Below, one piece after another: positions 1 through 64,000 of a DNA stretch of 64,000 nucleotides. The number at the start of each line of letters is the position of its first letter. The first letter of the stretch is position 1. A program made the translations under genes and the position numbers. Origin of the DNA: Lachnospiraceae bacterium (GTDB lineage: Bacteria; Bacillota; Clostridia; Lachnospirales; Lachnospiraceae); NCBI GenBank assembly GCA_017940415.1, contig JAGAYR010000045.1:1-64000 (forward strand), given 5' to 3'. Under the pieces are notes generated by a model, which saw only the letters and a list, made by a program, of their open reading frames with translations, was not told where the DNA came from and searched no databases.

Positions 1-12
1 ATAGAGACAAAT

Positions 13-48
13 AAGGACAAGAATCGCTATGATCCTTGTCCTTTTTCT
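13..48 (+). terminator. Intrinsic terminator of the gene left of the window
   Basis: A perfect 9-bp stem (AAGGACAAG at 13-21 with CTTGTCCTT at 35-43) encloses a 13-nt loop and is followed by a T-rich stretch. It ends a + strand transcription unit whose gene lies outside the window. Confidence 0.8.
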
Positions 49-60
49 TATTCTATAGTT

Positions 61-125
61 GACCCCAACGATCCACCCCAACGACAGACCCCAAAGTTTG
101 CCCCCAACGAAGGGAGACCCCAAAA
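61..125. repeat. Degenerate C-rich intergenic repeat (CCCCAA core)
   Basis: Five copies of a CCCCAA core, three of them extended to CCCCAACGA (about 63-71, 76-84 and 102-110), lie 13 to 17 nt apart just upstream of the first gene. The - strand therefore carries five G4 runs. No coding potential or promoter is evident in it. Its role is unknown; it may be a decayed intergenic repeat. Confidence 0.5.
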
Positions 126-239
126 AACTTTGATTACCCAATATATATCCCGATGAGATTTTTTATATGTATCTTACTTGAAAAGAAGCGAATGAAGCGT
201 TTAAGATTATACGTGTGGTTTTCCGGGAGGTATAACGGT

Positions 240-1337
240 ATGATCGATAAGGACGTATTAAGGGAACATTTTGAAAATAATATATATGGTGTTTGGAGAC
301 AGGGAGAGCAGGTGTCTTATGAAAGACTCGGTCCCGATGAGAGAGATGCTTCAGAAAAGAAGAATCCATTTGAGGTTGTCGGCGGAGAATTGGTAAAACT
401 CTGTGTTTCCTGCAATGGACGTAATTCGGAATTTATTGTTCACGTATATGTACCGGAAGAAACAAAAGACAGGTATCCTAACGGTAATCCTTTTATAATC
501 TGCATGCATCCACTGCTTTCCGCTGAGCTTGCACTTTCCAAAGGATATGCATTGATAGTTATGGAAAATGGGTCGATTGCTTCCGATGATATTATGCATA
601 AAGGTGCTTTTTACGATCTGTATCCTTACGGAAGCAAAGCGGAGGAACAGACAGGTGTGTTGATGGCATGGGCTTGGGGCACGTCGAAAATCCTGGATGC
701 TGTTATCGCGGGACTTGATAAAGAGTTTGGTCTTGATGCTGACGCTTCTCTTGTAACGGGTGTATCCAGATGGGGAAAAGCAACCGCAGTATGCGGAGCG
801 TTTGATGACAGATTTAAAATGGTCATTCCCGCTTGTTCCGGAGCAGGAGGCCTTGCTTTGTTTTCACATGTATCGGAAGGCAAAACGTATGATCTCGGTT
901 CTGTCGGGGCACCTTCGGATTATACGTACGGTAAGAACGAACCTCTTGACTGTCTTCAGTCCGATGCGGAAAGAGGCTGGTTCAATGATCGTTTTCTTCA
1001 ATATAAAAAAGCTTCGGATATCCCCATCGATCAGGATGGTTTGGTGGATATGGCTATGGGAAAGGATAGGTATTATTTCATCGTCGCGGCATATACCAAT
1101 GAGGATTGGGTAAATGCACCGGCGATGTGGGAATGCTACAAAAAAGCATCCGAAGTATATAAAGAGGAAGGGTTATCCGATAATCTGGTGATCCATTTTC
1201 ACAAGGAGGGTCATGCCGTCATCGACGAAGATATGGAACTGATAACCGGATACTTTGATCATGTGTATTACGGAAAAGAAAACGTCGAGAATCCGGAACG
1301 GTTACATACTACAGTTTTTGCAATGCAACAGAAATAA
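240..1337 (+). CDS. Alpha/beta hydrolase resembling CE15 glucuronoyl esterases
   Basis: A 365-residue alpha/beta-hydrolase. The nucleophile elbow GVSRWGKA (Ser about 176) matches the G-C/V-S-R-x-G-K signature of carbohydrate esterase family 15, whose members split ester links between glucuronoxylan and lignin. A histidine in the segment HFHKEGHAV (about 320-327) is the likely catalytic base. No signal peptide is visible, so it probably acts inside the cell on imported fragments, unlike the secreted fungal enzymes. The start is set by GGGAGG at 225-230, 9 nt before the ATG; the open frame continues 29 codons upstream but has no ribosome binding site there. It is first in a run with a kinase/acetyltransferase fusion and pepT. 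CE15 membership is an inference from motifs; another esterase activity is possible. Confidence 0.7.
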   Translation: MIDKDVLREHFENNIYGVWRQGEQVSYERLGPDERDASEKKNPFEVVGGELVKLCVSCNGRNSEFIVHVYVPEETKDRYPNGNPFIICMHPLLSAELALSKGYALIVMENGSIASDDIMHKGAFYDLYPYGSKAEEQTGVLMAWAWGTSKILDAVIAGLDKEFGLDADASLVTGVSRWGKATAVCGAFDDRFKMVIPACSGAGGLALFSHVSEGKTYDLGSVGAPSDYTYGKNEPLDCLQSDAERGWFNDRFLQYKKASDIPIDQDGLVDMAMGKDRYYFIVAAYTNEDWVNAPAMWECYKKASEVYKEEGLSDNLVIHFHKEGHAVIDEDMELITGYFDHVYYGKENVENPERLHTTVFAMQQK

Positions 1338-1362
1338 CATTTAAGAAACAAAAGGAATAGAC

Positions 1363-2964
1363 ATGAACATAAATAATAAACTGTCCGCTCTTATGACAAA
1401 ATGCGGATTGGGAAATATGAAGGGAGAAGCCGAGCGTGTTTCCGGCGGACTTATGCATAAGATGTATAAGGTGAAGACAGATACGGGAGTATATGCCGTT
1501 AAATGTCTTAATTCGGAGATAATGAAACGCCCCGGAGTATTTGATAATTACAGACGAGCCGAAGAACTGGAAGAGCGTCTGGATAATGCCGGTATCAGGA
1601 TTGTTTCTTCACTTATGTTTGACGGAAAGAAAATGATCGAATGTGAAGGAGATCATTTTTACATCTTCAATTGGCTTGAAGGAAGTATTACCGATTGGAA
1701 TTCCATATCACGTGATCAGTGTTTTAAGGCCGGGGAAATTCTCGGAAGGATACATGGACTGGATGCAAATAATACGGAAAAAGAAGAACCGGAAATAAGT
1801 GAAATAGATTTTTCGGAATATAAAAAGACTGCAGAAGATAGGAATTCTGAAGTCGCGGTTTTGTTGGATAAAAATCTGATCCTTCTTGAAAATGCGCAAA
1901 GAAAATTAAACGATGCCAGAAAGATGCTTCCCTCAATGAAGGCAGTTGACGATCCCGATATGGATCCGAAAAATATCATGTGGAAGGACGGAGTGCCTTA
2001 CGTGATAGATCTTGAGTGTCTGGACTACGGTAATCCTATTTCCGCATGTCTTGATCTGTCTCTTCAATGGGCCGGAACGGTAAACGGAAAATACAACGAA
2101 GAAAATCTCAAAGCGTTTTATGAAGGATATCTGAAATCCTATGATAACGGATTCAGATCATATGACGAACTGTTTGGTATAGCATATACATGGGTCGAAT
2201 GGCTTGAGTATAACATCAGACGCTCTCTTGGGTTGGAAGGAAGCGATGAGGAAGCAATTGCACTCGGAACTGATGAAGTCAAAAATACAATAAACAGGAT
2301 CTGTTACCTGGATGAAATAGAAAATGATGTTCGCAGAGTTCTTGGTGATCTTCCGGCTCCGGATCCTGATAAGTATGATACTCATGATAACAGTCTTTGT
2401 TATATAGATCTGATGTTCAAGGGCGATATATCTGATAAGCCTGTCTTAGATCTTCCACAGGGATACCGTTTTGTAAATTATAAAGACGGCGATAAAAAAG
2501 CATGGATAGATATAGAATTGGCGGCCGGAGAAATCCTTGATAGAAAGCAGGGTGACGAATGCTGGCAGAGATATTACGGATCATGTGAAGATGAGCTTCC
2601 GGACAGGATGATCTTTATAGAAAACCTGAACGGAGAAAAGGTCGCTACCGCTACGGCTTTTTATGATATTCACGGAAACGCTGTTCCGGGAGAGGGACAG
2701 CTTCACTGGGTAGCGGTAAAAAAGGAAGCACAGGGAAAAGGTTTATCCAAGCCTTTGATAACATATACGTTGGGTGTTATGCGGAATCTGGGATATAATA
2801 GTGCTAAGATTCATACGCAGACAAATACTTGGCTTGCGTGTAAAATATATCACGACCTTGGCTTTCAGCCGGATGATGAAAGTCTTGTAAAAGACAGATT
2901 CGGATGGAGGATGGTCGGGTTACTGACGAAAGAAGGAATAAATTACTATCATGAGAGCTTATGA
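1363..2964 (+). CDS. Aminoglycoside-phosphotransferase-like kinase fused to a GNAT acetyltransferase
   Basis: A 533-residue two-domain protein. Residues about 20-310 have the APH/choline-kinase fold: a glycine-rich nucleotide loop (SGGLMHKMYKV), a Brenner-like catalytic loop DPDMDPKN and the metal-binding VIDLE segment. The usual HGD catalytic triplet reads D-P-D here; the catalytic Asp (about 199) is kept but the preceding His is replaced. Residues about 365-530 are a GNAT domain with the acetyl-CoA loop QGKGLS and the typical C-terminal YHDLGF segment. Bifunctional aminoglycoside-modifying enzymes combine the same two folds, in the opposite order in AAC(6')-APH(2''). The substrate is not known; an amino sugar or amino alcohol is as likely as an antibiotic. 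It overlaps pepT by 14 nt, so the two are translationally coupled. Confidence 0.75.
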   Translation: MNINNKLSALMTKCGLGNMKGEAERVSGGLMHKMYKVKTDTGVYAVKCLNSEIMKRPGVFDNYRRAEELEERLDNAGIRIVSSLMFDGKKMIECEGDHFYIFNWLEGSITDWNSISRDQCFKAGEILGRIHGLDANNTEKEEPEISEIDFSEYKKTAEDRNSEVAVLLDKNLILLENAQRKLNDARKMLPSMKAVDDPDMDPKNIMWKDGVPYVIDLECLDYGNPISACLDLSLQWAGTVNGKYNEENLKAFYEGYLKSYDNGFRSYDELFGIAYTWVEWLEYNIRRSLGLEGSDEEAIALGTDEVKNTINRICYLDEIENDVRRVLGDLPAPDPDKYDTHDNSLCYIDLMFKGDISDKPVLDLPQGYRFVNYKDGDKKAWIDIELAAGEILDRKQGDECWQRYYGSCEDELPDRMIFIENLNGEKVATATAFYDIHGNAVPGEGQLHWVAVKKEAQGKGLSKPLITYTLGVMRNLGYNSAKIHTQTNTWLACKIYHDLGFQPDDESLVKDRFGWRMVGLLTKEGINYYHESL

Positions 2965-4171
2965 GAGACTTTTAAATTATGTTGTGATCCATACAACAAG
3001 TGATGAAAATTCAGATACCGTTCCATCGACAAAGAGACAGTTTGATCTGGCAAATCTTCTTGTTAAGGAAATGAAGGATCTGGGTATCGAGGATGCATCT
3101 GTTGACGACAATTGCTATGTAATGGGACACGTCCCTGCCACGAAAGGATGTGAGAATGCGCCCAAGATCGGATTTATAGCCCATCTCGATACCGCACCTG
3201 ACAGTTCCGGAGAAAATGTTCATCCGGTTATCCATGAAAACTATGACGGGAAGGATGTGGAACTGGGAAACGGACGCGTACTGACTACAAAATTATTCCC
3301 TCATCTGGCCGATCTTAAGGGAAGAACCCTTATTACAACTGACGGAACCACTCTTCTCGGAGCGGATGATAAATCCGGTATCGCCGAGATCATGACTATG
3401 GTGGAAGAACTGGAAAATCAGAATATACCTCACGGTAAAATATGTATTGCTTTTACTCCCGATGAGGAAATAGGACATGGAGCATCACTTCTTGATCTTG
3501 AAAAGTTTGATGCGGACTTTGGATATACGATTGACGGCGGACCGGAAAATGAGATCGAATATGAGAACTTTAATGCAGCTAAAGCCGTATTTAAGATCAA
3601 AGGAGTAAGTGTACATCCGGGTGATGCCAAGAACAGAATGATCAATGCCGCACTTGTTGCCTGTGAGATATCATCAATGCTTCCTTCTGCAGAGACTCCC
3701 GCGCATACGGAAGACCGAGAAGGCTTCTATCATCTTACAGATATAAACGGAGATGTTGAAAATGCAAAGATCGAATATATCATAAGAGATCACGATGCAT
3801 CTTTGTTTAATGCAAAACTTGAAACACTTCGAAAAATTGAGAAGATCCTTAACGAGAAGTATGGTGATGGAACCGTATCTTTAACCGTAACGGAACAGTA
3901 TCGCAATATGATAGAAAAGATCAAGCCTCATATTCATATCGTAGAGACTGCAAAGAAATGTGCCTCTGAGCAGGGACTTACGGTAAAGGACGTTCCCATC
4001 AGAGGAGGTACGGATGGAGCTCAGCTTTCTTTCCGCGGACTTCCCTGTCCGAATCTTGGGACCGGCGGATATGCTTTCCACGGACCTTTCGAACATATAA
4101 CCGCGGAGGGGATGGATACTGTTGTAAATATAATCTGTTCAATCGTAAAGTCATATTCGGAGAATAGTTAA
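2951..4171 (+). CDS. pepT: Peptidase T (tripeptide aminopeptidase)
   Basis: A 406-residue M20-family dizinc aminopeptidase that releases the N-terminal residue of tripeptides in the cytoplasm. Visible active-site blocks are IAHLDTAPD (His about 78, Asp about 80), LLGADDKSG (bridging Asp about 139), TPDEEIGHGA (catalytic Glu about 172-173) and the lid-domain histidine region. Length and block order match PepT and not the related dipeptidases. It starts inside the end of the preceding gene and stops directly against the next one, which supports one operon. Start ATG at 2951 is followed by the typical N-terminal segment on the strand of the operon. Confidence 0.93.
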   Translation: MRAYERLLNYVVIHTTSDENSDTVPSTKRQFDLANLLVKEMKDLGIEDASVDDNCYVMGHVPATKGCENAPKIGFIAHLDTAPDSSGENVHPVIHENYDGKDVELGNGRVLTTKLFPHLADLKGRTLITTDGTTLLGADDKSGIAEIMTMVEELENQNIPHGKICIAFTPDEEIGHGASLLDLEKFDADFGYTIDGGPENEIEYENFNAAKAVFKIKGVSVHPGDAKNRMINAALVACEISSMLPSAETPAHTEDREGFYHLTDINGDVENAKIEYIIRDHDASLFNAKLETLRKIEKILNEKYGDGTVSLTVTEQYRNMIEKIKPHIHIVETAKKCASEQGLTVKDVPIRGGTDGAQLSFRGLPCPNLGTGGYAFHGPFEHITAEGMDTVVNIICSIVKSYSENS

Positions 4172-4414
4172 ATGAATGCACTCAAAAAAATACTTTCTTC
4201 ATTAATAATTTCCGGTGCGGTTATTTTGTTGATCGGTTTATATTATCTTATCATCAAGGCCGGAATACCTTATCAGGACCCCACAACCGAAATGCAGATT
4301 CAGTATGCAGTCAATATGGGAATAGGAAATGTCCTGAGCCTGACCGGTTTTTGTATGACTGTTCTTGCAGCCGTTATCAGGATCATTCTGTGGGTCATCG
4401 GTAGGAAGAAGTAA
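4172..4414 (+). CDS. Small two-helix membrane protein
   Basis: An 80-residue protein with two predicted membrane helices (about 8-30 and 48-72) and a basic C-terminal tail (GRKK). It begins at the base after the pepT stop, and its TAA overlaps the ATG of the MATE gene by one base, so translation is coupled on both sides. No family was recognised. The tight placement suggests an accessory to the MATE transporter, but that is inference. Confidence 0.7.
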   Translation: MNALKKILSSLIISGAVILLIGLYYLIIKAGIPYQDPTTEMQIQYAVNMGIGNVLSLTGFCMTVLAAVIRIILWVIGRKK

Positions 4415-5778
4415 TGAAGCGATTTTTGGCAGCAAGAGAGGGATTTTACAGAGAACTGTTTGTACTTGTAATTCCCATAGTTATACAAAACTTAATAGCA
4501 TCATCCGTAAGTGTGGCCGATACTTTTATGCTCGGAAATGTAGACCAGACATCTCTTTCCGCTTCGGGGCTTGCGGGACAACTGATGTTTTTGATAAACG
4601 TCATGTTCTTCGGATTAAATTCTGCACTCACGATCCTTGCATCGCAGTATTGGGGAAAAAAGGATGTAAAGGTTATATCCAAGATTCTTGGAATCGGTTT
4701 GATAATCGCGATGATAGTCACGGTTTCTTTTTCCGCAATAGCGTTTTTCATTCCGAGACATGTGATGTGGATCTGGACGGATGATCCCGAGCTTATCGCG
4801 GCAGGCGCAAGATATTTGAGATTTGTAGCGCCGTCTTATATCTTCCTCGGATTGTTCCAGCCTTATCTTACAATACTGAAGAGTTGTGAGAGAGTGGTCT
4901 TCTCGACCGTAACATCAACGGCAGCTCTATTCATAAATGTAATATTTAACTATCTGCTGATATTCGGCCACGGACCTTTTCCCGAAATGGGAATCGAGGG
5001 AGCCGCCATAGCAACATCAATCTCTTGCGGAAGCGGTGCGTTAATTTGTCTGATTGATTTCCTTAGACAAAAAGTTCTTCCTAAGAATCTTCGTGTTATG
5101 TTCGGGATACCGAGAGCACTTGTCGCAGATTTCTTCAAGTATTCACTTCCGGCATTTGTTAACGATGTAATGTGGGGACTGGCATTTACCGTCAACTCGA
5201 TCATCATGGGACATCTCGGTTCCGATATCGTAGCAGCCAATGCAGTTGTATCTTCTGTAAGAGATCTCGTAACCGTTGTTGGCTTTGGAATATCCGCAGC
5301 AGCTTCCATTATGCTGGGTAAAGAGATCGGTGAGAATCGTCTTGATGTAGCTAAGAAGGATGCATCGTCGATCGTAAGGGTAACGGTCTTTTCAGGTATA
5401 ATAGCCGGATTTGTTCTTCTGATAATAAGTCCGTTTGTTCCCGGATTTGTGGATATAACGGAGACAGCGGTTGGTTATCTTAGGATAATGCTTTATATTA
5501 ATATTGCTTATCAGATGGGTCAGATAATCAATACCGTACTTATCGCATCAATATTCAGATGCGGCGGTAATTCCAAATACGGAATGGTTCTGGATATCAT
5601 ATGCATGTGGGGGTTTGCCGTTCCGCTTGGACTTATCAGTGCATTCGTACTTAAGTTTCCGCCCCTTATCGTATATGTTCTTATGTGCACCGATGAATTT
5701 GCTAAAATGCCTTTTGCAATTCATCATTATCTGAAAGGCGGATGGATCAGGAATATCACAAGAGAAAATGTAGCATAA
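4414..5778 (+). CDS. MATE-family multidrug or metabolite efflux transporter
   Basis: A 454-residue, 12-helix transporter of the multi-antimicrobial extrusion family, exchanging Na+ or H+ for organic cations across the cytoplasmic membrane. The N-terminal half shows the typical start (helix 1 with PIVIQNLIASSVSVADTFMLG) and the conserved SASGLAGQ loop; the second half repeats the fold from about residue 230. Length is normal for the NorM/DinF group. It is the last gene of the five-gene run that starts at 240. The combination with a kinase/acetyltransferase fusion is compatible with self-protection, but the substrate cannot be read from the sequence. Confidence 0.9.
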   Translation: MKRFLAAREGFYRELFVLVIPIVIQNLIASSVSVADTFMLGNVDQTSLSASGLAGQLMFLINVMFFGLNSALTILASQYWGKKDVKVISKILGIGLIIAMIVTVSFSAIAFFIPRHVMWIWTDDPELIAAGARYLRFVAPSYIFLGLFQPYLTILKSCERVVFSTVTSTAALFINVIFNYLLIFGHGPFPEMGIEGAAIATSISCGSGALICLIDFLRQKVLPKNLRVMFGIPRALVADFFKYSLPAFVNDVMWGLAFTVNSIIMGHLGSDIVAANAVVSSVRDLVTVVGFGISAAASIMLGKEIGENRLDVAKKDASSIVRVTVFSGIIAGFVLLIISPFVPGFVDITETAVGYLRIMLYINIAYQMGQIINTVLIASIFRCGGNSKYGMVLDIICMWGFAVPLGLISAFVLKFPPLIVYVLMCTDEFAKMPFAIHHYLKGGWIRNITRENVA

Positions 5779-5809
5779 GGCTCGAATTTGTTTGGAAATA
5801 TTCTTGAGG

Positions 5810-5838
5810 TTGCATCGCATAATATCTGAATCTATAAT
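5810..5838 (+). promoter_or_regulatory. Sigma-A type promoter of the leader-peptide/HTH operon
   Basis: TTGCAT (5810-5815) and a consensus TATAAT (5833-5838) are separated by 17 bp. Transcription would begin near 5845, some 35 nt before a nine-codon leader reading frame. Confidence 0.65.
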
Positions 5839-5878
5839 CATAGATGATAACCGTTGCTTAGTTTTGAAAGGAAATTTT

Positions 5879-5908
5879 ATGAGGATCCGTGTAGTAATGG
5901 CTCAGTAG
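5879..5908 (+). CDS. Nine-residue leader peptide with an MRIR start
   Basis: ATG at 5879, preceded by AAAGGAA with good spacing, opens a nine-codon frame encoding MRIRVVMAQ and ending at TAG (5906-5908). The opening MRIR has the R-x-R pattern found in macrolide-arrested leader peptides such as ErmDL, where the short sequence MRLR is enough to stall drug-bound ribosomes. The last two sense codons (GCT CAG) form one arm of alternative hairpins in front of the next gene. The peptide probably has a regulatory and not an enzymatic role. Coding status is inferred from the ribosome binding site, the promoter upstream and the RNA structures. Confidence 0.6.
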   Translation: MRIRVVMAQ

Positions 5909-5970
5909 TCTGAGCTTAAATAAATGAATCGTAAGCTCAGATGAATCCTGACAGATCTGTTTAGGAGGAT
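5900..5970 (+). promoter_or_regulatory. Translational attenuator with three competing RNA segments
   Basis: Segment 1 (GCTCAG, 5900-5905, inside the leader frame) can pair with segment 2 (CTGAGC, 5910-5915). Segment 2, extended to CTGAGCTTA (5910-5918), can instead pair with segment 3 (TAAGCTCAG, 5932-5940). Segment 3 and the following CAGAT/ATCCT bases can pair with ATCTG and the AGGAGGAT ribosome binding site of the next gene. This is the erm-type 1:2 / 3:4 versus 2:3 arrangement: a ribosome halted on the leader covers segment 1, lets 2 pair with 3 and frees the ribosome binding site. No T-tract follows, so control would be translational. Confidence 0.5.
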
Positions 5971-5974
5971 AAAT

Positions 5975-6241
5975 ATGAGCTATATAAAGGCAGAGGACAT
6001 CCTGCCCAAAGAATTAATTGAAACGATTCAGCAATATGTAGAAGGAAAGTCAATTTATATACCGAGTAAAGAAAAACTGGAGTGGGGCACTGTAACGAAG
6101 TCCAAAACATTTTTTCGTGAAAGAAACGAAAAGATTTATGCGGGTCATCTGCAAGGTTTATCTAACGGAGAACTTGCCCTGAGTTTTTCTTTGTCTGAAA
6201 AAAGCATACAGAGGATCCTGCGAGATCAAAGAACGGCCTGA
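5975..6241 (+). CDS. CD3324-family helix-turn-helix protein
   Basis: An 88-residue protein resembling the small CD3324 family of Firmicutes. The N-terminal half has the family pattern ELIETIQQYVEGKSIYIP, followed by a basic stretch; the C-terminal half is a helix-turn-helix (GLSNGELALSFSLSEKSIQRIL) like that of Mor/sigma-70 region-4 proteins. It is expected to bind DNA in the cytoplasm, but no target is known. An AGGAGG ribosome binding site lies 7 nt before the ATG and is part of the proposed attenuator. It precedes the DUF1062 gene by 8 nt, so the two are probably made together. Confidence 0.8.
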   Translation: MSYIKAEDILPKELIETIQQYVEGKSIYIPSKEKLEWGTVTKSKTFFRERNEKIYAGHLQGLSNGELALSFSLSEKSIQRILRDQRTA

Positions 6242-6249
6242 CAGGTCAC

Positions 6250-6555
6250 TTGGACCCCGTTGAAGTGCCAAGTGTCAAAGTATTCAGAAAGTGCGGAGGT
6301 TGCGGGAAGAAACAGGAATTTATCAACTCAGGAAGATTTCGTGTAAACGCAAACGGCAAAACCGTTGACGTATGGCTGATCTATCGGTGTAAGAAATGTA
6401 AGCATTCCTGGAACCTCACGATCTATGAAAGGACAAGACAGGAAAAGATTCCGGAGGAACTCTTTGATGCATTTCAGTCAAATGATGAGGATACTGCCTT
6501 TGAATACGGCAGAAATATTGATTTTTTGAAAAAGAATAAAGCTGAATTATATTAA
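6250..6555 (+). CDS. DUF1062-like zinc-ribbon protein
   Basis: A 101-residue protein with two CxxC knuckles (CGGC at about 15-18 and CKKC at about 47-50) around the conserved segment GRFRVNANGKTVDVWLIY, matching the N-terminal part of DUF1062 proteins. Many DUF1062 proteins are longer, so this is a short form. The only plausible start is TTG at 6250; no strong ribosome binding site precedes it, and translation is probably coupled to the HTH gene that ends at 6241. Function is unknown. A zinc ribbon placed behind a presumed antibiotic-sensing leader raises the possibility of a ribosome- or RNA-directed role, which is speculative. Confidence 0.72.
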   Translation: MDPVEVPSVKVFRKCGGCGKKQEFINSGRFRVNANGKTVDVWLIYRCKKCKHSWNLTIYERTRQEKIPEELFDAFQSNDEDTAFEYGRNIDFLKKNKAELY

Positions 6556-6558
6556 CTT

Positions 6559-6589
6559 CGGACAGGTCCGCATGACCTGTCCGTTTTTA
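6559..6589 (+). terminator. Intrinsic terminator
   Basis: A perfect 10-bp stem (CGGACAGGTC 6559-6568 with GACCTGTCCG 6574-6583), 5-nt loop and T5 tract. It closes the HTH/DUF1062 unit. Confidence 0.85.
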
Positions 6590-6605
6590 TATATGGAGAA
6601 ATATT

Positions 6606-7268
6606 ATGCTTGAACGTATGGATGATTTTTTTACTACAAGGTGTCAGGGTTATGATGAACATATGAGAGAAAATGTGGAAGGTGATGATGCATTCTATGA
6701 ATTTACGGCATCGCTTTTACCGAAGCAAGACAGTGCACAGATCCTTGATCTGGGATGCGGCACAGGACTTGAGCTTGAGGAATACTTTAAGGTCAATCCT
6801 TCTGTAAAAGTAACCGGAATAGATATGACCAGGGCCATGCTTGATGCTCTGAAAGCAAAATTCCCTGATAAGGATCTTACTCTTATCTGCGATTCGTATT
6901 TTGATGTTCCTTTTGAGGAAGCAAAATATGATGCTGCCGTATCTGTCGAGTCCTTACATCACTTCACCAAAGAAGAGAAGATTCCGCTCTATGCCAAACT
7001 AAACAAAGCACTTAAGCCCGGAGGATATTTTATTCTTACTGATTATTTTGCGGATCTGGATGAGCAGGAGGATTATTTCAGAAGAGAACTCTTAAGGATC
7101 CGGAAAGAAGAAAATCTTCCCGATGGAGTCTTCTATCATTATGACACGCCTCTTACGGTGGAGCATGAAAAGGAAGCTCTTCTTGCGGCAGGTTTCGAAT
7201 CGGTTGAGGAATTAGGCAATTGGGAGGCCACACATACACTGAAGGCCGTCTCTGCTTTACGCAGGTAG
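6606..7268 (+). CDS. Class I SAM-dependent methyltransferase
   Basis: A 220-residue methyltransferase of the Rossmann type. Motif I is ILDLGCGTGLELEEYF, motif II ends in GIDMT, and the post-I region includes SVESLHHF and LKPGGYFILTDYF, typical of small-molecule methyltransferases of the UbiE/COQ5-like group. The substrate is not predictable. GGAGAAAT precedes the ATG at 6606. It lies 16 nt beyond a strong terminator, so it depends on readthrough or on a promoter hidden in the short gap. It is followed by its own terminator. Confidence 0.85.
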   Translation: MLERMDDFFTTRCQGYDEHMRENVEGDDAFYEFTASLLPKQDSAQILDLGCGTGLELEEYFKVNPSVKVTGIDMTRAMLDALKAKFPDKDLTLICDSYFDVPFEEAKYDAAVSVESLHHFTKEEKIPLYAKLNKALKPGGYFILTDYFADLDEQEDYFRRELLRIRKEENLPDGVFYHYDTPLTVEHEKEALLAAGFESVEELGNWEATHTLKAVSALRR

Positions 7269-7293
7269 TTATCGGATTTATTGAAGGGAAAAA

Positions 7294-7320
7294 AGAACCG
7301 CTGAGTCGGTTCTTTTTTCT
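7294..7320 (+). terminator. Intrinsic terminator
   Basis: AGAACCG (7294-7300) pairs with CGGTTCT (7307-7313) around a 6-nt loop, followed by a T-rich tail. It ends the methyltransferase transcript. Confidence 0.8.
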
Positions 7321-7400
7321 ATTGGTGTAAGGGGGCTGTTTTTGATAAAATAAATATTTAAGAAATATATTAAGGAAGAAACGGATTCGGAGGTAATAAT

Positions 7401-7649
7401 ATGTCCGAAGCAGACAGAAAAAGACAGGAAAAGGCGGAAGAAAATCTCGGTAAAGCTGTGATGGGCATTGCCTGGATCTTTTTTGCCATTAAATTCATAG
7501 TGATAGCATCGATAATTGCTCTTCCGGTTGTCTGGCTTCTTCATAAGCCGCTTTGGATAGCCCCGATAGCCGGAGTAATCTTATATATATTATGGCGCGT
7601 GGTTTGGAGAGCGTTCTGGAGATTTGTTACCTGGTCAACAAGAGATTGA
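7401..7649 (+). CDS. Small membrane protein
   Basis: An 82-residue protein with a charged N-terminal amphipathic segment (residues 1-17), two hydrophobic helices (about 18-46 and 50-66) and a Trp/Arg-rich C-terminus. GGAGGTAATAAT gives a convincing start at 7401. No family was recognised. It ends 21 nt before the hybrid histidine kinase, so it may be co-transcribed with it; a role in signalling is only suggested by that position. Confidence 0.7.
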   Translation: MSEADRKRQEKAEENLGKAVMGIAWIFFAIKFIVIASIIALPVVWLLHKPLWIAPIAGVILYILWRVVWRAFWRFVTWSTRD

Positions 7650-7670
7650 GTGTAATGAGGAATTAGGGGG

Positions 7671-9995
7671 ATGAGACATTCGGCACCCAAGAATAAACTG
7701 ATTACCAAGATTATTTTTCTGGTAGAAGTCATTATATTGATCACCAGTACCCTGTTTTGCACGGTTTCCCTATACAAGGCAAGGGCCGGAATAAGGAAGT
7801 CTATTCAGCAGAGAATGCTGGATATCTCCAATTGTGCAGCGGGATCGGTAAACGGAGATATTCTGGCTTCTTTGGATGAGACTACGATCGGAAGTCCGGA
7901 GTACAACGATCTGTACAGCAGACTTGCTGTATTCAGGGATAATGTAGAACTTGAATACGTTTACACCATCAAACAGGTAGGCGAGAAAGACTTTATTTTT
8001 ACGGTGGATCTGGACCAGGTAAGACCTGCCGCTTACGGAGACAGCGTAAAATATACCGAAGCTCTTGCAAGTGCCGGAAGAGGAGTAGCTGCGGTCGACG
8101 AGGTTCCTTATTCGGATTCCTGGGGTGTTTTTTACAGTGCTTACAGCCCGGTATTCGACTCAGCCGGAAAGGTTGCCGGAATTGTAGCGGCGGATTTTTC
8201 TGTCGACTGGTTTGAAGATCAGCTTTCCACACAGACCAGAACAACAGTGATAAGTTATGCAGTGATCTTATTGTTTTCCCTTCTGGTTGCAGCAGGTCTT
8301 TCGCTTATTACGGTCAGACCTTTTGTCCGTGCGCAGGGAGAACTTCTTGAAGAGAAAGTCCGTGCGGAAAGTGCGAACCATGCAAAGAGCGATTTCCTCG
8401 CAAATATGTCTCATGAGATCAGAACACCCATCAATGCGGTTCTTGGTATGAACGAGATGATACTGAGAGAAGATCATCGTGCACAGGAACTCGCCAAAGA
8501 TGATTCCGTTGATATGATCGAGACTTTGAGAAATATCAATGTCTATGCAAACGATGTTAAGAATGCCGGACATAATCTTCTTGCAATAGTAAACGACATC
8601 CTTGATTTTTCCAAGATCGAAGCCGGTAAGATGGATATTACCGAAGCTCCTTACCAGCTCAGTTCGCTACTGAACGATCTAAACAATATGATCCTTTTTA
8701 AGGCTCAGGAGAAGCAGCTTGATTTTAATGTCGATGTAGACCGGACACTTCCGGATGATCTGTATGGTGATGAAGTCCGTGTTCGCCAGATTCTTACAAA
8801 CATCCTGGGAAATGCCGTAAAGTATACGGAAAAAGGATTTGTAAGACTCACACTTCGCGGTGAAGAACAGGGTGACGGAACGATCCTTCTTAAAGCTGAA
8901 ATTACCGACACGGGAATCGGTATCCGACCTGAGGATAAAGAAAAACTGTTCACTAAATTCCAGCGGCTTGAGATGGAAAGAAACAGTACGGTTGAAGGAA
9001 CGGGGCTTGGACTTGTCATTACACAACGTCTTCTTGATATGATGGGCGGAACCATCGCGGTAGAGAGTGAATATGGAAAAGGTTCTGTATTTACGGTAAC
9101 CATTCCCCAGAGGATTGTTTCAAACGTATCCGTAGGAAATTTCCAGGAACGTTTTGAGACAAATATGAAAGAAGGGGGATCATATAAGGAATCGTTCCGA
9201 GCCCCTAATGCAAGAATACTTGTTGTTGATGATACCAGGATAAATCTTGCCGTTGTTGCCAATCTCTTAAAGAGTACGCTTATGAGAATAGACACGGCAC
9301 TGTCCGGTGCGGAAGCTGTTAAAAAAGCGGAAGAAACGGCTTACGATCTGATACTTATGGATCAGCGAATGCCGGAGATGGATGGAACGGAAGCACTTCA
9401 CAAGATACGGGAAACATCCGGAGGAAAAAGTTCAAAGGTTCCTGTTATATGTCTTACAGCCGATGCTGTCATAGGAGCCAAGGAAAGATATCTGTCTGAA
9501 GGTTTTTCAGATTATCTGACCAAGCCGATCGACAGTTTTGCACTTGAGAAGATGCTCAAAAAATATCTTCCTGCATCAAAAGTTCAATTGGTAAAGGAAG
9601 AAAAAATCGAAGATGTCCGGGAAGAAAAAGCCGCAGATTCTTTTGATGTACTCAGGGCTGCCGGAGTAAATCCTGTTGAGGGACTTAAGTATACAAATAA
9701 CGATGAGAGTTTTTACCGTTCGATGCTTACCGAATATGCATCAAGTTATGAAGAAAAATCTGCCAAGATCAATGAATATTTCTCAAAAGAGGATTGGGAA
9801 GAGTACGGAATATATGTACATGCTCTTAAGAGTACATCGAAGATGATAGGAGCGGTGGAATTATCCGAACTGGCATTAAGACTTGAAGAAGCGGCTAAAA
9901 ACAATGATGAAGGCATCATCAAAGGAAAACATGAACTGATGATGAAACGATATGAAGCGGTAACAAAGGCAATAAACATAACCGCATCAAAATGA
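7671..9995 (+). CDS. Membrane-bound hybrid histidine kinase (sensor-HisKA-HATPase-REC-HPt)
   Basis: A 774-residue multistep phosphorelay protein. Helix 1 (about 9-32) and helix 2 (about 193-215) bracket an extracellular sensor region of about 160 residues, Cache/PAS-like in length. Then come HisKA with the H-box SHEIRTPINAVLG (His about 248), an HATPase domain with N-box NAVKYTE and G-boxes DTGIGI and GTGLGL, a receiver domain with phospho-acceptor Asp (about 564, in LILMDQRMPEMDG), and a C-terminal HPt domain with His about 717 (VHALKSTSKMIGA). All phosphotransfer residues are present. No separate DNA-binding response regulator lies nearby, so output is probably through an orphan regulator or cyclic-di-GMP enzyme elsewhere. 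The start is set by a GGGGG-type ribosome binding site just before ATG 7671. Confidence 0.93.
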   Translation: MRHSAPKNKLITKIIFLVEVIILITSTLFCTVSLYKARAGIRKSIQQRMLDISNCAAGSVNGDILASLDETTIGSPEYNDLYSRLAVFRDNVELEYVYTIKQVGEKDFIFTVDLDQVRPAAYGDSVKYTEALASAGRGVAAVDEVPYSDSWGVFYSAYSPVFDSAGKVAGIVAADFSVDWFEDQLSTQTRTTVISYAVILLFSLLVAAGLSLITVRPFVRAQGELLEEKVRAESANHAKSDFLANMSHEIRTPINAVLGMNEMILREDHRAQELAKDDSVDMIETLRNINVYANDVKNAGHNLLAIVNDILDFSKIEAGKMDITEAPYQLSSLLNDLNNMILFKAQEKQLDFNVDVDRTLPDDLYGDEVRVRQILTNILGNAVKYTEKGFVRLTLRGEEQGDGTILLKAEITDTGIGIRPEDKEKLFTKFQRLEMERNSTVEGTGLGLVITQRLLDMMGGTIAVESEYGKGSVFTVTIPQRIVSNVSVGNFQERFETNMKEGGSYKESFRAPNARILVVDDTRINLAVVANLLKSTLMRIDTALSGAEAVKKAEETAYDLILMDQRMPEMDGTEALHKIRETSGGKSSKVPVICLTADAVIGAKERYLSEGFSDYLTKPIDSFALEKMLKKYLPASKVQLVKEEKIEDVREEKAADSFDVLRAAGVNPVEGLKYTNNDESFYRSMLTEYASSYEEKSAKINEYFSKEDWEEYGIYVHALKSTSKMIGAVELSELALRLEEAAKNNDEGIIKGKHELMMKRYEAVTKAINITASK

Positions 9996-9998
9996 TCA

Positions 9999-10028
9999 AA
10001 ACCGCTTATCCGCCCGGGTAAGCGGTTT
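9999..10028 (+). terminator. Stem-loop after the histidine kinase
   Basis: A 10-bp perfect stem (AAACCGCTTA 9999-10008 with TAAGCGGTTT 10019-10028). The tail is only moderately T-rich, so it may be a weak terminator or an mRNA 3'-end stabiliser. Confidence 0.6.
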
Positions 10029-10047
10029 AATATTTGGGGGTATTGAT

Positions 10048-11862
10048 ATGAAATTATCAGAAAGACCTATGGAAATCACAGACAGGGCATTTCGCTTTGA
10101 TTCATTTACGGACGGATCGGTGGTTTCCGGAAAAAAATGCGGAAGGCTTCCTGCTATGGGCTGGAACAGCTGGAATGCGTTCGGAAGCGGTAATACCGAA
10201 GTCTTGACTAAAGCGATGGCAGAGAAGATTGTTGAGCTTGGTCTCGATAAGCTGGGATACAAATATATAGTTCTTGACGACGGATGCTATAAATCCGAAA
10301 GGGTGAACGGACTTCTTGCAAATGAAGAAGAAAAATTCCCTTCGGGATTTAGAGCTCTTGCAGATCATCTTCATTCAATGGGACTGAAGTTCGGAATGTA
10401 CAATGACATCGGAACAAACTTGTGTGCCGGTGCAGCCGTGGGAACATGCGGTCATGAGAGAGAGGATGCTCAGACATATATCGACTGGGATATAGATTTT
10501 ATCAAAGTTGATAATTGTTATTACCTCTGGGATAATGCAACTTTTTCAAATGCTGAAAATGCAAAATATACTTATGCTCCGGCAATCAAAAGTATTCATG
10601 TGACCGGATGCGGAGTTGATAGAACATATGAAGCAGAAGCAGACGGAATATTGTTTGGAAACGGAGTTGTCATTACTGAAGAAGATGGAGTAGAGATTGT
10701 AAAAGGCATCGGAACATTTGATGGAACCGGTCCGGATCATTCCCCAGTCGGAGATTTAAGCGGGGAACTCAGATTCCTAATAACTGCAGATGAAGAGGGA
10801 GATGCAGAGCTTATCGTTGAATATGCTACAGGTAGAGAATCTGAAACAGGAAGTTGGCTTCAGATTGCCGTAGGAGAAGGAGAAACTGTTGAGTATTTCT
10901 ATGACGATCTGCTTCCCGAGTCGGAAAGCAAAACAGCTTTTATTAAATCATCGTCGATAAAGATCAGATTGAATAAGGGAGAAAATATTCTTCGTCTGAT
11001 GAACCACAGACGTCAGGAGAATACTCTTTGTTCATACGCCGAACTTGTCAAAGGATTTGAAGAGGCTTTTAAGAACGGATCTTCGAGAAAGGACATAATA
11101 CTGTCCATTTGTGAATGGGGGAAGACTCAGCCGCAGAATTGGGGATATAAAGTAGGTGACTCATGGAGGATTCTTAACGATATTACTTTTCAGGTAGGCG
11201 CTGACGGAGATCCAGGAAAAGCCAACTGGTCAGGTGATTATACAACCGGAGTAACGAACCAGTATAACAAAGCAGTTATCATGGATGAATTTGCGGGACT
11301 TACTAAAGGCTGGAACGATCCCGATATGATGATGATCGGGATGGACGGGCTTGATGAGACCATGTGCAAGAGTCACATGACGATGTGGTGCATGATGAAC
11401 TCACCGCTTATGCTGGGTCTTGACCTCAGGAGAGTTGAAAAGGGAGATTGGATTCATAATATCATCTCCAATAAAGAGCTTATCGATCTTAACCAGGATG
11501 CTCTGGGCATTCAGTCCAAGCGAATATATTCAAGTCTTGAAAAAGAAAACCCGGACAAAGTATATTTACGCGATAACAAAAGAGTTGATGTACTTGCAAA
11601 GCCTCTATCGGACGGAAGCATTGCTCTTGCTTTTATAAATCTTGATACAGCGGATACACATGAGAAAATCTGCGTAGATAATAATCTTATCATCAAGTAT
11701 CTTCGCGATAAAATATCCGATCCCAATGTATTTGAAAAAGCATCATCATATTCAGTAAAAGATTTATGGAATGGAAATACATTCTTAAACGAAGAGGGAA
11801 AATTTGAAGTGTCCGGTATTAAAGCATGTGACACCATAGTATGGAGGATATATCCTCAGTGA
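10048..11862 (+). CDS. GH27 alpha-galactosidase-like enzyme with an internal carbohydrate-binding-like insertion
   Basis: A 604-residue glycoside hydrolase of clan D, family GH27, releasing alpha-linked galactose (or beta-L-arabinopyranose in some members). Visible signatures are MGWNSWNAFG, the nucleophile segment DFIKVDNC (Asp about 155), a likely acid/base Asp about 371 in GDSWRI, and WNDPDM. Between the nucleophile strand and the next barrel strand lies an extra module at about residues 180-325, rich in acidic and beta-strand-like sequence (EAEADG...), resembling CBM35/CBM6-type jelly rolls. The final part (about 500-604) is the usual C-terminal beta domain. No signal peptide is present, so it acts on imported oligosaccharides. 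GGGGG precedes ATG 10048. It overlaps the next gene by 4 nt. Confidence 0.9.
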   Translation: MKLSERPMEITDRAFRFDSFTDGSVVSGKKCGRLPAMGWNSWNAFGSGNTEVLTKAMAEKIVELGLDKLGYKYIVLDDGCYKSERVNGLLANEEEKFPSGFRALADHLHSMGLKFGMYNDIGTNLCAGAAVGTCGHEREDAQTYIDWDIDFIKVDNCYYLWDNATFSNAENAKYTYAPAIKSIHVTGCGVDRTYEAEADGILFGNGVVITEEDGVEIVKGIGTFDGTGPDHSPVGDLSGELRFLITADEEGDAELIVEYATGRESETGSWLQIAVGEGETVEYFYDDLLPESESKTAFIKSSSIKIRLNKGENILRLMNHRRQENTLCSYAELVKGFEEAFKNGSSRKDIILSICEWGKTQPQNWGYKVGDSWRILNDITFQVGADGDPGKANWSGDYTTGVTNQYNKAVIMDEFAGLTKGWNDPDMMMIGMDGLDETMCKSHMTMWCMMNSPLMLGLDLRRVEKGDWIHNIISNKELIDLNQDALGIQSKRIYSSLEKENPDKVYLRDNKRVDVLAKPLSDGSIALAFINLDTADTHEKICVDNNLIIKYLRDKISDPNVFEKASSYSVKDLWNGNTFLNEEGKFEVSGIKACDTIVWRIYPQ

Positions 11863-12239
11863 AGCTTCAAAGATTTATCAGTCTTTTAATGGGAAATGAT
11901 GGTTCGGATTGTATTGAAGAAGCACATCGGCTCGGCATCATAGACAAGTACGAATCTGAACACTCGGAAAACACACTCCTTAGAAAAGATGTTGCAAGAA
12001 TACTTCATCTGTATATGACAAAAGAATTAGAGATCGGGGATGAAGCAGATATTTCACCTGCATCTGTTTTAAAGGATCTGTACGATTGCAGAGTGTGTGT
12101 AAATCATATTGCTCAGGTATATCTAAAAGGTATCATGAAAGCACATGCATATCCTAATGGATTATTACTCTTTGACTCCGGTTTGGAGATTTCGGATGAG
12201 GAGGCAAAAGAAGCAATAAATATTCTTCCGAATAGGTAA
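11859..12239 (+). CDS. Small protein with a degenerate SLH-like segment
   Basis: A 126-residue protein. The preferred start is GTG at 11859, overlapping the TGA of the GH27 gene, because GGAGG (11843-11847) lies 11 nt upstream; an in-frame ATG at 11841 has no ribosome binding site. The sequence has the spacing of a worn S-layer-homology repeat (a KDLYDCRVCVNHIAQVYLKGIM core followed by a short acidic helix), but no signal peptide, so a cell-wall role is doubtful. Two closely spaced cysteines (CRVC) are notable. The function is unknown. Confidence 0.65.
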   Translation: MKLQRFISLLMGNDGSDCIEEAHRLGIIDKYESEHSENTLLRKDVARILHLYMTKELEIGDEADISPASVLKDLYDCRVCVNHIAQVYLKGIMKAHAYPNGLLLFDSGLEISDEEAKEAINILPNR

Positions 12240-12309
12240 TAATATGTGTTAAGTATGCCGATATAATATATGAAACGGATTTTTATGCATTGATACACGG
12301 AGGTATCAT

Positions 12310-12891
12310 ATGAAGATTGGTGAAGCAAAACCGATATATTATGCCAACAGACGTGAACTTGTAGATCAGACCCGTGAGCTTTACGCACGTAAGGAAAAAG
12401 CAGAAAATGCATATAAGCTTACGGGAGATAAAACATTTTCCGAACAGGCGGCTTCTCTGGAACTTTCTCTCGATGCGACACAGAAAGCCTTTGAAGAAAA
12501 CCAAAAGGTTCTTGATTCTATTTCGGAACAGGAAGTAGCGGTTTTCAATATGGAAAATTCCAAGCAGCAGGGCGATGCCATGGAAAAGGAAATGGAGAAC
12601 CTGGGCAAAGTCATGATTGTTTTCAGAAGGCTGGCTAAGGGCGATATAGTTCCTTTGACTGATGAAAAGAAGCTGATGGAATATGACGATAAGATGTATC
12701 AGATGGCTAAGAATATGCAGGCCATGGCTCAGCAGATGGAGAAGGAGCACGAAAAGCACAAGTCTCTTTGGGAAGATGAAGAAAACCCCGAATACCCGGA
12801 TCCTAAGGAAGTGGCAGATAATACGGAGTATGCAGGAGAGCTTCCCGATATAGAGATTCCGGCAGTCGAAGTATCTGAACCCGAATTATAA
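12310..12891 (+). CDS. Conserved-looking coiled-coil protein of unknown function
   Basis: A 193-residue, highly charged, soluble protein. Residues about 15-75 and 115-155 have strong heptad-like helical character with few prolines; the C-terminal 35 residues are acidic and Pro/Glu-rich. No enzyme motif or membrane segment is visible. GGAGG lies 7 nt before ATG 12310. A possible -10 element (TATAAT near 12263) suggests its own promoter. I do not recognise the family; the composition suggests a scaffold or a surface-structure accessory protein. Confidence 0.65.
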   Translation: MKIGEAKPIYYANRRELVDQTRELYARKEKAENAYKLTGDKTFSEQAASLELSLDATQKAFEENQKVLDSISEQEVAVFNMENSKQQGDAMEKEMENLGKVMIVFRRLAKGDIVPLTDEKKLMEYDDKMYQMAKNMQAMAQQMEKEHEKHKSLWEDEENPEYPDPKEVADNTEYAGELPDIEIPAVEVSEPEL

Positions 12892-12902
12892 CAATCTGAT
12901 TA

Positions 12903-12931
12903 TTGACATGGCCGGTATACCGATATAGAAT
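12903..12931 (+). promoter_or_regulatory. Strong promoter with a palindrome between -35 and -10
   Basis: TTGACA (12903-12908) and TAGAAT (12926-12931) are 17 bp apart. The spacer contains the perfect palindrome CGGTATACCG (12913-12922), which could be a repressor operator. Transcription would begin near 12938, directly ahead of a leader reading frame. Confidence 0.7.
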
Positions 12932-12960
12932 CAACGTAATAATTTTGAGGAGACGAACTC

Positions 12961-13059
12961 TTGAATAATAACGCTATGAGATATTCATACATTTCTATTA
13001 TTTCCATTTGCGCTGCATATGGTCTTAATGGTGTATGTAAATATCCGGGTAGCAGATAA
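12961..13059 (+). CDS. 32-residue leader peptide ahead of a terminator/antiterminator
   Basis: TTG at 12961, with GAGGAGA 7 nt upstream, opens a 32-codon frame ending at TAA 13057-13059. An internal ATG-AGA (codons 6-7) is followed by an Ile/Ser/Tyr-rich run. The stop codon lies inside GCAGATAAG (13052-13060), which can pair with the terminator arm downstream. The peptide has no transmembrane signature and is best read as a cis-acting leader. Whether it stalls ribosomes in response to an antibiotic, an amino acid shortage or another signal cannot be told. Confidence 0.6.
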   Translation: MNNNAMRYSYISIISICAAYGLNGVCKYPGSR

Positions 13060-13127
13060 GAGCAGTTTTCTAAAACAGTAAGTTAAATGATTACCGCTTA
13101 TCCTGCAGGATAGGCGGTATTTTTATT
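13052..13127 (+). promoter_or_regulatory. Transcription attenuator: terminator with competing antiterminator
   Basis: A 12-bp terminator stem (13092-13103 with 13108-13119; TGCA loop; T-tract to 13127) lies directly before the AGGAGG of the kinase gene. Its left arm and loop, CTTATCCTGC (13097-13106), can instead pair with GCAGATAAG (13052-13060) at the end of the leader frame, leaving one bulged C. A ribosome finishing the leader would cover GCAGATAAG and allow termination; one stalled earlier would expose it and allow readthrough. Confidence 0.65.
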
Positions 13128-13139
13128 AGGAGGTAAGGA

Positions 13140-13775
13140 ATGGATCTGATAGTAATAATCGGAAGCGGAGCAGTAGGTAAGATGACAACGGGTCAGGAAC
13201 TTATGAAGATCACTGATTTTAGATTGTTTCACAATCACATGATGATCGAACCTGTTATTGAGATCTTCGGACAATTTAACGGAAGTGCCGTAAGCAGACT
13301 TCGTGAAGTTGTCTTCGATGAATTTATGAAGACAAACTATCAGGGCATGATCTTTACTTTCATGTGGGCATTTGATATGCAGGAAGACTGGGATTATATC
13401 AAATCCGTCGCGGACAGATTCGAGGCTACAGGAGGAACTGTATACTATGTTGAACTGGTTGCGGACAGAGCAGTGAGACTTGAGAGAAATAAAACCGAAA
13501 ACCGACTCAGGAATAAAGCTTCCAAGCGGGATATCGCCATATCGGAAGAGAGAATGCTCAGAGAGGAAACGAAATATCGTATCGTGAGCCAAGATGGAGA
13601 AATCCCTTTTGAAAATTATATCAAGATTGATAATACAAATCTTGAGCCTGACGTGGTTGCCCGTATGATCAAAGAAAGATTCAATCTCCCCGATAAAGGA
13701 AATACAGACCTTGTAAACCGCATTAAGCTGGATGAAGTAAAAACGATCCTGATGAAAAGACGGTTTCTTTTATAA
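13140..13775 (+). CDS. P-loop kinase-like ATPase of unknown substrate
   Basis: A 211-residue P-loop protein. The Walker A variant GSGAVGKMT is at residues about 8-16, followed by a conserved FHNHM segment (about 36-40), DMQEDWDYI, and an LID-like arginine region LERNKTENRLRNKASKRD, as in small nucleoside, shikimate or drug kinases. Proteins of this type are common in Firmicutes and usually annotated only as AAA or shikimate-kinase-like. The C-terminal 30 residues look atypical, perhaps because a rearrangement joined it to an acetyltransferase remnant. AGGAGG precedes ATG 13140 inside the attenuator exit. Leader-controlled expression suggests induction by a translation inhibitor, possibly with the kinase as a resistance factor (inference). 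Confidence 0.8.
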   Translation: MDLIVIIGSGAVGKMTTGQELMKITDFRLFHNHMMIEPVIEIFGQFNGSAVSRLREVVFDEFMKTNYQGMIFTFMWAFDMQEDWDYIKSVADRFEATGGTVYYVELVADRAVRLERNKTENRLRNKASKRDIAISEERMLREETKYRIVSQDGEIPFENYIKIDNTNLEPDVVARMIKERFNLPDKGNTDLVNRIKLDEVKTILMKRRFLL

Positions 13776-14002
13776 GTCCGCTTTTTGTTCTTCCGGAATA
13801 TCAAAACCGAGGAATAGGATACATTGCGATACAAAAAGCATTTGAACTTCTTTCCGATGTGAAAACATGGAAGCTTGAAACAATTCTTCAGGAGCCTGCA
13901 AATTGTCATCTTTATGAGAAATGCGGATTTGTGAGAGTCGGGGAAGAAAAGATCGTAAATGACAAAATGACTCTCATCGATTATGAGCTGGTAAGGGGAT
14001 AA
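13736..14002 (+). pseudogene. C-terminal remnant of a GNAT acetyltransferase
   Basis: In the frame next to the kinase frame, 88 codons run from just after a TGA (13733-13735) to TAA 14000-14002. They read as the second half of a GNAT domain: a beta-4 strand (KTVSFISPLFVLPEYQ), the acetyl-CoA loop QNRGIG and the C-terminal segment LYEKCGFVRVGEE. There is no start codon and the N-terminal half is missing, so the gene is broken. It overlaps the last 13 codons of the kinase gene, which suggests a deletion that fused the two. Confidence 0.7.
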
Positions 14003-14049
14003 GTATTCTAAATAAAACCTTAAAGAAATATTTGTTGTATGTAAATGTG

Positions 14050-14073
14050 CACCGGTGATATTATTCACCGGTG
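14050..14073 (+). terminator. Stem-loop, weak terminator or operator
   Basis: A 9-bp perfect inverted repeat (CACCGGTGA 14050-14058 with TCACCGGTG 14065-14073) followed by only three Ts. It ends the kinase/remnant unit or serves the lipoprotein gene that starts at 14116. Confidence 0.5.
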
Positions 14074-14115
14074 TTTGAGGGTACATAGATCAAATATGAA
14101 AGAAGGTTTTATTTT

Positions 14116-15222
14116 ATGAAATGTTACAAGATGTTATCCGGAATGCTGGCTGCAGCGATTTTACTTTCGGGATGCGGAGCAAGAGGACTCAGATCCTCGA
14201 ATGCTGAGGCGATTAATTCGGAGGTTTCCGATGTTGTCATAGAAGTAAGTGAGAATAAAGAATTAGGTGAAGCACATGGGAATAAGGGATTGGGTGAAGA
14301 AACTGCCGAACCCGTATCCGAGTACTATTCTTTCGATCCTCATGTATATTCAGAAAAGCTTTCGGAAATCCGTGATGAGAAATTCTGGCAGGCTTTCTAT
14401 AATATGATAGATGCTATACGTGCCGGAGATGATTCTTTTGAGTGCCCTGATGAGAAAACATACTGGCAGGTAATTGATCCGTATACATTAAACTATCTGT
14501 ATCCGGTAGCTTGCGTGAATATCAGTCCCTACTATGGGGATGGACTATTCTATGAGAACGGTAAGGGTTATATATATTATGCCATTCCTAAAGAAGTTTT
14601 TGAGAAAAAACGCTTGAAATTTGAGCAGGAGATAAATGATATTCTCCATGAATGTATCAGAACTGATTATTCCGACTTTGAGAAATGTCTTTCTCTGTAT
14701 ACTTATATCGCAGAAAATTTTACATATGATTATGAAAAATACGAAACCGGCAGAATCGATTTGGATGAGGGCTCAACTTACAGCGCATTTTCCAAGAAGT
14801 GCGGAATATGCGGTGACATAGCTTCAATCTACGCTTATCTTCTTCTTCAGTGCGGAGTTGATGCATTTACTATAGATTCTTCGGAGGATGGACATTCCTG
14901 GACTTATGTAATGATTGATGGAAAGGGATATCACTGCGATCCTACGTGGGCATTAAGAGATGAGGGTGAAGCTCTTTATCTTTGGGATTTTATGGTCACC
15001 TCGGATTATAGGGCTGATGAAGGACTTCATCCATATCAGATCAGAGCATTCTTGTTTTATGATTATGACTACAATTATAATGAGACGGATCTTTCTGCAG
15101 ATGATGATAAATACTCCGAATTGTGGTCGTATGCCTTTGACAGTCTTGATACCGAGAACAATATCGTATATGGTACCGATATCTCAACAGGTGAAGCAAT
15201 TGAATTCCACTACAACGACTAA
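14116..15222 (+). CDS. Lipoprotein with a transglutaminase-like domain
   Basis: A 368-residue exported lipoprotein. The signal peptide ends in the lipobox LLSGC (Cys about 21). A linker of about 45 residues is followed by a globular region. A transglutaminase-like core is visible at about residues 180-280: KKCGICGDIASIYAYLL (nucleophile Cys), DGHSWTYVMIDG (His) and YHCDPTW (Asp), so the Cys-His-Asp triad is intact. Bacterial members of this fold are mostly peptidases or amidases acting on cell-surface peptides and not cross-linkers. The last 70 residues are very acidic and Tyr/Asp-rich. It opens an AT-rich stretch of lipoprotein genes. Confidence 0.85.
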   Translation: MKCYKMLSGMLAAAILLSGCGARGLRSSNAEAINSEVSDVVIEVSENKELGEAHGNKGLGEETAEPVSEYYSFDPHVYSEKLSEIRDEKFWQAFYNMIDAIRAGDDSFECPDEKTYWQVIDPYTLNYLYPVACVNISPYYGDGLFYENGKGYIYYAIPKEVFEKKRLKFEQEINDILHECIRTDYSDFEKCLSLYTYIAENFTYDYEKYETGRIDLDEGSTYSAFSKKCGICGDIASIYAYLLLQCGVDAFTIDSSEDGHSWTYVMIDGKGYHCDPTWALRDEGEALYLWDFMVTSDYRADEGLHPYQIRAFLFYDYDYNYNETDLSADDDKYSELWSYAFDSLDTENNIVYGTDISTGEAIEFHYND

Positions 15223-15238
15223 ATAGTTTAAAGCTGGT

Positions 15239-15311
15239 GGGGCGGTTCTGTGATTGGGCAGTAGTTCATTGCCGGGTCAGAGCCGTTCCCATCGTTTATT
15301 TATATAATTTT
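15239..15311 (+). terminator. Long imperfect terminator hairpin
   Basis: GGGGCGGTTCTG (15239-15250) pairs with the segment ending in GCCGTTCCC (15278-15290) with some G-U pairs around a 27-nt loop, followed by a T-rich region. It resembles the hairpins at 19045 and 58460 in core sequence. Confidence 0.55.
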
Positions 15312-15401
15312 CAATAAGGGATTGTTGAAAGAAATGATCCGATAGTGTTATTCTTGAATAGGGAAGTGAGATTAGAGGATTTTATCATAAGGAGACGGTT
15401 T

Positions 15402-15518
15402 ATGATAAGGTCTAATGGTCTTATTGTATTAAGTTCATTAATTTCTGTTTTTCTATCCTGTATCACAGGACTTCTTTGGGTTGAGTTTTATATTTCCAAA
15501 TTTTTCTCATCAGCTTGA
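15402..15518 (+). CDS. 38-residue membrane microprotein
   Basis: An ATG at 15402 with AAGGAGA upstream opens a 38-codon frame ending at TGA 15516-15518. Residues about 6-34 form one strongly hydrophobic helix containing a single Cys. It lies alone between a terminator and a broken protease gene. No homologue is recognised; it may be a small membrane protein or a type I toxin-like peptide, though no antisense RNA is evident. Between 15223 and 15601 nothing else coding is visible. Confidence 0.4.
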   Translation: MIRSNGLIVLSSLISVFLSCITGLLWVEFYISKFFSSA

Positions 15519-15601
15519 ACTGAATAACAAATCAGCAGTAGTAAGTCACTATTTGTTCAGTGGCCTTTTTGGGGTGCTGTTATAGTTTTGGGAGTTTATG
15601 T

Positions 15602-16017
15602 ATGAGGAAACATTTATTTAAGTATTTTAGGCAATTTGTTGCTTTTCTGGTTGTGTGTTCAATGCTTATGCGCGTTGGCCAGCTGTACAAAATCGAACAC
15701 AAGCTATAATTTTAATCGAACACATGATATCGGATAATATTCCGGTTGTGTTTTCGTATTATGTTGATGGTGATAACCTGACTTTATATTTTACCCAAGA
15801 AAATGCAATTAATCATCTTACTGGACGGGGATATTCAACATCTACAAATTCACATTATATGACGATAATTGGATATGCAAAATATATGGATCCTACTGAT
15901 AGTAGATATAAATATGTTTTGAAAATAGTGAGCTGGGGTAATATATATTTTGTTGATTTTGAAGAGTATGTAAAACATATAAATATATATACCAATTTAC
16001 TGGAGGTTAGCAGATGA
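15602..16017 (+). pseudogene. Broken C39/papain-like cysteine peptidase
   Basis: ATG 15602 starts a signal-peptide-like stretch (MRKHLFKYFRQFVAFLVV) that runs into a stop soon after. From about 15655 a shifted frame continues for 120 codons and reads as the C-terminal half of a papain-fold peptidase: NSHYMTIIGY (catalytic His) and VSWGNIYFVDFEEYV (Asn/SWG region). The region that should hold the catalytic Cys is absent, so this is a frameshifted and deleted gene. If GTG 15655 were used, only an inactive fragment would be made. Its end overlaps the next lipoprotein start by 4 nt. Confidence 0.6.
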
Positions 16018-16598
16018 AAAAACTGATTACATTTATTCTTGCTTTCGCAATAGTAATATATCAAACAGCTTGTGGGCATTACATAGATTATGATACTAAA
16101 CCTGATGATAATCTTTCACTGGCAGTCAAGGATATATTCGGAGATGCGTTTTATTATTGTGGGAAAGAAGAATCGGATATTTATGGTGATTATTATACTT
16201 TTCAGATTAATGAAAAAAATCCTGATCTCATAAGAAACTTTGTGGATGTATTAAACGAACAGGTTGCTGAGAGTAATGACAAAGTAACAGTTGTTGTATG
16301 CATAAAACAAGTTGAAGTATTGGGAGAAGTGTTTTCACTTAGTAACTTCTCAGATACCGGCTTAGATTATGCCGATTATGATGGATTTTACGATTTGTGG
16401 ATTGGTTATTTGATGTATGATCATGATTCTTTTTGGGATGATGTGAATATCTATTCTTCTTTGGTGGAAGTTAAAAAATTAGAAATATCAGATCTTCTTC
16501 AAGAAAAAGCAGAAGAATCGGGGATTGATTGGTACAAAATGTGGCCGGGTTTGGAAGAAGTAACGGTTTATGACACTAGTGAGTGGGGAAATGGATAA
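16014..16598 (+). CDS. Lipoprotein, first of a duplicated pair
   Basis: A 194-residue protein with a signal peptide and lipobox-like end (YQTAC, Cys about 20), followed by GHY. The mature part is acidic and Tyr-rich, with the motif DHDSFWDD and a C-terminal GIDWYKMWPGLEEV segment. The next gene encodes a clear paralogue with the same blocks in the same order. GGAGG precedes the ATG, which overlaps the stop of the broken peptidase gene. The family is not recognised. Base composition is richer in AT than the flanks. Confidence 0.75.
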   Translation: MKKLITFILAFAIVIYQTACGHYIDYDTKPDDNLSLAVKDIFGDAFYYCGKEESDIYGDYYTFQINEKNPDLIRNFVDVLNEQVAESNDKVTVVVCIKQVEVLGEVFSLSNFSDTGLDYADYDGFYDLWIGYLMYDHDSFWDDVNIYSSLVEVKKLEISDLLQEKAEESGIDWYKMWPGLEEVTVYDTSEWGNG

Positions 16599-16667
16599 AA
16601 CAATTAGTATAGAATTTGCAATTATCTTGATGCGACAGATTGATCCAAATATATTAAAGGTGGCTAG

Positions 16668-17246
16668 ATGATAACTCGAAAAATATGGATATGCTTGATT
16701 ATATCAGCTATTCTGGCTGGATGTGGTCATTATTCCGGAAATAATCTCAATCCGGATGATGTCTTTACTGAATCAGTGAAAGAAAAATTTGGTGATTCAT
16801 TTCGTTATAATGATCACGAAGAATCGGAAAGATATGGATCATATTATACATATGAAATTTGTGATCAAGATATAGAAACTGTCACAGAATTCTTTGAATT
16901 TGCAAATGAATCATTTCGTGGAATCGATGATAAGGTTACTATTTCGGTGGGGATTGTGCAGGTAGAAGGCTTGGGAGAGCCATTTTCTCTAAGTAATTAT
17001 TCAGATGAAAGCAATGACAAGGCTGATTTAGAAGGTTTATATAATTTACATATTGTTCATCTGATGTTTAATCACGATTCATTTTGGGATGATCTATCTA
17101 TTTATTCTAAGTTCAAAGGTATTAAATATTTAACTGTGACTGATATTATTCAAGAGCAAGCCGATGAACAAGGAATAGATTGGTACGAATATTGGCCGGA
17201 ACTAGAGAACGTAGAAATCATAGACACAAGTCAATGGAATAAATAG
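16668..17246 (+). CDS. Lipoprotein, second of a duplicated pair
   Basis: A 192-residue paralogue of the preceding protein. Shared blocks include the lipobox followed by GHY (AGCGHY), P-D-D near residue 30, EESERYGSYYTYEI, LGEPFSLSNYSDE, NHDSFWDD and GIDWYEYWPELENVE. The lipobox LAGC (Cys about 19) predicts anchoring to the outer face of the membrane. AAAGGTGGC lies before ATG 16668. The two genes arose by tandem duplication and have diverged substantially, so the duplication is old. No function can be assigned. Confidence 0.78.
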   Translation: MITRKIWICLIISAILAGCGHYSGNNLNPDDVFTESVKEKFGDSFRYNDHEESERYGSYYTYEICDQDIETVTEFFEFANESFRGIDDKVTISVGIVQVEGLGEPFSLSNYSDESNDKADLEGLYNLHIVHLMFNHDSFWDDLSIYSKFKGIKYLTVTDIIQEQADEQGIDWYEYWPELENVEIIDTSQWNK

Positions 17247-17257
17247 CAAAACGCATC

Positions 17258-17287
17258 TTGACAGCATATTTTTTCCTGTGATACATT
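17258..17287 (+). promoter_or_regulatory. Promoter of the T-box/trpB transcript
   Basis: TTGACA (17258-17263) with a -10 region TACATT (17282-17287), preceded by TGTGA so possibly an extended -10 element. It lies immediately upstream of the T-box leader. Confidence 0.6.
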
Positions 17288-17289
17288 CA

Positions 17290-17575
17290 GATAAACCGTT
17301 GATGAAGAGTGAGTAAGTTAAGACCTCCTTTTAAGAGAGAGCTTCGGATGGTGGGATCGGAGCAAAAGTGTTTTAACCGAATGGACTTCTGAGGGCAATC
17401 AGAAACGTTAGATACGGAGTATGAGAGACGGAGGTGAATCTCCGTTAACAAATTCGGCATATGGTCGTATGCGCTAAGTGGGTGTGAGTTCACACCAAGC
17501 CGGGTGGCACCGCAGGTAAACATTCTACCTGTCCCAGCAGTAACTATTACTGTGGGACAGGTATTTTTTTTTATC
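17290..17575 (+). promoter_or_regulatory. T-box riboswitch responding to tRNA-Trp
   Basis: A classic T-box leader. The AGAGAGAGCTTCGG stretch belongs to stem I. The specifier loop reads CGAATGGACT, placing TGG (Trp) at 17382-17384. The T-box sequence GGGTGGCACCGC is at 17502-17513; its TGGC bulge would pair with a tRNA ending G73-CCA, and G73 is the discriminator of bacterial tRNA-Trp. The terminator stem (ACCTGTCCCA at 17527 with TGGGACAGGT ending 17561) is followed by a T9 run. Uncharged tRNA-Trp should stabilise the antiterminator and turn on the downstream trpB. Confidence 0.93.
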
Positions 17576-17623
17576 CCTGTCCCGAAGGAAACCGAAAGGT
17601 TTAAGCCAGGAAAGGAGAACAAT

Positions 17624-19003
17624 ATGGCTGACAAGACGATTCCCTACAAGATCTATCTGTCCGAAGAGGATATGCCCAAAGCATGGTACAACCTCAGATC
17701 AGACATGAAGAACAAACCCGCTCCTCTTCTTAATCCCGGAACAGGAAAGCCTCTCACCGCAGAGGAGCTTTCTCCTATTTTCTGCGAAGAGCTTGTTGCG
17801 CAGGAACTGGATGATACCACTCCTTTTATCGAGATTCCCGAAGAGATCAGAAACTTTTATAAAATGTTCAGACCTTCACCTCTTGTAAGAGCATACTGCC
17901 TTGAAGAGAAGCTCGGCACTCCCGCGAAAATCTATTACAAGTTCGAAGGAAACAACACCAGCGGAAGCCATAAGCTTAATTCCGCAATTGCACAGGCATA
18001 TTATGCCAAGAAGCAGGGGCTTAAAGGCGTAACCACGGAGACCGGTGCAGGTCAGTGGGGAACCGCTCTTTCAATGGCCTGCTCATATTTCGGACTTGAT
18101 TGCAAGGTATACATGGTCAAGGTTTCTTATGAGCAGAAGCCTTTCCGCCGTGAAGTAATGCGTACTTACGGAGCGTCTGTTGTTCCCTCTCCTTCCGAGA
18201 CTACAGAAGTCGGAAGAAAGATCCTTGCCGAGTTCCCGGGAACTACCGGAAGTCTCGGATGCGCTATTTCAGAAGCGGTTGAAGTTGCTACCAAGAATCC
18301 CGGATACAGATACGTTCTCGGAAGCGTACTTAATCAGGTTCTTCTTCATCAGTCAGTTATCGGTCTTGAGACAAAGACAGCGCTCGATAAGTATGGAATA
18401 AAGCCGGATATCATCATAGGATGTGCAGGCGGAGGATCAAATCTCGGAGGACTTATCGCACCTTTCATGGGTGAGAAGCTTCGCGGAGAAGCGGATTACC
18501 GTATCATCGCTGTAGAGCCTGCTTCATGTCCCCGCTTCACAAGAGGAACTTTCGCATACGACTTCTGCGATACCGGAATGATCTGTCCTCTTGCCAAGAT
18601 GTACACTCTCGGAAGTAGCTTTATTCCTTCGGCAAACCATGCGGGAGGACTTCGTTTCCACGGAATGAGCTCGACTCTTTCCCAGCTTTATCATGACGGA
18701 TATATGGAAGCAACCAGCGTAGAGCAGACTTCAGTATTCGAAGCAGCAGAGATGTTCGCAAGAGTAGAGGGAATCCTTCCTGCTCCCGAAAGCTCACATG
18801 CTATAAGAGCGGCAATTGATGAAGCGCTTAAGTGCAAGGAAACCGGCGAAGAGAAGACCATCGTATTCGGACTTACCGGTACAGGATACTTCGACCTTGT
18901 TGCATATCAGAAGTTTAACGACGGTGAGATGACCGATTACATCCCTACCGATGAAGAGATCGCAGCATCTGTTGCCAAGCTTCCCAAAGTACCCGAGATG
19001 TAA
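17624..19003 (+). CDS. trpB: Tryptophan synthase beta chain, TrpB2 type
   Basis: A 459-residue PLP enzyme joining indole and serine to tryptophan. The long N-terminal region (YKIYLSEEDMPKAWYN) and overall length mark the TrpB2 group and not the TrpA-partnered TrpB1. The PLP lysine is in GSHKLNSA (about Lys 117); GCAGGGSN binds the phosphate. AAAGGAG lies before ATG 17624; the open frame extends further upstream, but that part is T-box leader. It has no trpA or other trp genes beside it, and is governed by a Trp T-box, so it probably salvages free indole when tryptophan is scarce. Codon use suggests good expression. Confidence 0.95.
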   Translation: MADKTIPYKIYLSEEDMPKAWYNLRSDMKNKPAPLLNPGTGKPLTAEELSPIFCEELVAQELDDTTPFIEIPEEIRNFYKMFRPSPLVRAYCLEEKLGTPAKIYYKFEGNNTSGSHKLNSAIAQAYYAKKQGLKGVTTETGAGQWGTALSMACSYFGLDCKVYMVKVSYEQKPFRREVMRTYGASVVPSPSETTEVGRKILAEFPGTTGSLGCAISEAVEVATKNPGYRYVLGSVLNQVLLHQSVIGLETKTALDKYGIKPDIIIGCAGGGSNLGGLIAPFMGEKLRGEADYRIIAVEPASCPRFTRGTFAYDFCDTGMICPLAKMYTLGSSFIPSANHAGGLRFHGMSSTLSQLYHDGYMEATSVEQTSVFEAAEMFARVEGILPAPESSHAIRAAIDEALKCKETGEEKTIVFGLTGTGYFDLVAYQKFNDGEMTDYIPTDEEIAASVAKLPKVPEM

Positions 19004-19044
19004 TAGAAATAATTCTTCATAACTTACCTAAAATATATATTTCA

Positions 19045-19075
19045 ATGGGGACGGTTTTAAGAAACCGTCCCCATT
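19045..19075. terminator. Bidirectional terminator between convergent units
   Basis: A perfect 13-bp stem (19045-19057 with 19062-19074) around a 4-nt loop, with A/T-rich flanks on both sides. It can end trpB on the + strand and the ABC exporter operon on the - strand. Confidence 0.75.
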
Positions 19076-19086
19076 AGCTTTGTCAT

Positions 19087-20889
19087 TTATGCATAGTACT
19101 GTGCCTGGGCATGGAACATCTGTGAGTACAAACCGCCGGGCAAAGAGACGAGGCTGTAGTGAGTTCCTCTTTCTACGATCCTGCCTTCTTTAAATACCAG
19201 AATACTGTCGCAGAATTTGCAGGAAGAAAGTCTGTGTGAAATAAAGAGAGCAGTCTTTCCGTCAGTCATCTCATTGAATTTCTCATATACTTCCTTTTCT
19301 GCAATGGGATCCAGTGCAGCCGTAGGTTCATCGAGGATGAGAACGGGAGCATCTTTATAAAGAGCTCTTGCCATTGCAAGTTTTTGCTGTTCTCCACCGG
19401 AAGGTTCAAATCCGTTCAGATCGTAATATCTGAACACACATGTATCTGTTCCTGCGGAAAGAGAAACAACCTTTTCGGATAATCCGACTTCTTTGATTAT
19501 TTCATTTACTTTATCATCGGATACATCTGAAGGATCACCGGATATGATGTTTTCTTTGATGGAAAAACCGAGAAGCTGAAAATCCTGAAAAACAGCAGCA
19601 AGTAATCTTCGATAGCTTGCTATGTCGTATTCAAGGATGTTTATTCCGTTTAATGTGATCTCGCCTTCCGTGCATTCATAAAATCTGCATAGAAGTTTTA
19701 TAAACGTTGTTTTACCCGCACCGTTTAATCCTACGATTGAAAGATGCTCACCCGTATGTATCTTTACATTGATATTCCTTAGAGCATATTCTTCGCTTCC
19801 GGGATATCTGAAAGATACGTTTTTAAATTCTATCTCCATAGAATCTTCACATACACAGGGAAGGCTTCCGGATTCTTCATAGTCATTATTCTCCAGAAAG
19901 TTAACGCATTTCTCCGCGTAACGTGTAAATTTCTGCAGGTCGAGTATCTGTACTAAAACCATGTTCATGCTTGCGGCAATGGCTGCACCCGAAGCAGCAA
20001 GCATCGTGAATTCTCCCAGAGTGATAATACCTTTTACGGCCATTACGGTGAGAATGATATAAGTCAGGATCGTAGTGAGTGCCATGTCGAGTTTTGAACC
20101 ATACAGGAATTTCTGTGACTGCATCGCCTGATCTTTTGTAATCTTTGATTGCTCAAGATTATATGAATCGACACGATGCGTCATCATTTCTTTTGCGTCA
20201 AATAATCTTATGTCTTTTCCGTAGCGAATGTCGGACAATGAGTGGAGCAGGAAATAATATCCTCTGTCGATGGAAGATAGCTTTTCGTGCTGTGCCAGAC
20301 TGATCGCATTGATCCGATTGTTCATTGCGGTGTTTACGATCACGTTTAAGACAAATACAAGAAGGAGCGGAAGAGAGTATCTGATAACAACGGATGCTGA
20401 AATGATCAATATCATAAGATTACAAATAAGAAGAGCAAATGCTTTGAACAGTCCTCTCATCCCACCTGAGTAATCATTGGAAATTCCGCTTTTTGCACTG
20501 TGAATGTAATCAAGAGTTTCTTTTTGCTCGGTAGCAATGAATTTCAGCTCCATGCTTTTTCTTCCGATATCAGCTTCATTTAGGCGGTTAAGATCCTCAT
20601 AGTATATCTTGGACAGATGTTCATCCGTAATGCTGACCGCAAGGTTAATGAAGAATGTTGCTAGGATCATAAACGCAGCGATGTGAATAATGCGGAACAT
20701 ATCCCCCGATGAGGTTATGGTATCAATCAGCATCCTCGGACAAAAGATGCTGACCAGTGGCCTGATGATCATAACAATCATGAAGAAAGCATAGAAGAAG
20801 TAAAAACTTTTTCTGTATTTCCACATCTTGTCAAAAAAGTAAAAGATGGTATGAAGATCGAAATTCATTTTCCTGTCATGATGCTTCAT
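19087..20889 (-). CDS. ABC exporter half-transporter (membrane + ATPase), second subunit
   Basis: A 600-residue type-IV ABC half-transporter: six helices in residues about 20-320, then a nucleotide-binding domain with Walker A GLNGAGKTT, Q-loop, signature PSGGEQQKLAMARAL and Walker B VLILDEPTAALD. Start is assigned at 20889 because GGAGG lies 9 nt upstream there; the frame is open for 15 more codons without a ribosome binding site. It overlaps the upstream partner by 14 nt. The ATPase keeps all motifs, so both halves can hydrolyse ATP. Likely a heterodimeric exporter of drugs or peptides. It depends on the MerR-type promoter at 22720-22750. Confidence 0.9.
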   Translation of the reverse strand: MKHHDRKMNFDLHTIFYFFDKMWKYRKSFYFFYAFFMIVMIIRPLVSIFCPRMLIDTITSSGDMFRIIHIAAFMILATFFINLAVSITDEHLSKIYYEDLNRLNEADIGRKSMELKFIATEQKETLDYIHSAKSGISNDYSGGMRGLFKAFALLICNLMILIISASVVIRYSLPLLLVFVLNVIVNTAMNNRINAISLAQHEKLSSIDRGYYFLLHSLSDIRYGKDIRLFDAKEMMTHRVDSYNLEQSKITKDQAMQSQKFLYGSKLDMALTTILTYIILTVMAVKGIITLGEFTMLAASGAAIAASMNMVLVQILDLQKFTRYAEKCVNFLENNDYEESGSLPCVCEDSMEIEFKNVSFRYPGSEEYALRNINVKIHTGEHLSIVGLNGAGKTTFIKLLCRFYECTEGEITLNGINILEYDIASYRRLLAAVFQDFQLLGFSIKENIISGDPSDVSDDKVNEIIKEVGLSEKVVSLSAGTDTCVFRYYDLNGFEPSGGEQQKLAMARALYKDAPVLILDEPTAALDPIAEKEVYEKFNEMTDGKTALFISHRLSSCKFCDSILVFKEGRIVERGTHYSLVSLPGGLYSQMFHAQAQYYA

Positions 20890-22687
20890 TTTCGACTTCC
20901 TCCGTTTCTTTGTAATACTGAGCCTGGGCTTCATATATTTCGTAATACTCTCCCTTGAGCTTCATGAGCTCGTCATGAGTTCCGTATTCTACTATGTGAC
21001 CATCCTTAAACATGGCGATTACATCGCAAAAACGGGTTGAGGAAAGCCTGTGGGAAATATATATGCCGGTCTTTTCTCCGATCAGACTGTCAAAGTCTTT
21101 ATACATTTTTTCTTCCGCAAGAGGATCAAGTGCTGCGGTGGGTTCATCCAGTATGATTACGGGAGCATCTTTGTAGAGAGCTCTTGCGAAAGCGAGTTTT
21201 TGTTTCTCACCTCCCGAAAAATCCGTTCCGTTCTCATCAAGCACTTTCAATACCTGGGTGTGTTCTTTGAAGATCAGCTTTTTAATCTTGTCTGATAAGC
21301 CGCATTTTTCAATGCAGTCTTTTACTTTGATCTCATCGGTTTTATCCGATAATCTCATGGAAATGTTTTCCGATACCGTAAAGGGATATTCCTCCACATT
21401 CTGGAATACCGGTGAAAAGAGACCGAACCTGGTTCTAAGATTAATGCTGTCAGCCTCTTTTCCGGCAATCCGGATTGTTCCTTCGGAGGGGGAATACAAT
21501 CCGCAAAGAAGTTTTATGAAGGTTGTCTTGCCTGCACCGTTCAATCCGACGACGGCAAGTCTTTGTCCGTAGGGAATTTTTATGCTTACGTTTTCGAGAG
21601 CGTTTTTATTCTGCGCCTCATAACAAAATGTAACGTCATCAAATTCTATATCCGGTTTATCGGTAACGCTGTCGATCTCATTCATATCTTCTTTCTTATA
21701 GGTGTCAACGAATCTTCTGAAGTCTGCAACTTCGGATGATTGTTTTTTCAGATTTGACAGTTCATGGAAGAAGCTGTTTACCGCATTTGAGAAAATATGT
21801 ACCGATGATACATAAAGTGTAAAATCCGCGATGGAAAGATTTCCTTTTGCTAGAGACCACAGGAGAAAGAAATAAAGTGCGATCTCCTGAAGAAGCTGAA
21901 ATACTGCAATAAGTACATGGCCCTTTACCCATATGTTTCTTGAGATGACATATTTCTTCTGAATGTCCGCGTTTAGAGCAAGATACTTTCCGTATATCCA
22001 TTCTTTCATGTCGTACAATCGTATCTCTTTGGCGGTATTAAAGTGGGTGGTGAGATACCCCATGTTAAAGTGTCTTCTCCAAAACGGACCCAGTGCATCC
22101 CACACTAGTTCTTTATCTTTTCGCTTTGCTTTCTCCAGAGGAATTGATGCGGTTATCAGAAGAAGACTTAAGATGACCACAAGAAAAATATTGAGTTTTG
22201 AGATCAGCAGGACGGAAATAATTATCTGTAAAACAAATTTTCCGCACAGTACGGAAGAGGTCATCATTCCTTCGATACTTGCATCTTTGTTGTTCATGAC
22301 ATTTCTGATTCGCTCATGTTCGTCGAGGACTTTGGGATTTTCCATATTCGCATAGTCCATGGTGAGCATGGTGTCCATCAGTTCTCTTTTAAATCTGATC
22401 AGAACATATTTCATTCTCCATCCGGTCTGGTTCATTACATAGCCCTGAAGGAGATATACCGGCAGAATGACTGCAGCGTAGATACCGATCACATACATGA
22501 TTCTTTCGGTACTGCTCCCGGTTTCAATACGGCTTATTACAAGTTTTACAAGTATCGGAACAACAAAGAGTTCTGCAGTATCGATGATATTTCCCAGAAT
22601 CTGAACAGGCATTAAGCCTTTTCCCCATTTAGTCATGCCGCTTAACACATACCTTAGATTATCTTTTAATCCGTATTTTTTCATCAT
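20876..22687 (-). CDS. ABC exporter half-transporter (membrane + ATPase), first subunit
   Basis: A 603-residue protein of the same architecture as its neighbour: six membrane helices followed by an ATPase with Walker A GLNGAGKTT, signature FSGGEKQKLAFARAL and Walker B VIILDEPTAALD. The start at 22687 is chosen because GGAGG (reverse complement of 22695-22699) then has a 7-nt spacer; an ATG two codons earlier would leave only 1 nt. The two genes form one unit on the - strand. They are paralogues that probably dimerise. Regulation by the MerR-methyltransferase protein at 29415 is inferred from matching promoters. Confidence 0.9.
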   Translation of the reverse strand: MMKKYGLKDNLRYVLSGMTKWGKGLMPVQILGNIIDTAELFVVPILVKLVISRIETGSSTERIMYVIGIYAAVILPVYLLQGYVMNQTGWRMKYVLIRFKRELMDTMLTMDYANMENPKVLDEHERIRNVMNNKDASIEGMMTSSVLCGKFVLQIIISVLLISKLNIFLVVILSLLLITASIPLEKAKRKDKELVWDALGPFWRRHFNMGYLTTHFNTAKEIRLYDMKEWIYGKYLALNADIQKKYVISRNIWVKGHVLIAVFQLLQEIALYFFLLWSLAKGNLSIADFTLYVSSVHIFSNAVNSFFHELSNLKKQSSEVADFRRFVDTYKKEDMNEIDSVTDKPDIEFDDVTFCYEAQNKNALENVSIKIPYGQRLAVVGLNGAGKTTFIKLLCGLYSPSEGTIRIAGKEADSINLRTRFGLFSPVFQNVEEYPFTVSENISMRLSDKTDEIKVKDCIEKCGLSDKIKKLIFKEHTQVLKVLDENGTDFSGGEKQKLAFARALYKDAPVIILDEPTAALDPLAEEKMYKDFDSLIGEKTGIYISHRLSSTRFCDVIAMFKDGHIVEYGTHDELMKLKGEYYEIYEAQAQYYKETEEVENEAS

Positions 22688-22719
22688 GCTCATTCCTCCA
22701 AGGAACTTTTCCTGATATT

Positions 22720-22750
22720 ATCCTGAGGCATACCCTTAGGGGAGGGTCAA
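22720..22750 (-). promoter_or_regulatory. MerR-type promoter/operator of the ABC exporter
   Basis: Read on the - strand: -35 TTGACC (22750-22745), 19-bp spacer beginning CTCCCCTAAGGG, then a -10 region CAGGAT (22725-22720). The overlong 19-bp spacer with a dyad-like CCCTCCCC/AAGGG core is typical of MerR-family targets, in which the activator twists the DNA to align the two elements. It matches the site at 29358-29388. Confidence 0.7.
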
Positions 22751-22757
22751 GTTTTTG

Positions 22758-22785
22758 TTGACATTTGTTTTGCATGTGTTATTCT
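22758..22785 (+). promoter_or_regulatory. Promoter of the rsgA leader
   Basis: TTGACA (22758-22763) and TATTCT (22780-22785) with a 16-bp spacer, divergent from the ABC exporter promoter. Transcription should begin near 22792. Confidence 0.65.
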
Positions 22786-22822
22786 TAATTCACGAAATAA
22801 AAAAGAAAGCGAGGTAGTTTTA

Positions 22823-22888
22823 ATGTTTGTAAATAGAATAGTTGCAGCAAACGAATATAGTATGACGACCTCGGTTTATGCTCATTGA
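22823..22888 (+). CDS. 21-residue leader peptide of rsgA
   Basis: ATG at 22823, with GCGAGG upstream, opens 21 codons encoding a peptide that begins MFVNRIVAANEYSM and ends at TGA 22886-22888. Its distal codons TCG-GTT-TAT overlap the antiterminator segment CGGTTTAT. It is best read as a cis-acting leader whose translation decides whether the terminator at 22911-22941 forms. Confidence 0.6.
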   Translation: MFVNRIVAANEYSMTTSVYAH

Positions 22889-22941
22889 TCTTACAATGAA
22901 TTGACATATTAACCGTGGCTGATTGGTCACGGTTTTCTTTT
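22872..22941 (+). promoter_or_regulatory. Transcription attenuator upstream of rsgA
   Basis: Terminator: AACCGTG (22911-22917) pairs with CACGGTT (22928-22934), followed by TTCTTTT. Competing pairing: CGGTTTAT (22872-22879, inside the leader frame) with ATTAACCG (22908-22915), seven of eight bases. A small CATTG/CAATG hairpin (22883-22898) could stack between them. A ribosome that reaches the leader stop hides CGGTTTAT and favours termination; stalling earlier favours readthrough into rsgA. Confidence 0.6.
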
Positions 22942-23002
22942 GCCCAAAGGGCATCTTACTGATGGTCTCCATACTATGAATTACAATTATGGAGAATCAA
23001 AA

Positions 23003-24001
23003 TTGAGTAAAAAATTAATCAATCAAAACGAAGAACTGACCGGCAGAATTATGTCGGTTGCAAAAAACAGCTTTATCATCGGATATGAAGATGAAGAGAT
23101 TCCGGGAAAGCTCAAAGGAAGTTTTTACGGAGAAGATACGGAGTGTCTTCCTGTTGTTGGGGACTATGTTGTGTTTCGGTATAACCCATTGGGTGAATCG
23201 ATGATACTGAGTGTATGCGAAAGAAAGAATCTGCTTCAAAGACCGGACCAGGCCAAGACTGCGGTGATGCAGTATATGGTAGCGAATGTGGATTATACAT
23301 TTATCATCACATCTTTGAATGAGGACTATTCTTATAACAGAATTGCCAGGTATGTAAGCGTTGTACTTCAGGGTGGGTCAATTCCTGTAGTTGTGCTTAC
23401 CAAATCGGACCTGTGTTCAAATCCCGGAAGATATATAAGGGAAGTGGAATCCATATCCGACAAAGTAAGAGTTCATGCAATCTCTGCTATATACGGGATA
23501 GGAACGGACGAACTTGAAGAGTACATGAAACCCGGTGTCACCATATGTCTTATGGGTTCATCCGGTGCGGGAAAGTCCACACTTATCAATTCCCTGTCCG
23601 GTGAAGAAGTAATGAAAACGTCGGAAATAAGGGAGTCCGATTCAACAGGTAAGCATACCACCACACACAGACAGCTGATCAAATTGAAAAACGGTGTATC
23701 CGTGATCGACACTCCGGGTATGAGAGAAATCGGTATGGCAATGACGGAAGACGGTATCGATGAGACATTTTCCGATATTGTTGAGTTGGAGCATATGTGC
23801 AGGTTCAGTGACTGCAGGCATGATACGGAACCCGGATGCGCCATTAAGGCTGCTATCGAAAGCGGCGAACTGTCCGAAGAAAGGTATATGCTGTATAAGT
23901 CTCTCGGAACCGAGAATCAGAGGAATTATGCCAAGAAAAAGAAGATATCCATGTGGGCCAAGGAAACTAAGAAATTCAAGGATATGAATAATATATACTG
24001 A
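23003..24001 (+). CDS. rsgA: Ribosome small-subunit-dependent GTPase RsgA-like
   Basis: A circularly permuted GTPase that assists 30S ribosome maturation. An OB-fold N-terminus is followed by the permuted G motifs: LTKSDL (G4) precedes GSSGAGKST (G1), then a TTTHR switch and DTPG (G3). A zinc knuckle (CRFSDCRHDTEPGC) follows near the C-terminus, as in true RsgA. Start: TTG 23003 has GGAGA 7-8 nt upstream and is preferred (332 residues); ATG 22976 in the same frame lacks a ribosome binding site. Expression behind a leader peptide and terminator suggests induction when translation is impaired, unlike a plain housekeeping copy. The preceding 60 nt belong to the attenuator. Confidence 0.9.
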   Translation: MSKKLINQNEELTGRIMSVAKNSFIIGYEDEEIPGKLKGSFYGEDTECLPVVGDYVVFRYNPLGESMILSVCERKNLLQRPDQAKTAVMQYMVANVDYTFIITSLNEDYSYNRIARYVSVVLQGGSIPVVVLTKSDLCSNPGRYIREVESISDKVRVHAISAIYGIGTDELEEYMKPGVTICLMGSSGAGKSTLINSLSGEEVMKTSEIRESDSTGKHTTTHRQLIKLKNGVSVIDTPGMREIGMAMTEDGIDETFSDIVELEHMCRFSDCRHDTEPGCAIKAAIESGELSEERYMLYKSLGTENQRNYAKKKKISMWAKETKKFKDMNNIY

Positions 24002-24055
24002 CTCATGCTATAATAAATGAGCATGATCATTATATAAGGAAGACAGTTTACAGCC

Positions 24056-24541
24056 ATGAGAAATGAAAAGGTAGCAGAGTTTCTTAAGAATAAAGGGTTT
24101 GAAGACCGCATCGAGGACCACACGGAGACCATAGATACCGTTGAGCATGCTGCGAAACAGATCGGATGCAGCGAAGCGGAGATTGCCAAGACTCTTTCTT
24201 TTATCGTAGATGATAAACCGGTCATTGTAGTAATGGCGGGAGACGGAAGGGTGAACAGCTCCAAGTTCAAAGCCAAATTCCATACCAAGCCTTCAATGGT
24301 GCCCAGGGATATGGTTGAAAAGCTCATAGGATTCCAGCCCGGCGGTGTATGCCCCTTCGGGATAAAAGAAGACATTCCGGTATGGCTGGATATATCAATG
24401 AAGAGATTTGAATACGTTCATCCTGCGGGAGGAAATGATTTTACTTCGGTCAAACTGACACCCGATGAACTGGAAAAGGCGTCGGATGCTTTGGGATGGT
24501 GCGATGTTTGCAAAGGCTGGGAAGCTGATGAGAATAGTTAA
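24056..24541 (+). CDS. YbaK/EbsC-type aminoacyl-tRNA deacylase
   Basis: A 161-residue editing-domain protein of the YbaK/ProX superfamily, which hydrolyses mischarged tRNAs such as Cys- or Ala-tRNA-Pro in trans. Conserved features are the lysine in AKTLSFIVDDKPVIVVMAGD, the G-G-V-C-P-F-G block and the WLDISMKRFEYVHPAGG segment. It starts 54 nt after rsgA and overlaps the next gene by 14 nt, so it belongs to the rsgA operon. The group of a ribosome GTPase and a tRNA-quality enzyme points to a translation-related job. Confidence 0.9.
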   Translation: MRNEKVAEFLKNKGFEDRIEDHTETIDTVEHAAKQIGCSEAEIAKTLSFIVDDKPVIVVMAGDGRVNSSKFKAKFHTKPSMVPRDMVEKLIGFQPGGVCPFGIKEDIPVWLDISMKRFEYVHPAGGNDFTSVKLTPDELEKASDALGWCDVCKGWEADENS

Positions 24542-25364
24542 CCTGATCGAAAATACGGAAGGTAAGGCCGGATGCCTCTATGCACACGGTCTTTCCTTCT
24601 ATATAGAAAAAGGTGGCCGGAAGATGCTGATGGATCTGGGCCCCTCGGATGATACGCTGAAAAACGCCAAGTCATTGGGAATTGATCTTAGTGCGGTTGA
24701 CACTGTCATCCTAAGTCACGGTCACTACGATCATTCGGGAGGAATCCTTCCTTTTTCGAAGATTAACGATCATGCGGATATCTATATGCAGTCATCCGCT
24801 TTGGATGATTATTACGCGGATGACGGTGAGAATGCAGAAGGTGAACGTTACAGGTATATCGGAATTGACAAAAACATTGCGGATCTTTCGCAGGTTAAGA
24901 AGATTTCCGGGAACTGTATTATTGAGGACGGGATGGAACTGTTTACCATAAAAAACAGAACCCACGCCCTTCCCTTTACAAATAAAAGACTCCTCAGAAA
25001 AACGGGCGGCGAGTTTGTAAGGGATGAATTCGAACATGAGCATTTCCTTGTTTTGACAGAAGGCGGAAAGAGTGTGCTAATGGGAGGATGTGCCCATAAC
25101 GGTATCCTGAGTATCATGGACGCCTATGAGGAAAAATACGGAAAAGCTCCTGATGCGGTAATAAGCGGATTTCATCTGATGAAGAAAACTCCCTATCGTG
25201 ATGATCAGGTAGAAGAGATTGAGGATATCGCACGGAAACTAAGTGAATATCATACGGTTTTCTACACTTGTCATTGTACGGGGCTCGAAGCTTTTGATAT
25301 CATGAAAGAAGTGATGGGAGATAAACTCATCTACGTTCATTCCGGTGATGAGATCATATTATGA
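24528..25364 (+). CDS. Metallo-beta-lactamase-fold hydrolase (COG1237 type)
   Basis: A 278-residue dinuclear metallo-hydrolase. The signature SHGHYDHSGG (about residues 62-71) supplies the HxHxDH ligands; further ligands are GGCAHNG and TCHCTG near the C-terminus. It resembles the COG1237 branch that includes archaeal beta-RFA-P-synthase-related proteins, whose substrates are mostly unknown. Start ATG 24528 lies inside the end of the YbaK gene; upstream in-frame codons have no ribosome binding site. Its stop overlaps the next ATG by 4 nt. Confidence 0.85.
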   Translation: MRIVNLIENTEGKAGCLYAHGLSFYIEKGGRKMLMDLGPSDDTLKNAKSLGIDLSAVDTVILSHGHYDHSGGILPFSKINDHADIYMQSSALDDYYADDGENAEGERYRYIGIDKNIADLSQVKKISGNCIIEDGMELFTIKNRTHALPFTNKRLLRKTGGEFVRDEFEHEHFLVLTEGGKSVLMGGCAHNGILSIMDAYEEKYGKAPDAVISGFHLMKKTPYRDDQVEEIEDIARKLSEYHTVFYTCHCTGLEAFDIMKEVMGDKLIYVHSGDEIIL

Positions 25365-26053
25365 GCAGAACTTACAGCGATAATTTTGAGATTGGATCCA
25401 TGGAAGAGCTGGCATCTGCCGTAAAAGAATTCGGATTTGTTCCTTTTTTTGCGGGAGATATAGAGGGCTTTTCTCTGGAGGAGCACATAGCTGACGGGTG
25501 CTGGTACTACGATTCCGATCCCTGGGATGCCTGGGAGTGGAAAGGGCCGGTCATCAGGAAAACAAAGTGTGCGTACGGAAAGTTCCTGTCAAACAAGGCA
25601 GTATATATCAGCAGCGAATGGTTTCCGGATTTTGCCAATTACAGGCGTGACGGGTATGACTTTGACGCCAGATATGAGGACGGGCTTGCTTCCTATAATG
25701 ATAAGACACTGTATGAGCTTGTAGATGAACATGCTCCGATCCTGTCCAAGGAACTTAAGGAGATAGGAAATTACCGTAAGGGCGGAAAAAAGGGATTTGA
25801 TTCGTCCATAACCAGACTCCAGAAGCAGTGCTATGTGATCACTAGCGATTTTACTCACGCCAAGGACAAGTTCGGCAATGAATACGGCTGGGGTATAGCG
25901 GAATATACCACTCCCGAAAAGTTCATGGGAAAGAAGTTCACGGATAAAGTCTACAAAAGAAGCCCCGAGGAATCATTGGAAAGGATCGTAGCCCATTTTA
26001 AGAAGATCCTTCCGGATTCGGATGAAGCTCAGATCCGAAAACTGCTGAAATAA
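25361..26053 (+). CDS. AlkZ-related protein
   Basis: A 230-residue protein resembling the AlkZ-related group of Firmicutes. Typical blocks are WYYDSDPWDAWEWKG, KCAYGKFLSNKAVYISSEWFP, NYRRDGYDFDARY and YGWGIAEYTTPE. AlkZ/YcaQ proteins are DNA glycosylases that unhook crosslinks, but this group lacks part of that domain and its activity is not established. It is the last gene of the rsgA operon, coupled to the metallo-hydrolase by an ATGA overlap, and is followed by a terminator. Confidence 0.8.
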   Translation: MSRTYSDNFEIGSMEELASAVKEFGFVPFFAGDIEGFSLEEHIADGCWYYDSDPWDAWEWKGPVIRKTKCAYGKFLSNKAVYISSEWFPDFANYRRDGYDFDARYEDGLASYNDKTLYELVDEHAPILSKELKEIGNYRKGGKKGFDSSITRLQKQCYVITSDFTHAKDKFGNEYGWGIAEYTTPEKFMGKKFTDKVYKRSPEESLERIVAHFKKILPDSDEAQIRKLLK

Positions 26054-26068
26054 AATGTATGAACCTGA

Positions 26069-26107
26069 AAAGGACCGTTTTAAGAACAAAAAGCGGTCCT
26101 TTTTTTA
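26069..26107 (+). terminator. Intrinsic terminator of the rsgA operon
   Basis: AAAGGACCG (26069-26077) pairs with CGGTCCTTT (26094-26102) around a 16-nt loop and is followed by T7. Confidence 0.85.
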
Positions 26108-26117
26108 CAAAATACCG

Positions 26118-26148
26118 TTAGTGAACAGCCTTAGGCAATGTTATCCTT
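26118..26148 (+). promoter_or_regulatory. Candidate promoter with inverted repeat upstream of the ADH gene
   Basis: The inverted repeat GCCTTAGGC (26128-26136), flanked by AACA and TGTT, lies between a possible -35 (TTAGTG) and a -10-like region (TATCCT near 26142). The layout resembles an activator-dependent promoter, but the elements are weak and the assignment is tentative. Confidence 0.35.
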
Positions 26149-26192
26149 AATACATAATCGGTATTGCCATAGTCGGCGGAAAGGAAAGATAA

Positions 26193-27368
26193 ATGGAGAA
26201 TTTTTCATTCTATTCACCCACTTGTTTTGTATTCGGAAAAGATTCTGAGGAAAAGGCTGGAGCATGCGTTAAGAGATTCGGCGGAAGCAAGGTCCTCATT
26301 CATTATGGCGGCGGAAGCGTAGTACGCTCGGGACTGCTTGACAGAGTAAAGAAGTCTCTGGAGAAAGCGGGCGTCGAATATGTCGAGCTGGGAGGCGTTA
26401 AGCCAAATCCCAGAAGCGGACTTGTATATGAAGGAATCGATCTTTGCAGAAAAGAAAACGTTGATTTCATCCTTGCTGTAGGCGGAGGAAGTGCCATCGA
26501 TTCTTCCAAGGCGATAGCAGCAGGCGTACCTTATGACGGGGATTTCTGGGATTTCTATCAGGGAAAGAGGATCGAAACCGCTCTTCCCGTAGGAACTGTT
26601 CTTACCATTGCAGCGGCAGGAAGTGAAGGAAGCGGAGATTCGGTTATCACCAAGGAAGAGGGAATGTTCAAGCGCGGAGCAGGATCCGATGCCATCAGAC
26701 CCAAATTCAGTATCCTCAATCCCGCTCTTACCCAGACTCTTCCCGCATATCAGACCGCAGCCGGTATCACTGATATTATGGCCCATCTCTATGAGAGGTA
26801 TCTGACCAATTCCGAGGAAGTTGAAGTAACCGACAGACTTATCGAGGCACTTCTTCTCACCATGGTTCATGAAGGCCCCAGGGTCATTGCAGATCCTGAT
26901 AATTATGAAGCAAGAGCCAATATCATGTGGGCAGGCACCATGGCTCATACCAATGCAGTCGGTGTAGGAAGAAGTCAGGACTGGCTCAGTCACACCATCG
27001 AGCATGAGCTTTCCGCTCTTTATGATTGTGCACACGGTGCGGGACTTGCGGTTACCATGCCAGCGGTATTTACTTATGAACTGAGCCACAATGTCATGAG
27101 GTTTGCACAGGTTGCCGTAAGGGTATGGGGATGTCAGATGGATTTTGCTCATCCCGAAGTAACCGCAAAGGCAGGTATCGAGGCTTTCAGAAACTTCCTT
27201 ATCTCCATCGGAATGCCTAAGAATTTCGAAGAACTTGGCGCCAAGGAAGAGGATATCCCCAAGCTGGTTGATGTTCTTTGCAACGGCGACGGAAGAAAGG
27301 GAACCATCTCCGGATTTATTACTCTTAATGAAGAAGAGTGTGCGAAGATCTATAAGATGATGGTTTAA
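26193..27368 (+). CDS. Iron-containing alcohol dehydrogenase (BdhA type)
   Basis: A 391-residue group III alcohol dehydrogenase, close in pattern to NAD(P)H-dependent butanol dehydrogenases. It has the nucleotide-binding GGGSAIDSSK block and the Fe ligands Asp and His in TDIMAHLYERY plus HTIEHELS and CAHGAGLA. It reduces short aldehydes to alcohols, regenerating NAD(P)+ in fermentation or detoxifying aldehydes. It leads a three-gene unit with a DUF3737 protein and an aldo/keto reductase, spaced 14 and 11 nt apart. A ribosome binding site GGAAAGGA precedes ATG 26193. Confidence 0.93.
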   Translation: MENFSFYSPTCFVFGKDSEEKAGACVKRFGGSKVLIHYGGGSVVRSGLLDRVKKSLEKAGVEYVELGGVKPNPRSGLVYEGIDLCRKENVDFILAVGGGSAIDSSKAIAAGVPYDGDFWDFYQGKRIETALPVGTVLTIAAAGSEGSGDSVITKEEGMFKRGAGSDAIRPKFSILNPALTQTLPAYQTAAGITDIMAHLYERYLTNSEEVEVTDRLIEALLLTMVHEGPRVIADPDNYEARANIMWAGTMAHTNAVGVGRSQDWLSHTIEHELSALYDCAHGAGLAVTMPAVFTYELSHNVMRFAQVAVRVWGCQMDFAHPEVTAKAGIEAFRNFLISIGMPKNFEELGAKEEDIPKLVDVLCNGDGRKGTISGFITLNEEECAKIYKMMV

Positions 27369-27382
27369 TCAGAGGAAAAAAA

Positions 27383-28213
27383 ATGATCATTAGCGGACAA
27401 ACATTTGATGAAGAAAGAGCTCTGTATGGAAGAGACGGGATCGTGGTGGAAGACTGCAGATTCGACGGCCCCGCAGACGGAGAGAGCGCATTTAAAGAAG
27501 GAAAGAATATCGAGGTTAGGAACTGCTTTTTTAATCTCAGATATCCTTTCTGGCATGATGATAATCTGACGATCTCAGGCAGTGAAATGACCGATAAGTG
27601 CAGGGCGGCATTATGGTATACGAATAATGCAACGATCACGGATACTAAGATGCACGGTATCAAAGCTCTCAGAGAATGTTCGGATATAAGGGTAAAGGAT
27701 TGCGATATCATATCACCGGAATTCGGATGGTCGGTTAACGGTATCGAGATGAAGGATTCGAGTGCCGAAAGTGAGTACTTCATGATGCGTTCAAACAATC
27801 TTAAGTTTGAAAATGTTTCTTTGAAGGGAAAGTATTCCTTCCAATATATAACCGATTCGGTATTTGAGAATTGTAATTTCAACACCAAAGATGCATTCTG
27901 GCATGCCAAAAACGTGGTGGTAAGAAATTCGGTGGTTAATGGGGAGTATCTTGCATGGTACTGCGAGAATGTGACATTTGAAAACTGTACCATCAGCGGA
28001 ACACAGCCTCTTTGTTATTGTAAGAATCTAAAACTGATCAATTGTAAAATGCTTGATGCGGATCTTGCATTTGAGAAATCCGATGTGGAGGCTACGGTTA
28101 CCACTCCCATGATCAGTATCAAGAATCCTCTTTCGGGAACTATAAAAGTTCCGGAAGTAGGAGAGATCATAATGGATGATCCTAACGCAAAGGGTATTAT
28201 CAAAACAAATTAA
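27383..28213 (+). CDS. DUF3737 right-handed beta-helix protein
   Basis: A 276-residue protein made of repeated short strands with the pattern of pentapeptide or pectate-lyase-like beta-helices (for example IEVRNCFFNLRYPFWHDDNL, then similar units through the protein). It matches the DUF3737 family of intracellular proteins, often found next to alcohol dehydrogenases or aldo/keto reductases. The aromatic W-H and Cys/Asn ladders are visible. No signal peptide and no clear active site are seen. The function is unknown; a stress-related or sugar-binding role has no direct support here. Confidence 0.85.
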   Translation: MIISGQTFDEERALYGRDGIVVEDCRFDGPADGESAFKEGKNIEVRNCFFNLRYPFWHDDNLTISGSEMTDKCRAALWYTNNATITDTKMHGIKALRECSDIRVKDCDIISPEFGWSVNGIEMKDSSAESEYFMMRSNNLKFENVSLKGKYSFQYITDSVFENCNFNTKDAFWHAKNVVVRNSVVNGEYLAWYCENVTFENCTISGTQPLCYCKNLKLINCKMLDADLAFEKSDVEATVTTPMISIKNPLSGTIKVPEVGEIIMDDPNAKGIIKTN

Positions 28214-28224
28214 AGGAGAAATGT

Positions 28225-29346
28225 ATGGGGATTGATCTGAGCAAAATGCCGAAACTGGGATTCGGACTTATGAGACTTCCCGAAAAGGACGGGGTTATCG
28301 ATCATGAGCATGTATGCAGAATGGTTGATAAATACATGGAAGCCGGAATGAATTATTTTGATACGGCGTACGTATATCACGGAGGAAAGTCTGAAGTAGC
28401 CGCACGGGAAGCCCTGGTAAAGCGTTATCCCAGGGAAGATTTTATGGTGGCTACAAAGCTTCCTGCCTGGGAAATCAAAAAAGAAGAGGATATCGAGAGA
28501 ATATTCAAAGAGCAGCAGGAAAGACTGGGCGTTGATTATTTTGATTTCTATCTTCTGCATTCCATCGAGGAAGGAAACAATTACGATGTATATGTAAAGT
28601 ATGATTGTTTCGAATGGGGAATGAAAAAGAAGGCCGAAGGAAAAATAAGGCATTTCGGTTTTTCTTTTCACGGAAGTCCCGAGCTTCTTACGGAAATTCT
28701 GGATAAGCATCCTGAGGTTGAATTTGTTCAGATCCAGCTCAATTATCTCGACAGAACCAATCCTGTAGTAAGATCCCAGGAATTGTATGATATTCTTCAT
28801 GAGAGAAATATTCCCATTATAGTAATGGAACCCGTTCGCGGAGGAGCGCTTGCAGGATTTGCTCCCGAGATCGAAGAGATCTTTAAACAGAAGAGGCCGG
28901 ATAAATCCATTGCATCCTGGGCTCTTCGTTTTGTGGGATCACTTCCGGGAGTGATGACAATTCTTTCCGGAATGTCCAATGAGGAACAGATGAATGATAA
29001 CATCGGAACCTTCAGGAATTTTGAACCCTTATCCGATGAAGAATTCCAAATCGTAAATAAGGTCACTGATGAGATACTGCGTATTCCTCAGATCGGATGC
29101 ACGGCATGTAAGTATTGCTGTGACGGATGTCCCATGAAGATAAGCATTCCGGACGTATTCAGGACCATCAATACACTTCGAAGATATCCCGATGACTGGA
29201 GAAGCAAGAATTTCTATTCCGGGTTAACCCAGAGATCAGGTAAGGCTTCGGACTGCGTTGGATGTGGACAGTGTGAAAGAGTATGTCCCCAGCACTTGCC
29301 CATTATAGAGCTTATGAAAGAGGCCTCCGAAATTCTCGGAAAATAA
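28225..29346 (+). CDS. Aldo/keto reductase with C-terminal 4Fe-4S cluster domain
   Basis: A 373-residue protein. Residues 1-290 form the AKR barrel with MPKLGFGLMRLP, the catalytic Asp and Tyr in FDTAYVYHGGKSE, and the Lys in ATKLP. The last 80 residues contain CTACKYCCDGC and CVGCGQCERVCPQHLP, i.e. ferredoxin-like cysteine clusters. This fusion is common in anaerobes and probably transfers electrons between a carbonyl substrate and an iron-sulphur carrier. AAGGAG is well placed before ATG 28225. It is the last gene of the ADH unit and ends just before the MerR promoter. Confidence 0.92.
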   Translation: MGIDLSKMPKLGFGLMRLPEKDGVIDHEHVCRMVDKYMEAGMNYFDTAYVYHGGKSEVAAREALVKRYPREDFMVATKLPAWEIKKEEDIERIFKEQQERLGVDYFDFYLLHSIEEGNNYDVYVKYDCFEWGMKKKAEGKIRHFGFSFHGSPELLTEILDKHPEVEFVQIQLNYLDRTNPVVRSQELYDILHERNIPIIVMEPVRGGALAGFAPEIEEIFKQKRPDKSIASWALRFVGSLPGVMTILSGMSNEEQMNDNIGTFRNFEPLSDEEFQIVNKVTDEILRIPQIGCTACKYCCDGCPMKISIPDVFRTINTLRRYPDDWRSKNFYSGLTQRSGKASDCVGCGQCERVCPQHLPIIELMKEASEILGK

Positions 29347-29357
29347 TTAAAAAGTTA

Positions 29358-29388
29358 TTGACCCTCCCCCAAGGGAACCCCTTAAGGT
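29358..29388 (+). promoter_or_regulatory. MerR-type promoter/operator of the regulator gene
   Basis: -35 TTGACC (29358-29363), a 19-bp spacer starting CTCCCCCAAGGG, and a -10 region TAAGGT (29383-29388). The first 18 bases differ at one position from the ABC exporter promoter at 22750-22720 read on its own strand, and both have the same 19-bp spacing. Confidence 0.72.
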
Positions 29389-29414
29389 GATATTATAGGG
29401 AAGGAGGTTTCCGT

Positions 29415-30596
29415 ATGAATAAGAAAATGACATCGGGGGAAATTGCAAAAAAGGCAGGCGTATCTCAGAAGGCAGTTCGTCTCTACGACGAGAAAGGTCT
29501 TCTGAAACCATCCGATTATTCCGAAGGGAATTATCGCCTTTATGATAAAGCGGCACTTCAGGTTCTTGAAAAGATCGTAGCTCTCAAGCAGATCGGTTTT
29601 TCTCTTGAAGAGATCAGAGACAATCTGGCTCAGGGAGAAGCATCAAATGTAGAGGAAGCACTCAGGATCCAGCTTAAGAACATGGAGGAGAAAAAATACC
29701 GCATCGAAAAAGTCATTTCCGCCATAAACAGAACATTTGACAGAAAGACCGGAGACCTTGACTGGGATGATGTTTCGGAGATGATTAAAAACATCAATCT
29801 TGATCAGTCTGCGGATGAAAGACATTGGGATGCTCTTAAGCATACGGCTCAGGAAGAGGACTGGTATGTTAAGATCTTCAGATCTTTTGACCTTAACCCC
29901 GGAATGAAGATCCTCGATCTGGGATGCGGATATGCCAAGCTCTGGAGAAATAACAGAGATGATATCCCGGAGAATACCAAGATCTTCGGATATGATGTTC
30001 ACGGAAGCTGGGCAGATGACTTTGAGAAATATCTGTCGGAAAACAAGGATGCTTTTCCAAAGGGCGTAAACATATCACTTACGTTTGACGATCTTGAAGA
30101 TGAGAGCGCATGGAAGAAAATAGCGAAGAATAAGGGATATGACCTGATCATAGCTCACTATATCAATTATGAGCTGAAAGATTCCGAATCATTCGTTAAA
30201 AGAGCAAGTAAGGTTCTCGGTAAAGGCGGGGTGTTTTCTTTTAACGCGGAAGCGGTCAGCGGATGGCATTATTTCTACAAGGAAATACTTAAAAATGCCG
30301 GATTGAATTCATCCTTTATCGATGAGATGGTAAATGCCGAACAATCGGAGCAGGACGCCCGCGATGAGATGCTTAAGAAGTACTTTAAGAAGGTTGATCT
30401 GATTACGATAGAAAATACCTGGCATTTTACGGAAGCGGATGAACTTTTCGAGAAGATGTGCGAAAGGTATTCCGGTCATCAGAAATACTTAAATGATAAC
30501 CGAAATAAGATCATAAAAGTATTTGAAGATGCAATAAGCAAAGACGGAGAGATAACTTATACTTACGGTTCTCTTTTCCGCCGATGTATGAAATAG
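29415..30596 (+). CDS. MerR-family regulator fused to a SAM methyltransferase domain
   Basis: A 393-residue fusion. Residues 5-75 are a MerR winged helix (SGEIAKKAGVSQKAVRLYDEK, then the NYRLYD wing) and about 75-125 the dimerisation coiled coil. From about 160 a class I methyltransferase domain follows, with motif I MKILDLGCGYAKLW, an FGYDVHGSW acidic-loop region and LGKGGVFSFNAEA. The usual effector pocket of drug-sensing MerR proteins is thus replaced by an enzyme fold that could sense SAM or a methylatable drug. AAGGAGG precedes ATG 29415. It probably autoregulates through the site at 29358 and controls the exporter at 19087-22687. Confidence 0.9.
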   Translation: MNKKMTSGEIAKKAGVSQKAVRLYDEKGLLKPSDYSEGNYRLYDKAALQVLEKIVALKQIGFSLEEIRDNLAQGEASNVEEALRIQLKNMEEKKYRIEKVISAINRTFDRKTGDLDWDDVSEMIKNINLDQSADERHWDALKHTAQEEDWYVKIFRSFDLNPGMKILDLGCGYAKLWRNNRDDIPENTKIFGYDVHGSWADDFEKYLSENKDAFPKGVNISLTFDDLEDESAWKKIAKNKGYDLIIAHYINYELKDSESFVKRASKVLGKGGVFSFNAEAVSGWHYFYKEILKNAGLNSSFIDEMVNAEQSEQDARDEMLKKYFKKVDLITIENTWHFTEADELFEKMCERYSGHQKYLNDNRNKIIKVFEDAISKDGEITYTYGSLFRRCMK

Positions 30597-30627
30597 TAAA
30601 AACCGAATTTCTCTTTATCAATCCTTT

Positions 30628-30664
30628 AACCGGCAGGCATGTAAAAGTGCCTGCCGGTTTTTTG
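30628..30664 (+). terminator. Intrinsic terminator after the MerR gene
   Basis: A perfect 12-bp stem (AACCGGCAGGCA 30628-30639 with TGCCTGCCGGTT 30648-30659), followed by a T-run. Confidence 0.9.
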
Positions 30665-30763
30665 ATGAAAAAATATACGGCGATTATATTGATGATACAT
30701 GGTTAATTCTTCGTCCCGGGGGTAATATAATAGAAAATGATCGGATCGGACGGAGGTGATCGT

Positions 30764-31216
30764 ATGGGAATCAGTTATTGTAAGTTAACCGAAGAGAAAC
30801 TTGATGTGTTTATCGGAATGCGGATAAAGCAGCTTCGTGAAGAAGGGGCTACCGAAGATATCGATCTTGTTCCTCACCTTCTGGATTATTACCACAGACA
30901 TATGAGTGACGGCACCTTTGTTTCGTGGCTTGCCATGGACGGGGATATAATAGTGGGGACAAGCGGCATGTCCATGGTGGAAAAACCTCCTTATTTCAGC
31001 TGCCCAAGTGGAAAAATAGGTCTGTTATCCAGCATGTTCACAGATCCCGATTATCGCAGAAAAGGTATAGCCAAAGAACTTCTGTCCAGAGTCGTGGAAG
31101 AAGCGAAAAACTATGGATGCGGATGTGTTCAGATAACCGCTTCGGACATGGGAGTTCTTCTGTATACGGATTTTGGTTTCGTTAAAAACGGAAATTTCAT
31201 GCAATATAAGTTTTAA
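30764..31216 (+). CDS. GNAT-family N-acetyltransferase
   Basis: A 150-residue single-domain GNAT protein. The central VGTSGMSMVEKPP strand, the acetyl-CoA loop RRKGIAKELL (Q/R-x-x-G-x-G/A) and the terminal YTDFGF are visible. Start ATG 30764 has GGAGGTGATC directly upstream; the open frame begins 27 nt earlier without a ribosome binding site. Substrate unknown. It lies alone between a terminator and the promoter of the lipid operon. Confidence 0.88.
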   Translation: MGISYCKLTEEKLDVFIGMRIKQLREEGATEDIDLVPHLLDYYHRHMSDGTFVSWLAMDGDIIVGTSGMSMVEKPPYFSCPSGKIGLLSSMFTDPDYRRKGIAKELLSRVVEEAKNYGCGCVQITASDMGVLLYTDFGFVKNGNFMQYKF

Positions 31217-31234
31217 GCGAAAAAACAGTAAATA

Positions 31235-31285
31235 TGGTAAAATAGAAGCGTGTGTTTCCTTAACCGGAACATACGCCTTTTTACA
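31235..31285 (+). promoter_or_regulatory. Promoter and 5'-end hairpin of the lipid operon
   Basis: An extended -10 element TGGTAAAAT (31235-31243) predicts a transcript start near 31250. At once a hairpin follows: GCGTGTGTT (from 31249) with AACATACGC (ending near 31276) and then CTTTTT. It may be a terminator for the upstream acetyltransferase gene, a promoter-proximal attenuator, or a 5' stabilising stem. Confidence 0.45.
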
Positions 31286-31311
31286 TAAGCCTTATCCGGA
31301 GAAGAACGAAT

Positions 31312-31920
31312 ATGAGCAGTTTAAAGTTTTTGGCGGATACGTTAGTGAAGATGTATGTCACTTTGCTTCCTGCCATCATTGCCGGAATACTCGTCATGGT
31401 CTGGTGCAAGACGGGGTTGATGAAGTTCGCAATGAAGCCCATGGATATGGGCAAAAATTTCCGCGACGGAAAAAGGATATTCGGTGACAACAAAACCTGG
31501 AAGGGTTTTATCGGATATCTGATCTTTGGTACGGTCTCAACTGTCATCTGGGGCGCTGTTTGCCATGGCACTGGGATCGATCATCTGAATTATTTCTATG
31601 TTCATCATGAGAACACATTTCTTTTCAATCTGATGACGGGGTTTCTCCTCGGACTCGGATATGCACTCTTTGAATTACCCAACAGCTTTCTTAAGAGAAG
31701 ATTGGATATAACTCCCGGGAAGACCACATCGGGAGCTTGGAGAGTATTTTTTATTTTCCTTGATCAGGCAGATTCGATTTTCGGATGTGCACTAGTGGTG
31801 TGGTTATTCTATGACCTGGGAATCGGATTATACCTTCTCTATGTTCTGGTTGGTGCATTCACGCACATCATCATGAACATGCTGTTGTATGTATGTAAAC
31901 TCAGAAAAAACCCGTTTTAA
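31312..31920 (+). CDS. CarS-like (CDP-archaeol synthase family) CTP:lipid cytidylyltransferase
   Basis: A 202-residue integral membrane protein with about five helices. The cytoplasmic segment MGKNFRDGKRIFGDNKTWKGF and the later FELPNSFLKRRLDI...DQADS block match the CarS/DUF46 family. Archaeal CarS converts an ether-lipid phosphatidic acid analogue and CTP to CDP-archaeol; bacterial CdsA does the same for phosphatidate. Here it heads an operon also holding a CDP-alcohol phosphatidyltransferase and a PSD homologue, so it most probably supplies their CDP-lipid. The lipid tail is not known. It ends 15 nt before the start of the next gene. Confidence 0.85.
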   Translation: MSSLKFLADTLVKMYVTLLPAIIAGILVMVWCKTGLMKFAMKPMDMGKNFRDGKRIFGDNKTWKGFIGYLIFGTVSTVIWGAVCHGTGIDHLNYFYVHHENTFLFNLMTGFLLGLGYALFELPNSFLKRRLDITPGKTTSGAWRVFFIFLDQADSIFGCALVVWLFYDLGIGLYLLYVLVGAFTHIIMNMLLYVCKLRKNPF

Positions 31921-31935
31921 AATATGGAGAAAGAC

Positions 31936-34443
31936 ATGATCGTAAAACTTGCACTTGATGAAAAAAGAGAAGAGAAGCTGGGTAATAAAGGAAAATTCCT
32001 CCTTCAGATGAAAAAAGAGGGATTTAATGTTCCCGGCGGATTCATTCTTGATACGGATGTATATGATGAGGTTATGGCTGCAAACTCTATTGATTTAACT
32101 GTTTGCAATCAACTTAAGAAATTAAACAAAGATAATGTTAAAGAAATCTCGGAAGCGGTTAACGAGCTGCTTGATAAAGTAAAAATACCTGCGGATATTT
32201 CATCACAGATTGAAAAGCTGTCGGACGGAGATAAACTTTACGCCGTAAGAAGCAGCGGAAATATGGAGGATCTGGAAGAGTATTCTTTTGCGGGACAGTA
32301 CGATACTTTTCTCAATGTAAAAAAGGAAGAGATCGGAGAAAAGATTATCGCTTGCTACAGATCCATGTTCGGAGAAGTGCTTCTTCAGTATGTTGCAAAT
32401 AACGGTATCGATGCCCCTTCCATGAAAATGTCGGTTGTGGTTCAGGAGATGGTAGACGCTACCCTCAGCGGAATCTGTTTCACCATAGATCCGGTAAACG
32501 GTTTTGATAAGGAAATGCTTATCGAAGTTTCGGAAGGTTTGGGTGAAAACATCGTAAGCGGAAAAACCGCACCCGAACAGTACTTCTATGATTGGTATGA
32601 CAAAAAAGAAGTCAGAAGAAATAAAGACAATAAGTTCCTTAATGAAGAAACAGTAGAAAAATATGCCGGAGTGTTTTCGGATATTCAGCATTTCTTCGGA
32701 TATCCCTGCGATATAGAGTTTGCAATAGCTGATGAAAAACTCTATATTCTTCAGGCCCGCAGGATCACCAAGATCGGATACAACGGAATAACGGATATGT
32801 GGACCACTGCGGATTTCAAAGATGGAGGTGTATCCGCAACAGTATGTACTCCCTATATGTGGAGCCTTTATGAATACATATGGGAGTTTGCTCTTCGCTC
32901 ATTCATAGTGAAATCGGAAATATTGAAAGATGAAGAGCTTCCTAAGAAACTTGGCGAGATGTTCTACGGACGTCCCTACTGGAATATGTCCGCAGTTAAA
33001 AAGGCCATGAGCCAGGTCATCGGATATAAGGAAAGAGAATTTGATAACGAGTACGGAATCATCGGTGATTATGAAGGAGACGGACAGACCACAAAGATCA
33101 CTCCTTCTTCCGTATCCAGGATGATCAGAATAGTTATCAAGCAGAGCAAGATCCTAAAAGGAAGAAGAGAGAATAACCAAAGATACAAGGATGAACTCCT
33201 GGATCAGTATTATAAATATAAGGAAAAATATGATGCGGGAAAGATCGAGAATATAGAAAAAGATTTCTATAACATCACGAAAAAGACTTATCTCAGAAGT
33301 GAGACAACATATTTCTGGCAGATATTTATCAACACGATTCATCAGTCACTTTATAAGGACAGCCTGCTTAAATATGTGACGGAGAGCGAATATCTGTCTC
33401 TTCTGGGAAATATAGACAATATTTCACATCTGCTTCCCTTCTATGAAATGTGGGATGCTACCAGACAGATACGTAAAGATGAGAAGGCATTTTCTTATTG
33501 GAAAGAAAAGAGCACACAGGTTATTGCAAAGGAATTATCGTCCAAAGAAAATTTCATGCCTGCGGTTAAAGATATCATCGATAAGTACGGATATCACTCC
33601 GATAAAGAATTGGATATAACTTATCCCTGCTATTATGAAGAACCGGAAACGGTAATTCAGATGGTGAAGGACATGGTTATCCTGGAAGACTCCTATTCCC
33701 CTCTGGAGGATAAAGAGAACGGTCACAAGATGTACCTTGAGGTGTTTGAGAAAGTAAAAGGCAAGGTATCCGAGCGTACATTCCGTAAGGTTGAGAAGAA
33801 AGTATCCGGAATGAGGAAGATGCTTTGGTGGAGAGAAGAGTTCAGAGACGTATCCACCAGATTCTATTACATGCTCAGAGTATATACCATGGAGTATGCA
33901 AAGCATCTTGTTCAGAAAGGGGTTCTGAAAGATGCGGGAGATGTCTGGTTTTTGAAAGTCGGGGATCTTTGGGATTATATCGATGGCAATAATACCGGTG
34001 ATGACCTCAGAGAAATCATCGGTAAGAACAGATATTATTACGATTGCTACAGAAATTATATAAGCGATAACGAGATAGGAACCGTATTCTCCAGACACAG
34101 AGACGATGCGAAAATTAAGGACTCTTCAATAAAGGGTCTTGGTGCAAATAACGGATGCGTTACCGCAACAGCAAGAGTGATCGAAGACTTTACGCAGATA
34201 GACAGATTGCAGGAGGGGGATATTCTGGTCACCAGATTTACCGACACAGGATGGACTCCCAAGTTTGCGATCCTGTCGGGAATCGTAACCGAGTATGGCG
34301 GAATACTTTGTCATGCAGCAATCGTTTCGAGAGAGTATGGAATCCCTGCAATCGTATGCTGCAAGGATGCAATGCAAAAGATCAGAGACGGGCAGACTGT
34401 TACCATAGACGGAAGTACCGGAACCGTAACGATAGTTAAATGA
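31936..34443 (+). CDS. Rifampin-phosphotransferase-like / PEP-synthase-like dikinase 1
   Basis: An 835-residue protein with three parts: an N-terminal ATP-grasp PEP/pyruvate-binding domain (about 1-285, with YAVRSSGNMEDLEEYSFAGQY and ILQARR), a long middle region (about 290-740) without similarity to known domains, and a C-terminal swivelling phosphohistidine domain (about 750-835) with GGILCHAAIVSRE carrying the catalytic His. This order matches rifampin phosphotransferase: ATP phosphorylates the His, which passes the phosphate to a substrate held by the middle domain. There is no TIM-barrel PEP domain. GGAG gives a start at 31936; ATG 31924 is too close to it. Context suggests a lipid, polyprenol or polyol substrate (inference). 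Confidence 0.85.
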   Translation: MIVKLALDEKREEKLGNKGKFLLQMKKEGFNVPGGFILDTDVYDEVMAANSIDLTVCNQLKKLNKDNVKEISEAVNELLDKVKIPADISSQIEKLSDGDKLYAVRSSGNMEDLEEYSFAGQYDTFLNVKKEEIGEKIIACYRSMFGEVLLQYVANNGIDAPSMKMSVVVQEMVDATLSGICFTIDPVNGFDKEMLIEVSEGLGENIVSGKTAPEQYFYDWYDKKEVRRNKDNKFLNEETVEKYAGVFSDIQHFFGYPCDIEFAIADEKLYILQARRITKIGYNGITDMWTTADFKDGGVSATVCTPYMWSLYEYIWEFALRSFIVKSEILKDEELPKKLGEMFYGRPYWNMSAVKKAMSQVIGYKEREFDNEYGIIGDYEGDGQTTKITPSSVSRMIRIVIKQSKILKGRRENNQRYKDELLDQYYKYKEKYDAGKIENIEKDFYNITKKTYLRSETTYFWQIFINTIHQSLYKDSLLKYVTESEYLSLLGNIDNISHLLPFYEMWDATRQIRKDEKAFSYWKEKSTQVIAKELSSKENFMPAVKDIIDKYGYHSDKELDITYPCYYEEPETVIQMVKDMVILEDSYSPLEDKENGHKMYLEVFEKVKGKVSERTFRKVEKKVSGMRKMLWWREEFRDVSTRFYYMLRVYTMEYAKHLVQKGVLKDAGDVWFLKVGDLWDYIDGNNTGDDLREIIGKNRYYYDCYRNYISDNEIGTVFSRHRDDAKIKDSSIKGLGANNGCVTATARVIEDFTQIDRLQEGDILVTRFTDTGWTPKFAILSGIVTEYGGILCHAAIVSREYGIPAIVCCKDAMQKIRDGQTVTIDGSTGTVTIVK

Positions 34444-34456
34444 TAGGAGAATGATC

Positions 34457-35071
34457 TTGAAAAGAATCGTTGGATTTTGGAACCCGTCGGTAATCCTTAC
34501 ATATATCGGAATGAGCTTTGCGGTAGCAGGAATGTTTCTGGCTGTAAGTTCGAAGATCAATTACAGTTTTATCTGTCTTGTTCTTTGCGGGATATGCGAT
34601 CTGTTTGACGGCAGCGTAGCCAGGAAGTTTAAGAGAAGCGATGAAGAAAAAGCATTCGGAATAGAACTTGATTCACTTGTTGATGTTATCAGCTTTATCG
34701 CACTTCCTGTCACTATCTTTTTGAATATAGGATTTGTGACACCGGTTCATCTCATCCTGTACATAATCTATTCCATAGCCGGAATAGCAAGACTGGGTTA
34801 TTTTAACGTAATCGATGCGGACGGCGAGGGCCCGGTAAACCATTACACAGGTCTTCCCATCACATATGCGGCGCTCGTATTTTCAATCATGTATCTGTCT
34901 GTGAACATACTTACGGAAAATGCATTTGTGATCGTATATACACTTTCAATGGCTGTTGTGACAGTCCTTGAAGTATTGAAGATAAAGATTGCAAAACCAA
35001 AAGGACTTGCTTATGTGTTTTTCGGAGTGTTGGCCATAGCTGTGATCACAATGTACATAATTACAATATGA
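34457..35071 (+). CDS. pssA: CDP-alcohol phosphatidyltransferase (PssA-like)
   Basis: A 204-residue integral membrane enzyme with the CDP-alcohol phosphotransferase signature D-x2-D-G-x2-A-R-x8-9-G-x3-D-x3-D, read here as CDLFDGSVARKF through FGIELDSLVD. It condenses a CDP-lipid with an alcohol, most probably serine, because a decarboxylase follows directly. TTG 34457 with GGAG at 7 nt is preferred over ATG 34451, which touches the ribosome binding site. About six helices. The same pair works in bacteria (PssA/Psd) and archaea (archaetidylserine synthase/decarboxylase), so the headgroup but not the tail can be predicted. Its TGA overlaps the ATG of psd. Confidence 0.85.
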   Translation: MKRIVGFWNPSVILTYIGMSFAVAGMFLAVSSKINYSFICLVLCGICDLFDGSVARKFKRSDEEKAFGIELDSLVDVISFIALPVTIFLNIGFVTPVHLILYIIYSIAGIARLGYFNVIDADGEGPVNHYTGLPITYAALVFSIMYLSVNILTENAFVIVYTLSMAVVTVLEVLKIKIAKPKGLAYVFFGVLAIAVITMYIITI

Positions 35072-35928
35072 AGATATACGACAGGAAGACAAAAGAGTAT
35101 GAGGAAATTGTTCAATACGGACAAGGAGCCTTGAAATTTCTGTACGGAAATTTCTTTGGAAGAGTGCTTCTTAGAATCGCCGTATCCCCTTTTGTATCGT
35201 GTATATACGGAAAAGTAAATTCGGGCAAAGCCAGCAGGAAGAAGATACCGGAATTTATAGAATCAAACAAGATCAAGATGGAAGACTTTGAGGACAGAGA
35301 ATATATTTCCTTCAATGACTTCTTCACCAGAAAGCTTCGAGACGGAGCAAGGATTCCGGACCCGGGTGAAAACAGACTGATCTCTCCTGCAGATGCCAAA
35401 CTGCTTATTTATGATATAGACGACAAAACACGTATAGATATAAAAGGCAGATCTTATTCAATGGAAGAAATCGTGCCGGGCATGAAAGATCTCGGAGAAT
35501 ATGCCGGAGGAAAATGCCTTGTATATCGTCTTTGTGTGGATGATTATCACAGGTATTGTTTTATAGATGACGGAACGCTGACCAAGTCGAAATTCATAAA
35601 AGGAAAACTTCACACCGTAAGTCCTCTGTCTTCTGCTTATAAAATATATAAGGAAAATTCAAGAGTGATAAACATTCTGTCTACGGTTCATTTCGGAGAA
35701 GTGATCCATATCGAAGTGGGTGCTCTTTTGATCGGTAAGATAGTAAACAGAGATGTTAAGAGTTTTAAAAAAGGGGAAGAAAAAGGTTTTTTCGAACCCG
35801 GAGGTTCTACCATCGTACAGCTGTTTAAGAAAGATGCTGTAAGGATGGATGAGGATCTGCTCAGGATGAGCGCGGATCATATCGAAACAAAAGTTTTGTA
35901 CGGAGAAGGAGTCGGAACCACATGCTGA
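35068..35928 (+). CDS. psd: Phosphatidylserine-decarboxylase family enzyme
   Basis: A 286-residue PSD homologue that turns a serine head group into ethanolamine. The autocleavage site is GGST (Ser about 247), which would become the pyruvoyl group of the small alpha chain. Upstream motifs include SPADAKL, DYHRYCFIDDGTL and VHFGEVIHIEVGALLIGKI. Length is typical of Firmicute PSD. It follows the CDP-alcohol transferase with a 4-nt overlap and itself overlaps the UbiA gene by 7 nt. The archaeal archaetidylserine decarboxylases belong to the same family, so the product could be an ethanolamine ester of an unusual lipid. Confidence 0.9.
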   Translation: MKIYDRKTKEYEEIVQYGQGALKFLYGNFFGRVLLRIAVSPFVSCIYGKVNSGKASRKKIPEFIESNKIKMEDFEDREYISFNDFFTRKLRDGARIPDPGENRLISPADAKLLIYDIDDKTRIDIKGRSYSMEEIVPGMKDLGEYAGGKCLVYRLCVDDYHRYCFIDDGTLTKSKFIKGKLHTVSPLSSAYKIYKENSRVINILSTVHFGEVIHIEVGALLIGKIVNRDVKSFKKGEEKGFFEPGGSTIVQLFKKDAVRMDEDLLRMSADHIETKVLYGEGVGTTC

Positions 35929-36821
35929 AGAGAATGCATATATATATGAAGGAAAGATATCCGCTTATTTCAAGACTGATACTCGGACTCATTGTCTTTC
36001 TTGAAATACATTTCATCATTCTTCTTAACGAGGGAGTTACTCAGTTTAAGATAGGCATGCAGGAAATAACCGGTGCATATACGGTTTTTGCGTTTCTGCT
36101 TTGGCTGAGGATTGCGGATGACCTGAAGGATTTTGAAACGGATAAGGTATTGTTCCCTGACAGACCTTTGGCAAGAGGCGCCGTATATAAGAAGGATGTA
36201 ATGATTCTGTGCGTATTTTTTGAGATCATAGCGGTTGTATTAAATGTAATTTACATGAATAACCTGCTGTTCTTTGGCATCCTCTACGGTTACGGATATC
36301 TCATGAGTAAGTGGTTTTTTCAAAGAGCCAAGATTCAGCCTTCACTTCCCCTTGCTCTGGTCACCCACAATCCTGTTCAGATGTTTGTGAATCTGTATAT
36401 TATTTCTTTCACGGTCATAAAATATGATCTTCGTGCGGTTTCACTTACCACATGCATGACCTTATGGACCCTCTATTTTCCTGCACTTATATGGGAAGTT
36501 TCCCGTAAGATAAAAGCTCCCAAAGACGAAAATGATTACACCACGTATTCGAAACTGTTCGGATATAAAAGATCTACACGCTTTGTCATGATACTGACTA
36601 TTGTGGATATAATCACAAATTTCATTCTCGTCTTCAGACTTAATAAGATCTCGATTGTAGTATTATTTCTCCTTGTTTCCTGGATGACCTGGAAGTTTAT
36701 TCAGTACATGAAAGATCCTGAGAAATTTGTTCTTGTTGAAAAAGTCGAAAGATACACATATCTACAGGAATCAACAATGCTGCTTACAATAGTGGCTTTC
36801 CTGCTTTTCGGAAGGATATAG
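35922..36821 (+). CDS. UbiA-superfamily prenyltransferase
   Basis: A 299-residue protein with about eight helices. The first Asp-rich motif is DDLKDFETD (residues 66-74), matching N/D-D-x2-D-x3-D, followed by PDRPLARG. The second conserved loop is WEVSRKIKAPKDENDYTTYSK (about 191-211), in place of the canonical DxxxD. UbiA enzymes move a prenyl chain onto an aromatic or, in DGGGP synthase, onto a glycerol phosphate. No quinone-pathway genes are nearby. Between a CDP-lipid pathway and a dikinase, it probably attaches an isoprenoid chain to a lipid precursor; acceptor and chain length are unknown. Confidence 0.82.
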   Translation: MLKRMHIYMKERYPLISRLILGLIVFLEIHFIILLNEGVTQFKIGMQEITGAYTVFAFLLWLRIADDLKDFETDKVLFPDRPLARGAVYKKDVMILCVFFEIIAVVLNVIYMNNLLFFGILYGYGYLMSKWFFQRAKIQPSLPLALVTHNPVQMFVNLYIISFTVIKYDLRAVSLTTCMTLWTLYFPALIWEVSRKIKAPKDENDYTTYSKLFGYKRSTRFVMILTIVDIITNFILVFRLNKISIVVLFLLVSWMTWKFIQYMKDPEKFVLVEKVERYTYLQESTMLLTIVAFLLFGRI

Positions 36822-36822
36822 G

Positions 36823-39081
36823 ATGTACGGCAGTAAAGCAGATAATTTAATAAAATTGAGAGATGCGAGTTTTAACGTGCCTGCATTTGAGATAATTGAA
36901 TTCGATGAAGAATATGACGAGAAAAGATTCGAATCTCACAGCGGATCCGTAGCCGTAAGAAGCTGCTGCAATCTCGAAGACGGAGCGGATCAAAGCTTTG
37001 CCGGACAATTCTCTACATATTTGAATGTTAAGCCTGATGAGATATCCGGGAAAATAACCGCGTGCAGAAATTCCGTTAATACCGACAGCGTTATTGCGTA
37101 CATGGATAAGTATGGGATAAAACCCGAAGAACTCAAAATGTGCGTCATCGTTCAGGATATGGTGGATGCGGATAAGGCAGGGGTAATATTTACTTCCAAT
37201 CCTCAGGGGCTGCTTAATGAATCCGTTATCGCCTGTGCAAAAGGTCTTGGTGAGGGAGTAGTTTCAGGCTCTTCGGATACGACAACATACTATTATCATC
37301 AGACGGATAAATTATATTATTACGAAGGAAAAGAAGATCTTCTTTCAAATGATGAGATCGAAGAGCTGATCAAAGTATCATCCGAGATTAAAAATGTTTT
37401 GGGAGAGTATCTGGATATTGAGTTTGCATTTTCTAATGGCAAACTCTACATATTGCAGGCAAGACCCATCACCACATTAAAGGGAACAGATCCGCTCATT
37501 CTGGATAACAGCAATATAGTGGAAAGCTATCCCGGATTGTCTCTTCCTCTTACTGTTTCTTTTGTACATATGGTTTACAGCGGTGTGTTCAGAGGAGTGA
37601 GCAGAAGAGTTCTTAAGAATGAAAAAGAATTAAATAAGCATACCGATGTGTTTAACAATATGGTTGGCGATGCAAACGGAAGGATGTACTACAAGATAAG
37701 TAACTGGTACACGGTTTTGAAATTCCTTCCTTTTAACAAGAAGATAATTCCCGTATGGCAGGAGATGCTGGGAGTTAAGAATAAATCGGTAAGCAATAAA
37801 GAGGTCAGACTTAATCCCTGTGTACGTTTCATGACGTATGTTAACTCCTTCTATGAGCTTGTTTCTGTTCCGAGACATATGAAGGCTCTCGAAAGAGAAT
37901 TCATACGTGTTAACGATCATTTCTATAATACATATGATCCGGATATGGATCTTAAAGATCTGATCGCATTGTATGACGAAGTAAGAGAAAAGCTTTTAAG
38001 TATCTGGGATGTGACTCTTCTCAATGATATGTATGCTTTTATCTATACCGGTCTTGTAAAGAGCAGGCTTCGAAAAAAATGCGGCCGGGATGATGCTTAT
38101 ATAAATAAGTATATATCCGGTATATCGGACATCGAGAGTATGAAACCGGTAAAAGCACTTATCGAACTTGCTTACAAAAAGGATGAGCTCTCAGATGAGG
38201 AGTATGACAAGTGCCGGCTGGAATATATCAGATTATACGGTGACAGAAATCTTGAAGAGTTAAAACTGGAAAGAAGAACCTTCAGATCCACGCCGTCTCT
38301 TCTGGATGAAAGAATAGCTGAATACAGAAAAGATCCGGAAAGGCTTAAAAAAATGTATTCGGATATTAACCGGAATGAACAGGTGCGTATAAAATCCGAT
38401 CCCTTAACACGGTTCCTTGGAAAAAGATGTGCTGTGGGAATCGCGGGAAGAGAAAAATCAAGACTTAACAGAAGCAGAATATATGGCATTGTAAGACTTA
38501 TCTTCGATACCATGGGTGAAAGATTTGCAAAAAGCGGTTTGATAGAAAAGCCGGGTGACATATATTATCTTACGGTAGAAGAAGCATTTTCCATGGCAGA
38601 TACACCGAAGGATATGAAATCTGTGGTCACGGACAGAAAAGATGCATATTCCATATATAAGAGGCTTCCTGCTTATACAAGACTTATCTTCGAAGATAAA
38701 GAATTTGATAAGAGACACACGAGTGTTAATTCGTATAAGAAGAAAAACGCCGAGAATGTTCTTCAGGGAGTTCCCTGTTCGGGAAGCATTGCCGAGGGTG
38801 AAGCTCTTGTGATTTCTTCCCCCGATGATGCGCATGATGTTAAGGATAAAATACTTGTTACCAAGATGACTGATCCGGGATGGGTATTTTTACTTGCTAC
38901 TGCTAAGGGAGTTATATCGGAAAAGGGATCTTTATTATCGCATACGGCGATCATCTCAAGAGAATTGAATATCCCGTCCGTTGTAGGTGTCGAAAAGCTG
39001 ACGGATACGATCAAAACGGGAGACATGATCCGGATGGACGGCGGAAGCGGAAGAATAGAGATCATAGGGAGAGCCTTATGA
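36823..39081 (+). CDS. Rifampin-phosphotransferase-like / PEP-synthase-like dikinase 2
   Basis: A 752-residue relative of the dikinase at 31936. The ATP-grasp domain (about 1-220) includes VAVRSCCNLEDGADQSFAGQF and YILQARPITTL, but lacks about 50 N-terminal residues present in the first. The middle region (about 230-660) differs strongly. The C-terminal phosphohistidine domain has GSLLSHTAIISRELNIPS with the catalytic His about 707. The catalytic pieces are intact, so it should phosphorylate a different substrate from its partner. It starts 1 nt after the UbiA gene and ends in a 4-nt overlap with the GNAT gene. Confidence 0.83.
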   Translation: MYGSKADNLIKLRDASFNVPAFEIIEFDEEYDEKRFESHSGSVAVRSCCNLEDGADQSFAGQFSTYLNVKPDEISGKITACRNSVNTDSVIAYMDKYGIKPEELKMCVIVQDMVDADKAGVIFTSNPQGLLNESVIACAKGLGEGVVSGSSDTTTYYYHQTDKLYYYEGKEDLLSNDEIEELIKVSSEIKNVLGEYLDIEFAFSNGKLYILQARPITTLKGTDPLILDNSNIVESYPGLSLPLTVSFVHMVYSGVFRGVSRRVLKNEKELNKHTDVFNNMVGDANGRMYYKISNWYTVLKFLPFNKKIIPVWQEMLGVKNKSVSNKEVRLNPCVRFMTYVNSFYELVSVPRHMKALEREFIRVNDHFYNTYDPDMDLKDLIALYDEVREKLLSIWDVTLLNDMYAFIYTGLVKSRLRKKCGRDDAYINKYISGISDIESMKPVKALIELAYKKDELSDEEYDKCRLEYIRLYGDRNLEELKLERRTFRSTPSLLDERIAEYRKDPERLKKMYSDINRNEQVRIKSDPLTRFLGKRCAVGIAGREKSRLNRSRIYGIVRLIFDTMGERFAKSGLIEKPGDIYYLTVEEAFSMADTPKDMKSVVTDRKDAYSIYKRLPAYTRLIFEDKEFDKRHTSVNSYKKKNAENVLQGVPCSGSIAEGEALVISSPDDAHDVKDKILVTKMTDPGWVFLLATAKGVISEKGSLLSHTAIISRELNIPSVVGVEKLTDTIKTGDMIRMDGGSGRIEIIGRAL

Positions 39082-40139
39082 AACTTGTTAGAGTAGGATC
39101 CGAGAAATCAAATATCAAAAGATTTGTAGATCTTCCAAAGAAGCTGTATTCCTCTAAGGATAATATGGAAAGTGCTTCTCAGATGAAATCTTTGCTGGAA
39201 GGAACTCATCATTTATCCAAGTATTTCAATCTGGATGCATATCTGATCCTCAGAGATGATGAGACGGCCGGAAGATTTGCAATAACCACATATCCGGATG
39301 ATACAACCGCATATCTGGGATTTTTCGAATGCATCAACGATAAAGATGTATCCTCTTTCCTTTTTTCGGAAGCGGAGAAAATAGCCAAAGAAAAAAAGTG
39401 TTCCGTTATCGTCGGACCGGTTGATGCTTCTTTTTGGCTTAAGTACAGGTTGAAGATCAATAATTTTGATCTGCAGCCTTATACGGGAGAGCCTTATAAC
39501 AAGGACTACTATCTTGAGCTGTTCCAAAACAGCGGATATGAGATCAGTGAGCATTATACTTCCAGTGCATTCAGGTCCGTGGGTGAAGATTACGTAAATG
39601 AGAAATTCGAAAACAGATATAAGGAATTTCTGGCACAGGGATATAAAATAGAAAGCCCCAAGACCGAAGAATATGAAAAAGCCGTGGAGGAAGTATATAC
39701 ACTTATTACTGAGCTTTACAGTGATTTTCCGATATATAAAAACGTTTCCAAAGAAGACTTCTGCGAAATGTTCAAAAGTTATAAGACCATTATGAACATG
39801 AGCATGACTAAGATGGCTTATTACAACGGAAAGGCAGTTGGATTTTATATAAGCCTTCCGGATTACGGAAACAGAGTATATCATGCGGGGCTTCTTGATG
39901 TTCCGGGTATTCTGAAGACAAGAAAGCATCCTGACAGATATGTAATGCTGTACATGGGCGTGGATCAAAAACACAGAGGCCTGGGAAAAGCTCTTGTATA
40001 TGCGATCATGAAGGAGCTTATGCAAAGCGGACTTCCAAGCATAGGAGCTCTTGCAAGAGACGGTAAGGTTACACAGAATTATGCAGAGGAAGAAAAGACG
40101 AGCATTTATGAATATGTACTTCTGAAGCATGAATTATAA
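39078..40139 (+). CDS. GNAT-superfamily protein of double-domain length
   Basis: A 353-residue protein. The C-terminal half has a GNAT pattern: MAYYNGKAVGFYIS strand, then MLYMGVDQKHRGLGKALVYAIMKEL with the acyl-CoA loop H-R-G-L-G-K. The N-terminal half (FNLDAYLILRDDETAGRFAITTY, then IVGPVDASFWLKY) reads like a second, degenerate GNAT fold. This length resembles acyl- or aminoacyl-transferring GNAT relatives more than small-molecule acetyltransferases. The next gene encodes an acid:AMP ligase, so it may transfer an activated acyl group to the amine of an ethanolamine-type head group. That is inference. Confidence 0.75.
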   Translation: MKLVRVGSEKSNIKRFVDLPKKLYSSKDNMESASQMKSLLEGTHHLSKYFNLDAYLILRDDETAGRFAITTYPDDTTAYLGFFECINDKDVSSFLFSEAEKIAKEKKCSVIVGPVDASFWLKYRLKINNFDLQPYTGEPYNKDYYLELFQNSGYEISEHYTSSAFRSVGEDYVNEKFENRYKEFLAQGYKIESPKTEEYEKAVEEVYTLITELYSDFPIYKNVSKEDFCEMFKSYKTIMNMSMTKMAYYNGKAVGFYISLPDYGNRVYHAGLLDVPGILKTRKHPDRYVMLYMGVDQKHRGLGKALVYAIMKELMQSGLPSIGALARDGKVTQNYAEEEKTSIYEYVLLKHEL

Positions 40140-40159
40140 GTATTTAAAGGGGAGCAAAT

Positions 40160-41626
40160 ATGTCAAACGTACTTGAAGAATATCTTAAAGAAGACTATTC
40201 AAAATGGGGTGCAAGAAATTATCTCTATGAGAAAAAAGACGGAATAAATTACACTCCCATCACGTATGGCAGCTTTATAGAGAAGGTTAATTACCTTGCA
40301 GCTTACCTGAAGGAAAAAGGCTTCTCCGAAAAGAATATCGGAATATACGGACCTAACAGTATTGAGTGGATGATAAGCGATATATCCATCATGTGCTATG
40401 TAGGATGCGGTGTTGGTTTTAACAAAGACTGGTCCTATGATAATGTTGTCTATTCCATCAAAAAGAGTGAACTCTCCTGTCTTATTTATGATGAAAGACA
40501 AAATGAGATAATGGATAAGATCAAAGAAGAATTTCCGGATCTTACCTATATATCAATACAAAAAGATTTTGAAAGATGTATTGAAGAAGGAAAAAATCTC
40601 TGCAAGGAACTGTTTTCTCCGGAGGCAAGACCGGGAAACGTGCCTGCGAAGGTGGTTTTTACAAGCGGTACCACGTCCTTTCCCAAAGCGGTTCTCCTGT
40701 CAATCAATAATGTATTCTCGGGATGGCGCTCTCTCGGAAGAAGGATAAATGCCGGCACGGAGGATGTATGTTATCTCTTCCTGCCCCTTAATCACACCTA
40801 CGGATCCATATACAATTTTATTTATTCCCTGGTGTTCGGATATGAAATATATCTGGCCGGCAGTATTAAAGAGATGGCTCAGGAGATGATGGCAATTCAC
40901 CCCACGATCTTTTCCGGAGTTCCTCTTGTGTTCACAAGATTTTATGAAGCATCAAAAGCTATGGGAGTTGGCCTGGGAATGCTCCTTGGCGGCAGGATGA
41001 AATACCTGTTCTGCGGCGGTGCCAAGCTTACCCCGGAGATCAGAAAAGCATATGCGGATGAAGGAATGTATATGATGAACGCGTATGCTTTATCGGAAAC
41101 TTCTTCCGGATTCAGTATTGATTATCCCGGTGAAGAGGATATGGAAAGTGTCGGAACCCTGTTTGAGGATGTGGATGCGGTTGTTCTTGATCCTGATGAG
41201 GAGGGATACGGAGAACTTGCGATAAAGGGAGATAATATTTTCCTCGGATATTTCAAGGATGAAGAGGCTACGAAAGCAGCATTTAACGAGGAGGGTTATT
41301 TCCTTACCGGAGATATCGGAACCATAAAGAATAATAAGGTGTACCTCAGAGGAAGAAAAGATACCCGTATAACTCTTTCCAACGGTGAAAATATATCCAC
41401 AAAAAGGATCGAAGAAAGAGTTAAGGAGATTCACGAGAGTATCGTGGCAGTAAAGGTATATATGAGGGGAGATCTTCTCTGTACCGATATATATGTGAAG
41501 GATTCCGAGGCACCTTCGGATCCTGCAGCCTGGGACGGCCTTATCGAAGAACTGAACAAAAATGTTTCCAGGTTTGAAAGAATCGGAAAATATAACATCA
41601 TCAGCAGTACGCAGATGTTAAAGTAA
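40160..41626 (+). CDS. AMP-forming acyl/aryl-acid ligase (ANL superfamily)
   Basis: A 488-residue adenylate-forming enzyme. Motifs: VVFTSGTTSFPKAV (P-loop, A3), YALSETSSG (A5), ELAIKGDNIFLGYF, FLTGDIG (A7) and LRGRKDTRI with NGENIS (A8), plus a C-terminal mobile domain. The final catalytic lysine region is short, ending in SSTQMLK. It activates a carboxylic acid as acyl-AMP, probably onwards to CoA. It is the eighth and last gene of the lipid operon, 20 nt after the GNAT gene, with GGGGAG before ATG 40160. A terminator follows. The acid substrate cannot be read from the sequence. Confidence 0.87.
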   Translation: MSNVLEEYLKEDYSKWGARNYLYEKKDGINYTPITYGSFIEKVNYLAAYLKEKGFSEKNIGIYGPNSIEWMISDISIMCYVGCGVGFNKDWSYDNVVYSIKKSELSCLIYDERQNEIMDKIKEEFPDLTYISIQKDFERCIEEGKNLCKELFSPEARPGNVPAKVVFTSGTTSFPKAVLLSINNVFSGWRSLGRRINAGTEDVCYLFLPLNHTYGSIYNFIYSLVFGYEIYLAGSIKEMAQEMMAIHPTIFSGVPLVFTRFYEASKAMGVGLGMLLGGRMKYLFCGGAKLTPEIRKAYADEGMYMMNAYALSETSSGFSIDYPGEEDMESVGTLFEDVDAVVLDPDEEGYGELAIKGDNIFLGYFKDEEATKAAFNEEGYFLTGDIGTIKNNKVYLRGRKDTRITLSNGENISTKRIEERVKEIHESIVAVKVYMRGDLLCTDIYVKDSEAPSDPAAWDGLIEELNKNVSRFERIGKYNIISSTQMLK

Positions 41627-41638
41627 TATATGCTTTAA

Positions 41639-41680
41639 AAGCGGCCCCATGTCCGCCGGACATGGGCCGCTATATTTTTA
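41639..41680 (+). terminator. Intrinsic terminator of the lipid operon
   Basis: GCGGCCCCATGTCC (41641-41654) pairs with GGACATGGGCCGC (41658-41670), one bulged C, 3-nt loop, followed by an A/T-rich tail with T5. Confidence 0.85.
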
Positions 41681-41760
41681 TAAAAAATTTTTTTAAATTA
41701 TCCGCACATTTATATGAGCTCATCCGTTAATCATTATGAAGGGAGGTACAACCCGGATCC

Positions 41761-42207
41761 ATGGATTTAGAAAAAACATATGACAAAATATACCGGTATG
41801 TGTACTTCAGGGTAGGTGACCGGATGATCGCGGAAGATATAACCCAGGAATCATTTCTGAGATTTATAGGCAAATACGGAAATTTTCACGATTATGAGAT
41901 CAAATATCTGTACACTATCGCCAGAAATTTATGTATCGATGAATATCGCAGGATAAAACCCGAACCTATCACTGAAGAGATCGAAGATAAGGCGGGCATG
42001 GGCGGAATCTCGGAAGAATGTATTATGGTCAGACAGGCCTTGGACAAACTGTCCGAAGAGGACAGAGAGATTATCCTGCTAAAGCATGTCAACGGAGAAA
42101 ACATTGCAACCATAAGTAAGGCCCTGGGTATTTCCAGATTTGCACTTTACAGAAAGATCAAAAATGCCGAAGACAGACTCCGAAACGAACTGGAGGTGGA
42201 AGAATGA
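41761..42207 (+). CDS. ECF-type RNA polymerase sigma factor
   Basis: A 148-residue sigma factor with only regions 2 and 4. Region 2 includes DKIYRYVYFRVGDRMIAEDITQESFLRF and a YLYTIARNLCIDEYRR segment; region 4 is LDKLSEEDREIILLKHVNG...ISKALGISRFALYRKI. It directs RNA polymerase to a small regulon, probably including its own operon. A GGGAGG lies 14 nt before the ATG, a rather long spacing. The next gene, a membrane protein that overlaps it by 4 nt, is likely to hold it as an anti-sigma factor. Confidence 0.9.
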   Translation: MDLEKTYDKIYRYVYFRVGDRMIAEDITQESFLRFIGKYGNFHDYEIKYLYTIARNLCIDEYRRIKPEPITEEIEDKAGMGGISEECIMVRQALDKLSEEDREIILLKHVNGENIATISKALGISRFALYRKIKNAEDRLRNELEVEE

Positions 42208-42920
42208 AAAAGAATGAATTTAACAATCTCATAAATGAAGCATTCGCCGCTCCCGAACCGGAACACAAAGAAGAGTTTATAAGAAATCTTCGTCCCAGAG
42301 AAATAGGGACTATCGGAATGTTATGGGGACAGATGCCGTATATCAGTCCGGTAGCATGGATCATATCGGTTGCCATAACTGTTTTGGCGATAGCAGGAAG
42401 CATTCTCGGAATAAAAGATACCGAGCTTTACATAGCCTTGGCAATGCCTTTTACCGCAGCTGTCTCGGTTATCGAAACTCAGAGATCAAAGAGATTCGGA
42501 ATGTCGGAGCTTGAGATGGCAACAAGATTTTCGCTGAGAAGTGTTGTGTTTGCCAGAATGACTATTCTGGGATTTGTATCGGCACTTATGCTTTTAATAA
42601 TCGCTCCGGTCATTGCCATTTCATTGGGCGGGGAAATCATAGTGACCGCAGTGAGAATTCTTATACCTTATCTGATCACCATGGTCATCGGCCTTCGTAT
42701 CGAAAGAAGTACAATCGGAAGAAACAATGGTATCGCTTCTCTTGTTATCGCAGGGGTATCGGCGACCTTTGTGGCATGGTCATATCAATTGGAAGAAAAC
42801 ATATTTTTGCAATATGAGGTATTTACAGGATCGTACGGAATAGTTACAGCTGCCGTATTACTTGCTCTGATGTTTGCAGAGCAGTGGAAGATCGTAAATA
42901 ACGTGGAGGCTTTTGCATGA
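42204..42920 (+). CDS. Membrane protein, probable anti-sigma/regulatory partner
   Basis: A 238-residue protein with a soluble N-terminus of about 45 residues and about six membrane helices. The N-terminal segment FNNLINEAFAAPEPEHKEEFIRNL is suitable for sigma-factor binding. No zinc anti-sigma HxxxCxxC motif is visible, so a sigma-binding role rests on position only. It is translationally coupled to the sigma gene and to the ABC ATPase that follows; it might also be an ABC-linked permease subunit. Confidence 0.7.
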   Translation: MKKNEFNNLINEAFAAPEPEHKEEFIRNLRPREIGTIGMLWGQMPYISPVAWIISVAITVLAIAGSILGIKDTELYIALAMPFTAAVSVIETQRSKRFGMSELEMATRFSLRSVVFARMTILGFVSALMLLIIAPVIAISLGGEIIVTAVRILIPYLITMVIGLRIERSTIGRNNGIASLVIAGVSATFVAWSYQLEENIFLQYEVFTGSYGIVTAAVLLALMFAEQWKIVNNVEAFA

Positions 42921-43606
42921 AATTAACAGTAGACAGGATTACTAAACAATATAAAAACAAGATAGCGGTGGACCGTATGTCATTTGAACTTACTCAGGGC
43001 GTGACCGGTCTGCTCGGAGCAAACGGTGCGGGTAAGACCACCCTTATGAGAATGATGTGCGGAATACTTAACCCCACAAGCGGCGAGATAAATGCTGACG
43101 GGATAGCCGTAAATACGGAAAACTACCGCGCTCTTTTGGGATACCTTCCTCAGGATTTCGGATACTATCCCGAATTTACCGCCCGGGAATTCCTGGAGTA
43201 TATGGCCGCATTAAAGGGTCTGGAAAAGAAAGAAGCTAAGGACAAGACCACAGAACTTCTCGAGCTTGTGGGATTGTCCGATGTTGCAAGGAAGAAAATG
43301 AAGACTTTTTCCGGCGGAATGAAACAAAGAGTGGGCATTGCTCAGGCTCTCCTTAACGATCCCGCAATACTTATCCTGGATGAGCCCACTGCGGGACTTG
43401 ATCCCAAAGAAAGAGTAAGATTCAGGGAACTTATCGAAGAGCTGGGCAAGAAGTCGATTGTTCTCCTTTCCACCCATATCGTATCGGATATTGAGCATAT
43501 CGCGGATAAGATAATCATGATGAAGGACGGCAGTCTGATCTGGCAGGGAAAACAGACCGATGTTGAGGGAGATCTGGAAGAGTTCTATCTTAAAAAGTTT
43601 GAGTGA
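42917..43606 (+). CDS. ABC transporter ATP-binding protein
   Basis: A 229-residue ATPase with Walker A GANGAGKTT, Q-loop LPQDFG, signature FSGGMKQRVGIAQAL and Walker B ILILDEPTAGLD, in the order of the ABC-2/drug-export class. It pairs with the permease at 43629. It overlaps the preceding gene by 4 nt, so sigma factor, membrane protein, ATPase and permease form one operon, possibly induced by envelope stress. Confidence 0.93.
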   Translation: MKLTVDRITKQYKNKIAVDRMSFELTQGVTGLLGANGAGKTTLMRMMCGILNPTSGEINADGIAVNTENYRALLGYLPQDFGYYPEFTAREFLEYMAALKGLEKKEAKDKTTELLELVGLSDVARKKMKTFSGGMKQRVGIAQALLNDPAILILDEPTAGLDPKERVRFRELIEELGKKSIVLLSTHIVSDIEHIADKIIMMKDGSLIWQGKQTDVEGDLEEFYLKKFE

Positions 43607-43628
43607 TGATATTACAGGGAGTAATTAA

Positions 43629-44777
43629 ATGAAGAAAAATACACGCTTCGGAACCCTTTACGGTTTCGAACTACGTAAGATATTTAAAAACCGGATAGCG
43701 ATGATAGCATTTCTGATATTTTTCGTATTCGGATTTATGCAGGGAGAATTGGAAGTAAGCGGAAATATAGCCCCCGAGATTTTGGAAATTTACAGATCTC
43801 TTGATGGAAGGGTGATCGATGATGAACTTATCTCTGAGTGGAACGAAGCCTGTGATGAATACGGAAAGGCCATAAACGATGAGGACAAGGCGTATGAAAC
43901 CATGGAGGAATGGATCAAGGATATCGCCGGATGGCGAAAACCAATAGGTGATCTGGAGACAGATTATCTGTATTCGGAAAGACTTGCCGGAATAGAAGAG
44001 GCCTACGAGGAATGTTTTCTTAATGAAGGTGAGAAAGCTTACTGGAGAGCTCAGGAAGAAAAAATTGAGAAACCCTTTGTATGGTACGATACATTTATTA
44101 CGTTCGGAATTCAAAACGGGATCTCCAATACGATCATAATCATGCTCCTGGTAATCACCGCAGCACTTTCAACAATCTTTGCATCCGAGACCCAGAGGAA
44201 AACAGACTCTATGATAAGGGCGAGCGTGAACGGAAATAAAGAGCTGTATTTTGCAAAGATCCTGGCAGGAACTACTTTTGCCATGGCTTCGGAAATCGTT
44301 TATCTCATTGTGTTCCTGACATATGTCCGTTTGAGATGGGGATTTAGCGGACTTGAGGTGGCTGAGCAGATTATCTATCCATATACACAGATGGATTTGA
44401 ACGCGAAAGATGTGGTAATAATCCTTATTGTTCTCTCACTGCTTGGAACATTTATGCTCACTGCCGTCACCATGTTCCTCTCCGATATCTTGAGAAACGG
44501 TGTGGGAACTATGGCTGCAATGATAGGCGGTTATCTGGGATTATTTGCTCTTTCATCAGCTGTTCCCATGCAGATGAAGACATTGTCCAAGATCATAAAC
44601 CTTTTCCCCGGAATTCAGATTTCTCCGAGACTTGTCTATGAATTCAGATTGTTTAAGATGGGCGGAACGTACTTAAGATCATACCAGGCCGCGGGAGTAT
44701 CATACATACTAATATCGGTTCTTCTTCTTGCGACCGGGTATTTCTTATATAAGAAGTATGAGATAAAAAGTAATTGA
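43629..44777 (+). CDS. ABC-2-type permease with an extended extracellular loop
   Basis: A 382-residue membrane protein. Helix 1 (about 18-38) is followed by an acidic extracellular region of about 125 residues, then five more helices between about 165 and 375. This layout is common for permeases with peptide or antibiotic substrates. It is the last gene of the ECF-sigma operon. Confidence 0.85.
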   Translation: MKKNTRFGTLYGFELRKIFKNRIAMIAFLIFFVFGFMQGELEVSGNIAPEILEIYRSLDGRVIDDELISEWNEACDEYGKAINDEDKAYETMEEWIKDIAGWRKPIGDLETDYLYSERLAGIEEAYEECFLNEGEKAYWRAQEEKIEKPFVWYDTFITFGIQNGISNTIIIMLLVITAALSTIFASETQRKTDSMIRASVNGNKELYFAKILAGTTFAMASEIVYLIVFLTYVRLRWGFSGLEVAEQIIYPYTQMDLNAKDVVIILIVLSLLGTFMLTAVTMFLSDILRNGVGTMAAMIGGYLGLFALSSAVPMQMKTLSKIINLFPGIQISPRLVYEFRLFKMGGTYLRSYQAAGVSYILISVLLLATGYFLYKKYEIKSN

Positions 44778-44806
44778 TTGTTTCTATGCTGTGATAAAAT
44801 ATATCC

Positions 44807-45493
44807 ATGGAGAAGAAGTCATTTGAAGTGGGTACAAAAAAATGCATAACGTATTATTCATCCGATCCGGAGCTACTTTTTATACAGCCCGTATCGGGTG
44901 ATGAGGAAAAGTTCCTTGATGAGGAGATTCGAAGTATTGTTTCATCCTCAAAGAGGAACTTTGCGTTTATCTCTTTTCACATAGATGACTGGAATAAGGA
45001 ATTATCCCCATGGTGTGCACCGCCGGTGTTCGGAAATGAATCGTTTGGAGACGGAGCCTCCCTGACACTTCGTTACATCACAGAGGAATTAATTCCTTAC
45101 GCCCGGAACAGACTGAAGCTGACCGGCGGTATCCCTATTGTGCTCGGAGGTTATTCTCTGGCGGGATTGTTTTCCCTGTGGAGCTCATATAATTCAACTG
45201 TCTTTGAAAGCGTATGCTGTGTTTCTCCTTCTGTCTGGTTTGACGGGTGGCGGGAATATGCATCAAAAAATAAAGCTTTGTGCAGCAGTGTGTATCTAAG
45301 TCTCGGTATCAAGGAAGAGAAAACCAAAAACATAAAGATGGCAAGAGTCGGTGATTGTATCAGATATCAATACGAACTATTAAAACAGGAAGATATACGG
45401 TGTATCCTTGAATGGAATGAAGGAGGACATTTTAACGATCCTGCCGGCAGATGTGCCAAAGGCTTTGCATGGTGCCTGAATAATGAACATTGA
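44807..45493 (+). CDS. Alpha/beta hydrolase (esterase D-like fold)
   Basis: A 228-residue intracellular hydrolase. The nucleophile elbow is GGYSLAGLFSLW (G-x-S-x-G), and a late His in ECNEGGHF-like position (WNEGGHFND) is the likely base. The size fits small serine esterases; siderophore esterases share this pattern. ATG 44807 follows a plausible -10 element (GATAAAAT). It overlaps the LytTR gene by 11 nt. The substrate is unknown. Confidence 0.8.
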   Translation: MEKKSFEVGTKKCITYYSSDPELLFIQPVSGDEEKFLDEEIRSIVSSSKRNFAFISFHIDDWNKELSPWCAPPVFGNESFGDGASLTLRYITEELIPYARNRLKLTGGIPIVLGGYSLAGLFSLWSSYNSTVFESVCCVSPSVWFDGWREYASKNKALCSSVYLSLGIKEEKTKNIKMARVGDCIRYQYELLKQEDIRCILEWNEGGHFNDPAGRCAKGFAWCLNNEH

Positions 45494-45923
45494 TATAAAA
45501 CAGATAAATGAGGGTGAGGACAGTGTAGTCATACGCTACCGGGAGCTTACTCCTCAGATCAACAGAATATTGAATGCCGTAAACGGTGATGATAACAGGC
45601 TTAAGGGAAAAACGGAGGACGGGGAAGTATTTGTCAGCCCGGAAGAAATCCTGTATCTGGAATCCGTAGACGATAAAGTGTTCGTCTATACCAGGGATAA
45701 GATAGTCAGGATAGACGGATCACTGAATTCTTTCCTGATTGAGAAAGCAGATGAAACCTTTTTCAGATGCAGTAAATCAATGGTTATCAATGTTGGAAAA
45801 GTCACAGCACTTAAAAGCCTTTCATCCAACCGAATCGATGCAACCATGGAAGGCGGAGAGCATATCATAATATCCAGACGATTTGCTTCCGAATTCAGAA
45901 GACTTTTGAAAGGGGACAGATAA
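45483..45923 (+). CDS. LytTR-domain DNA-binding regulator
   Basis: A 146-residue transcription regulator. An N-terminal region of about 45 residues is followed by a LytTR domain (DGEVFVSPEEILYLESVDDKVFVYT ... FFRCSKSMVINVGKVTALKSL ... ISRRFASEFRRLL). It has no receiver domain. It is paired with a DUF3021 membrane protein, a frequent arrangement in which the membrane protein restrains the regulator. The ABC pair at 46480-47963 is the probable target. Confidence 0.9.
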   Translation: MNIDIKQINEGEDSVVIRYRELTPQINRILNAVNGDDNRLKGKTEDGEVFVSPEEILYLESVDDKVFVYTRDKIVRIDGSLNSFLIEKADETFFRCSKSMVINVGKVTALKSLSSNRIDATMEGGEHIIISRRFASEFRRLLKGDR

Positions 45924-45924
45924 G

Positions 45925-46386
45925 ATGAAAAATAAAAAAAATATCTCTCTTTGGGAAGCTTATCTGACCAAAGAGATTGGAATAGAGTTCAAAGCATGTC
46001 TGTATTTTTTTGCAATCTTATTTTATTACTGTGTTTACAGGATGGCCTGCGGAATATTTGATGCAAGCATAATTCATATGGCAGAACTGATACTGACCTG
46101 CTATGCTATATGTTATTTACAGGTATATCTGTTCGGGAACTTTGACGAAGCGGATAAACTGCGCGGAAGAGAGATCGCGGGGATGATCGTATGTACGGTT
46201 CTTTATACAGCCGTATCCTATATCGGAAAGTGGTTTGACAGAAAAATACCTGTTACTCTGGGATTTGTGGCATACATTTTATTTATGTATATATGCGTCG
46301 TATTGATATACAGGACCAAGAGAAAAATAGATGATAAAAAATTAAACGAGGATCTTAAAATCTTTCAGGCAGATCATAAAAAGTGA
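45925..46386 (+). CDS. DUF3021 membrane protein
   Basis: A 153-residue protein with four helices (about 25-42, 47-66, 88-102 and 112-130) and a charged tail. It matches the DUF3021 partners of LytTR regulators. GGGGACAG precedes ATG 45925, one base after the LytTR gene stop. It is thought to control its partner at the membrane. Confidence 0.85.
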   Translation: MKNKKNISLWEAYLTKEIGIEFKACLYFFAILFYYCVYRMACGIFDASIIHMAELILTCYAICYLQVYLFGNFDEADKLRGREIAGMIVCTVLYTAVSYIGKWFDRKIPVTLGFVAYILFMYICVVLIYRTKRKIDDKKLNEDLKIFQADHKK

Positions 46387-46412
46387 AGGATAGCGGCTGA
46401 AATATGCATCTT

Positions 46413-46444
46413 ACGGGAACAGATATTGTTCCCGTTTTTTATTT
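46413..46444 (+). terminator. Intrinsic terminator
   Basis: ACGGGAAC (46413-46420) and GTTCCCGT (46428-46435), 7-nt loop, followed by a T-run. It separates LytTR-DUF3021 from the ABC genes. Confidence 0.85.
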
Positions 46445-46479
46445 CTGATAATTTCAGATCAAAGAGAAGGAGGGTGCGT

Positions 46480-47175
46480 ATGAATGTTATAGAGATAGAA
46501 CATCTGACCAAAACATACGGTAAAAACAGGGGTGTCACAGATGTGTCTCTTAAGGTGGAAGAGGGAGATATCTTTGGTTTCCTCGGACCGAACGGAGCGG
46601 GAAAATCCACAACCATCAGATCCATGATGGGATTTTTAAAATTCAATTCCGGAAGTATCAGGATTCTTGGAATGGACAGCGTTAAGGACCGCGAGAAGAT
46701 CCTCGCAAATGTGGGATATATGCCTTCCGAGGCCTGGTTTTACGATTCAATGAAGGTATCTGAAGTGATAGCCTATGCTGCCGATATAAGGGGAGTTGAC
46801 TGCAGGGATGAGGCGGAAATGCTCTGCGAAAGACTTAAGGTAAATAAGAATAAGAAGATCCGCGAACTGTCTTACGGTAATAAGAAAAAAGTAAGCATAG
46901 TCTGTGCGATGCAGCATAAACCGAAGCTGTTCATATTTGATGAACCTACCGGCGGCCTGGATCCTTTGATGCAAAGAAGTTTTTTTGAATTGATAAATGA
47001 ATATGTTGATAAGGGTGCTACCTGCCTTTTATCCACACACGTATTATCCGAAGTAAATAAATATTGCAGAACCGCAGCCATAATGAGAGAAGGAAAACTG
47101 ACCATGCTGGACAGCCCGGAGATAGATGATGATGAATTTTTGAAATTCTATGAGGATTCGGAGGAAGAAGCATGA
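46480..47175 (+). CDS. ABC transporter ATP-binding protein
   Basis: A 231-residue ATPase with Walker A GPNGAGKSTT, a Q-loop near YMPSEAW, LSYGNKKKVSIVCAMQ as a variant signature (S-Y-G-N in place of S-G-G-Q) and Walker B LFIFDEPTGGLD. AAGGAGG fixes the start at ATG 46480; 18 open codons upstream have no ribosome binding site. The subfamily matches exporters of the BcrA/CcmA type. It overlaps the permease gene by 4 nt. Confidence 0.9.
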   Translation: MNVIEIEHLTKTYGKNRGVTDVSLKVEEGDIFGFLGPNGAGKSTTIRSMMGFLKFNSGSIRILGMDSVKDREKILANVGYMPSEAWFYDSMKVSEVIAYAADIRGVDCRDEAEMLCERLKVNKNKKIRELSYGNKKKVSIVCAMQHKPKLFIFDEPTGGLDPLMQRSFFELINEYVDKGATCLLSTHVLSEVNKYCRTAAIMREGKLTMLDSPEIDDDEFLKFYEDSEEEA

Positions 47176-47963
47176 AAAAGATTTTTATGCAGGAATTGAA
47201 AATGAATCTGAAGACACTCCTTATCTGGAGTCTTTCGGTCGGTGGAATGGGGCTTGCCTGTATTCTTATGTATCAAAGCATGGAAGGTGAGATGAAGGAG
47301 ATGGCGGATGCATTTTCACATATGGGAGCATTTTCGGATGCCTTCGGAATGAGTACCCTAAGCATCGCCACCATAAAAGGGTATTTTGCTACGGAAGTCG
47401 GAGCGGTACACGGCCTCGGAGGAAGTATGTTTGTATCACTTCTTGGTGCCGGAATTCTTTCCAAGGAGGAAGAATTGCACACCGGAGAATTTCTGTTTTC
47501 TTTTCCCGTATCGAGAAAAAAGATTGTGGCTGCAAAGGCACTTTGTATCGCTTTAATGACGGTTCTTTTCACGGTAATATGCGGAGCGCTATATGCATGC
47601 GGATTTGCGGCACTGGGTGAGGAACTCCCGGTCAAAGAATTTATGACATATATGGGTATGCAGCTGTTGATGGATCTTGAGATAGCGGGAATCTGTTTTG
47701 CAATCTCATCCGTATGGTCCAAGACCAAAACCGGACTTGCACTGGGTACGGCTCTTATGTTCTACGCATATGATGTTATCGGAAGAGTTGTGACGGATGT
47801 AAAAGAATATCTTTTTATAGGACCTTTTTCATATGCCAACGCATCCGATATTTTTTCCGGCACGGACATTTCCGTAAAGGCTGTCTGCTTCGGAACGGCT
47901 CTCGCCGCAAGCTGCATTATATTTGCCTTTATGTACTACGATAAAAGAGATCTGGCTTCATGA
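47172..47963 (+). CDS. ABC-2-type permease
   Basis: A 263-residue, six-helix membrane protein with the start typical of ABC-2 permeases (MKKIFMQELKMNLKTLLIWSLSVGGM) and a conserved EELHTGEFLFSFPVSRKKIVAAK loop. Paired with the ATPase at 46480 and likely under LytTR control. Confidence 0.88.
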   Translation: MKKIFMQELKMNLKTLLIWSLSVGGMGLACILMYQSMEGEMKEMADAFSHMGAFSDAFGMSTLSIATIKGYFATEVGAVHGLGGSMFVSLLGAGILSKEEELHTGEFLFSFPVSRKKIVAAKALCIALMTVLFTVICGALYACGFAALGEELPVKEFMTYMGMQLLMDLEIAGICFAISSVWSKTKTGLALGTALMFYAYDVIGRVVTDVKEYLFIGPFSYANASDIFSGTDISVKAVCFGTALAASCIIFAFMYYDKRDLAS

Positions 47964-47984
47964 CCCGATTAACCGATCTGTCAC

Positions 47985-48020
47985 AAACCCCTTCGCTTCT
48001 TACCGGCGGAGGGGTTTTGC
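47985..48020 (+). terminator. Intrinsic terminator
   Basis: AAACCCCTTCGC (47985-47996) pairs with the segment GCGGAGGGGTTT (48006-48017) with one G-U pair, followed by TTTT. It ends the ABC operon. Confidence 0.75.
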
Positions 48021-48083
48021 CGTTCTTGCTACTTTCACGCAAAAAGGCTAAACTTGTTATGTGTGTTTTATAGATCAAACAAA

Positions 48084-48551
48084 ATGAGACGAACATCACT
48101 GTGCTATATAATTAAAGAAGATAAAGTACTTCTTCTGTATCGGAATAAAAAAGAAAACGATGCGAATGAAGGTAAATGGATCGGTGTCGGCGGAAAGCTT
48201 GAAGAAGGCGAAACACCCGAAGATTGCATGAAAAGAGAAGTGTTTGAAGAGACCGGTCTTACCGTTACGGAGTATCATTTCCACGGAGTCATAAGATTTG
48301 TATCGGAAATGTGGGATGATGAGGAAATGAATCTCTACAGTGTCACCGGATATTCCGGTGAGATAAATCCTTCATGTGATGAAGGACATTTGGAATGGAT
48401 AGATACCTGCAGGGTTTTTGATCTTCCCATGTGGGAAGGGGATAAGTATTTCTTAAAACCTCTTCTGGAAGGAAAACCCGAGATCAATATGGTACTCAGA
48501 TATGAGGGCATAGGCAAGGATGAACACCTTGCGGAAGTTACGGATGAGTAA
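48084..48551 (+). CDS. NUDIX hydrolase (MutT-like)
   Basis: A 155-residue enzyme with a complete Nudix box GGKLEEGETPEDCMKREVFEETGL, of the type that hydrolyses 8-oxo-dGTP or related nucleotides. ATG 48084 aligns with the family start (RRTSLCYI); a TTG ten codons earlier is possible because AAAAGG lies before it, and ATG 48084 itself has no ribosome binding site. It overlaps the tcdA start by 8 nt. Confidence 0.88.
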   Translation: MRRTSLCYIIKEDKVLLLYRNKKENDANEGKWIGVGGKLEEGETPEDCMKREVFEETGLTVTEYHFHGVIRFVSEMWDDEEMNLYSVTGYSGEINPSCDEGHLEWIDTCRVFDLPMWEGDKYFLKPLLEGKPEINMVLRYEGIGKDEHLAEVTDE

Positions 48552-49275
48552 GATGGAAGAATGGATAACAAGAAGCGGTCTTCTCCTGGGAAATGAGGGG
48601 ATCGATAAATTACGAAATTCAAAAGTTGCAATATTCGGTGTCGGCGGTGTCGGAGGATATGTAGCCGAAGCCCTGGCAAGGAGCGGTGTCGGAAGTTTTG
48701 TATTAACCGACAGCGATACGGTTGACGTTACCAATATCAACAGACAGATAATTGCTCTCAATTCCACGGTAGGAAAACTCAAGGTCGATGTCATGAAGGA
48801 AAGGATCCTGGATATAAATCCTAAAGCGGAAGTCGAAGTAAGAGCCTGTTTTTATCTTCCGGAAAACGCCGACGAATTTGATTTTTGCGGATACTCCTAT
48901 GTAGTGGATGCGGTGGATACGGTATCCGCCAAACTATCCATAATTGAAAGAGCAAAGTCTGCAGGTGTTCCCGTTATCAGTTCCATGGGAGCAGGAAATA
49001 AACTTGATGCATCGGCATTTAAGGTGGCGGATATCTATAAAACAAAGGTATGTCCTCTTGCCAAGGTTATCCGACATGAATGCAAAAAGAGAGGAATAAA
49101 AGATCTGAAAGTGGTATATTCTGAGGAGGAACCTATCAAAAACTCGGTCGATACCGATCCTCAGTTTAAAGCATCCGGAAGACCCGCTCCCGGAAGCATT
49201 GCGTTTGTGCCTTCGGTCTGCGGACTTATCATTGCGGGAGAGGTAGTAAAAGATCTGACCGGGGCAGGGAGATAA
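48544..49275 (+). CDS. tcdA: tRNA threonylcarbamoyladenosine dehydratase
   Basis: A 243-residue E1-like enzyme that cyclises t6A at position 37 of tRNAs. Evidence: the nucleotide-binding GVGGVGGYVAEALARSG, NINRQI, the catalytic-region DAVDTVSAK and SSMGAGNK blocks, and a C-terminal GRPAPGSIAFVPSVCGL. The start ATG 48544 lies within the end of the NUDIX gene. The same protein is called CsdL/YgdL. Confidence 0.93.
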   Translation: MSKMEEWITRSGLLLGNEGIDKLRNSKVAIFGVGGVGGYVAEALARSGVGSFVLTDSDTVDVTNINRQIIALNSTVGKLKVDVMKERILDINPKAEVEVRACFYLPENADEFDFCGYSYVVDAVDTVSAKLSIIERAKSAGVPVISSMGAGNKLDASAFKVADIYKTKVCPLAKVIRHECKKRGIKDLKVVYSEEEPIKNSVDTDPQFKASGRPAPGSIAFVPSVCGLIIAGEVVKDLTGAGR

Positions 49276-49276
49276 A

Positions 49277-50869
49277 TTGGAATCATCTGCAAATAAAAAA
49301 CATTTAATCGGAATTGCCGAAGTTTTTTTTCCGTTTTGTTTGGCAAGTATAATAACCGTCGGGCGAAGTGTATATAATTACAATTCTATAGCCGGTCTCT
49401 TAAGGGCACCGTGGGAAAATGCAGCGGTGTTCCTATTTTTGTTCTTTCCTCTTTTACTTATTTTTGCATTCATCGGGAAAGCAATCGGTAAAGGTGAAGA
49501 GAGAAAGGCTTATTCCGAGGATGATATTCCGGGGATTTACAGATGGTTCCCGTTTATTACTTTCATTTTGGTCTCGGCTTCCTCGGCCCTGGCTCTTCTT
49601 TCCTATTTCCCGGGAATACTTGGATATGATTCCGAATGGCAGACTCTTCAGGCTTACGGAGTTCTTCCCTTGTCCAATCATCATCCGGTTCTCCATACTC
49701 TTATATGGAATTTCTTTATAGCACTTGAATGGCATGGCGTGCCTCATCCTTACGGACTCGTCATCTATTGCATTTTCCAGATAATCGTGGTCGCATGCGT
49801 GTGCGGCTTTGTGGTGAGAAGCGAAGTCAGGGAAGGATGCAGATGGCCGCTTATAATCATAACAATGCTTTTCTATGCACTTTATCCGGCATTCAATGTC
49901 TTTTCCTTTCAGATGACCAAGGACGTTCTTTTTTCATGTGCGGTAATACTCCTGATTCTTAATCTGCTTAAAGCCGGAAGAGGGGAGAAGGCAAATGTAT
50001 TTTTCATATTCCTGATGACCGTTTGGGCTTCTCTTCTCAGAAATAATTTTCTTCCTGCAGGATGCGTTCTTGTCATCGTTTTGTTTTTGATGAGAAAAGA
50101 TGAAATGATGAGGAGAGCATTTTTCGCATCCCTGGCGGGAGTCATTGTATCGATAGTGATAACTTCCTTCGTGTATCCTGCCTGCGGAGTGGCCAAGAGT
50201 GAATCTCACGAGGCACTCAGTGTTCCCATCAATCAGGTTGCCGCAGTATATGTTCACAGATATTCCGAGCTTACTCTTCCGGAGAAGTTCATCACGGAAC
50301 AGTATATGAGCGCCGGATTATATAATCCAAGACTTGCGGATACCGTAAAGTTTACATTCAATGACGAACTTTATGATTCGGACAGATCTGCTTTCTGGGA
50401 TCTGTATCTGCATTTGCTTGTGAAGTATCCGCAGGAATTCATTGATGCTTTCCTTACTCAGAATATACAGCTCTGGTATCCCGGGGCTGCCATTACCGAC
50501 AGATATTCATCAAGAAGATTCATCGAGACGGACAATATTCTGACAAACGTATATCCGATAAACCGTTCATCCATGATACCGGAAGTAAAGGGCTTCTATG
50601 ATATGGTACTGGATGAGATAGAACATGCGGGAACTGCGGAAGGACTTCCTTTTTCACTGTCGATACCTTTTATTATGCTGGTCCTTTCACTTTATATGTC
50701 CGTAAAAGCTCGTGATAAGGGTTATGCTGCGGCAGTGTTATTGTCAGGTGCTCTTTGGGCAACATATATGCTCGGACCTGTTTCCGCATTCAGATATATG
50801 TATCCTTTTTTTATGCTGATTCCTGTTTTTGCGATACCGGTATTTTTCGGTAAAAAGAAAACCGAATGA
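49277..50869 (+). CDS. Large polytopic membrane protein, DUF6020/GT-C-like
   Basis: A 530-residue protein with about a dozen membrane helices. An extracytoplasmic segment YFPGILGYDSEWQTLQAYG after helix 3 and NHHPVLHTLIW resemble the first loop of GT-C glycosyltransferases and DUF6020 proteins. TTG 49277 with AGGGAG upstream is the start. It may act on lipid-linked sugars at the membrane; no donor or acceptor is known. It overlaps the next, similarly built gene by 4 nt. Confidence 0.75.
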   Translation: MESSANKKHLIGIAEVFFPFCLASIITVGRSVYNYNSIAGLLRAPWENAAVFLFLFFPLLLIFAFIGKAIGKGEERKAYSEDDIPGIYRWFPFITFILVSASSALALLSYFPGILGYDSEWQTLQAYGVLPLSNHHPVLHTLIWNFFIALEWHGVPHPYGLVIYCIFQIIVVACVCGFVVRSEVREGCRWPLIIITMLFYALYPAFNVFSFQMTKDVLFSCAVILLILNLLKAGRGEKANVFFIFLMTVWASLLRNNFLPAGCVLVIVLFLMRKDEMMRRAFFASLAGVIVSIVITSFVYPACGVAKSESHEALSVPINQVAAVYVHRYSELTLPEKFITEQYMSAGLYNPRLADTVKFTFNDELYDSDRSAFWDLYLHLLVKYPQEFIDAFLTQNIQLWYPGAAITDRYSSRRFIETDNILTNVYPINRSSMIPEVKGFYDMVLDEIEHAGTAEGLPFSLSIPFIMLVLSLYMSVKARDKGYAAAVLLSGALWATYMLGPVSAFRYMYPFFMLIPVFAIPVFFGKKKTE

Positions 50870-52524
50870 AGAAAATTTCTACATTAAAATACATATTGAT
50901 CGGGCTTACCTTTATATCCGCGGTCAAGATGATCTTCTTCGGATGGGTCATCGATGAAGGATATGCTTTTGCCATAGGAAATCGCCTGCTTCAGGGGGAT
51001 CTTCTTTTTAAGGATATGTGGGAGCTTCATCAGACTTCCGGATATGCCATAGAATTCCTGCTGGGGATATACAGATTTCTGGTAAGAAGCGGTGAAGGGG
51101 AAGTAGTATTCGTAAGAGCCGTGGGAATGATCATTCATCTGGCGGTATCCTATGCTCTGTACAGAGCGCTTAAAAGGCACATGTCAGATGAAAAGGCATT
51201 TATCGCTGCGGTTCTATATGCGAATCTGACTCCCAAATCCATCTGCATACCGGAATTTTCCAATCTGATTAATCAGACTTCCGTACTTACTCTTATCTGT
51301 CTTGACAGACTGTATCTCGAAAAGAGCGCAGAGGATAAAAAGAAAAGATACATGACCGCATTTGCGGCAGGCGTTTTTTTGTCTCTTTGTGTCATGTCAT
51401 ACCCGCCCTCTGTTATTTTTGCCGTTTTCGTATTTGTATATGTGCTTCTGAAATCAAAAGGAAAGCGCGGAGAGTTTATAACCATGCTTTCGGTATGTCT
51501 GATATCCGGAGCATTATATATAGTAAGAATTTTTTCCTACATGTCCGCAGGAGAACTCGGAGATAGCGTACGGATGATGCTCTCAAGTGATTCCACTCAC
51601 GGCGGCGGTTTATCCAAGATCACCGGTTATGCTTCGGATACTTTGATACTGGTTATATTTATTGTCGTTTTCGGAGCAGCTGCATTTCTTATATCAAAAC
51701 TTCTCGGAAGGAAGGAACTGTTCCTGCCCCTGGTATTTATCATGGTATTCGGCTGGAGAGTTCTTCACATTCTTCTGAAGAACGATACTTATCCGGTGGA
51801 ATATACTTTCGGATGTATCCTGATAGTATCGGTTCTCGTATTGATATATGAGATCAAAGCCGGAGCTTATTCGGCTGAGGATAAGAATCTGCTGAAGCTT
51901 TATGTGGGAGGCAGTCTCGGAGTTTTTCTGACGGTTCTTGCCGCGTGTAATCAAAGTGTTTTTTCATCTGCGAAATACCTGACGGTGTTATTTGCGGTGA
52001 CGGCTGCTTTGTCTTATAAGGAAAAAAGCAGGGACGGAAATTTCAGAATACTGTTTGCAGCAGGAGTCATGGCAGTCATATTGATCAATATTTTCCAATA
52101 TGCAAATCCCAGAAACCGCCTGCTTAACATTTTTGATGCTGAGGCAAGAGTACCTTCCGGACCTCAGGCAGGACTTATTCTTGAGAGAATGTATGCCAAT
52201 AAGGCTAGGATAGATAATCAGGAATTGTCGGAAATACTGAACTCTGCGGATTATGTCATGATAACAGGGGATGCCATAACCTATCTTTATACAGATGCCC
52301 GGATAGGTCACGGAACCACCATCATGACGGAAGATTACGGCGAGAATTATGCCCTGTACTGGGAAGCACGTCCGGACAGAAAACCGGATATGATCGCTGT
52401 GGAATGTTACGAGGGCTCTCTTGATGCCGTGGTGGCATCATCCTGGCTGATAGACTATCTGGAAAATGAATATGGTGCATCCGAAGTGGTGGATACAACA
52501 TATTACAGAATATATATTAAGTGA
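50866..52524 (+). CDS. Polytopic membrane protein, GT-C glycosyltransferase-like
   Basis: A 552-residue protein with about 11 helices and a soluble C-terminal region of about 130 residues. The first extracellular loop (VIDEGYAFAIGNRLLQGDLLF) contains the acidic D-E pair expected for GT-C enzymes such as the PMT/ArnT group. It is coupled to the preceding membrane protein, so the two may add sugars to the same cell-surface polymer. The function remains a prediction from topology. Confidence 0.75.
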   Translation: MKKISTLKYILIGLTFISAVKMIFFGWVIDEGYAFAIGNRLLQGDLLFKDMWELHQTSGYAIEFLLGIYRFLVRSGEGEVVFVRAVGMIIHLAVSYALYRALKRHMSDEKAFIAAVLYANLTPKSICIPEFSNLINQTSVLTLICLDRLYLEKSAEDKKKRYMTAFAAGVFLSLCVMSYPPSVIFAVFVFVYVLLKSKGKRGEFITMLSVCLISGALYIVRIFSYMSAGELGDSVRMMLSSDSTHGGGLSKITGYASDTLILVIFIVVFGAAAFLISKLLGRKELFLPLVFIMVFGWRVLHILLKNDTYPVEYTFGCILIVSVLVLIYEIKAGAYSAEDKNLLKLYVGGSLGVFLTVLAACNQSVFSSAKYLTVLFAVTAALSYKEKSRDGNFRILFAAGVMAVILINIFQYANPRNRLLNIFDAEARVPSGPQAGLILERMYANKARIDNQELSEILNSADYVMITGDAITYLYTDARIGHGTTIMTEDYGENYALYWEARPDRKPDMIAVECYEGSLDAVVASSWLIDYLENEYGASEVVDTTYYRIYIK

Positions 52525-52538
52525 TCTCGGAGGATTAA

Positions 52539-53390
52539 ATGGGAGTAAAGATTTTTTCTGATTCAACTTGTGATCTGAGCGAAGAGCTCATTAAGAGATA
52601 TTCCGTAACCATCATCCCTCTTTGCATCATCATGGGTGATAAAAGTTATTACGACGGAGAAGGTCTTAGTCAAAAAGATATTTTTAAGTGGGCGGATGAA
52701 AACAAAACCACACCCAAGACCGCTGCAATAACTGCAGAGAGACTGGAGGAAGCCGCAAAACCGGTTCTTGAAGCGGGAGATGACATCATTCTTTTCACCA
52801 TTTCATCCGGTATGAGCTCCACTTTCAATCTTGCATCCATCTACGCGGAAGACAACGGAAACGGTCACATGCATATTATCGATTCCGCAAACCTTTCCAC
52901 CGGTATAGGTCTGCTTGTAATTAAAGCAGCAGAAATGGCGGCAGAAGGTAAAGATGCTGCGGAGATCGTTAAGGAAATCGAGGGTCTTATCCCCAGAGTA
53001 AGGGCAAGCTTTGTTGTCGATACCCTTACATATCTGTCCAGAGGCGGCAGATGTTCATCCGTTACGGCGCTTCTTGCGGGAACCCTAAAGCTCCATCCCG
53101 AGATAGTGGTAAAAGACGGCGCCATGGGTGTCAGCAAAAAATACCGCGGCAGTCTCGGAAACTCCGTTATGAAATATGCCACGGATCTGGAAGAGGCTCT
53201 TCTTGATGCGGACCATGACAGGGTATTTATTACCCATACCATCCGTGAGTCCGAGAGGGCGATCGTTGACGAAGTCAGGAAATACCTGGAGTCTTTGGGT
53301 GTATTCAAAGAGGTTATCGAGACCAGGGCAGGGGGTGTTATTTCCTCACATTGCGGTCCCGGAACCCTGGGAATATTGTTTATAAAATAA
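52539..53390 (+). CDS. DegV-family fatty-acid-binding protein
   Basis: A 283-residue protein with the DegV hallmarks: IFSDSTCDLSEELIKRY at the start, the TISSGMSSTFNLA loop, and VDTLTYLSRGGRCS. The family binds fatty acids and serves as the FakB subunit of fatty acid kinase in some Firmicutes, presenting fatty acids for phosphorylation by FakA. No fakA gene is nearby. GGAGG precedes ATG 52539, 14 nt after the previous stop. Confidence 0.92.
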   Translation: MGVKIFSDSTCDLSEELIKRYSVTIIPLCIIMGDKSYYDGEGLSQKDIFKWADENKTTPKTAAITAERLEEAAKPVLEAGDDIILFTISSGMSSTFNLASIYAEDNGNGHMHIIDSANLSTGIGLLVIKAAEMAAEGKDAAEIVKEIEGLIPRVRASFVVDTLTYLSRGGRCSSVTALLAGTLKLHPEIVVKDGAMGVSKKYRGSLGNSVMKYATDLEEALLDADHDRVFITHTIRESERAIVDEVRKYLESLGVFKEVIETRAGGVISSHCGPGTLGILFIK

Positions 53391-53453
53391 GACCGCAGGG
53401 AAGAATTGGTTAAAAAATTTAATTGTATACACGAATATTTGTATAATTTATCA

Positions 53454-53482
53454 TTGACTTAATGTGTTCTTTCCAATAAAAT
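53454..53482 (+). promoter_or_regulatory. Promoter of the liv operon
   Basis: TTGACT (53454-53459) and TAAAAT (53477-53482) with a 17-bp spacer. The transcript would begin near 53489. Confidence 0.7.
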
Positions 53483-53491
53483 GCTTTTCAT

Positions 53492-53529
53492 AGCCAAAGG
53501 TGGCAAAAAACTTACCTTCGGCTGTTTTG
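53492..53529 (+). terminator. Hairpin at the 5' end of the liv transcript
   Basis: AGCCAAAGGT (53492-53501) pairs with ACCTTCGGCT (53514-53523) apart from one A-C mismatch, followed by GTTTTGTT. It is placed where the transcript should begin. It could be a terminator for upstream transcription, a promoter-proximal attenuator or a stabilising 5' stem. Confidence 0.5.
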
Positions 53530-53559
53530 TTATATGTTGATGTAACAGGAGGAAATATT

Positions 53560-54786
53560 ATGAAAAAGAAATTGCTTTCACTTATCCTGACCGGTGCAAT
53601 GGTCATGGCTATGGCAGGATGCGGCAACTCCGGAGCAACCGGTTCTACCGGAAATACCGGAAACGCAGGAACAACCGCAACAGCTACCGGAGACGGAGCT
53701 CTTACCGGAACCCTTAAGCTCGGAGTTATCGGACCCCTTACCGGCGGCGCTGCTATTTACGGAAACGCAGTAGTAAACGGCGCACAGATCGCAGTTGACG
53801 AGATCAACGCTCTCGGCGGCGGTTTCCAGATCGAGCTTCAGGCTCAGGACGATGAGCACGATGCAGAGAAATCCGTAAACGCTTATCATCAGCTTCAGGA
53901 CTGGGGCGTTCAGGCTATCGCAGGAACCGTTACCACCACTCCTTGTATCGCTGTTTCCGCAGAGGCTAACTCTGACAGAGTATTCATGCTTACTCCTTCT
54001 GCTTCAGCTACTACCGTAACTGAGGGCAAGGACAATGTATTCCAGCTTTGCTTCGCAGATCCTAACCAGGGTTCAGCTTCAGCTCAGTACATTTTTGACA
54101 ACAAGCTTGCTACCAAGGTTGCAATCATCTACAACAACGCTGACGCTTACTCAACCGGAATTTACCAGACCTTCAAGGCAAAGGCTGAGGAGCTCGGACT
54201 TGAGATCGTATCCGAGACCACTTTCACTGATGACACCACCGATTTCTCAGTTCAGGTCGGTGATGCTCAGTCAAACGGTGCAGACCTTGTATTCCTTCCC
54301 ATCTACTACACCCCCGCTTCACTTATCCTTAAGCAGGCTGACTCCATCGGATATGAGCCTAAGTTCTTCGGTGTAGACGGAATGGACGGAATCCTTACCA
54401 TCGAGGGATTTGATACCTCTCTTGCAGAGGGTGTTATGCTCCTCACTCCTTTCTCTGCTGACGCTACCGACGATCTTACCAAGAATTTCGTAGAGAAGTT
54501 CACCGAGAAGTTCGGCGAGGTTCCTTCACAGTTCGCAGCAGACGGATATGACTGTGCTTATGCTATCAAGGCAGCTCTTGAGTTCTATGCAGCAAAGAAC
54601 GGCGGACTTGACGTTACCGATCTTTCCGCAGAAGAGCTTTGCGAGATCCTTATCTCCGTATTTACCGATGCAGACTTCTCCGCTGACGGTGTTACCGGTC
54701 TCGGAATGGTCTGGGATACTAACGGCCAGGTTAACAAAGAGCCCAAGGCTGTAGTCATCAAAGACGGTGTATACGTTGGTATGTAA
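53560..54786 (+). CDS. livK: Branched-chain amino-acid ABC transporter, substrate-binding lipoprotein
   Basis: A 408-residue lipoprotein with signal peptide and lipobox MAGC (Cys about 22), a Gly/Thr/Ala-rich linker (about 23-48) and a periplasmic-binding-protein fold beginning LKLGVIGPLTGGAAIYG. It captures Leu/Ile/Val or related amino acids for the LivHMGF complex. AGGAGG lies before ATG 53560; in-frame codons upstream are leader. Its codon use (frequent GCT, GGA, ATC and AAG) is more biased than that of most neighbours, which fits strong expression. It is separated from livH by several hairpins. Confidence 0.94.
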   Translation: MKKKLLSLILTGAMVMAMAGCGNSGATGSTGNTGNAGTTATATGDGALTGTLKLGVIGPLTGGAAIYGNAVVNGAQIAVDEINALGGGFQIELQAQDDEHDAEKSVNAYHQLQDWGVQAIAGTVTTTPCIAVSAEANSDRVFMLTPSASATTVTEGKDNVFQLCFADPNQGSASAQYIFDNKLATKVAIIYNNADAYSTGIYQTFKAKAEELGLEIVSETTFTDDTTDFSVQVGDAQSNGADLVFLPIYYTPASLILKQADSIGYEPKFFGVDGMDGILTIEGFDTSLAEGVMLLTPFSADATDDLTKNFVEKFTEKFGEVPSQFAADGYDCAYAIKAALEFYAAKNGGLDVTDLSAEELCEILISVFTDADFSADGVTGLGMVWDTNGQVNKEPKAVVIKDGVYVGM

Positions 54787-54788
54787 GG

Positions 54789-54885
54789 GCGCAAACGCTG
54801 CGCGTTAGCGCTGACATACGAAATTCTTTCGTATGTCGGTTGTAAGAAATTTTAAACTAGCACCGGGCGCCGTCAAAAGCGCCCG
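54789..54885 (+). repeat. Three intercistronic hairpins between livK and livH
   Basis: Hairpin 1: GCGC-AA-ACGC with GCGT-TA-GCGC (54789-54811). Hairpin 2: perfect 11-bp GACATACGAAA with TTTCGTATGTC (54813-54837). Hairpin 3: CGGGCGC with GCGCCCG (54864-54885), followed by ATGTATTTT. None has a strong T-run directly after it except weakly the third. They probably protect the livK mRNA 3' end and lower expression of the downstream membrane genes. Confidence 0.7.
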
Positions 54886-54908
54886 ATGTATTTTAAGGAG
54901 TACGCATC

Positions 54909-55787
54909 ATGCTTGTACATTTGATCAACGGCATCAGCTTAGGAAGTATATATGCGATAATCGCACTTGGATATACCATGGTATACGGTATTGCCAAGAT
55001 GCTTAACTTTGCACACGGCGATGTCATTATGATCGGAGGATATGTTGCCTTTTTTGCACTGACATCCGATAAGTTAAATCTTCCGGCACCTGTTGCGGTT
55101 CTCCTTGCGATAATCGTATGTACCATACTCGGTATCACAATAGAGCGCCTGGCTTATAAGCCCCTGCGCGCTGCTACTTCTCTTGCGGTTCTCATAACCG
55201 CCATCGGAATGTCATATTTTCTCCAGAATTCGGCACTTCTCCTCTGGGGAGCAAACCCCAAGGCGTTTCCCGACATGTTCAAAAATGCGGAAGCCATTGA
55301 GCTTTTCGGAGCTAAGATATCTCCCGTTGCTTTGGTAGCCATCTTTGCCAATATCGTGATCATGATCATCCTTACCCTTTTCACCACACGTACCAAGATG
55401 GGTAAAGCGATGAGAGCCGTATCCGAGGACAAGGGTGCCGCAACACTCATGGGAATCAATGTAAATTTCACCATTTCACTTACATTCGCCATCGGTTCCG
55501 GACTGGCAGCAATAGCCGGAGTTCTTCTCTGCTCTGCTTATCCTACCCTGATGCCCACTACCGGATCACTTCCCGGAATCAAGGCATTCACCGCAGCGGT
55601 ATTCGGAGGAATCGGTTCCATTCCCGGCGCGATGATCGGAGGAATTCTCCTCGGTGTTATCGAGATCCTTGCCAGAGCATATATTTCATCTGAACTTGCC
55701 GATGCGATAGTTTTCGGTGTCCTTATAGTGGTACTGATATTCAGACCCACCGGACTTCTTGGCAAGCAGATTCACGAGAAAGTATAA
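54909..55787 (+). CDS. livH: Branched-chain amino-acid ABC permease LivH
   Basis: A 292-residue permease with eight helices and the family start INGISLGSIYAIIALGYTMVYGI. It holds the conserved MGKAMRAVSEDKGAATLMGI cytoplasmic loop, which contacts the ATPases. AAGGAG precedes ATG 54909. Forms the channel with LivM. Confidence 0.95.
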   Translation: MLVHLINGISLGSIYAIIALGYTMVYGIAKMLNFAHGDVIMIGGYVAFFALTSDKLNLPAPVAVLLAIIVCTILGITIERLAYKPLRAATSLAVLITAIGMSYFLQNSALLLWGANPKAFPDMFKNAEAIELFGAKISPVALVAIFANIVIMIILTLFTTRTKMGKAMRAVSEDKGAATLMGINVNFTISLTFAIGSGLAAIAGVLLCSAYPTLMPTTGSLPGIKAFTAAVFGGIGSIPGAMIGGILLGVIEILARAYISSELADAIVFGVLIVVLIFRPTGLLGKQIHEKV

Positions 55788-55800
55788 GGAGGCAAAGCAG

Positions 55801-56862
55801 ATGAAGATATTCGAAAAAGCCTCCGTGGCATCAAGAAAAGCATTTCTCAATTATGGAATAGTACTTGTATTTTTCATTGTTTTCCAGACACTGGTATCAA
55901 CCGGAAATATTTCCAGCGCACTTAAGGGACAGCTCATTCCCATTGCATGTTACATGATAATGGCTGTATCTCTTAATCTGGTCGTAGGTATCTCCGGAGA
56001 ACTTTCACTGGGACATGCGGGATTCATGTCGGTCGGAGCATTCACTGCGGTTATCGTAAGCAGCTCCATGGCAGGATCTTCGGATATGTCTTCCCTTATC
56101 GTAAGCATTATCGTAGCAGCCGTCATTGCGGCAATAGCCGGTTTCCTGATCGGTATCCCCGTTCTCAGACTTAACGGTGACTACCTTGCCATCGTTACCC
56201 TTGCATTCGGTGAGATCATTAAGAACATTCTCAACTGCCTCTATGTGGGAATCGATGAGAAGGGTGTGCATTTCGCATTCAACAATCCCGCTGCTCTTGC
56301 AATGAGCGCTACCGGCAAAGTCATCATCAACGGACCTATGGGCGCCGTAGGAATCAGAAAGATCTCCACCTTTACGGCTGCCGTCATTCTCCTGCTCATC
56401 ATCCTTGTAATCATCCAGAATCTGGTCAATTCCAGAACCGGCCGTGCAATAATGGCGATCAGAGATAACAGGATCGCTGCTGAGAGCATGGGTCTTTCTC
56501 CCATGAAATATAAGATGCTTGCCTTCACCGTTTCGGCGGCAATGGCAGGTGCTGCAGGTGCGGTATATGCCCTTAACTACTCCACACTTGTTCCCAAGAA
56601 GTTTGATTTCAACACTTCGATCCTCGTTCTGGTATTCGTAGTTCTCGGCGGTATCGGAAATATGACGGGATCCATCATAGCAGCAGGCGTACTTGTAGTA
56701 CTACCCGAGCTTCTCAGAAAGTTCAGCGATTACCGTATGCTTGTATATGCGATCGTCCTTATCCTGGTTATGCTTGTTACCAATAACGAGAAGCTTAAAG
56801 GAAAGATCGATACATTCTTCAAAAAACTCAGAATGAAACTTTCGAAAGGAGGCAGAAAATAA
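55801..56862 (+). CDS. livM: Branched-chain amino-acid ABC permease LivM
   Basis: A 353-residue permease with a longer N-terminus than LivH, the conserved GISGELSLGHAGFMSVGAF and the coupling loop SRTGRAIMAIRDNRIAAESMG. AGGAGG before ATG 55801 sets the start; the frame extends upstream into livH. Its stop overlaps the livG start (TAATG). Confidence 0.95.
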   Translation: MKIFEKASVASRKAFLNYGIVLVFFIVFQTLVSTGNISSALKGQLIPIACYMIMAVSLNLVVGISGELSLGHAGFMSVGAFTAVIVSSSMAGSSDMSSLIVSIIVAAVIAAIAGFLIGIPVLRLNGDYLAIVTLAFGEIIKNILNCLYVGIDEKGVHFAFNNPAALAMSATGKVIINGPMGAVGIRKISTFTAAVILLLIILVIIQNLVNSRTGRAIMAIRDNRIAAESMGLSPMKYKMLAFTVSAAMAGAAGAVYALNYSTLVPKKFDFNTSILVLVFVVLGGIGNMTGSIIAAGVLVVLPELLRKFSDYRMLVYAIVLILVMLVTNNEKLKGKIDTFFKKLRMKLSKGGRK

Positions 56863-57704
56863 TGAGTAAGTCTCCCGAAGTAAAACTTGTAAATGTACCC
56901 AGCCCCAATTTCGTTCCCGAAAAAGATCTGGGAAAGCCCCTTGTTCTTGAGGCAGCTCATCTTGGAATTGATTTCGGAGGTCTTGTAGCGGTTGACGAAT
57001 TTAACATCGGAATCGGCGCCACCGAAATCTGCGGACTTATCGGTCCCAATGGTGCGGGTAAGACAACAATATTCAACCTTCTCACCAAGGTATATGAGCC
57101 TACCAGAGGAACCATCATGCTGGGAGGCAGGGATACTCACAATATGACTCCTTCACAGGTCAACCAGATGGGTATCGCCAGAACTTTCCAGAATATAAGA
57201 CTGTTCGACAAGCTTACCGTCGAAGAAAACGTTAAGATCGGTCTTCATAACCATATCGGATACCATACATTAGCCGGTGTCTTCAGGCTTCCCAATTACT
57301 GGAAGGAAGAAAAGAAAGCACATGAGAAGGCTCTTGAACTTCTGGATATCTTCGGAATGGCAGATCTTGCAAATGTAACGGCAGATTCACTTCCCTATGG
57401 TGCTCAGAGAAGACTTGAGATAGTAAGAGCACTCGCTACCGGTCCCAAGCTCCTGCTTCTTGACGAGCCCGCTGCCGGAATGAACCCTTCCGAGACTGAA
57501 GAGCTTATGAACAATATCCGCAAGATCAGGGATGAATTCCAGATCGCGGTACTTCTCATCGAGCACGATATGAACCTGGTAATGGGAATATGCGAAAGTA
57601 TTGTCGTTCTGAATTTTGGAAGGATAATCGCCAAGGGAACTCCTTCACAGATTCAGGGAAATCCTCAGGTTATTGAAGCATATCTCGGAACGCACAGAGG
57701 CTAA
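56862..57704 (+). CDS. livG: Branched-chain amino-acid ABC ATPase LivG
   Basis: A 280-residue ATPase. Walker A GPNGAGKTT, Q-loop RTFQNIRLF, the signature region reads LPYGAQRRLEIVRAL (LivG type) and Walker B is LLLLDEPAAGMNP. It has about 25 extra N-terminal residues compared with short LivG proteins. Pairs with LivF. Confidence 0.95.
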   Translation: MSKSPEVKLVNVPSPNFVPEKDLGKPLVLEAAHLGIDFGGLVAVDEFNIGIGATEICGLIGPNGAGKTTIFNLLTKVYEPTRGTIMLGGRDTHNMTPSQVNQMGIARTFQNIRLFDKLTVEENVKIGLHNHIGYHTLAGVFRLPNYWKEEKKAHEKALELLDIFGMADLANVTADSLPYGAQRRLEIVRALATGPKLLLLDEPAAGMNPSETEELMNNIRKIRDEFQIAVLLIEHDMNLVMGICESIVVLNFGRIIAKGTPSQIQGNPQVIEAYLGTHRG

Positions 57705-57709
57705 AGTAT

Positions 57710-58420
57710 ATGAAAACAGTTCTTAAATGTGAAAACCTGCACGTTTATTACGGCAGCATACATGCGATAAAGGGTGTATCCTTTGAAGTCGGTGAGGGCG
57801 AGATCGTTACTCTCATCGGAGCTAACGGTGCGGGAAAGTCCACCACTCTCAATACGGTGGGAGGACTTTTAAAACCCAGAGAAGGAATCATCGAATTTGA
57901 AGGAAAGAGCATCCTCGGAGTTGCACCTCATAAGGTTGTAAGCGAGGGAATGGCTCTTTGCCCCGAGGGAAGAAGAGTATTTGCCCAGCTTTCCGTAAAA
58001 GAAAACCTGGAAATGGGTGCCTATACCAGACCTGCTTCGGAGATTCCCGAAACACTGGAGAAGGTTTATGAACACTTCCCCAGATTGAAGGAGCGTCAGA
58101 GCCAGATGGCCGGAACTCTTTCGGGCGGTGAGCAGCAGATGCTGGCCATGGGAAGAGCTCTTATGAGTAAACCCAGGCTGATGATGCTTGACGAGCCTTC
58201 CATGGGACTTGCTCCCATTCTTGTAGACCAGATATTCGATATCATAAAAGCTCTTAACAAAGCCGGAACTACGATCCTTCTTGTAGAGCAGAATGCTCAG
58301 ATGGCACTTTCCATCGCAGACAGAGCATACGTTCTTGAGACCGGAAGAATAGTAAATACCGGAACCGGAAAGGAACTCTTGAATGACGACTCAGTCAAGA
58401 AGGCGTACCTCGGAGGTTGA
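57710..58420 (+). CDS. livF: Branched-chain amino-acid ABC ATPase LivF
   Basis: A 236-residue ATPase with Walker A GANGAGKST, signature LSGGEQQMLAMGRAL and Walker B LMMLDEPSMGLAP, all typical of LivF. Last gene of the transporter operon, 5 nt after livG. Confidence 0.95.
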   Translation: MKTVLKCENLHVYYGSIHAIKGVSFEVGEGEIVTLIGANGAGKSTTLNTVGGLLKPREGIIEFEGKSILGVAPHKVVSEGMALCPEGRRVFAQLSVKENLEMGAYTRPASEIPETLEKVYEHFPRLKERQSQMAGTLSGGEQQMLAMGRALMSKPRLMMLDEPSMGLAPILVDQIFDIIKALNKAGTTILLVEQNAQMALSIADRAYVLETGRIVNTGTGKELLNDDSVKKAYLGG

Positions 58421-58457
58421 CAAAGTTCATAAAAAGGCTAATACTTATTTAGAGATA

Positions 58458-58490
58458 AGGGGGATGGTTCCAAGACCATCCCTATTTTTT
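58458..58490 (+). terminator. Intrinsic terminator of the liv operon
   Basis: GGGATGGT (58461-58468) with ACCATCCC (58475-58482), 6-nt loop, then TATTTTTT. Confidence 0.85.
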
Positions 58491-58501
58491 GAGGAGAATG
58501 A

Positions 58502-59950
58502 ATGAAGATAATAAAAACATTAAAATTATCCGTATGTACATTACTTGCACTTATTCTTGCACTTAACGTTGCCGTTACCCCCGGAATGGACAAGGTTCAG
58601 GCTAAGGGTGCCGAATCTGCCATCGCATGGGGAATCGATGTATCCGCATGGCAGGGAGATATTGACTGGAATGCCGTCAAGGCAAGCGGAGTGCAGTTTG
58701 CTTTTATAAAATGCGGCGGAACCATCTATGGTTTTGACGACAAATTTGCCCAGAATATGGCAGGAGCTCAGGCTGCCGGTATCAAAACAGGTGTATATAT
58801 CTATTCTTATGCATCAAGTGTTGCGGACGGAATAGTCGAGGCACAGTGGATCATCAATGCCATTGCTCCCTATATTATAAATATGCCTGTCGTACTCGAT
58901 CTTGAGAACTACAGACAGAAGGCTCTTGATCCTCTTACCAATGCAATGATCTGTCAGGTTTTCTGCCAGACGGTAGAAGCCGCAGGTTATTATCCCATGG
59001 TTTATTCCAGCAAGAGCATGCTCACCTCAACCATCGGACCCTTCGGATACGACAAGTGGGTTGCTCAGTGGTACAACACCTGTACTTATGAGGGAGCTGC
59101 TTTCTGGCAGGCTACCGACAGCGGTACCATCCCCGGAATAAGAGGCCATGTCGATATCGACTATCAGTTCAAGGATCTTTCACAGTATCTTGTTCCCAAT
59201 GGATTTATCTCCAGAGACGGATTTACTTATTACTATGTAAATTACCGCAGACAGTCCAATACATTTGCCAATGTAAACGGCGGAATGTATTATCTGGATC
59301 CCTTCGGACACCTTATTGCCAATGCACTGTATCCCGTCGGTGATTTCATCTATTACTTCGATCCCACCGGACTTATGCAGGTAGGATTTGTGGCTCTCGG
59401 GGACGGAATGAGATATTTCGACGCGAACGGCCACATGGTAGTAGGCTGGACCGACATTCAGGGATTTAAGTATTTCTTTGATGTAAACGGCCTTATGCAG
59501 ACCGGATTCTTATCTGATGGCATCAATACTTATTACATGGCAGAAACCGGAGTAATGCAGACCGGACTCTTTAATGCAGGCACCGCAACATATTATGCGG
59601 ATGCTGCGGGACATATCCTGACAGGCATGCAGAATATCGGCGGATTCACATATTATTTCGATCCCCTTACCGGCGGTCAGATGAGCCACGGATTTGTATT
59701 TGACGGCATTAATACGTATTTCTTCGGACCCGACGGAACTCTCCAGAAGGGATTGTTCACCGACGGAAAATCCATTTATTATTCCGATATGAACGGAAAA
59801 CTTCAGACCGGACTTGTTAATGTAAGTGGACTCAATTTCTATTTCGATCCTCTTCAGGGCGGCGCGCTGATGGTTGGAGGTACCGCAACAGATGCCCTCG
59901 GACATGTTTATGTATCCGATGCAACCGGTCTTGCAATGATGATTCAGTGA
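58502..59950 (+). CDS. Secreted GH25 lysozyme with choline-binding-type repeats
   Basis: A 482-residue exported protein. A signal peptide (about 1-35) is followed by a GH25 muramidase domain (about 42-225) with WGIDVSAWQGDIDW, FAFIKCGG, VVLDLEN (catalytic acids) and DIDYQF. The remainder (about 230-482) is made of about ten repeats of 20-25 residues with the pattern G-x-x-Y-Y-F-D...G-x-M-x-x-G, as in cell-wall/choline-binding repeats. It probably cuts peptidoglycan during growth or against competitors while tethered to the wall. GAGGAG precedes ATG 58502. It starts just after the liv terminator, so a promoter may overlap it. Confidence 0.92.
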   Translation: MKIIKTLKLSVCTLLALILALNVAVTPGMDKVQAKGAESAIAWGIDVSAWQGDIDWNAVKASGVQFAFIKCGGTIYGFDDKFAQNMAGAQAAGIKTGVYIYSYASSVADGIVEAQWIINAIAPYIINMPVVLDLENYRQKALDPLTNAMICQVFCQTVEAAGYYPMVYSSKSMLTSTIGPFGYDKWVAQWYNTCTYEGAAFWQATDSGTIPGIRGHVDIDYQFKDLSQYLVPNGFISRDGFTYYYVNYRRQSNTFANVNGGMYYLDPFGHLIANALYPVGDFIYYFDPTGLMQVGFVALGDGMRYFDANGHMVVGWTDIQGFKYFFDVNGLMQTGFLSDGINTYYMAETGVMQTGLFNAGTATYYADAAGHILTGMQNIGGFTYYFDPLTGGQMSHGFVFDGINTYFFGPDGTLQKGLFTDGKSIYYSDMNGKLQTGLVNVSGLNFYFDPLQGGALMVGGTATDALGHVYVSDATGLAMMIQ

Positions 59951-59951
59951 G

Positions 59952-61691
59952 ATGAGTGGGAAATCTGCAGGAAAAAGAAAACAATCCGTAGTCAGGATAC
60001 TGATCGTGGCCTTCATCTGTGTATGCAGTGTAATGTATTCATGGAATCTGCTTGTTAAGCTTGGAACTGACAAGGGCGCGACGCATGTCCTAAACTACGG
60101 CTGGAATCTGAAATTCAACTCCCAGTCCTATTCGGGGGTTGATCTCAGATCGTTTTATTTTGACAAGATAAAGAGGGGAGATACCGTTGAACTGTCCTGC
60201 ACTCTTCCCGATAATATACCGTTCAGCAGCGAGCTTTTGATCCCCATTCATTATTATGATATCCGTGCATACTTAGACGGTGAAATACTTTTTGAAGCCG
60301 ATACGGAAAGATTTGAAGCAAATCGGGGGCTCGGAAGCGGATTTTATACCGTGGATCTTCCTCCCGCATCCTACGGAAAAGTTCTTAAACTGGTGATGAG
60401 GGCGGGCGAAGATAAAGCATTCACATCTCTGGCAAGTCCGGAGATATGGAGAGCGGCATCTTTTTATCAGGATTATGCTGCGATAAAGACTTTATACATT
60501 GCTCTTTCTTTCTTTTTCATAGTTGTCGGTATGGCAATGATCATTATGGCCCTTGCACAGGAATTCATGGGAACATTTGCTTTTGCCGATTCGGTAAGAT
60601 TCTGCTCTTTGTCTCTTCTTGCTATGGCATTCGGAATATGGATCTTTACCGGGATGAACCTTACCGAGATATTCACGAAAGATATCATCAGCAAGGTTGA
60701 AGTAAACTATATCTCATTCTTTTTTATTCCCATATTTTTTATCGGCTTTCATTTTGAAAGCGGAAGATTTAAAGACGAGAAGGGAGTCAGACAGGCAAGA
60801 AGGAGAAATATTCTCTTCGGAATCGTATGGCTTATCGGACTCATTTATATAGCAATAGTCGTTTACAGACATTATTTTCTCTCGGAAAGCCTGAGAGCTC
60901 ATCTCCTTATTGCCCATGTGTATGATGCATTTGTCATCTTCCTTCTGGTATTTATCAGATGTTATGATCTGTACAAGGGACAGAACAATCATCAGATATC
61001 ATCCTATGCAACGATCATGACCGGCTTTGCGGCGCTTATAGATATTGTCAGATATAATTATTTCTACCGTTTATCACCTCGCGGAAGTGCGGGATTTACC
61101 ATAAGCGTAACCTGTGTCGTAATGATCTTTTTCGTTCTCTCACTGTTCTTTGACTACATGACCACGACGATCATGGATGCAAGGGAGGAAGAGAGAATAG
61201 GACTTATCTCGAAACTGGCCTATACGGATTCTCTTACGGGACTCAATAACAGACAGGCAACGGAGCGTTTTTTCGACAGCATCGATGCTTCGGGAGATCA
61301 GTATATAGCGGTTCAGTTTGACTTAAACGATCTCAAGAAAGCAAACGATACATACGGTCATGAAGAGGGAGACAAATATATAGCTCTTTTTGCGGAAACT
61401 CTTAAGAGCGTTTTTGAAGGAAGAGGATATATCGCCAGAACAGGCGGAGATGAATTTATCTATGTAATGACTCCAAAGGCAGAGGGTGACCGCAGGTGGG
61501 TTCAGAGCAGACTTAAAGATCTGAACGCAATATTGTCCAACAAAGATACCGGTCATTCGGGGCTCAGGATGAGCACCGCATTCGGAAGTTATGATTCAAT
61601 CGATAATGAGGCAAAGGATATCCGAGACGGTCTCAGAATTGCGGATGCGAGAATGTATGAAATGAAGAAAGAAATGAAGGCAGGGCGCTGA
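59952..61691 (+). CDS. Membrane diguanylate cyclase with 7TM sensor
   Basis: A 579-residue protein. Helix 1 (about 13-33), an extracellular beta-rich domain (about 35-165) and seven helices (about 175-395) resemble the 7TMR-DISM arrangement. The C-terminal GGDEF domain (about 410-579) has an intact GGDEF active site (residues 498-502) and makes cyclic-di-GMP. No RxxD inhibitory site is evident directly before it. It starts 1 nt after the lysozyme stop without a good ribosome binding site, so it is probably coupled to it, linking wall remodelling with cyclic-di-GMP. Confidence 0.9.
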   Translation: MSGKSAGKRKQSVVRILIVAFICVCSVMYSWNLLVKLGTDKGATHVLNYGWNLKFNSQSYSGVDLRSFYFDKIKRGDTVELSCTLPDNIPFSSELLIPIHYYDIRAYLDGEILFEADTERFEANRGLGSGFYTVDLPPASYGKVLKLVMRAGEDKAFTSLASPEIWRAASFYQDYAAIKTLYIALSFFFIVVGMAMIIMALAQEFMGTFAFADSVRFCSLSLLAMAFGIWIFTGMNLTEIFTKDIISKVEVNYISFFFIPIFFIGFHFESGRFKDEKGVRQARRRNILFGIVWLIGLIYIAIVVYRHYFLSESLRAHLLIAHVYDAFVIFLLVFIRCYDLYKGQNNHQISSYATIMTGFAALIDIVRYNYFYRLSPRGSAGFTISVTCVVMIFFVLSLFFDYMTTTIMDAREEERIGLISKLAYTDSLTGLNNRQATERFFDSIDASGDQYIAVQFDLNDLKKANDTYGHEEGDKYIALFAETLKSVFEGRGYIARTGGDEFIYVMTPKAEGDRRWVQSRLKDLNAILSNKDTGHSGLRMSTAFGSYDSIDNEAKDIRDGLRIADARMYEMKKEMKAGR

Positions 61692-61708
61692 TAAGCCCTG
61701 CCTTTTCT
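61677..61708. terminator. Bidirectional terminator
   Basis: AAGGCAGGGC (61677-61686) and GCCCTGCCTT (61695-61704), 8-nt loop, with T-rich sequence downstream on the + strand. It overlaps the end of the diguanylate cyclase gene and the tail of the convergent acyltransferase gene. Confidence 0.8.
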
Positions 61709-62995
61709 TTATTTATTATTCTTTTTTATCTTGTAGACTTCTTCTGCAGCCAGTCTTGTTTTGGCTACAACATCCGTTCCTTCGGGAGGGAAGCAGTAGA
61801 AGAGTCCGTCCTTATCTCCTATGGAGATCATATCTCCGATCTCGTAGTAGAAATAATCGGAGTTGACGCTGTAAGAAGCAAGGGGCTTTTGAGTAAAATC
61901 CAGTTTCCCCCCGCATCCTGTCAGATGAAAACCTTCTTCGGAATGGGTAAGCCTTCCGTCTCCAACCTCATAAAAGGCTTTGTTATCGACTATCATGTAG
62001 ATATGTACGGGAACGTCCAGAGAGTAGGTTCCGTCTTCCAGTTCTTTTCTTACGCATTCTCTTTCCCAGGAAAACCAATCGGGTATATGGTCGAAAAGCT
62101 TCGGAGCAAGGATTTTAGCGGGCTTTTCACCCTTGAATTCCATTTTTCCGAGTTCGGTAAGTTCCCATGTACTTCCGCATTCTTCACATTTTATCCGTAT
62201 TCCGGAAGCGAGCATCCGGCCTTCTTTGCCGCAGACAGGGCATTTATAGAGTACTCTTGAGAGCCCTTCAGCTCTGAAGTCCTCGGTTATGCGCGTGCCT
62301 TTCTCGAACTGCTCTTTCAGGTTATCGAAGGAAAATGCATCGCGGATCCTTTCATTGATCTGCGCCGCGGAAAGGGTTTTTAATTCATCGGGGGTAAAGA
62401 GAGTGTATTTATCCGCCGAGATCTTACAGTTACGTATCCTGAGTCCGTTGTACAAAGGATCGTGAATGAATGCTCCGTGAGAGAGGATCATCACTACGGG
62501 ATATCCCAGAACTTTAACCAGTTTTCCCAGAGAATCGGGAAGTGTTGTGGTTGTTCCGTCGAAGGAATAACCTGCTTCGGGATACATGAGGACTGAGGTT
62601 CCTAAGGTTTCGAGGGCATAGGAAATATCTTTGATGAGTCTGATATCGGGCTGAAATTTCTGAGTAGGGATGCAGCCGATGGCTCTCATAAGGTTTTCTT
62701 TTCCGACGAATGCATCTGTGGTGGCAACGATGTTATAAGGTCCTTTTATAACGTGGGAAGCTATCATAAGATCCGTAAAACAGGAGTGGTTCATGAGATA
62801 GAGAGCGGGCTGTTTTTCACCCACTCCTTTCATGTCTCCGGTATTTACTTTAAAATCCGCTTTTTTCAGTTCCGATGAGGCAAGGAATCTGATAAGTGCT
62901 CTGAGAGCAGGACTTGGAGTTCGGGGATTTCGAACACGTGCATGAGGAAGAGCTCTTACTTCTTCGTAGGATAAGGCCTGGGTTTTGATCTTCAT
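61709..62995 (-). CDS. Acylglycerol-phosphate-type acyltransferase with zinc ribbon
   Basis: A 428-residue protein. Residues about 60-250 are a PlsC-like acyltransferase with NHSCFTD (H-x4-D, His about 69) and YPEAGYSFDG (second conserved block). Then comes a zinc ribbon with CPVCGKEGRML and IKCEECGSTWEL (two CxxC pairs, about 258-285), and a C-terminal region of about 130 residues of unknown fold. The PlsC family moves acyl chains onto lysophosphatidate or related acceptors. The extra zinc ribbon and tail are unusual. GGAG is well placed for ATG at 62995 on the - strand. Confidence 0.82.
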   Translation of the reverse strand: MKIKTQALSYEEVRALPHARVRNPRTPSPALRALIRFLASSELKKADFKVNTGDMKGVGEKQPALYLMNHSCFTDLMIASHVIKGPYNIVATTDAFVGKENLMRAIGCIPTQKFQPDIRLIKDISYALETLGTSVLMYPEAGYSFDGTTTTLPDSLGKLVKVLGYPVVMILSHGAFIHDPLYNGLRIRNCKISADKYTLFTPDELKTLSAAQINERIRDAFSFDNLKEQFEKGTRITEDFRAEGLSRVLYKCPVCGKEGRMLASGIRIKCEECGSTWELTELGKMEFKGEKPAKILAPKLFDHIPDWFSWERECVRKELEDGTYSLDVPVHIYMIVDNKAFYEVGDGRLTHSEEGFHLTGCGGKLDFTQKPLASYSVNSDYFYYEIGDMISIGDKDGLFYCFPPEGTDVVAKTRLAAEEVYKIKKNNK

Positions 62996-63013
62996 GTGTA
63001 TTCTCCGGGTGTT

Positions 63014-64000
63014 TTACAGACTCTCGATCAGTCCGTTTAATCCTTCGTTTTGATAGATTTCCTTGTAATATCCGATCTCATCATTTATGAGAGTGTCTAT
63101 CACTTCCATTCCCAGAAGTTCAACCGGTGCTTTGTCATCTGTAAAAATAAGACCCGTACCTTCATAGGCGGTTAAGCCTGCCATGACTTTGCCCAGCTGA
63201 TAGGTTAATCCGTCATCGGATGAAAAGTCCGCATTATACTCAAGGGATTTGAAAAGGTCGACATTAACGGATGCGAAAAGTTCTCTGTTTGTGGATCCGA
63301 TCACATTAACGGTTGCAACATTGGGAAAGACTGAAGCTACGGTATCGGAAAGGTATGTGGTGATATCGGTCTCGCCGTTTCCGTGCATATTCATGTTCAT
63401 GACCATTATTCCGTTTTCTTTGAGATGATCTTTTACCAGATTGAAGAACTCGGATGAACTCATCTGAAAGGGAATGGTGATATCCTGATATGCATCAACC
63501 AGGATGACATCGTATTTTCCGGCATCAGCTTCCAGAAATGCCCTGCCGTCATAGGTATAAACGTTTATGTCTTCGGGAAGATCGAAGTAAGTGTGCGCAA
63601 GTTCGGTGATCTTCTCATCTATCTCAACTCCGGTGATATTGCATCCCGGAAAGTATTTCTCGCACTGTACGGCAAATGTTCCGGTACCCATTCCGAGGAT
63701 AAGAATGTCGGGTTTATCGGTTCCTGCAACGGTTACATCTCCGTCTTCATAACCCAGAGCCATGGTAGGAGCTGCAAGAGCATAGTCATAATACATACCG
63801 GTAAGATTACCGGTTTTCATTTTGATGGACTGAACGCCGAAGAGAACATTGGTAGAAAGGGAGGTGGCATATTCGGTGTCGGTAACCTGCAGGTAGTTGT
63901 AGACGGATTCACCCTCATAAGTAAGGTCCGATATCCAGAATGCGAAGTGGGATGTATGTCCGAATATGCAGGCGATGATGTAGAGAACAGTGCTGACCGT
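63014..64000 (-). CDS. Spermidine-synthase-like protein, 5' end outside the window
   Basis: The frame runs off the right edge: 328 codons are visible and continue beyond base 64000. The first visible part is hydrophobic (a membrane segment, about 63950-64000), followed by the synthase-type ESVYNYLQV segment, then ILILGMGTGTFAV (SAM-fold motif I), VEIDEKI, YDGRAFL and VILVDAYQD. Aminopropyl-transferase homologues fused to membrane helices are common in bacteria, and many do not make spermidine. The ATG at 63820 is internal and not the start. It lies 18 nt upstream of the acyltransferase gene, so the two form one - strand unit. Confidence 0.85.
   Translation of the reverse strand, partial: TVSTVLYIIACIFGHTSHFAFWISDLTYEGESVYNYLQVTDTEYATSLSTNVLFGVQSIKMKTGNLTGMYYDYALAAPTMALGYEDGDVTVAGTDKPDILILGMGTGTFAVQCEKYFPGCNITGVEIDEKITELAHTYFDLPEDINVYTYDGRAFLEADAGKYDVILVDAYQDITIPFQMSSSEFFNLVKDHLKENGIMVMNMNMHGNGETDITTYLSDTVASVFPNVATVNVIGSTNRELFASVNVDLFKSLEYNADFSSDDGLTYQLGKVMAGLTAYEGTGLIFTDDKAPVELLGMEVIDTLINDEIGYYKEIYQNEGLNGLIESL

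Follow-up and report, generated by a model that had tools for sequence, protein, structure and literature searches.

An operon of eight genes in the window (the whole 64,000-nucleotide stretch that was analysed) is a real and conserved lipid operon that has apparently gone undescribed. We see an even chance that it is dedicated to making a membrane lipid other than ordinary phosphatidylethanolamine (PE), which the protein families suggest would be an N-acylated, prenyl-containing amino-lipid. The gene set, its conservation, the co-occurrence of its parts, the exchange of one kinase and the family relationships of the proteins were all observed directly. The head-group half of the operon is readable, and the core-building half (UbiA plus a dikinase) is the interesting part. 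New here are the exchange of the first dikinase (peps1) with a DgkA-type kinase, the co-occurrence of UbiA and CarS, a sister gene set with BtaA that includes a Roseinatronobacter plasmid, the kinship of the GNAT, and a second PssA-PSD pair.

Layout of the operon and its conservation in relatives

The eight ORFs, all on the + strand, occupy positions 31312-41626 with spacings of +3, +7, -4, -7, +1, -4 and +20 nt, which bears out the tight packing claimed in a preliminary description of this DNA. The family calls made there were upheld for all eight proteins by Pfam and NCBIfam, with refinements on archaeal models and on the dikinases, and the single terminator said to close the operon was found as a hairpin followed by T tracts (41640..41671, + strand; -25.7 kcal/mol, z -3.4, 1/200 shuffles as good). 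The eight genes presumably form a single transcript. A terminator-like hairpin followed by a T run also lies upstream (31248..31276, + strand; -14.6 kcal/mol, z -3.8, 0/200 shuffles as good), between a small upstream GNAT gene and carS.

Seven aligned UbiA proteins served as the query in a scan for relatives, run on contigs that represent each species by one genome. The best 80 of 249 were kept and, with nine from a genome survey, gave a set of 89 loci. All eight genes were present at 41 of these 89, and many other loci end at contig edges. Under a strict ORF choice, the identical eight-gene order was found at 33 of 86 loci (a count made without the three distant loci L018-L020); the true number is probably higher, since some overlapping genes are lost under this ORF choice (such as pssA of L064, which does have the gene) and many contigs stop inside the operon, so that 33 is a minimum. 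The order was identical except for the absence of pssA at 11 of the 86. Median intergenic gaps for the seven common neighbour pairs ranged from -7 to +14 nt, whereas the operon is set apart from its outside neighbours by a median of 144 nt on the upstream side (67 loci) and of 90 nt on the downstream side (55 loci). The flanking genes differ between loci. Core genes on the wrong strand numbered zero across the 86 loci. This survey of gene neighbourhoods shows a unit that is kept together in relatives, and order and strand rule out a scattering of the genes.

Within the unit, carS adjoins peps1 at 67/67 loci with both genes and ubiA adjoins peps2 at 78/81; gene order is rearranged at L017, yet both pairs are intact there. 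Among the 67 loci with carS, peps2 and gnat, 15 have no pssA, 6 no psd and 11 no acs, absences that are due in part to contig ends. Since the pairs stay adjacent while the other genes come and go, we read the operon as two sub-units, one of carS with its kinase and one of ubiA with peps2 and gnat, to which pssA, psd and acs are added.

Two loci (L014 and L074) with identical UbiA are probably one locus counted twice, and the 'peps1' label of L020 really marks a fragment of a BtaA-type dikinase. Strains with all eight genes that are isolates according to their record titles include P6A3, AC2028 and Butyrivibrio XPD2006. The genome of the window was the only positive among 398 in a phylum sample, and 1 of 24 genomes was positive in the family of G026. 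No relatives appeared in a scan of viral contigs, and the window UbiA used as a query against plasmids gave no match. An ECF sigma factor is a weak candidate for the operon's regulator, as only 6 loci encode one on the operon's strand at a distance of up to 1.5 kb. At L091 a further dikinase gene lies upstream of the operon.

CarS and the exchange of the adjacent kinase

The first gene, carS (31312..31920, + strand), encodes a CarS-like CTP:lipid-phosphate cytidylyltransferase (PF01864, 78.1 bits, cut-off 22). Its best NCBIfam model is the archaeal CDP-archaeol synthase NF003114 (88.2 bits, below the cut-off of 148), its best PDB match is CarS of A. pernix (5guf, E 2.3e-9), and the motif ELPNS[FY].KRR is present in 73/73. 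Archaeal CarS prefers isoprenoid substrates and E. coli CdsA prefers phosphatidic acid, according to the available text of PMC9385802. Canonical CdsA was found in 15/15 genomes tested, that of the window included, which rules out CarS as the sole CDP-lipid synthase.

Next to it, peps1 (31924..34443, + strand; PPDK_N and PEP-utilizers domains) encodes a dikinase of the rifampin-phosphotransferase type. It was present at 68 of the 73 carS loci, none of which has a DgkA-type gene. Each of the five carS loci without peps1 (L012, L013, L015, L073 and L092) has a DgkA-type gene directly before carS, and the three of these five proteins that were scanned all match PF01219. On a UbiA tree with 69 peps1 and 5 DgkA rows, the kinase label needs two changes, both forced by supported branches, and a single change was found in 0% of 200 bootstrap trees; with the DgkA loci set against BtaA-type rows only, the label count is one change. 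Judged by this tree, peps1 and DgkA have been exchanged at least twice. With a DgkA-type gene in place of peps1, the simplest reading is that peps1 phosphorylates a lipid alcohol, as DgkA does, and the first dikinase probably acts as a lipid-alcohol kinase that supplies CarS.

UbiA and the second dikinase

The product of ubiA (35922..36821, + strand) belongs to the UbiA superfamily, where it forms a distinct clade (Pfam UbiA, 36 bits, cut-off 34.2; NF010118, 398 bits, below the cut-off of 443). Its nearest PDB sequence is a DGGGP synthase (6m31, E 1.8e-4, over residues 41-139 only). Eight residues (R63, D66, K69, D70, D74, E192, R195 and K196) are invariant in 40/40 aligned proteins. The DGGGPS motifs given in the available text of PMC9385802 are D66-x3-D70, Y125-x5-K130 and a third Asp motif (M. 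jannaschii numbering). The two Asp residues of motif 1 correspond in the alignment to D70 and D74 of the window UbiA, present in 40/40. The spacing of motif 2 is seen in Y124 and K130 (K in 29/36 CarS-type rows), but the residues are three positions off in the alignment and we dropped them as an equivalent. No conserved D-x3-D third motif was found in the 40 rows, motif 3 falling outside the matched stretch, and an invariant E-x-x-R-K (40/40) sits at roughly its expected place. Because this third motif is not conserved, diphosphate chemistry of the normal kind is not assured. It is UbiA family membership that would suggest the prenyl part of the lipid.

GGGP synthase (PcrB/PF01884) was found in 0/15 genomes at E 0.001, with that of the window 84% complete and with matches in 7/14 control genomes; no known enzyme here would thus account for the ether linkage with which an archaeal lipid begins. 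A dedicated prenyl donor is likewise not evident, since 14/15 genomes have one trans-prenyl synthase (E. yurii has two). These sequences leave three possibilities: UbiA may form the two bonds itself, the lipid may bear a single prenyl chain, or the cell may scavenge the donor.

Its partner gene, peps2 (36823..39081, + strand; PPDK_N and PEP-utilizers), encodes a second dikinase of the rifampin-phosphotransferase type. In both dikinases PPDK_N comes first and PEP-utilizers last, and the His motif [SC]H..I..RE occurs in both window proteins and at 66/72 peps1 and 80/84 peps2 loci. Their best PDB matches are rifampin phosphotransferases (5fbs/5hv1/5hv2; E 1.9e-97 for peps2 with 5fbs), and we dropped the name 'PEP synthase' for this reason. 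Both fall short of the rifamycin-inactivating model NF041857 (326.7 and 207.8 bits, cut-off 999), and peps2 reaches 830 bits with NF004882, below its cut-off of 850. The peps2 motif DNSNI.ESY was present at 81/84 loci, L012, L013 and L015 being those without it. A 'hypothetical' protein on a Streptomyces clavuligerus plasmid is 16% identical to the window UbiA, has all eight invariant residues and adjoins a dikinase gene. The motif patterns were absent from two Streptomyces dikinases, including the one beside this UbiA-like protein. The pairing of UbiA with a dikinase may be older and wider than the CarS and BtaA sets.

A sister gene set with BtaA

BtaA is an enzyme of betaine-lipid synthesis. 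In 246 genomes of the order, which are related to one another, strong UbiA matches (391-413 bits) were found in seven, and CarS matches of at least 47 bits in exactly the same seven. Sixteen further CarS matches (26-33 bits) were set aside as cross-hits to CdsA because their frames are 261-300 aa (one 651), and G005 alone among them was checked directly. DUF3419 (BtaA) was found in four genomes, namely G229 and the three whose UbiA is distant (23-28% identity); in all four it is accompanied by UbiA, a dikinase and some or all of the other sister-set genes. Clear CarS and DUF3419 matches occurred together in 0/246. The UbiA survey, with its limit of E 1e-20, missed G229, which was recovered via BtaA, and distant UbiA were thus not surveyed at full sensitivity, a limit that also affects the Fisher values for BtaA.

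At L018 the sister set runs UbiA, dikinase, DUF3419 (BtaA), a kinase-like membrane protein, GNAT and AMP ligase. The same six genes stand in the same order at L137 (G229) and at L115, which lies on a plasmid carried by Roseinatronobacter sp. S2, an alphaproteobacterium. In G154 the set is divided between two contigs; at L019 the genes are interrupted by other ORFs, including one for a Condensation-domain protein, and no GNAT or ligase of the sister-set kind was found within 20 kb. ORFs that by eye resemble trp genes adjoin the set at L137. The two sets are related at profile level in their UbiA (E 2.6e-24) and GNAT (99.8%, E 4.3e-28). Their dikinases are 31-32% identical, with DNSNI.ESY also in four BtaA-type dikinases, and their AMP ligases are alike at superfamily level only. 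The scanned members of the kinase-like protein had no Pfam or NCBIfam model; from its motifs we take it to resemble phytol/dolichol kinases, and its match to the CdsA profile is modest (77%, 73 columns).

This protein bears on how the prenyl group might be supplied. It is conceivable, though we think it doubtful, that in each set peps2 and a fellow kinase (peps1, DgkA or the phytol/dolichol-kinase-like protein) together add two phosphates to a scavenged prenol, for instance phytol. UbiA would then join the resulting prenyl diphosphate to a glycerol lipid, the head-group and N-acyl steps being unchanged. Complete operons of both kinds have two kinase-like proteins, even the BtaA kind, which needs no CDP-lipid, and such salvage would also fit the lack of an evident dedicated prenyl synthase. 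Many record titles among the 80 retained loci name rumen or herbivore-gut sources, but this gut bias is also a sampling bias. The constant adjacency of peps1 to carS argues against such salvage, as do the genome of E. yurii, with ubiA and peps2 only, and a phytol-kinase likeness that comes from motifs and a modest profile match. As a separate observation against our lipid-pathway reading, the sister set has a CTP-kinase-like protein though BtaA needs no CDP-lipid, and a prenol kinase fits this better.

The head group and ordinary phosphatidylethanolamine

Two genes between the dikinase pairs would set the head group. The pssA-like gene (34451..35071, + strand) encodes a CDP-alcohol phosphatidyltransferase (CDP-OH_P_transf, PF01066, 51.7 bits) for which serine transfer is proposed, and its best NCBIfam model is archaetidylserine synthase (83.7 bits, below the cut-off of 240). 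The product of psd (35068..35928, + strand) belongs to the phosphatidylserine-decarboxylase family, with a GGST motif (PS_Dcarbxylase, PF02666, 161.8 bits; NF001941, 269 bits, below the cut-off of 371). The 'CDP-activated, ethanolamine-headed' product proposed earlier fits the series CarS-PssA-PSD; it does not hold as a constant, because pssA, psd and acs are absent at some of the 67 loci (pssA at 15, psd at 6), so that the head group is not a constant part of the pathway.

A second PssA-PSD pair lies outside the operon in the genome of the window and in P6A3. In the former it is on contig C9, and its two proteins share 36% and 38% identity with those of the operon, which are thus not the sole copies there. 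PSD was present in 13/14 CarS-bearing genomes, in 0/2 of the BtaA type and in 1/3 without either set (G028), and was not found in E. yurii, which has UbiA and peps2 without CarS or PSD. CarS was not found in G647, G649, G654 and G657, whose loci lack carS and whose assemblies are possibly incomplete. The operon PSD is the only PSD found in six genomes (G199, G160, G247, G248, G249 and G644), and there it may serve ordinary PE too. In G199, G160, G248 and G249 the operon PssA is also the sole CDP-alcohol enzyme besides a PgsA-like one; this is not so in G247, and G644 was outside this search.

These six genomes, together with the family-typical PssA and PSD, are consistent with an ordinary PE operon with accessory genes, in which CarS would be a second CdsA and the rest would modify PE without any new core; the GNAT and ligase by themselves could yield N-acyl PE. 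We regard this as improbable, however, given that pssA and psd are optional, that canonical CdsA and a further PssA-PSD pair exist both in P6A3 and in the genome of the window, and that a related core accompanies BtaA, no PSD being found in the two such genomes searched.

The GNAT and the AMP ligase

The last two genes are gnat (39078..40139, + strand; Acetyltransf_1, PF00583, 23.4 bits, cut-off 20.7), a proposed N-acyltransferase, and acs (40160..41626, + strand; AMP-binding, PF00501, 167.6 bits), an AMP-forming acid ligase proposed to supply its acyl group, whose nearest PDB sequence is a malonyl-CoA synthetase chimera (4gxr, E 2.8e-27). The bacterial ceramide synthase CerS is a GNAT. A tblastn search of plasmids with the window GNAT matched 20 records, at 20-25% identity in the best 10 of 20. 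Eight neighbourhoods of these relatives were inspected, and 4 of the 7 annotated ones read as sphingolipid-type (Roseomonas, P. veronii, Rubrobacter and Aureispira). Those in Ensifer, Vescimonas and Chloroflexota lie outside such a context, and the Prevotella neighbourhood is unannotated. For ceramide synthesis in Caulobacter, CC_1154 has been proposed as the N-acyltransferase (available text of PMC11324152). The comparison suggests that the window GNAT is distant kin of acyltransferases in sphingolipid-type clusters, and it would presumably N-acylate an amine.

Proposed pathway and its implications

In the reading that we prefer, the UbiA-family enzyme and its partner peps2 would build a prenyl-bearing lipid alcohol, which peps1 (or DgkA) would phosphorylate and CarS would activate with CTP. 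PssA would then add serine to the CDP-activated lipid and PSD would convert the serine head to ethanolamine, while the AMP ligase would activate an acid that the GNAT attaches to an amine, the nitrogen of the ethanolamine being the simplest candidate. For the sister set, the CDP route would be replaced by BtaA, which would place a homoserine head, likewise with a free amine, on the same kind of core. We infer every substrate, the prenyl core, the order of steps and the N-acylation of the head group. The earlier claim of a lipid pathway stands as regards a discrete, conserved operon, and its ethanolamine head is consistent with CarS-PssA-PSD; it needs changing in that the head group is not constant, that the dikinases are nearest to rifampin phosphotransferase and that the prenyl group follows from the UbiA family alone.

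A bolder and rather unlikely version would be a third way over the lipid divide, in which Clostridia of the gut produce isoprenoid ether lipids of an archaeal kind with no GGGP synthase, assembling a prenyl-glycerol alcohol by means of an atypical UbiA and RPH-type lipid kinases, with a CDP-ethanolamine or BtaA-homoserine head and a ceramide-synthase-like amine cap, that is, one core module with two head chemistries across phyla. It is very unlikely that the product is a membrane-anchored aromatic instead of a glycerolipid (UbiA prenylating and peps2 phosphorylating it), since CarS, DgkA, PssA, PSD and BtaA are all glycerolipid-type enzymes and the core genes include none of an aromatic-biosynthesis family (inserted and flanking ORFs, such as the trp-like ones at L137, being annotated in part), even though characterised dikinase relatives phosphorylate phenols or rifampin (available text of PMC12167813) and many UbiA enzymes prenylate aromatics (available text of PMC9385802).

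If the preferred lipid pathway is correct, a group of bacteria from gut and rumen would possess a lipid class for which we found no name, made by a module that swaps its head-group chemistry. The RPH-type dikinases, known for the phosphorylation of rifampin and phenol, would gain a lipid-kinase branch, and there would be a concrete test case for bacterial isoprenoid lipids without the known archaeal first step. The operon appears to combine archaeal-like, bacterial and ceramide-type enzymes and may lead to an undescribed lipid class.

Comparison with known systems

The preliminary description knew of no pathway with this exact set, and we can agree to the extent that no title or abstract among the matches listed describes the eight-gene set or the BtaA set; subscription papers and preprints lie outside this scope, and the result is no proof of absence. 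The closest parallels are partial. Like the archaeal phospholipid pathway, the operon has a UbiA enzyme, a member of the CarS family, a PssA nearest to the archaetidylserine synthase model and a PSD. It differs in the missing GGGP synthase, in a third UbiA Asp motif that is not conserved and in NCBIfam scores under the curated cut-offs, and its two dikinases, GNAT and AMP ligase have no counterpart there. The FCB bacteria described in the available text of PMC7852524 have GGGP and DGGGP synthases together, whereas here we found CarS and dikinases but not GGGP synthase; in both, archaeal-lipid-like genes stand beside normal bacterial ones.

With respect to betaine-lipid synthesis, DUF3419/BtaA belongs to the sister set and is not part of the window operon, and the Roseinatronobacter operon, unlike that pathway, has no N-methyltransferase listed. 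None of the eight genes is serine palmitoyltransferase-like or CerR-like, in contrast to sphingolipid clusters, and UbiA and the dikinases are there instead; the operon does resemble these clusters, as given in the available text of PMC11324152 and PMC9386255, in combining an N-acyltransferase (CerS in the clusters) with an acyl-CoA synthetase-type ligase. Finally, the operon dikinases miss the RPH-family cut-off and differ from RPH in their lipid context, but they share with the RPH and HpeHI dikinases of PMC12167813, as far as its available text describes them, an arrangement with the ATP-grasp domain first and the His swivel domain last.

Operon occurrence and local context

The operon was also present at three loci (L071, L084, and L090) whose record titles name Fibrobacter and Saccharibacteria. 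All three were placed within Clostridia in the UbiA tree, and these records likely reflect mis-binning. At another locus (L043, 8533-16343), the operon was split by additional ORFs, one of which carried a PDDEXK transposase-type domain.

On the 5' side of the operon in the window, an ORF at 29415-30596 reads as a putative fusion of a MerR-type regulator with a methyltransferase-like domain, and ORFs resembling it also lay 5' of the operon at L021, L026, and L032. Immediately 3' of the terminator (41761-43606), ORFs resembled an ECF sigma factor, a membrane protein, and an ABC ATPase; ECF genes were close to the operon at only a few of the compared loci.

Related gene sets

UbiA and the second dikinase occurred without the rest of the operon in [Eubacterium] yurii (L097, 9986-13188), where a genome search found neither CarS nor PSD. 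Within the BtaA-type sister set, a Roseinatronobacter plasmid carried a six-gene UbiA-dikinase-BtaA-kinase-like-GNAT-ligase operon (L115, 523-8507); its annotation labels two of these genes hypothetical and a third DUF3419. In a further BtaA-type locus, an AadA-type aminoglycoside adenylyltransferase-like gene (L019, 4202-4960) sat between the dikinase and BtaA genes. A S. clavuligerus plasmid encoded consecutive AfsA-like, ICMT-like, dikinase, and UbiA-like genes (L149, 11409-18818).
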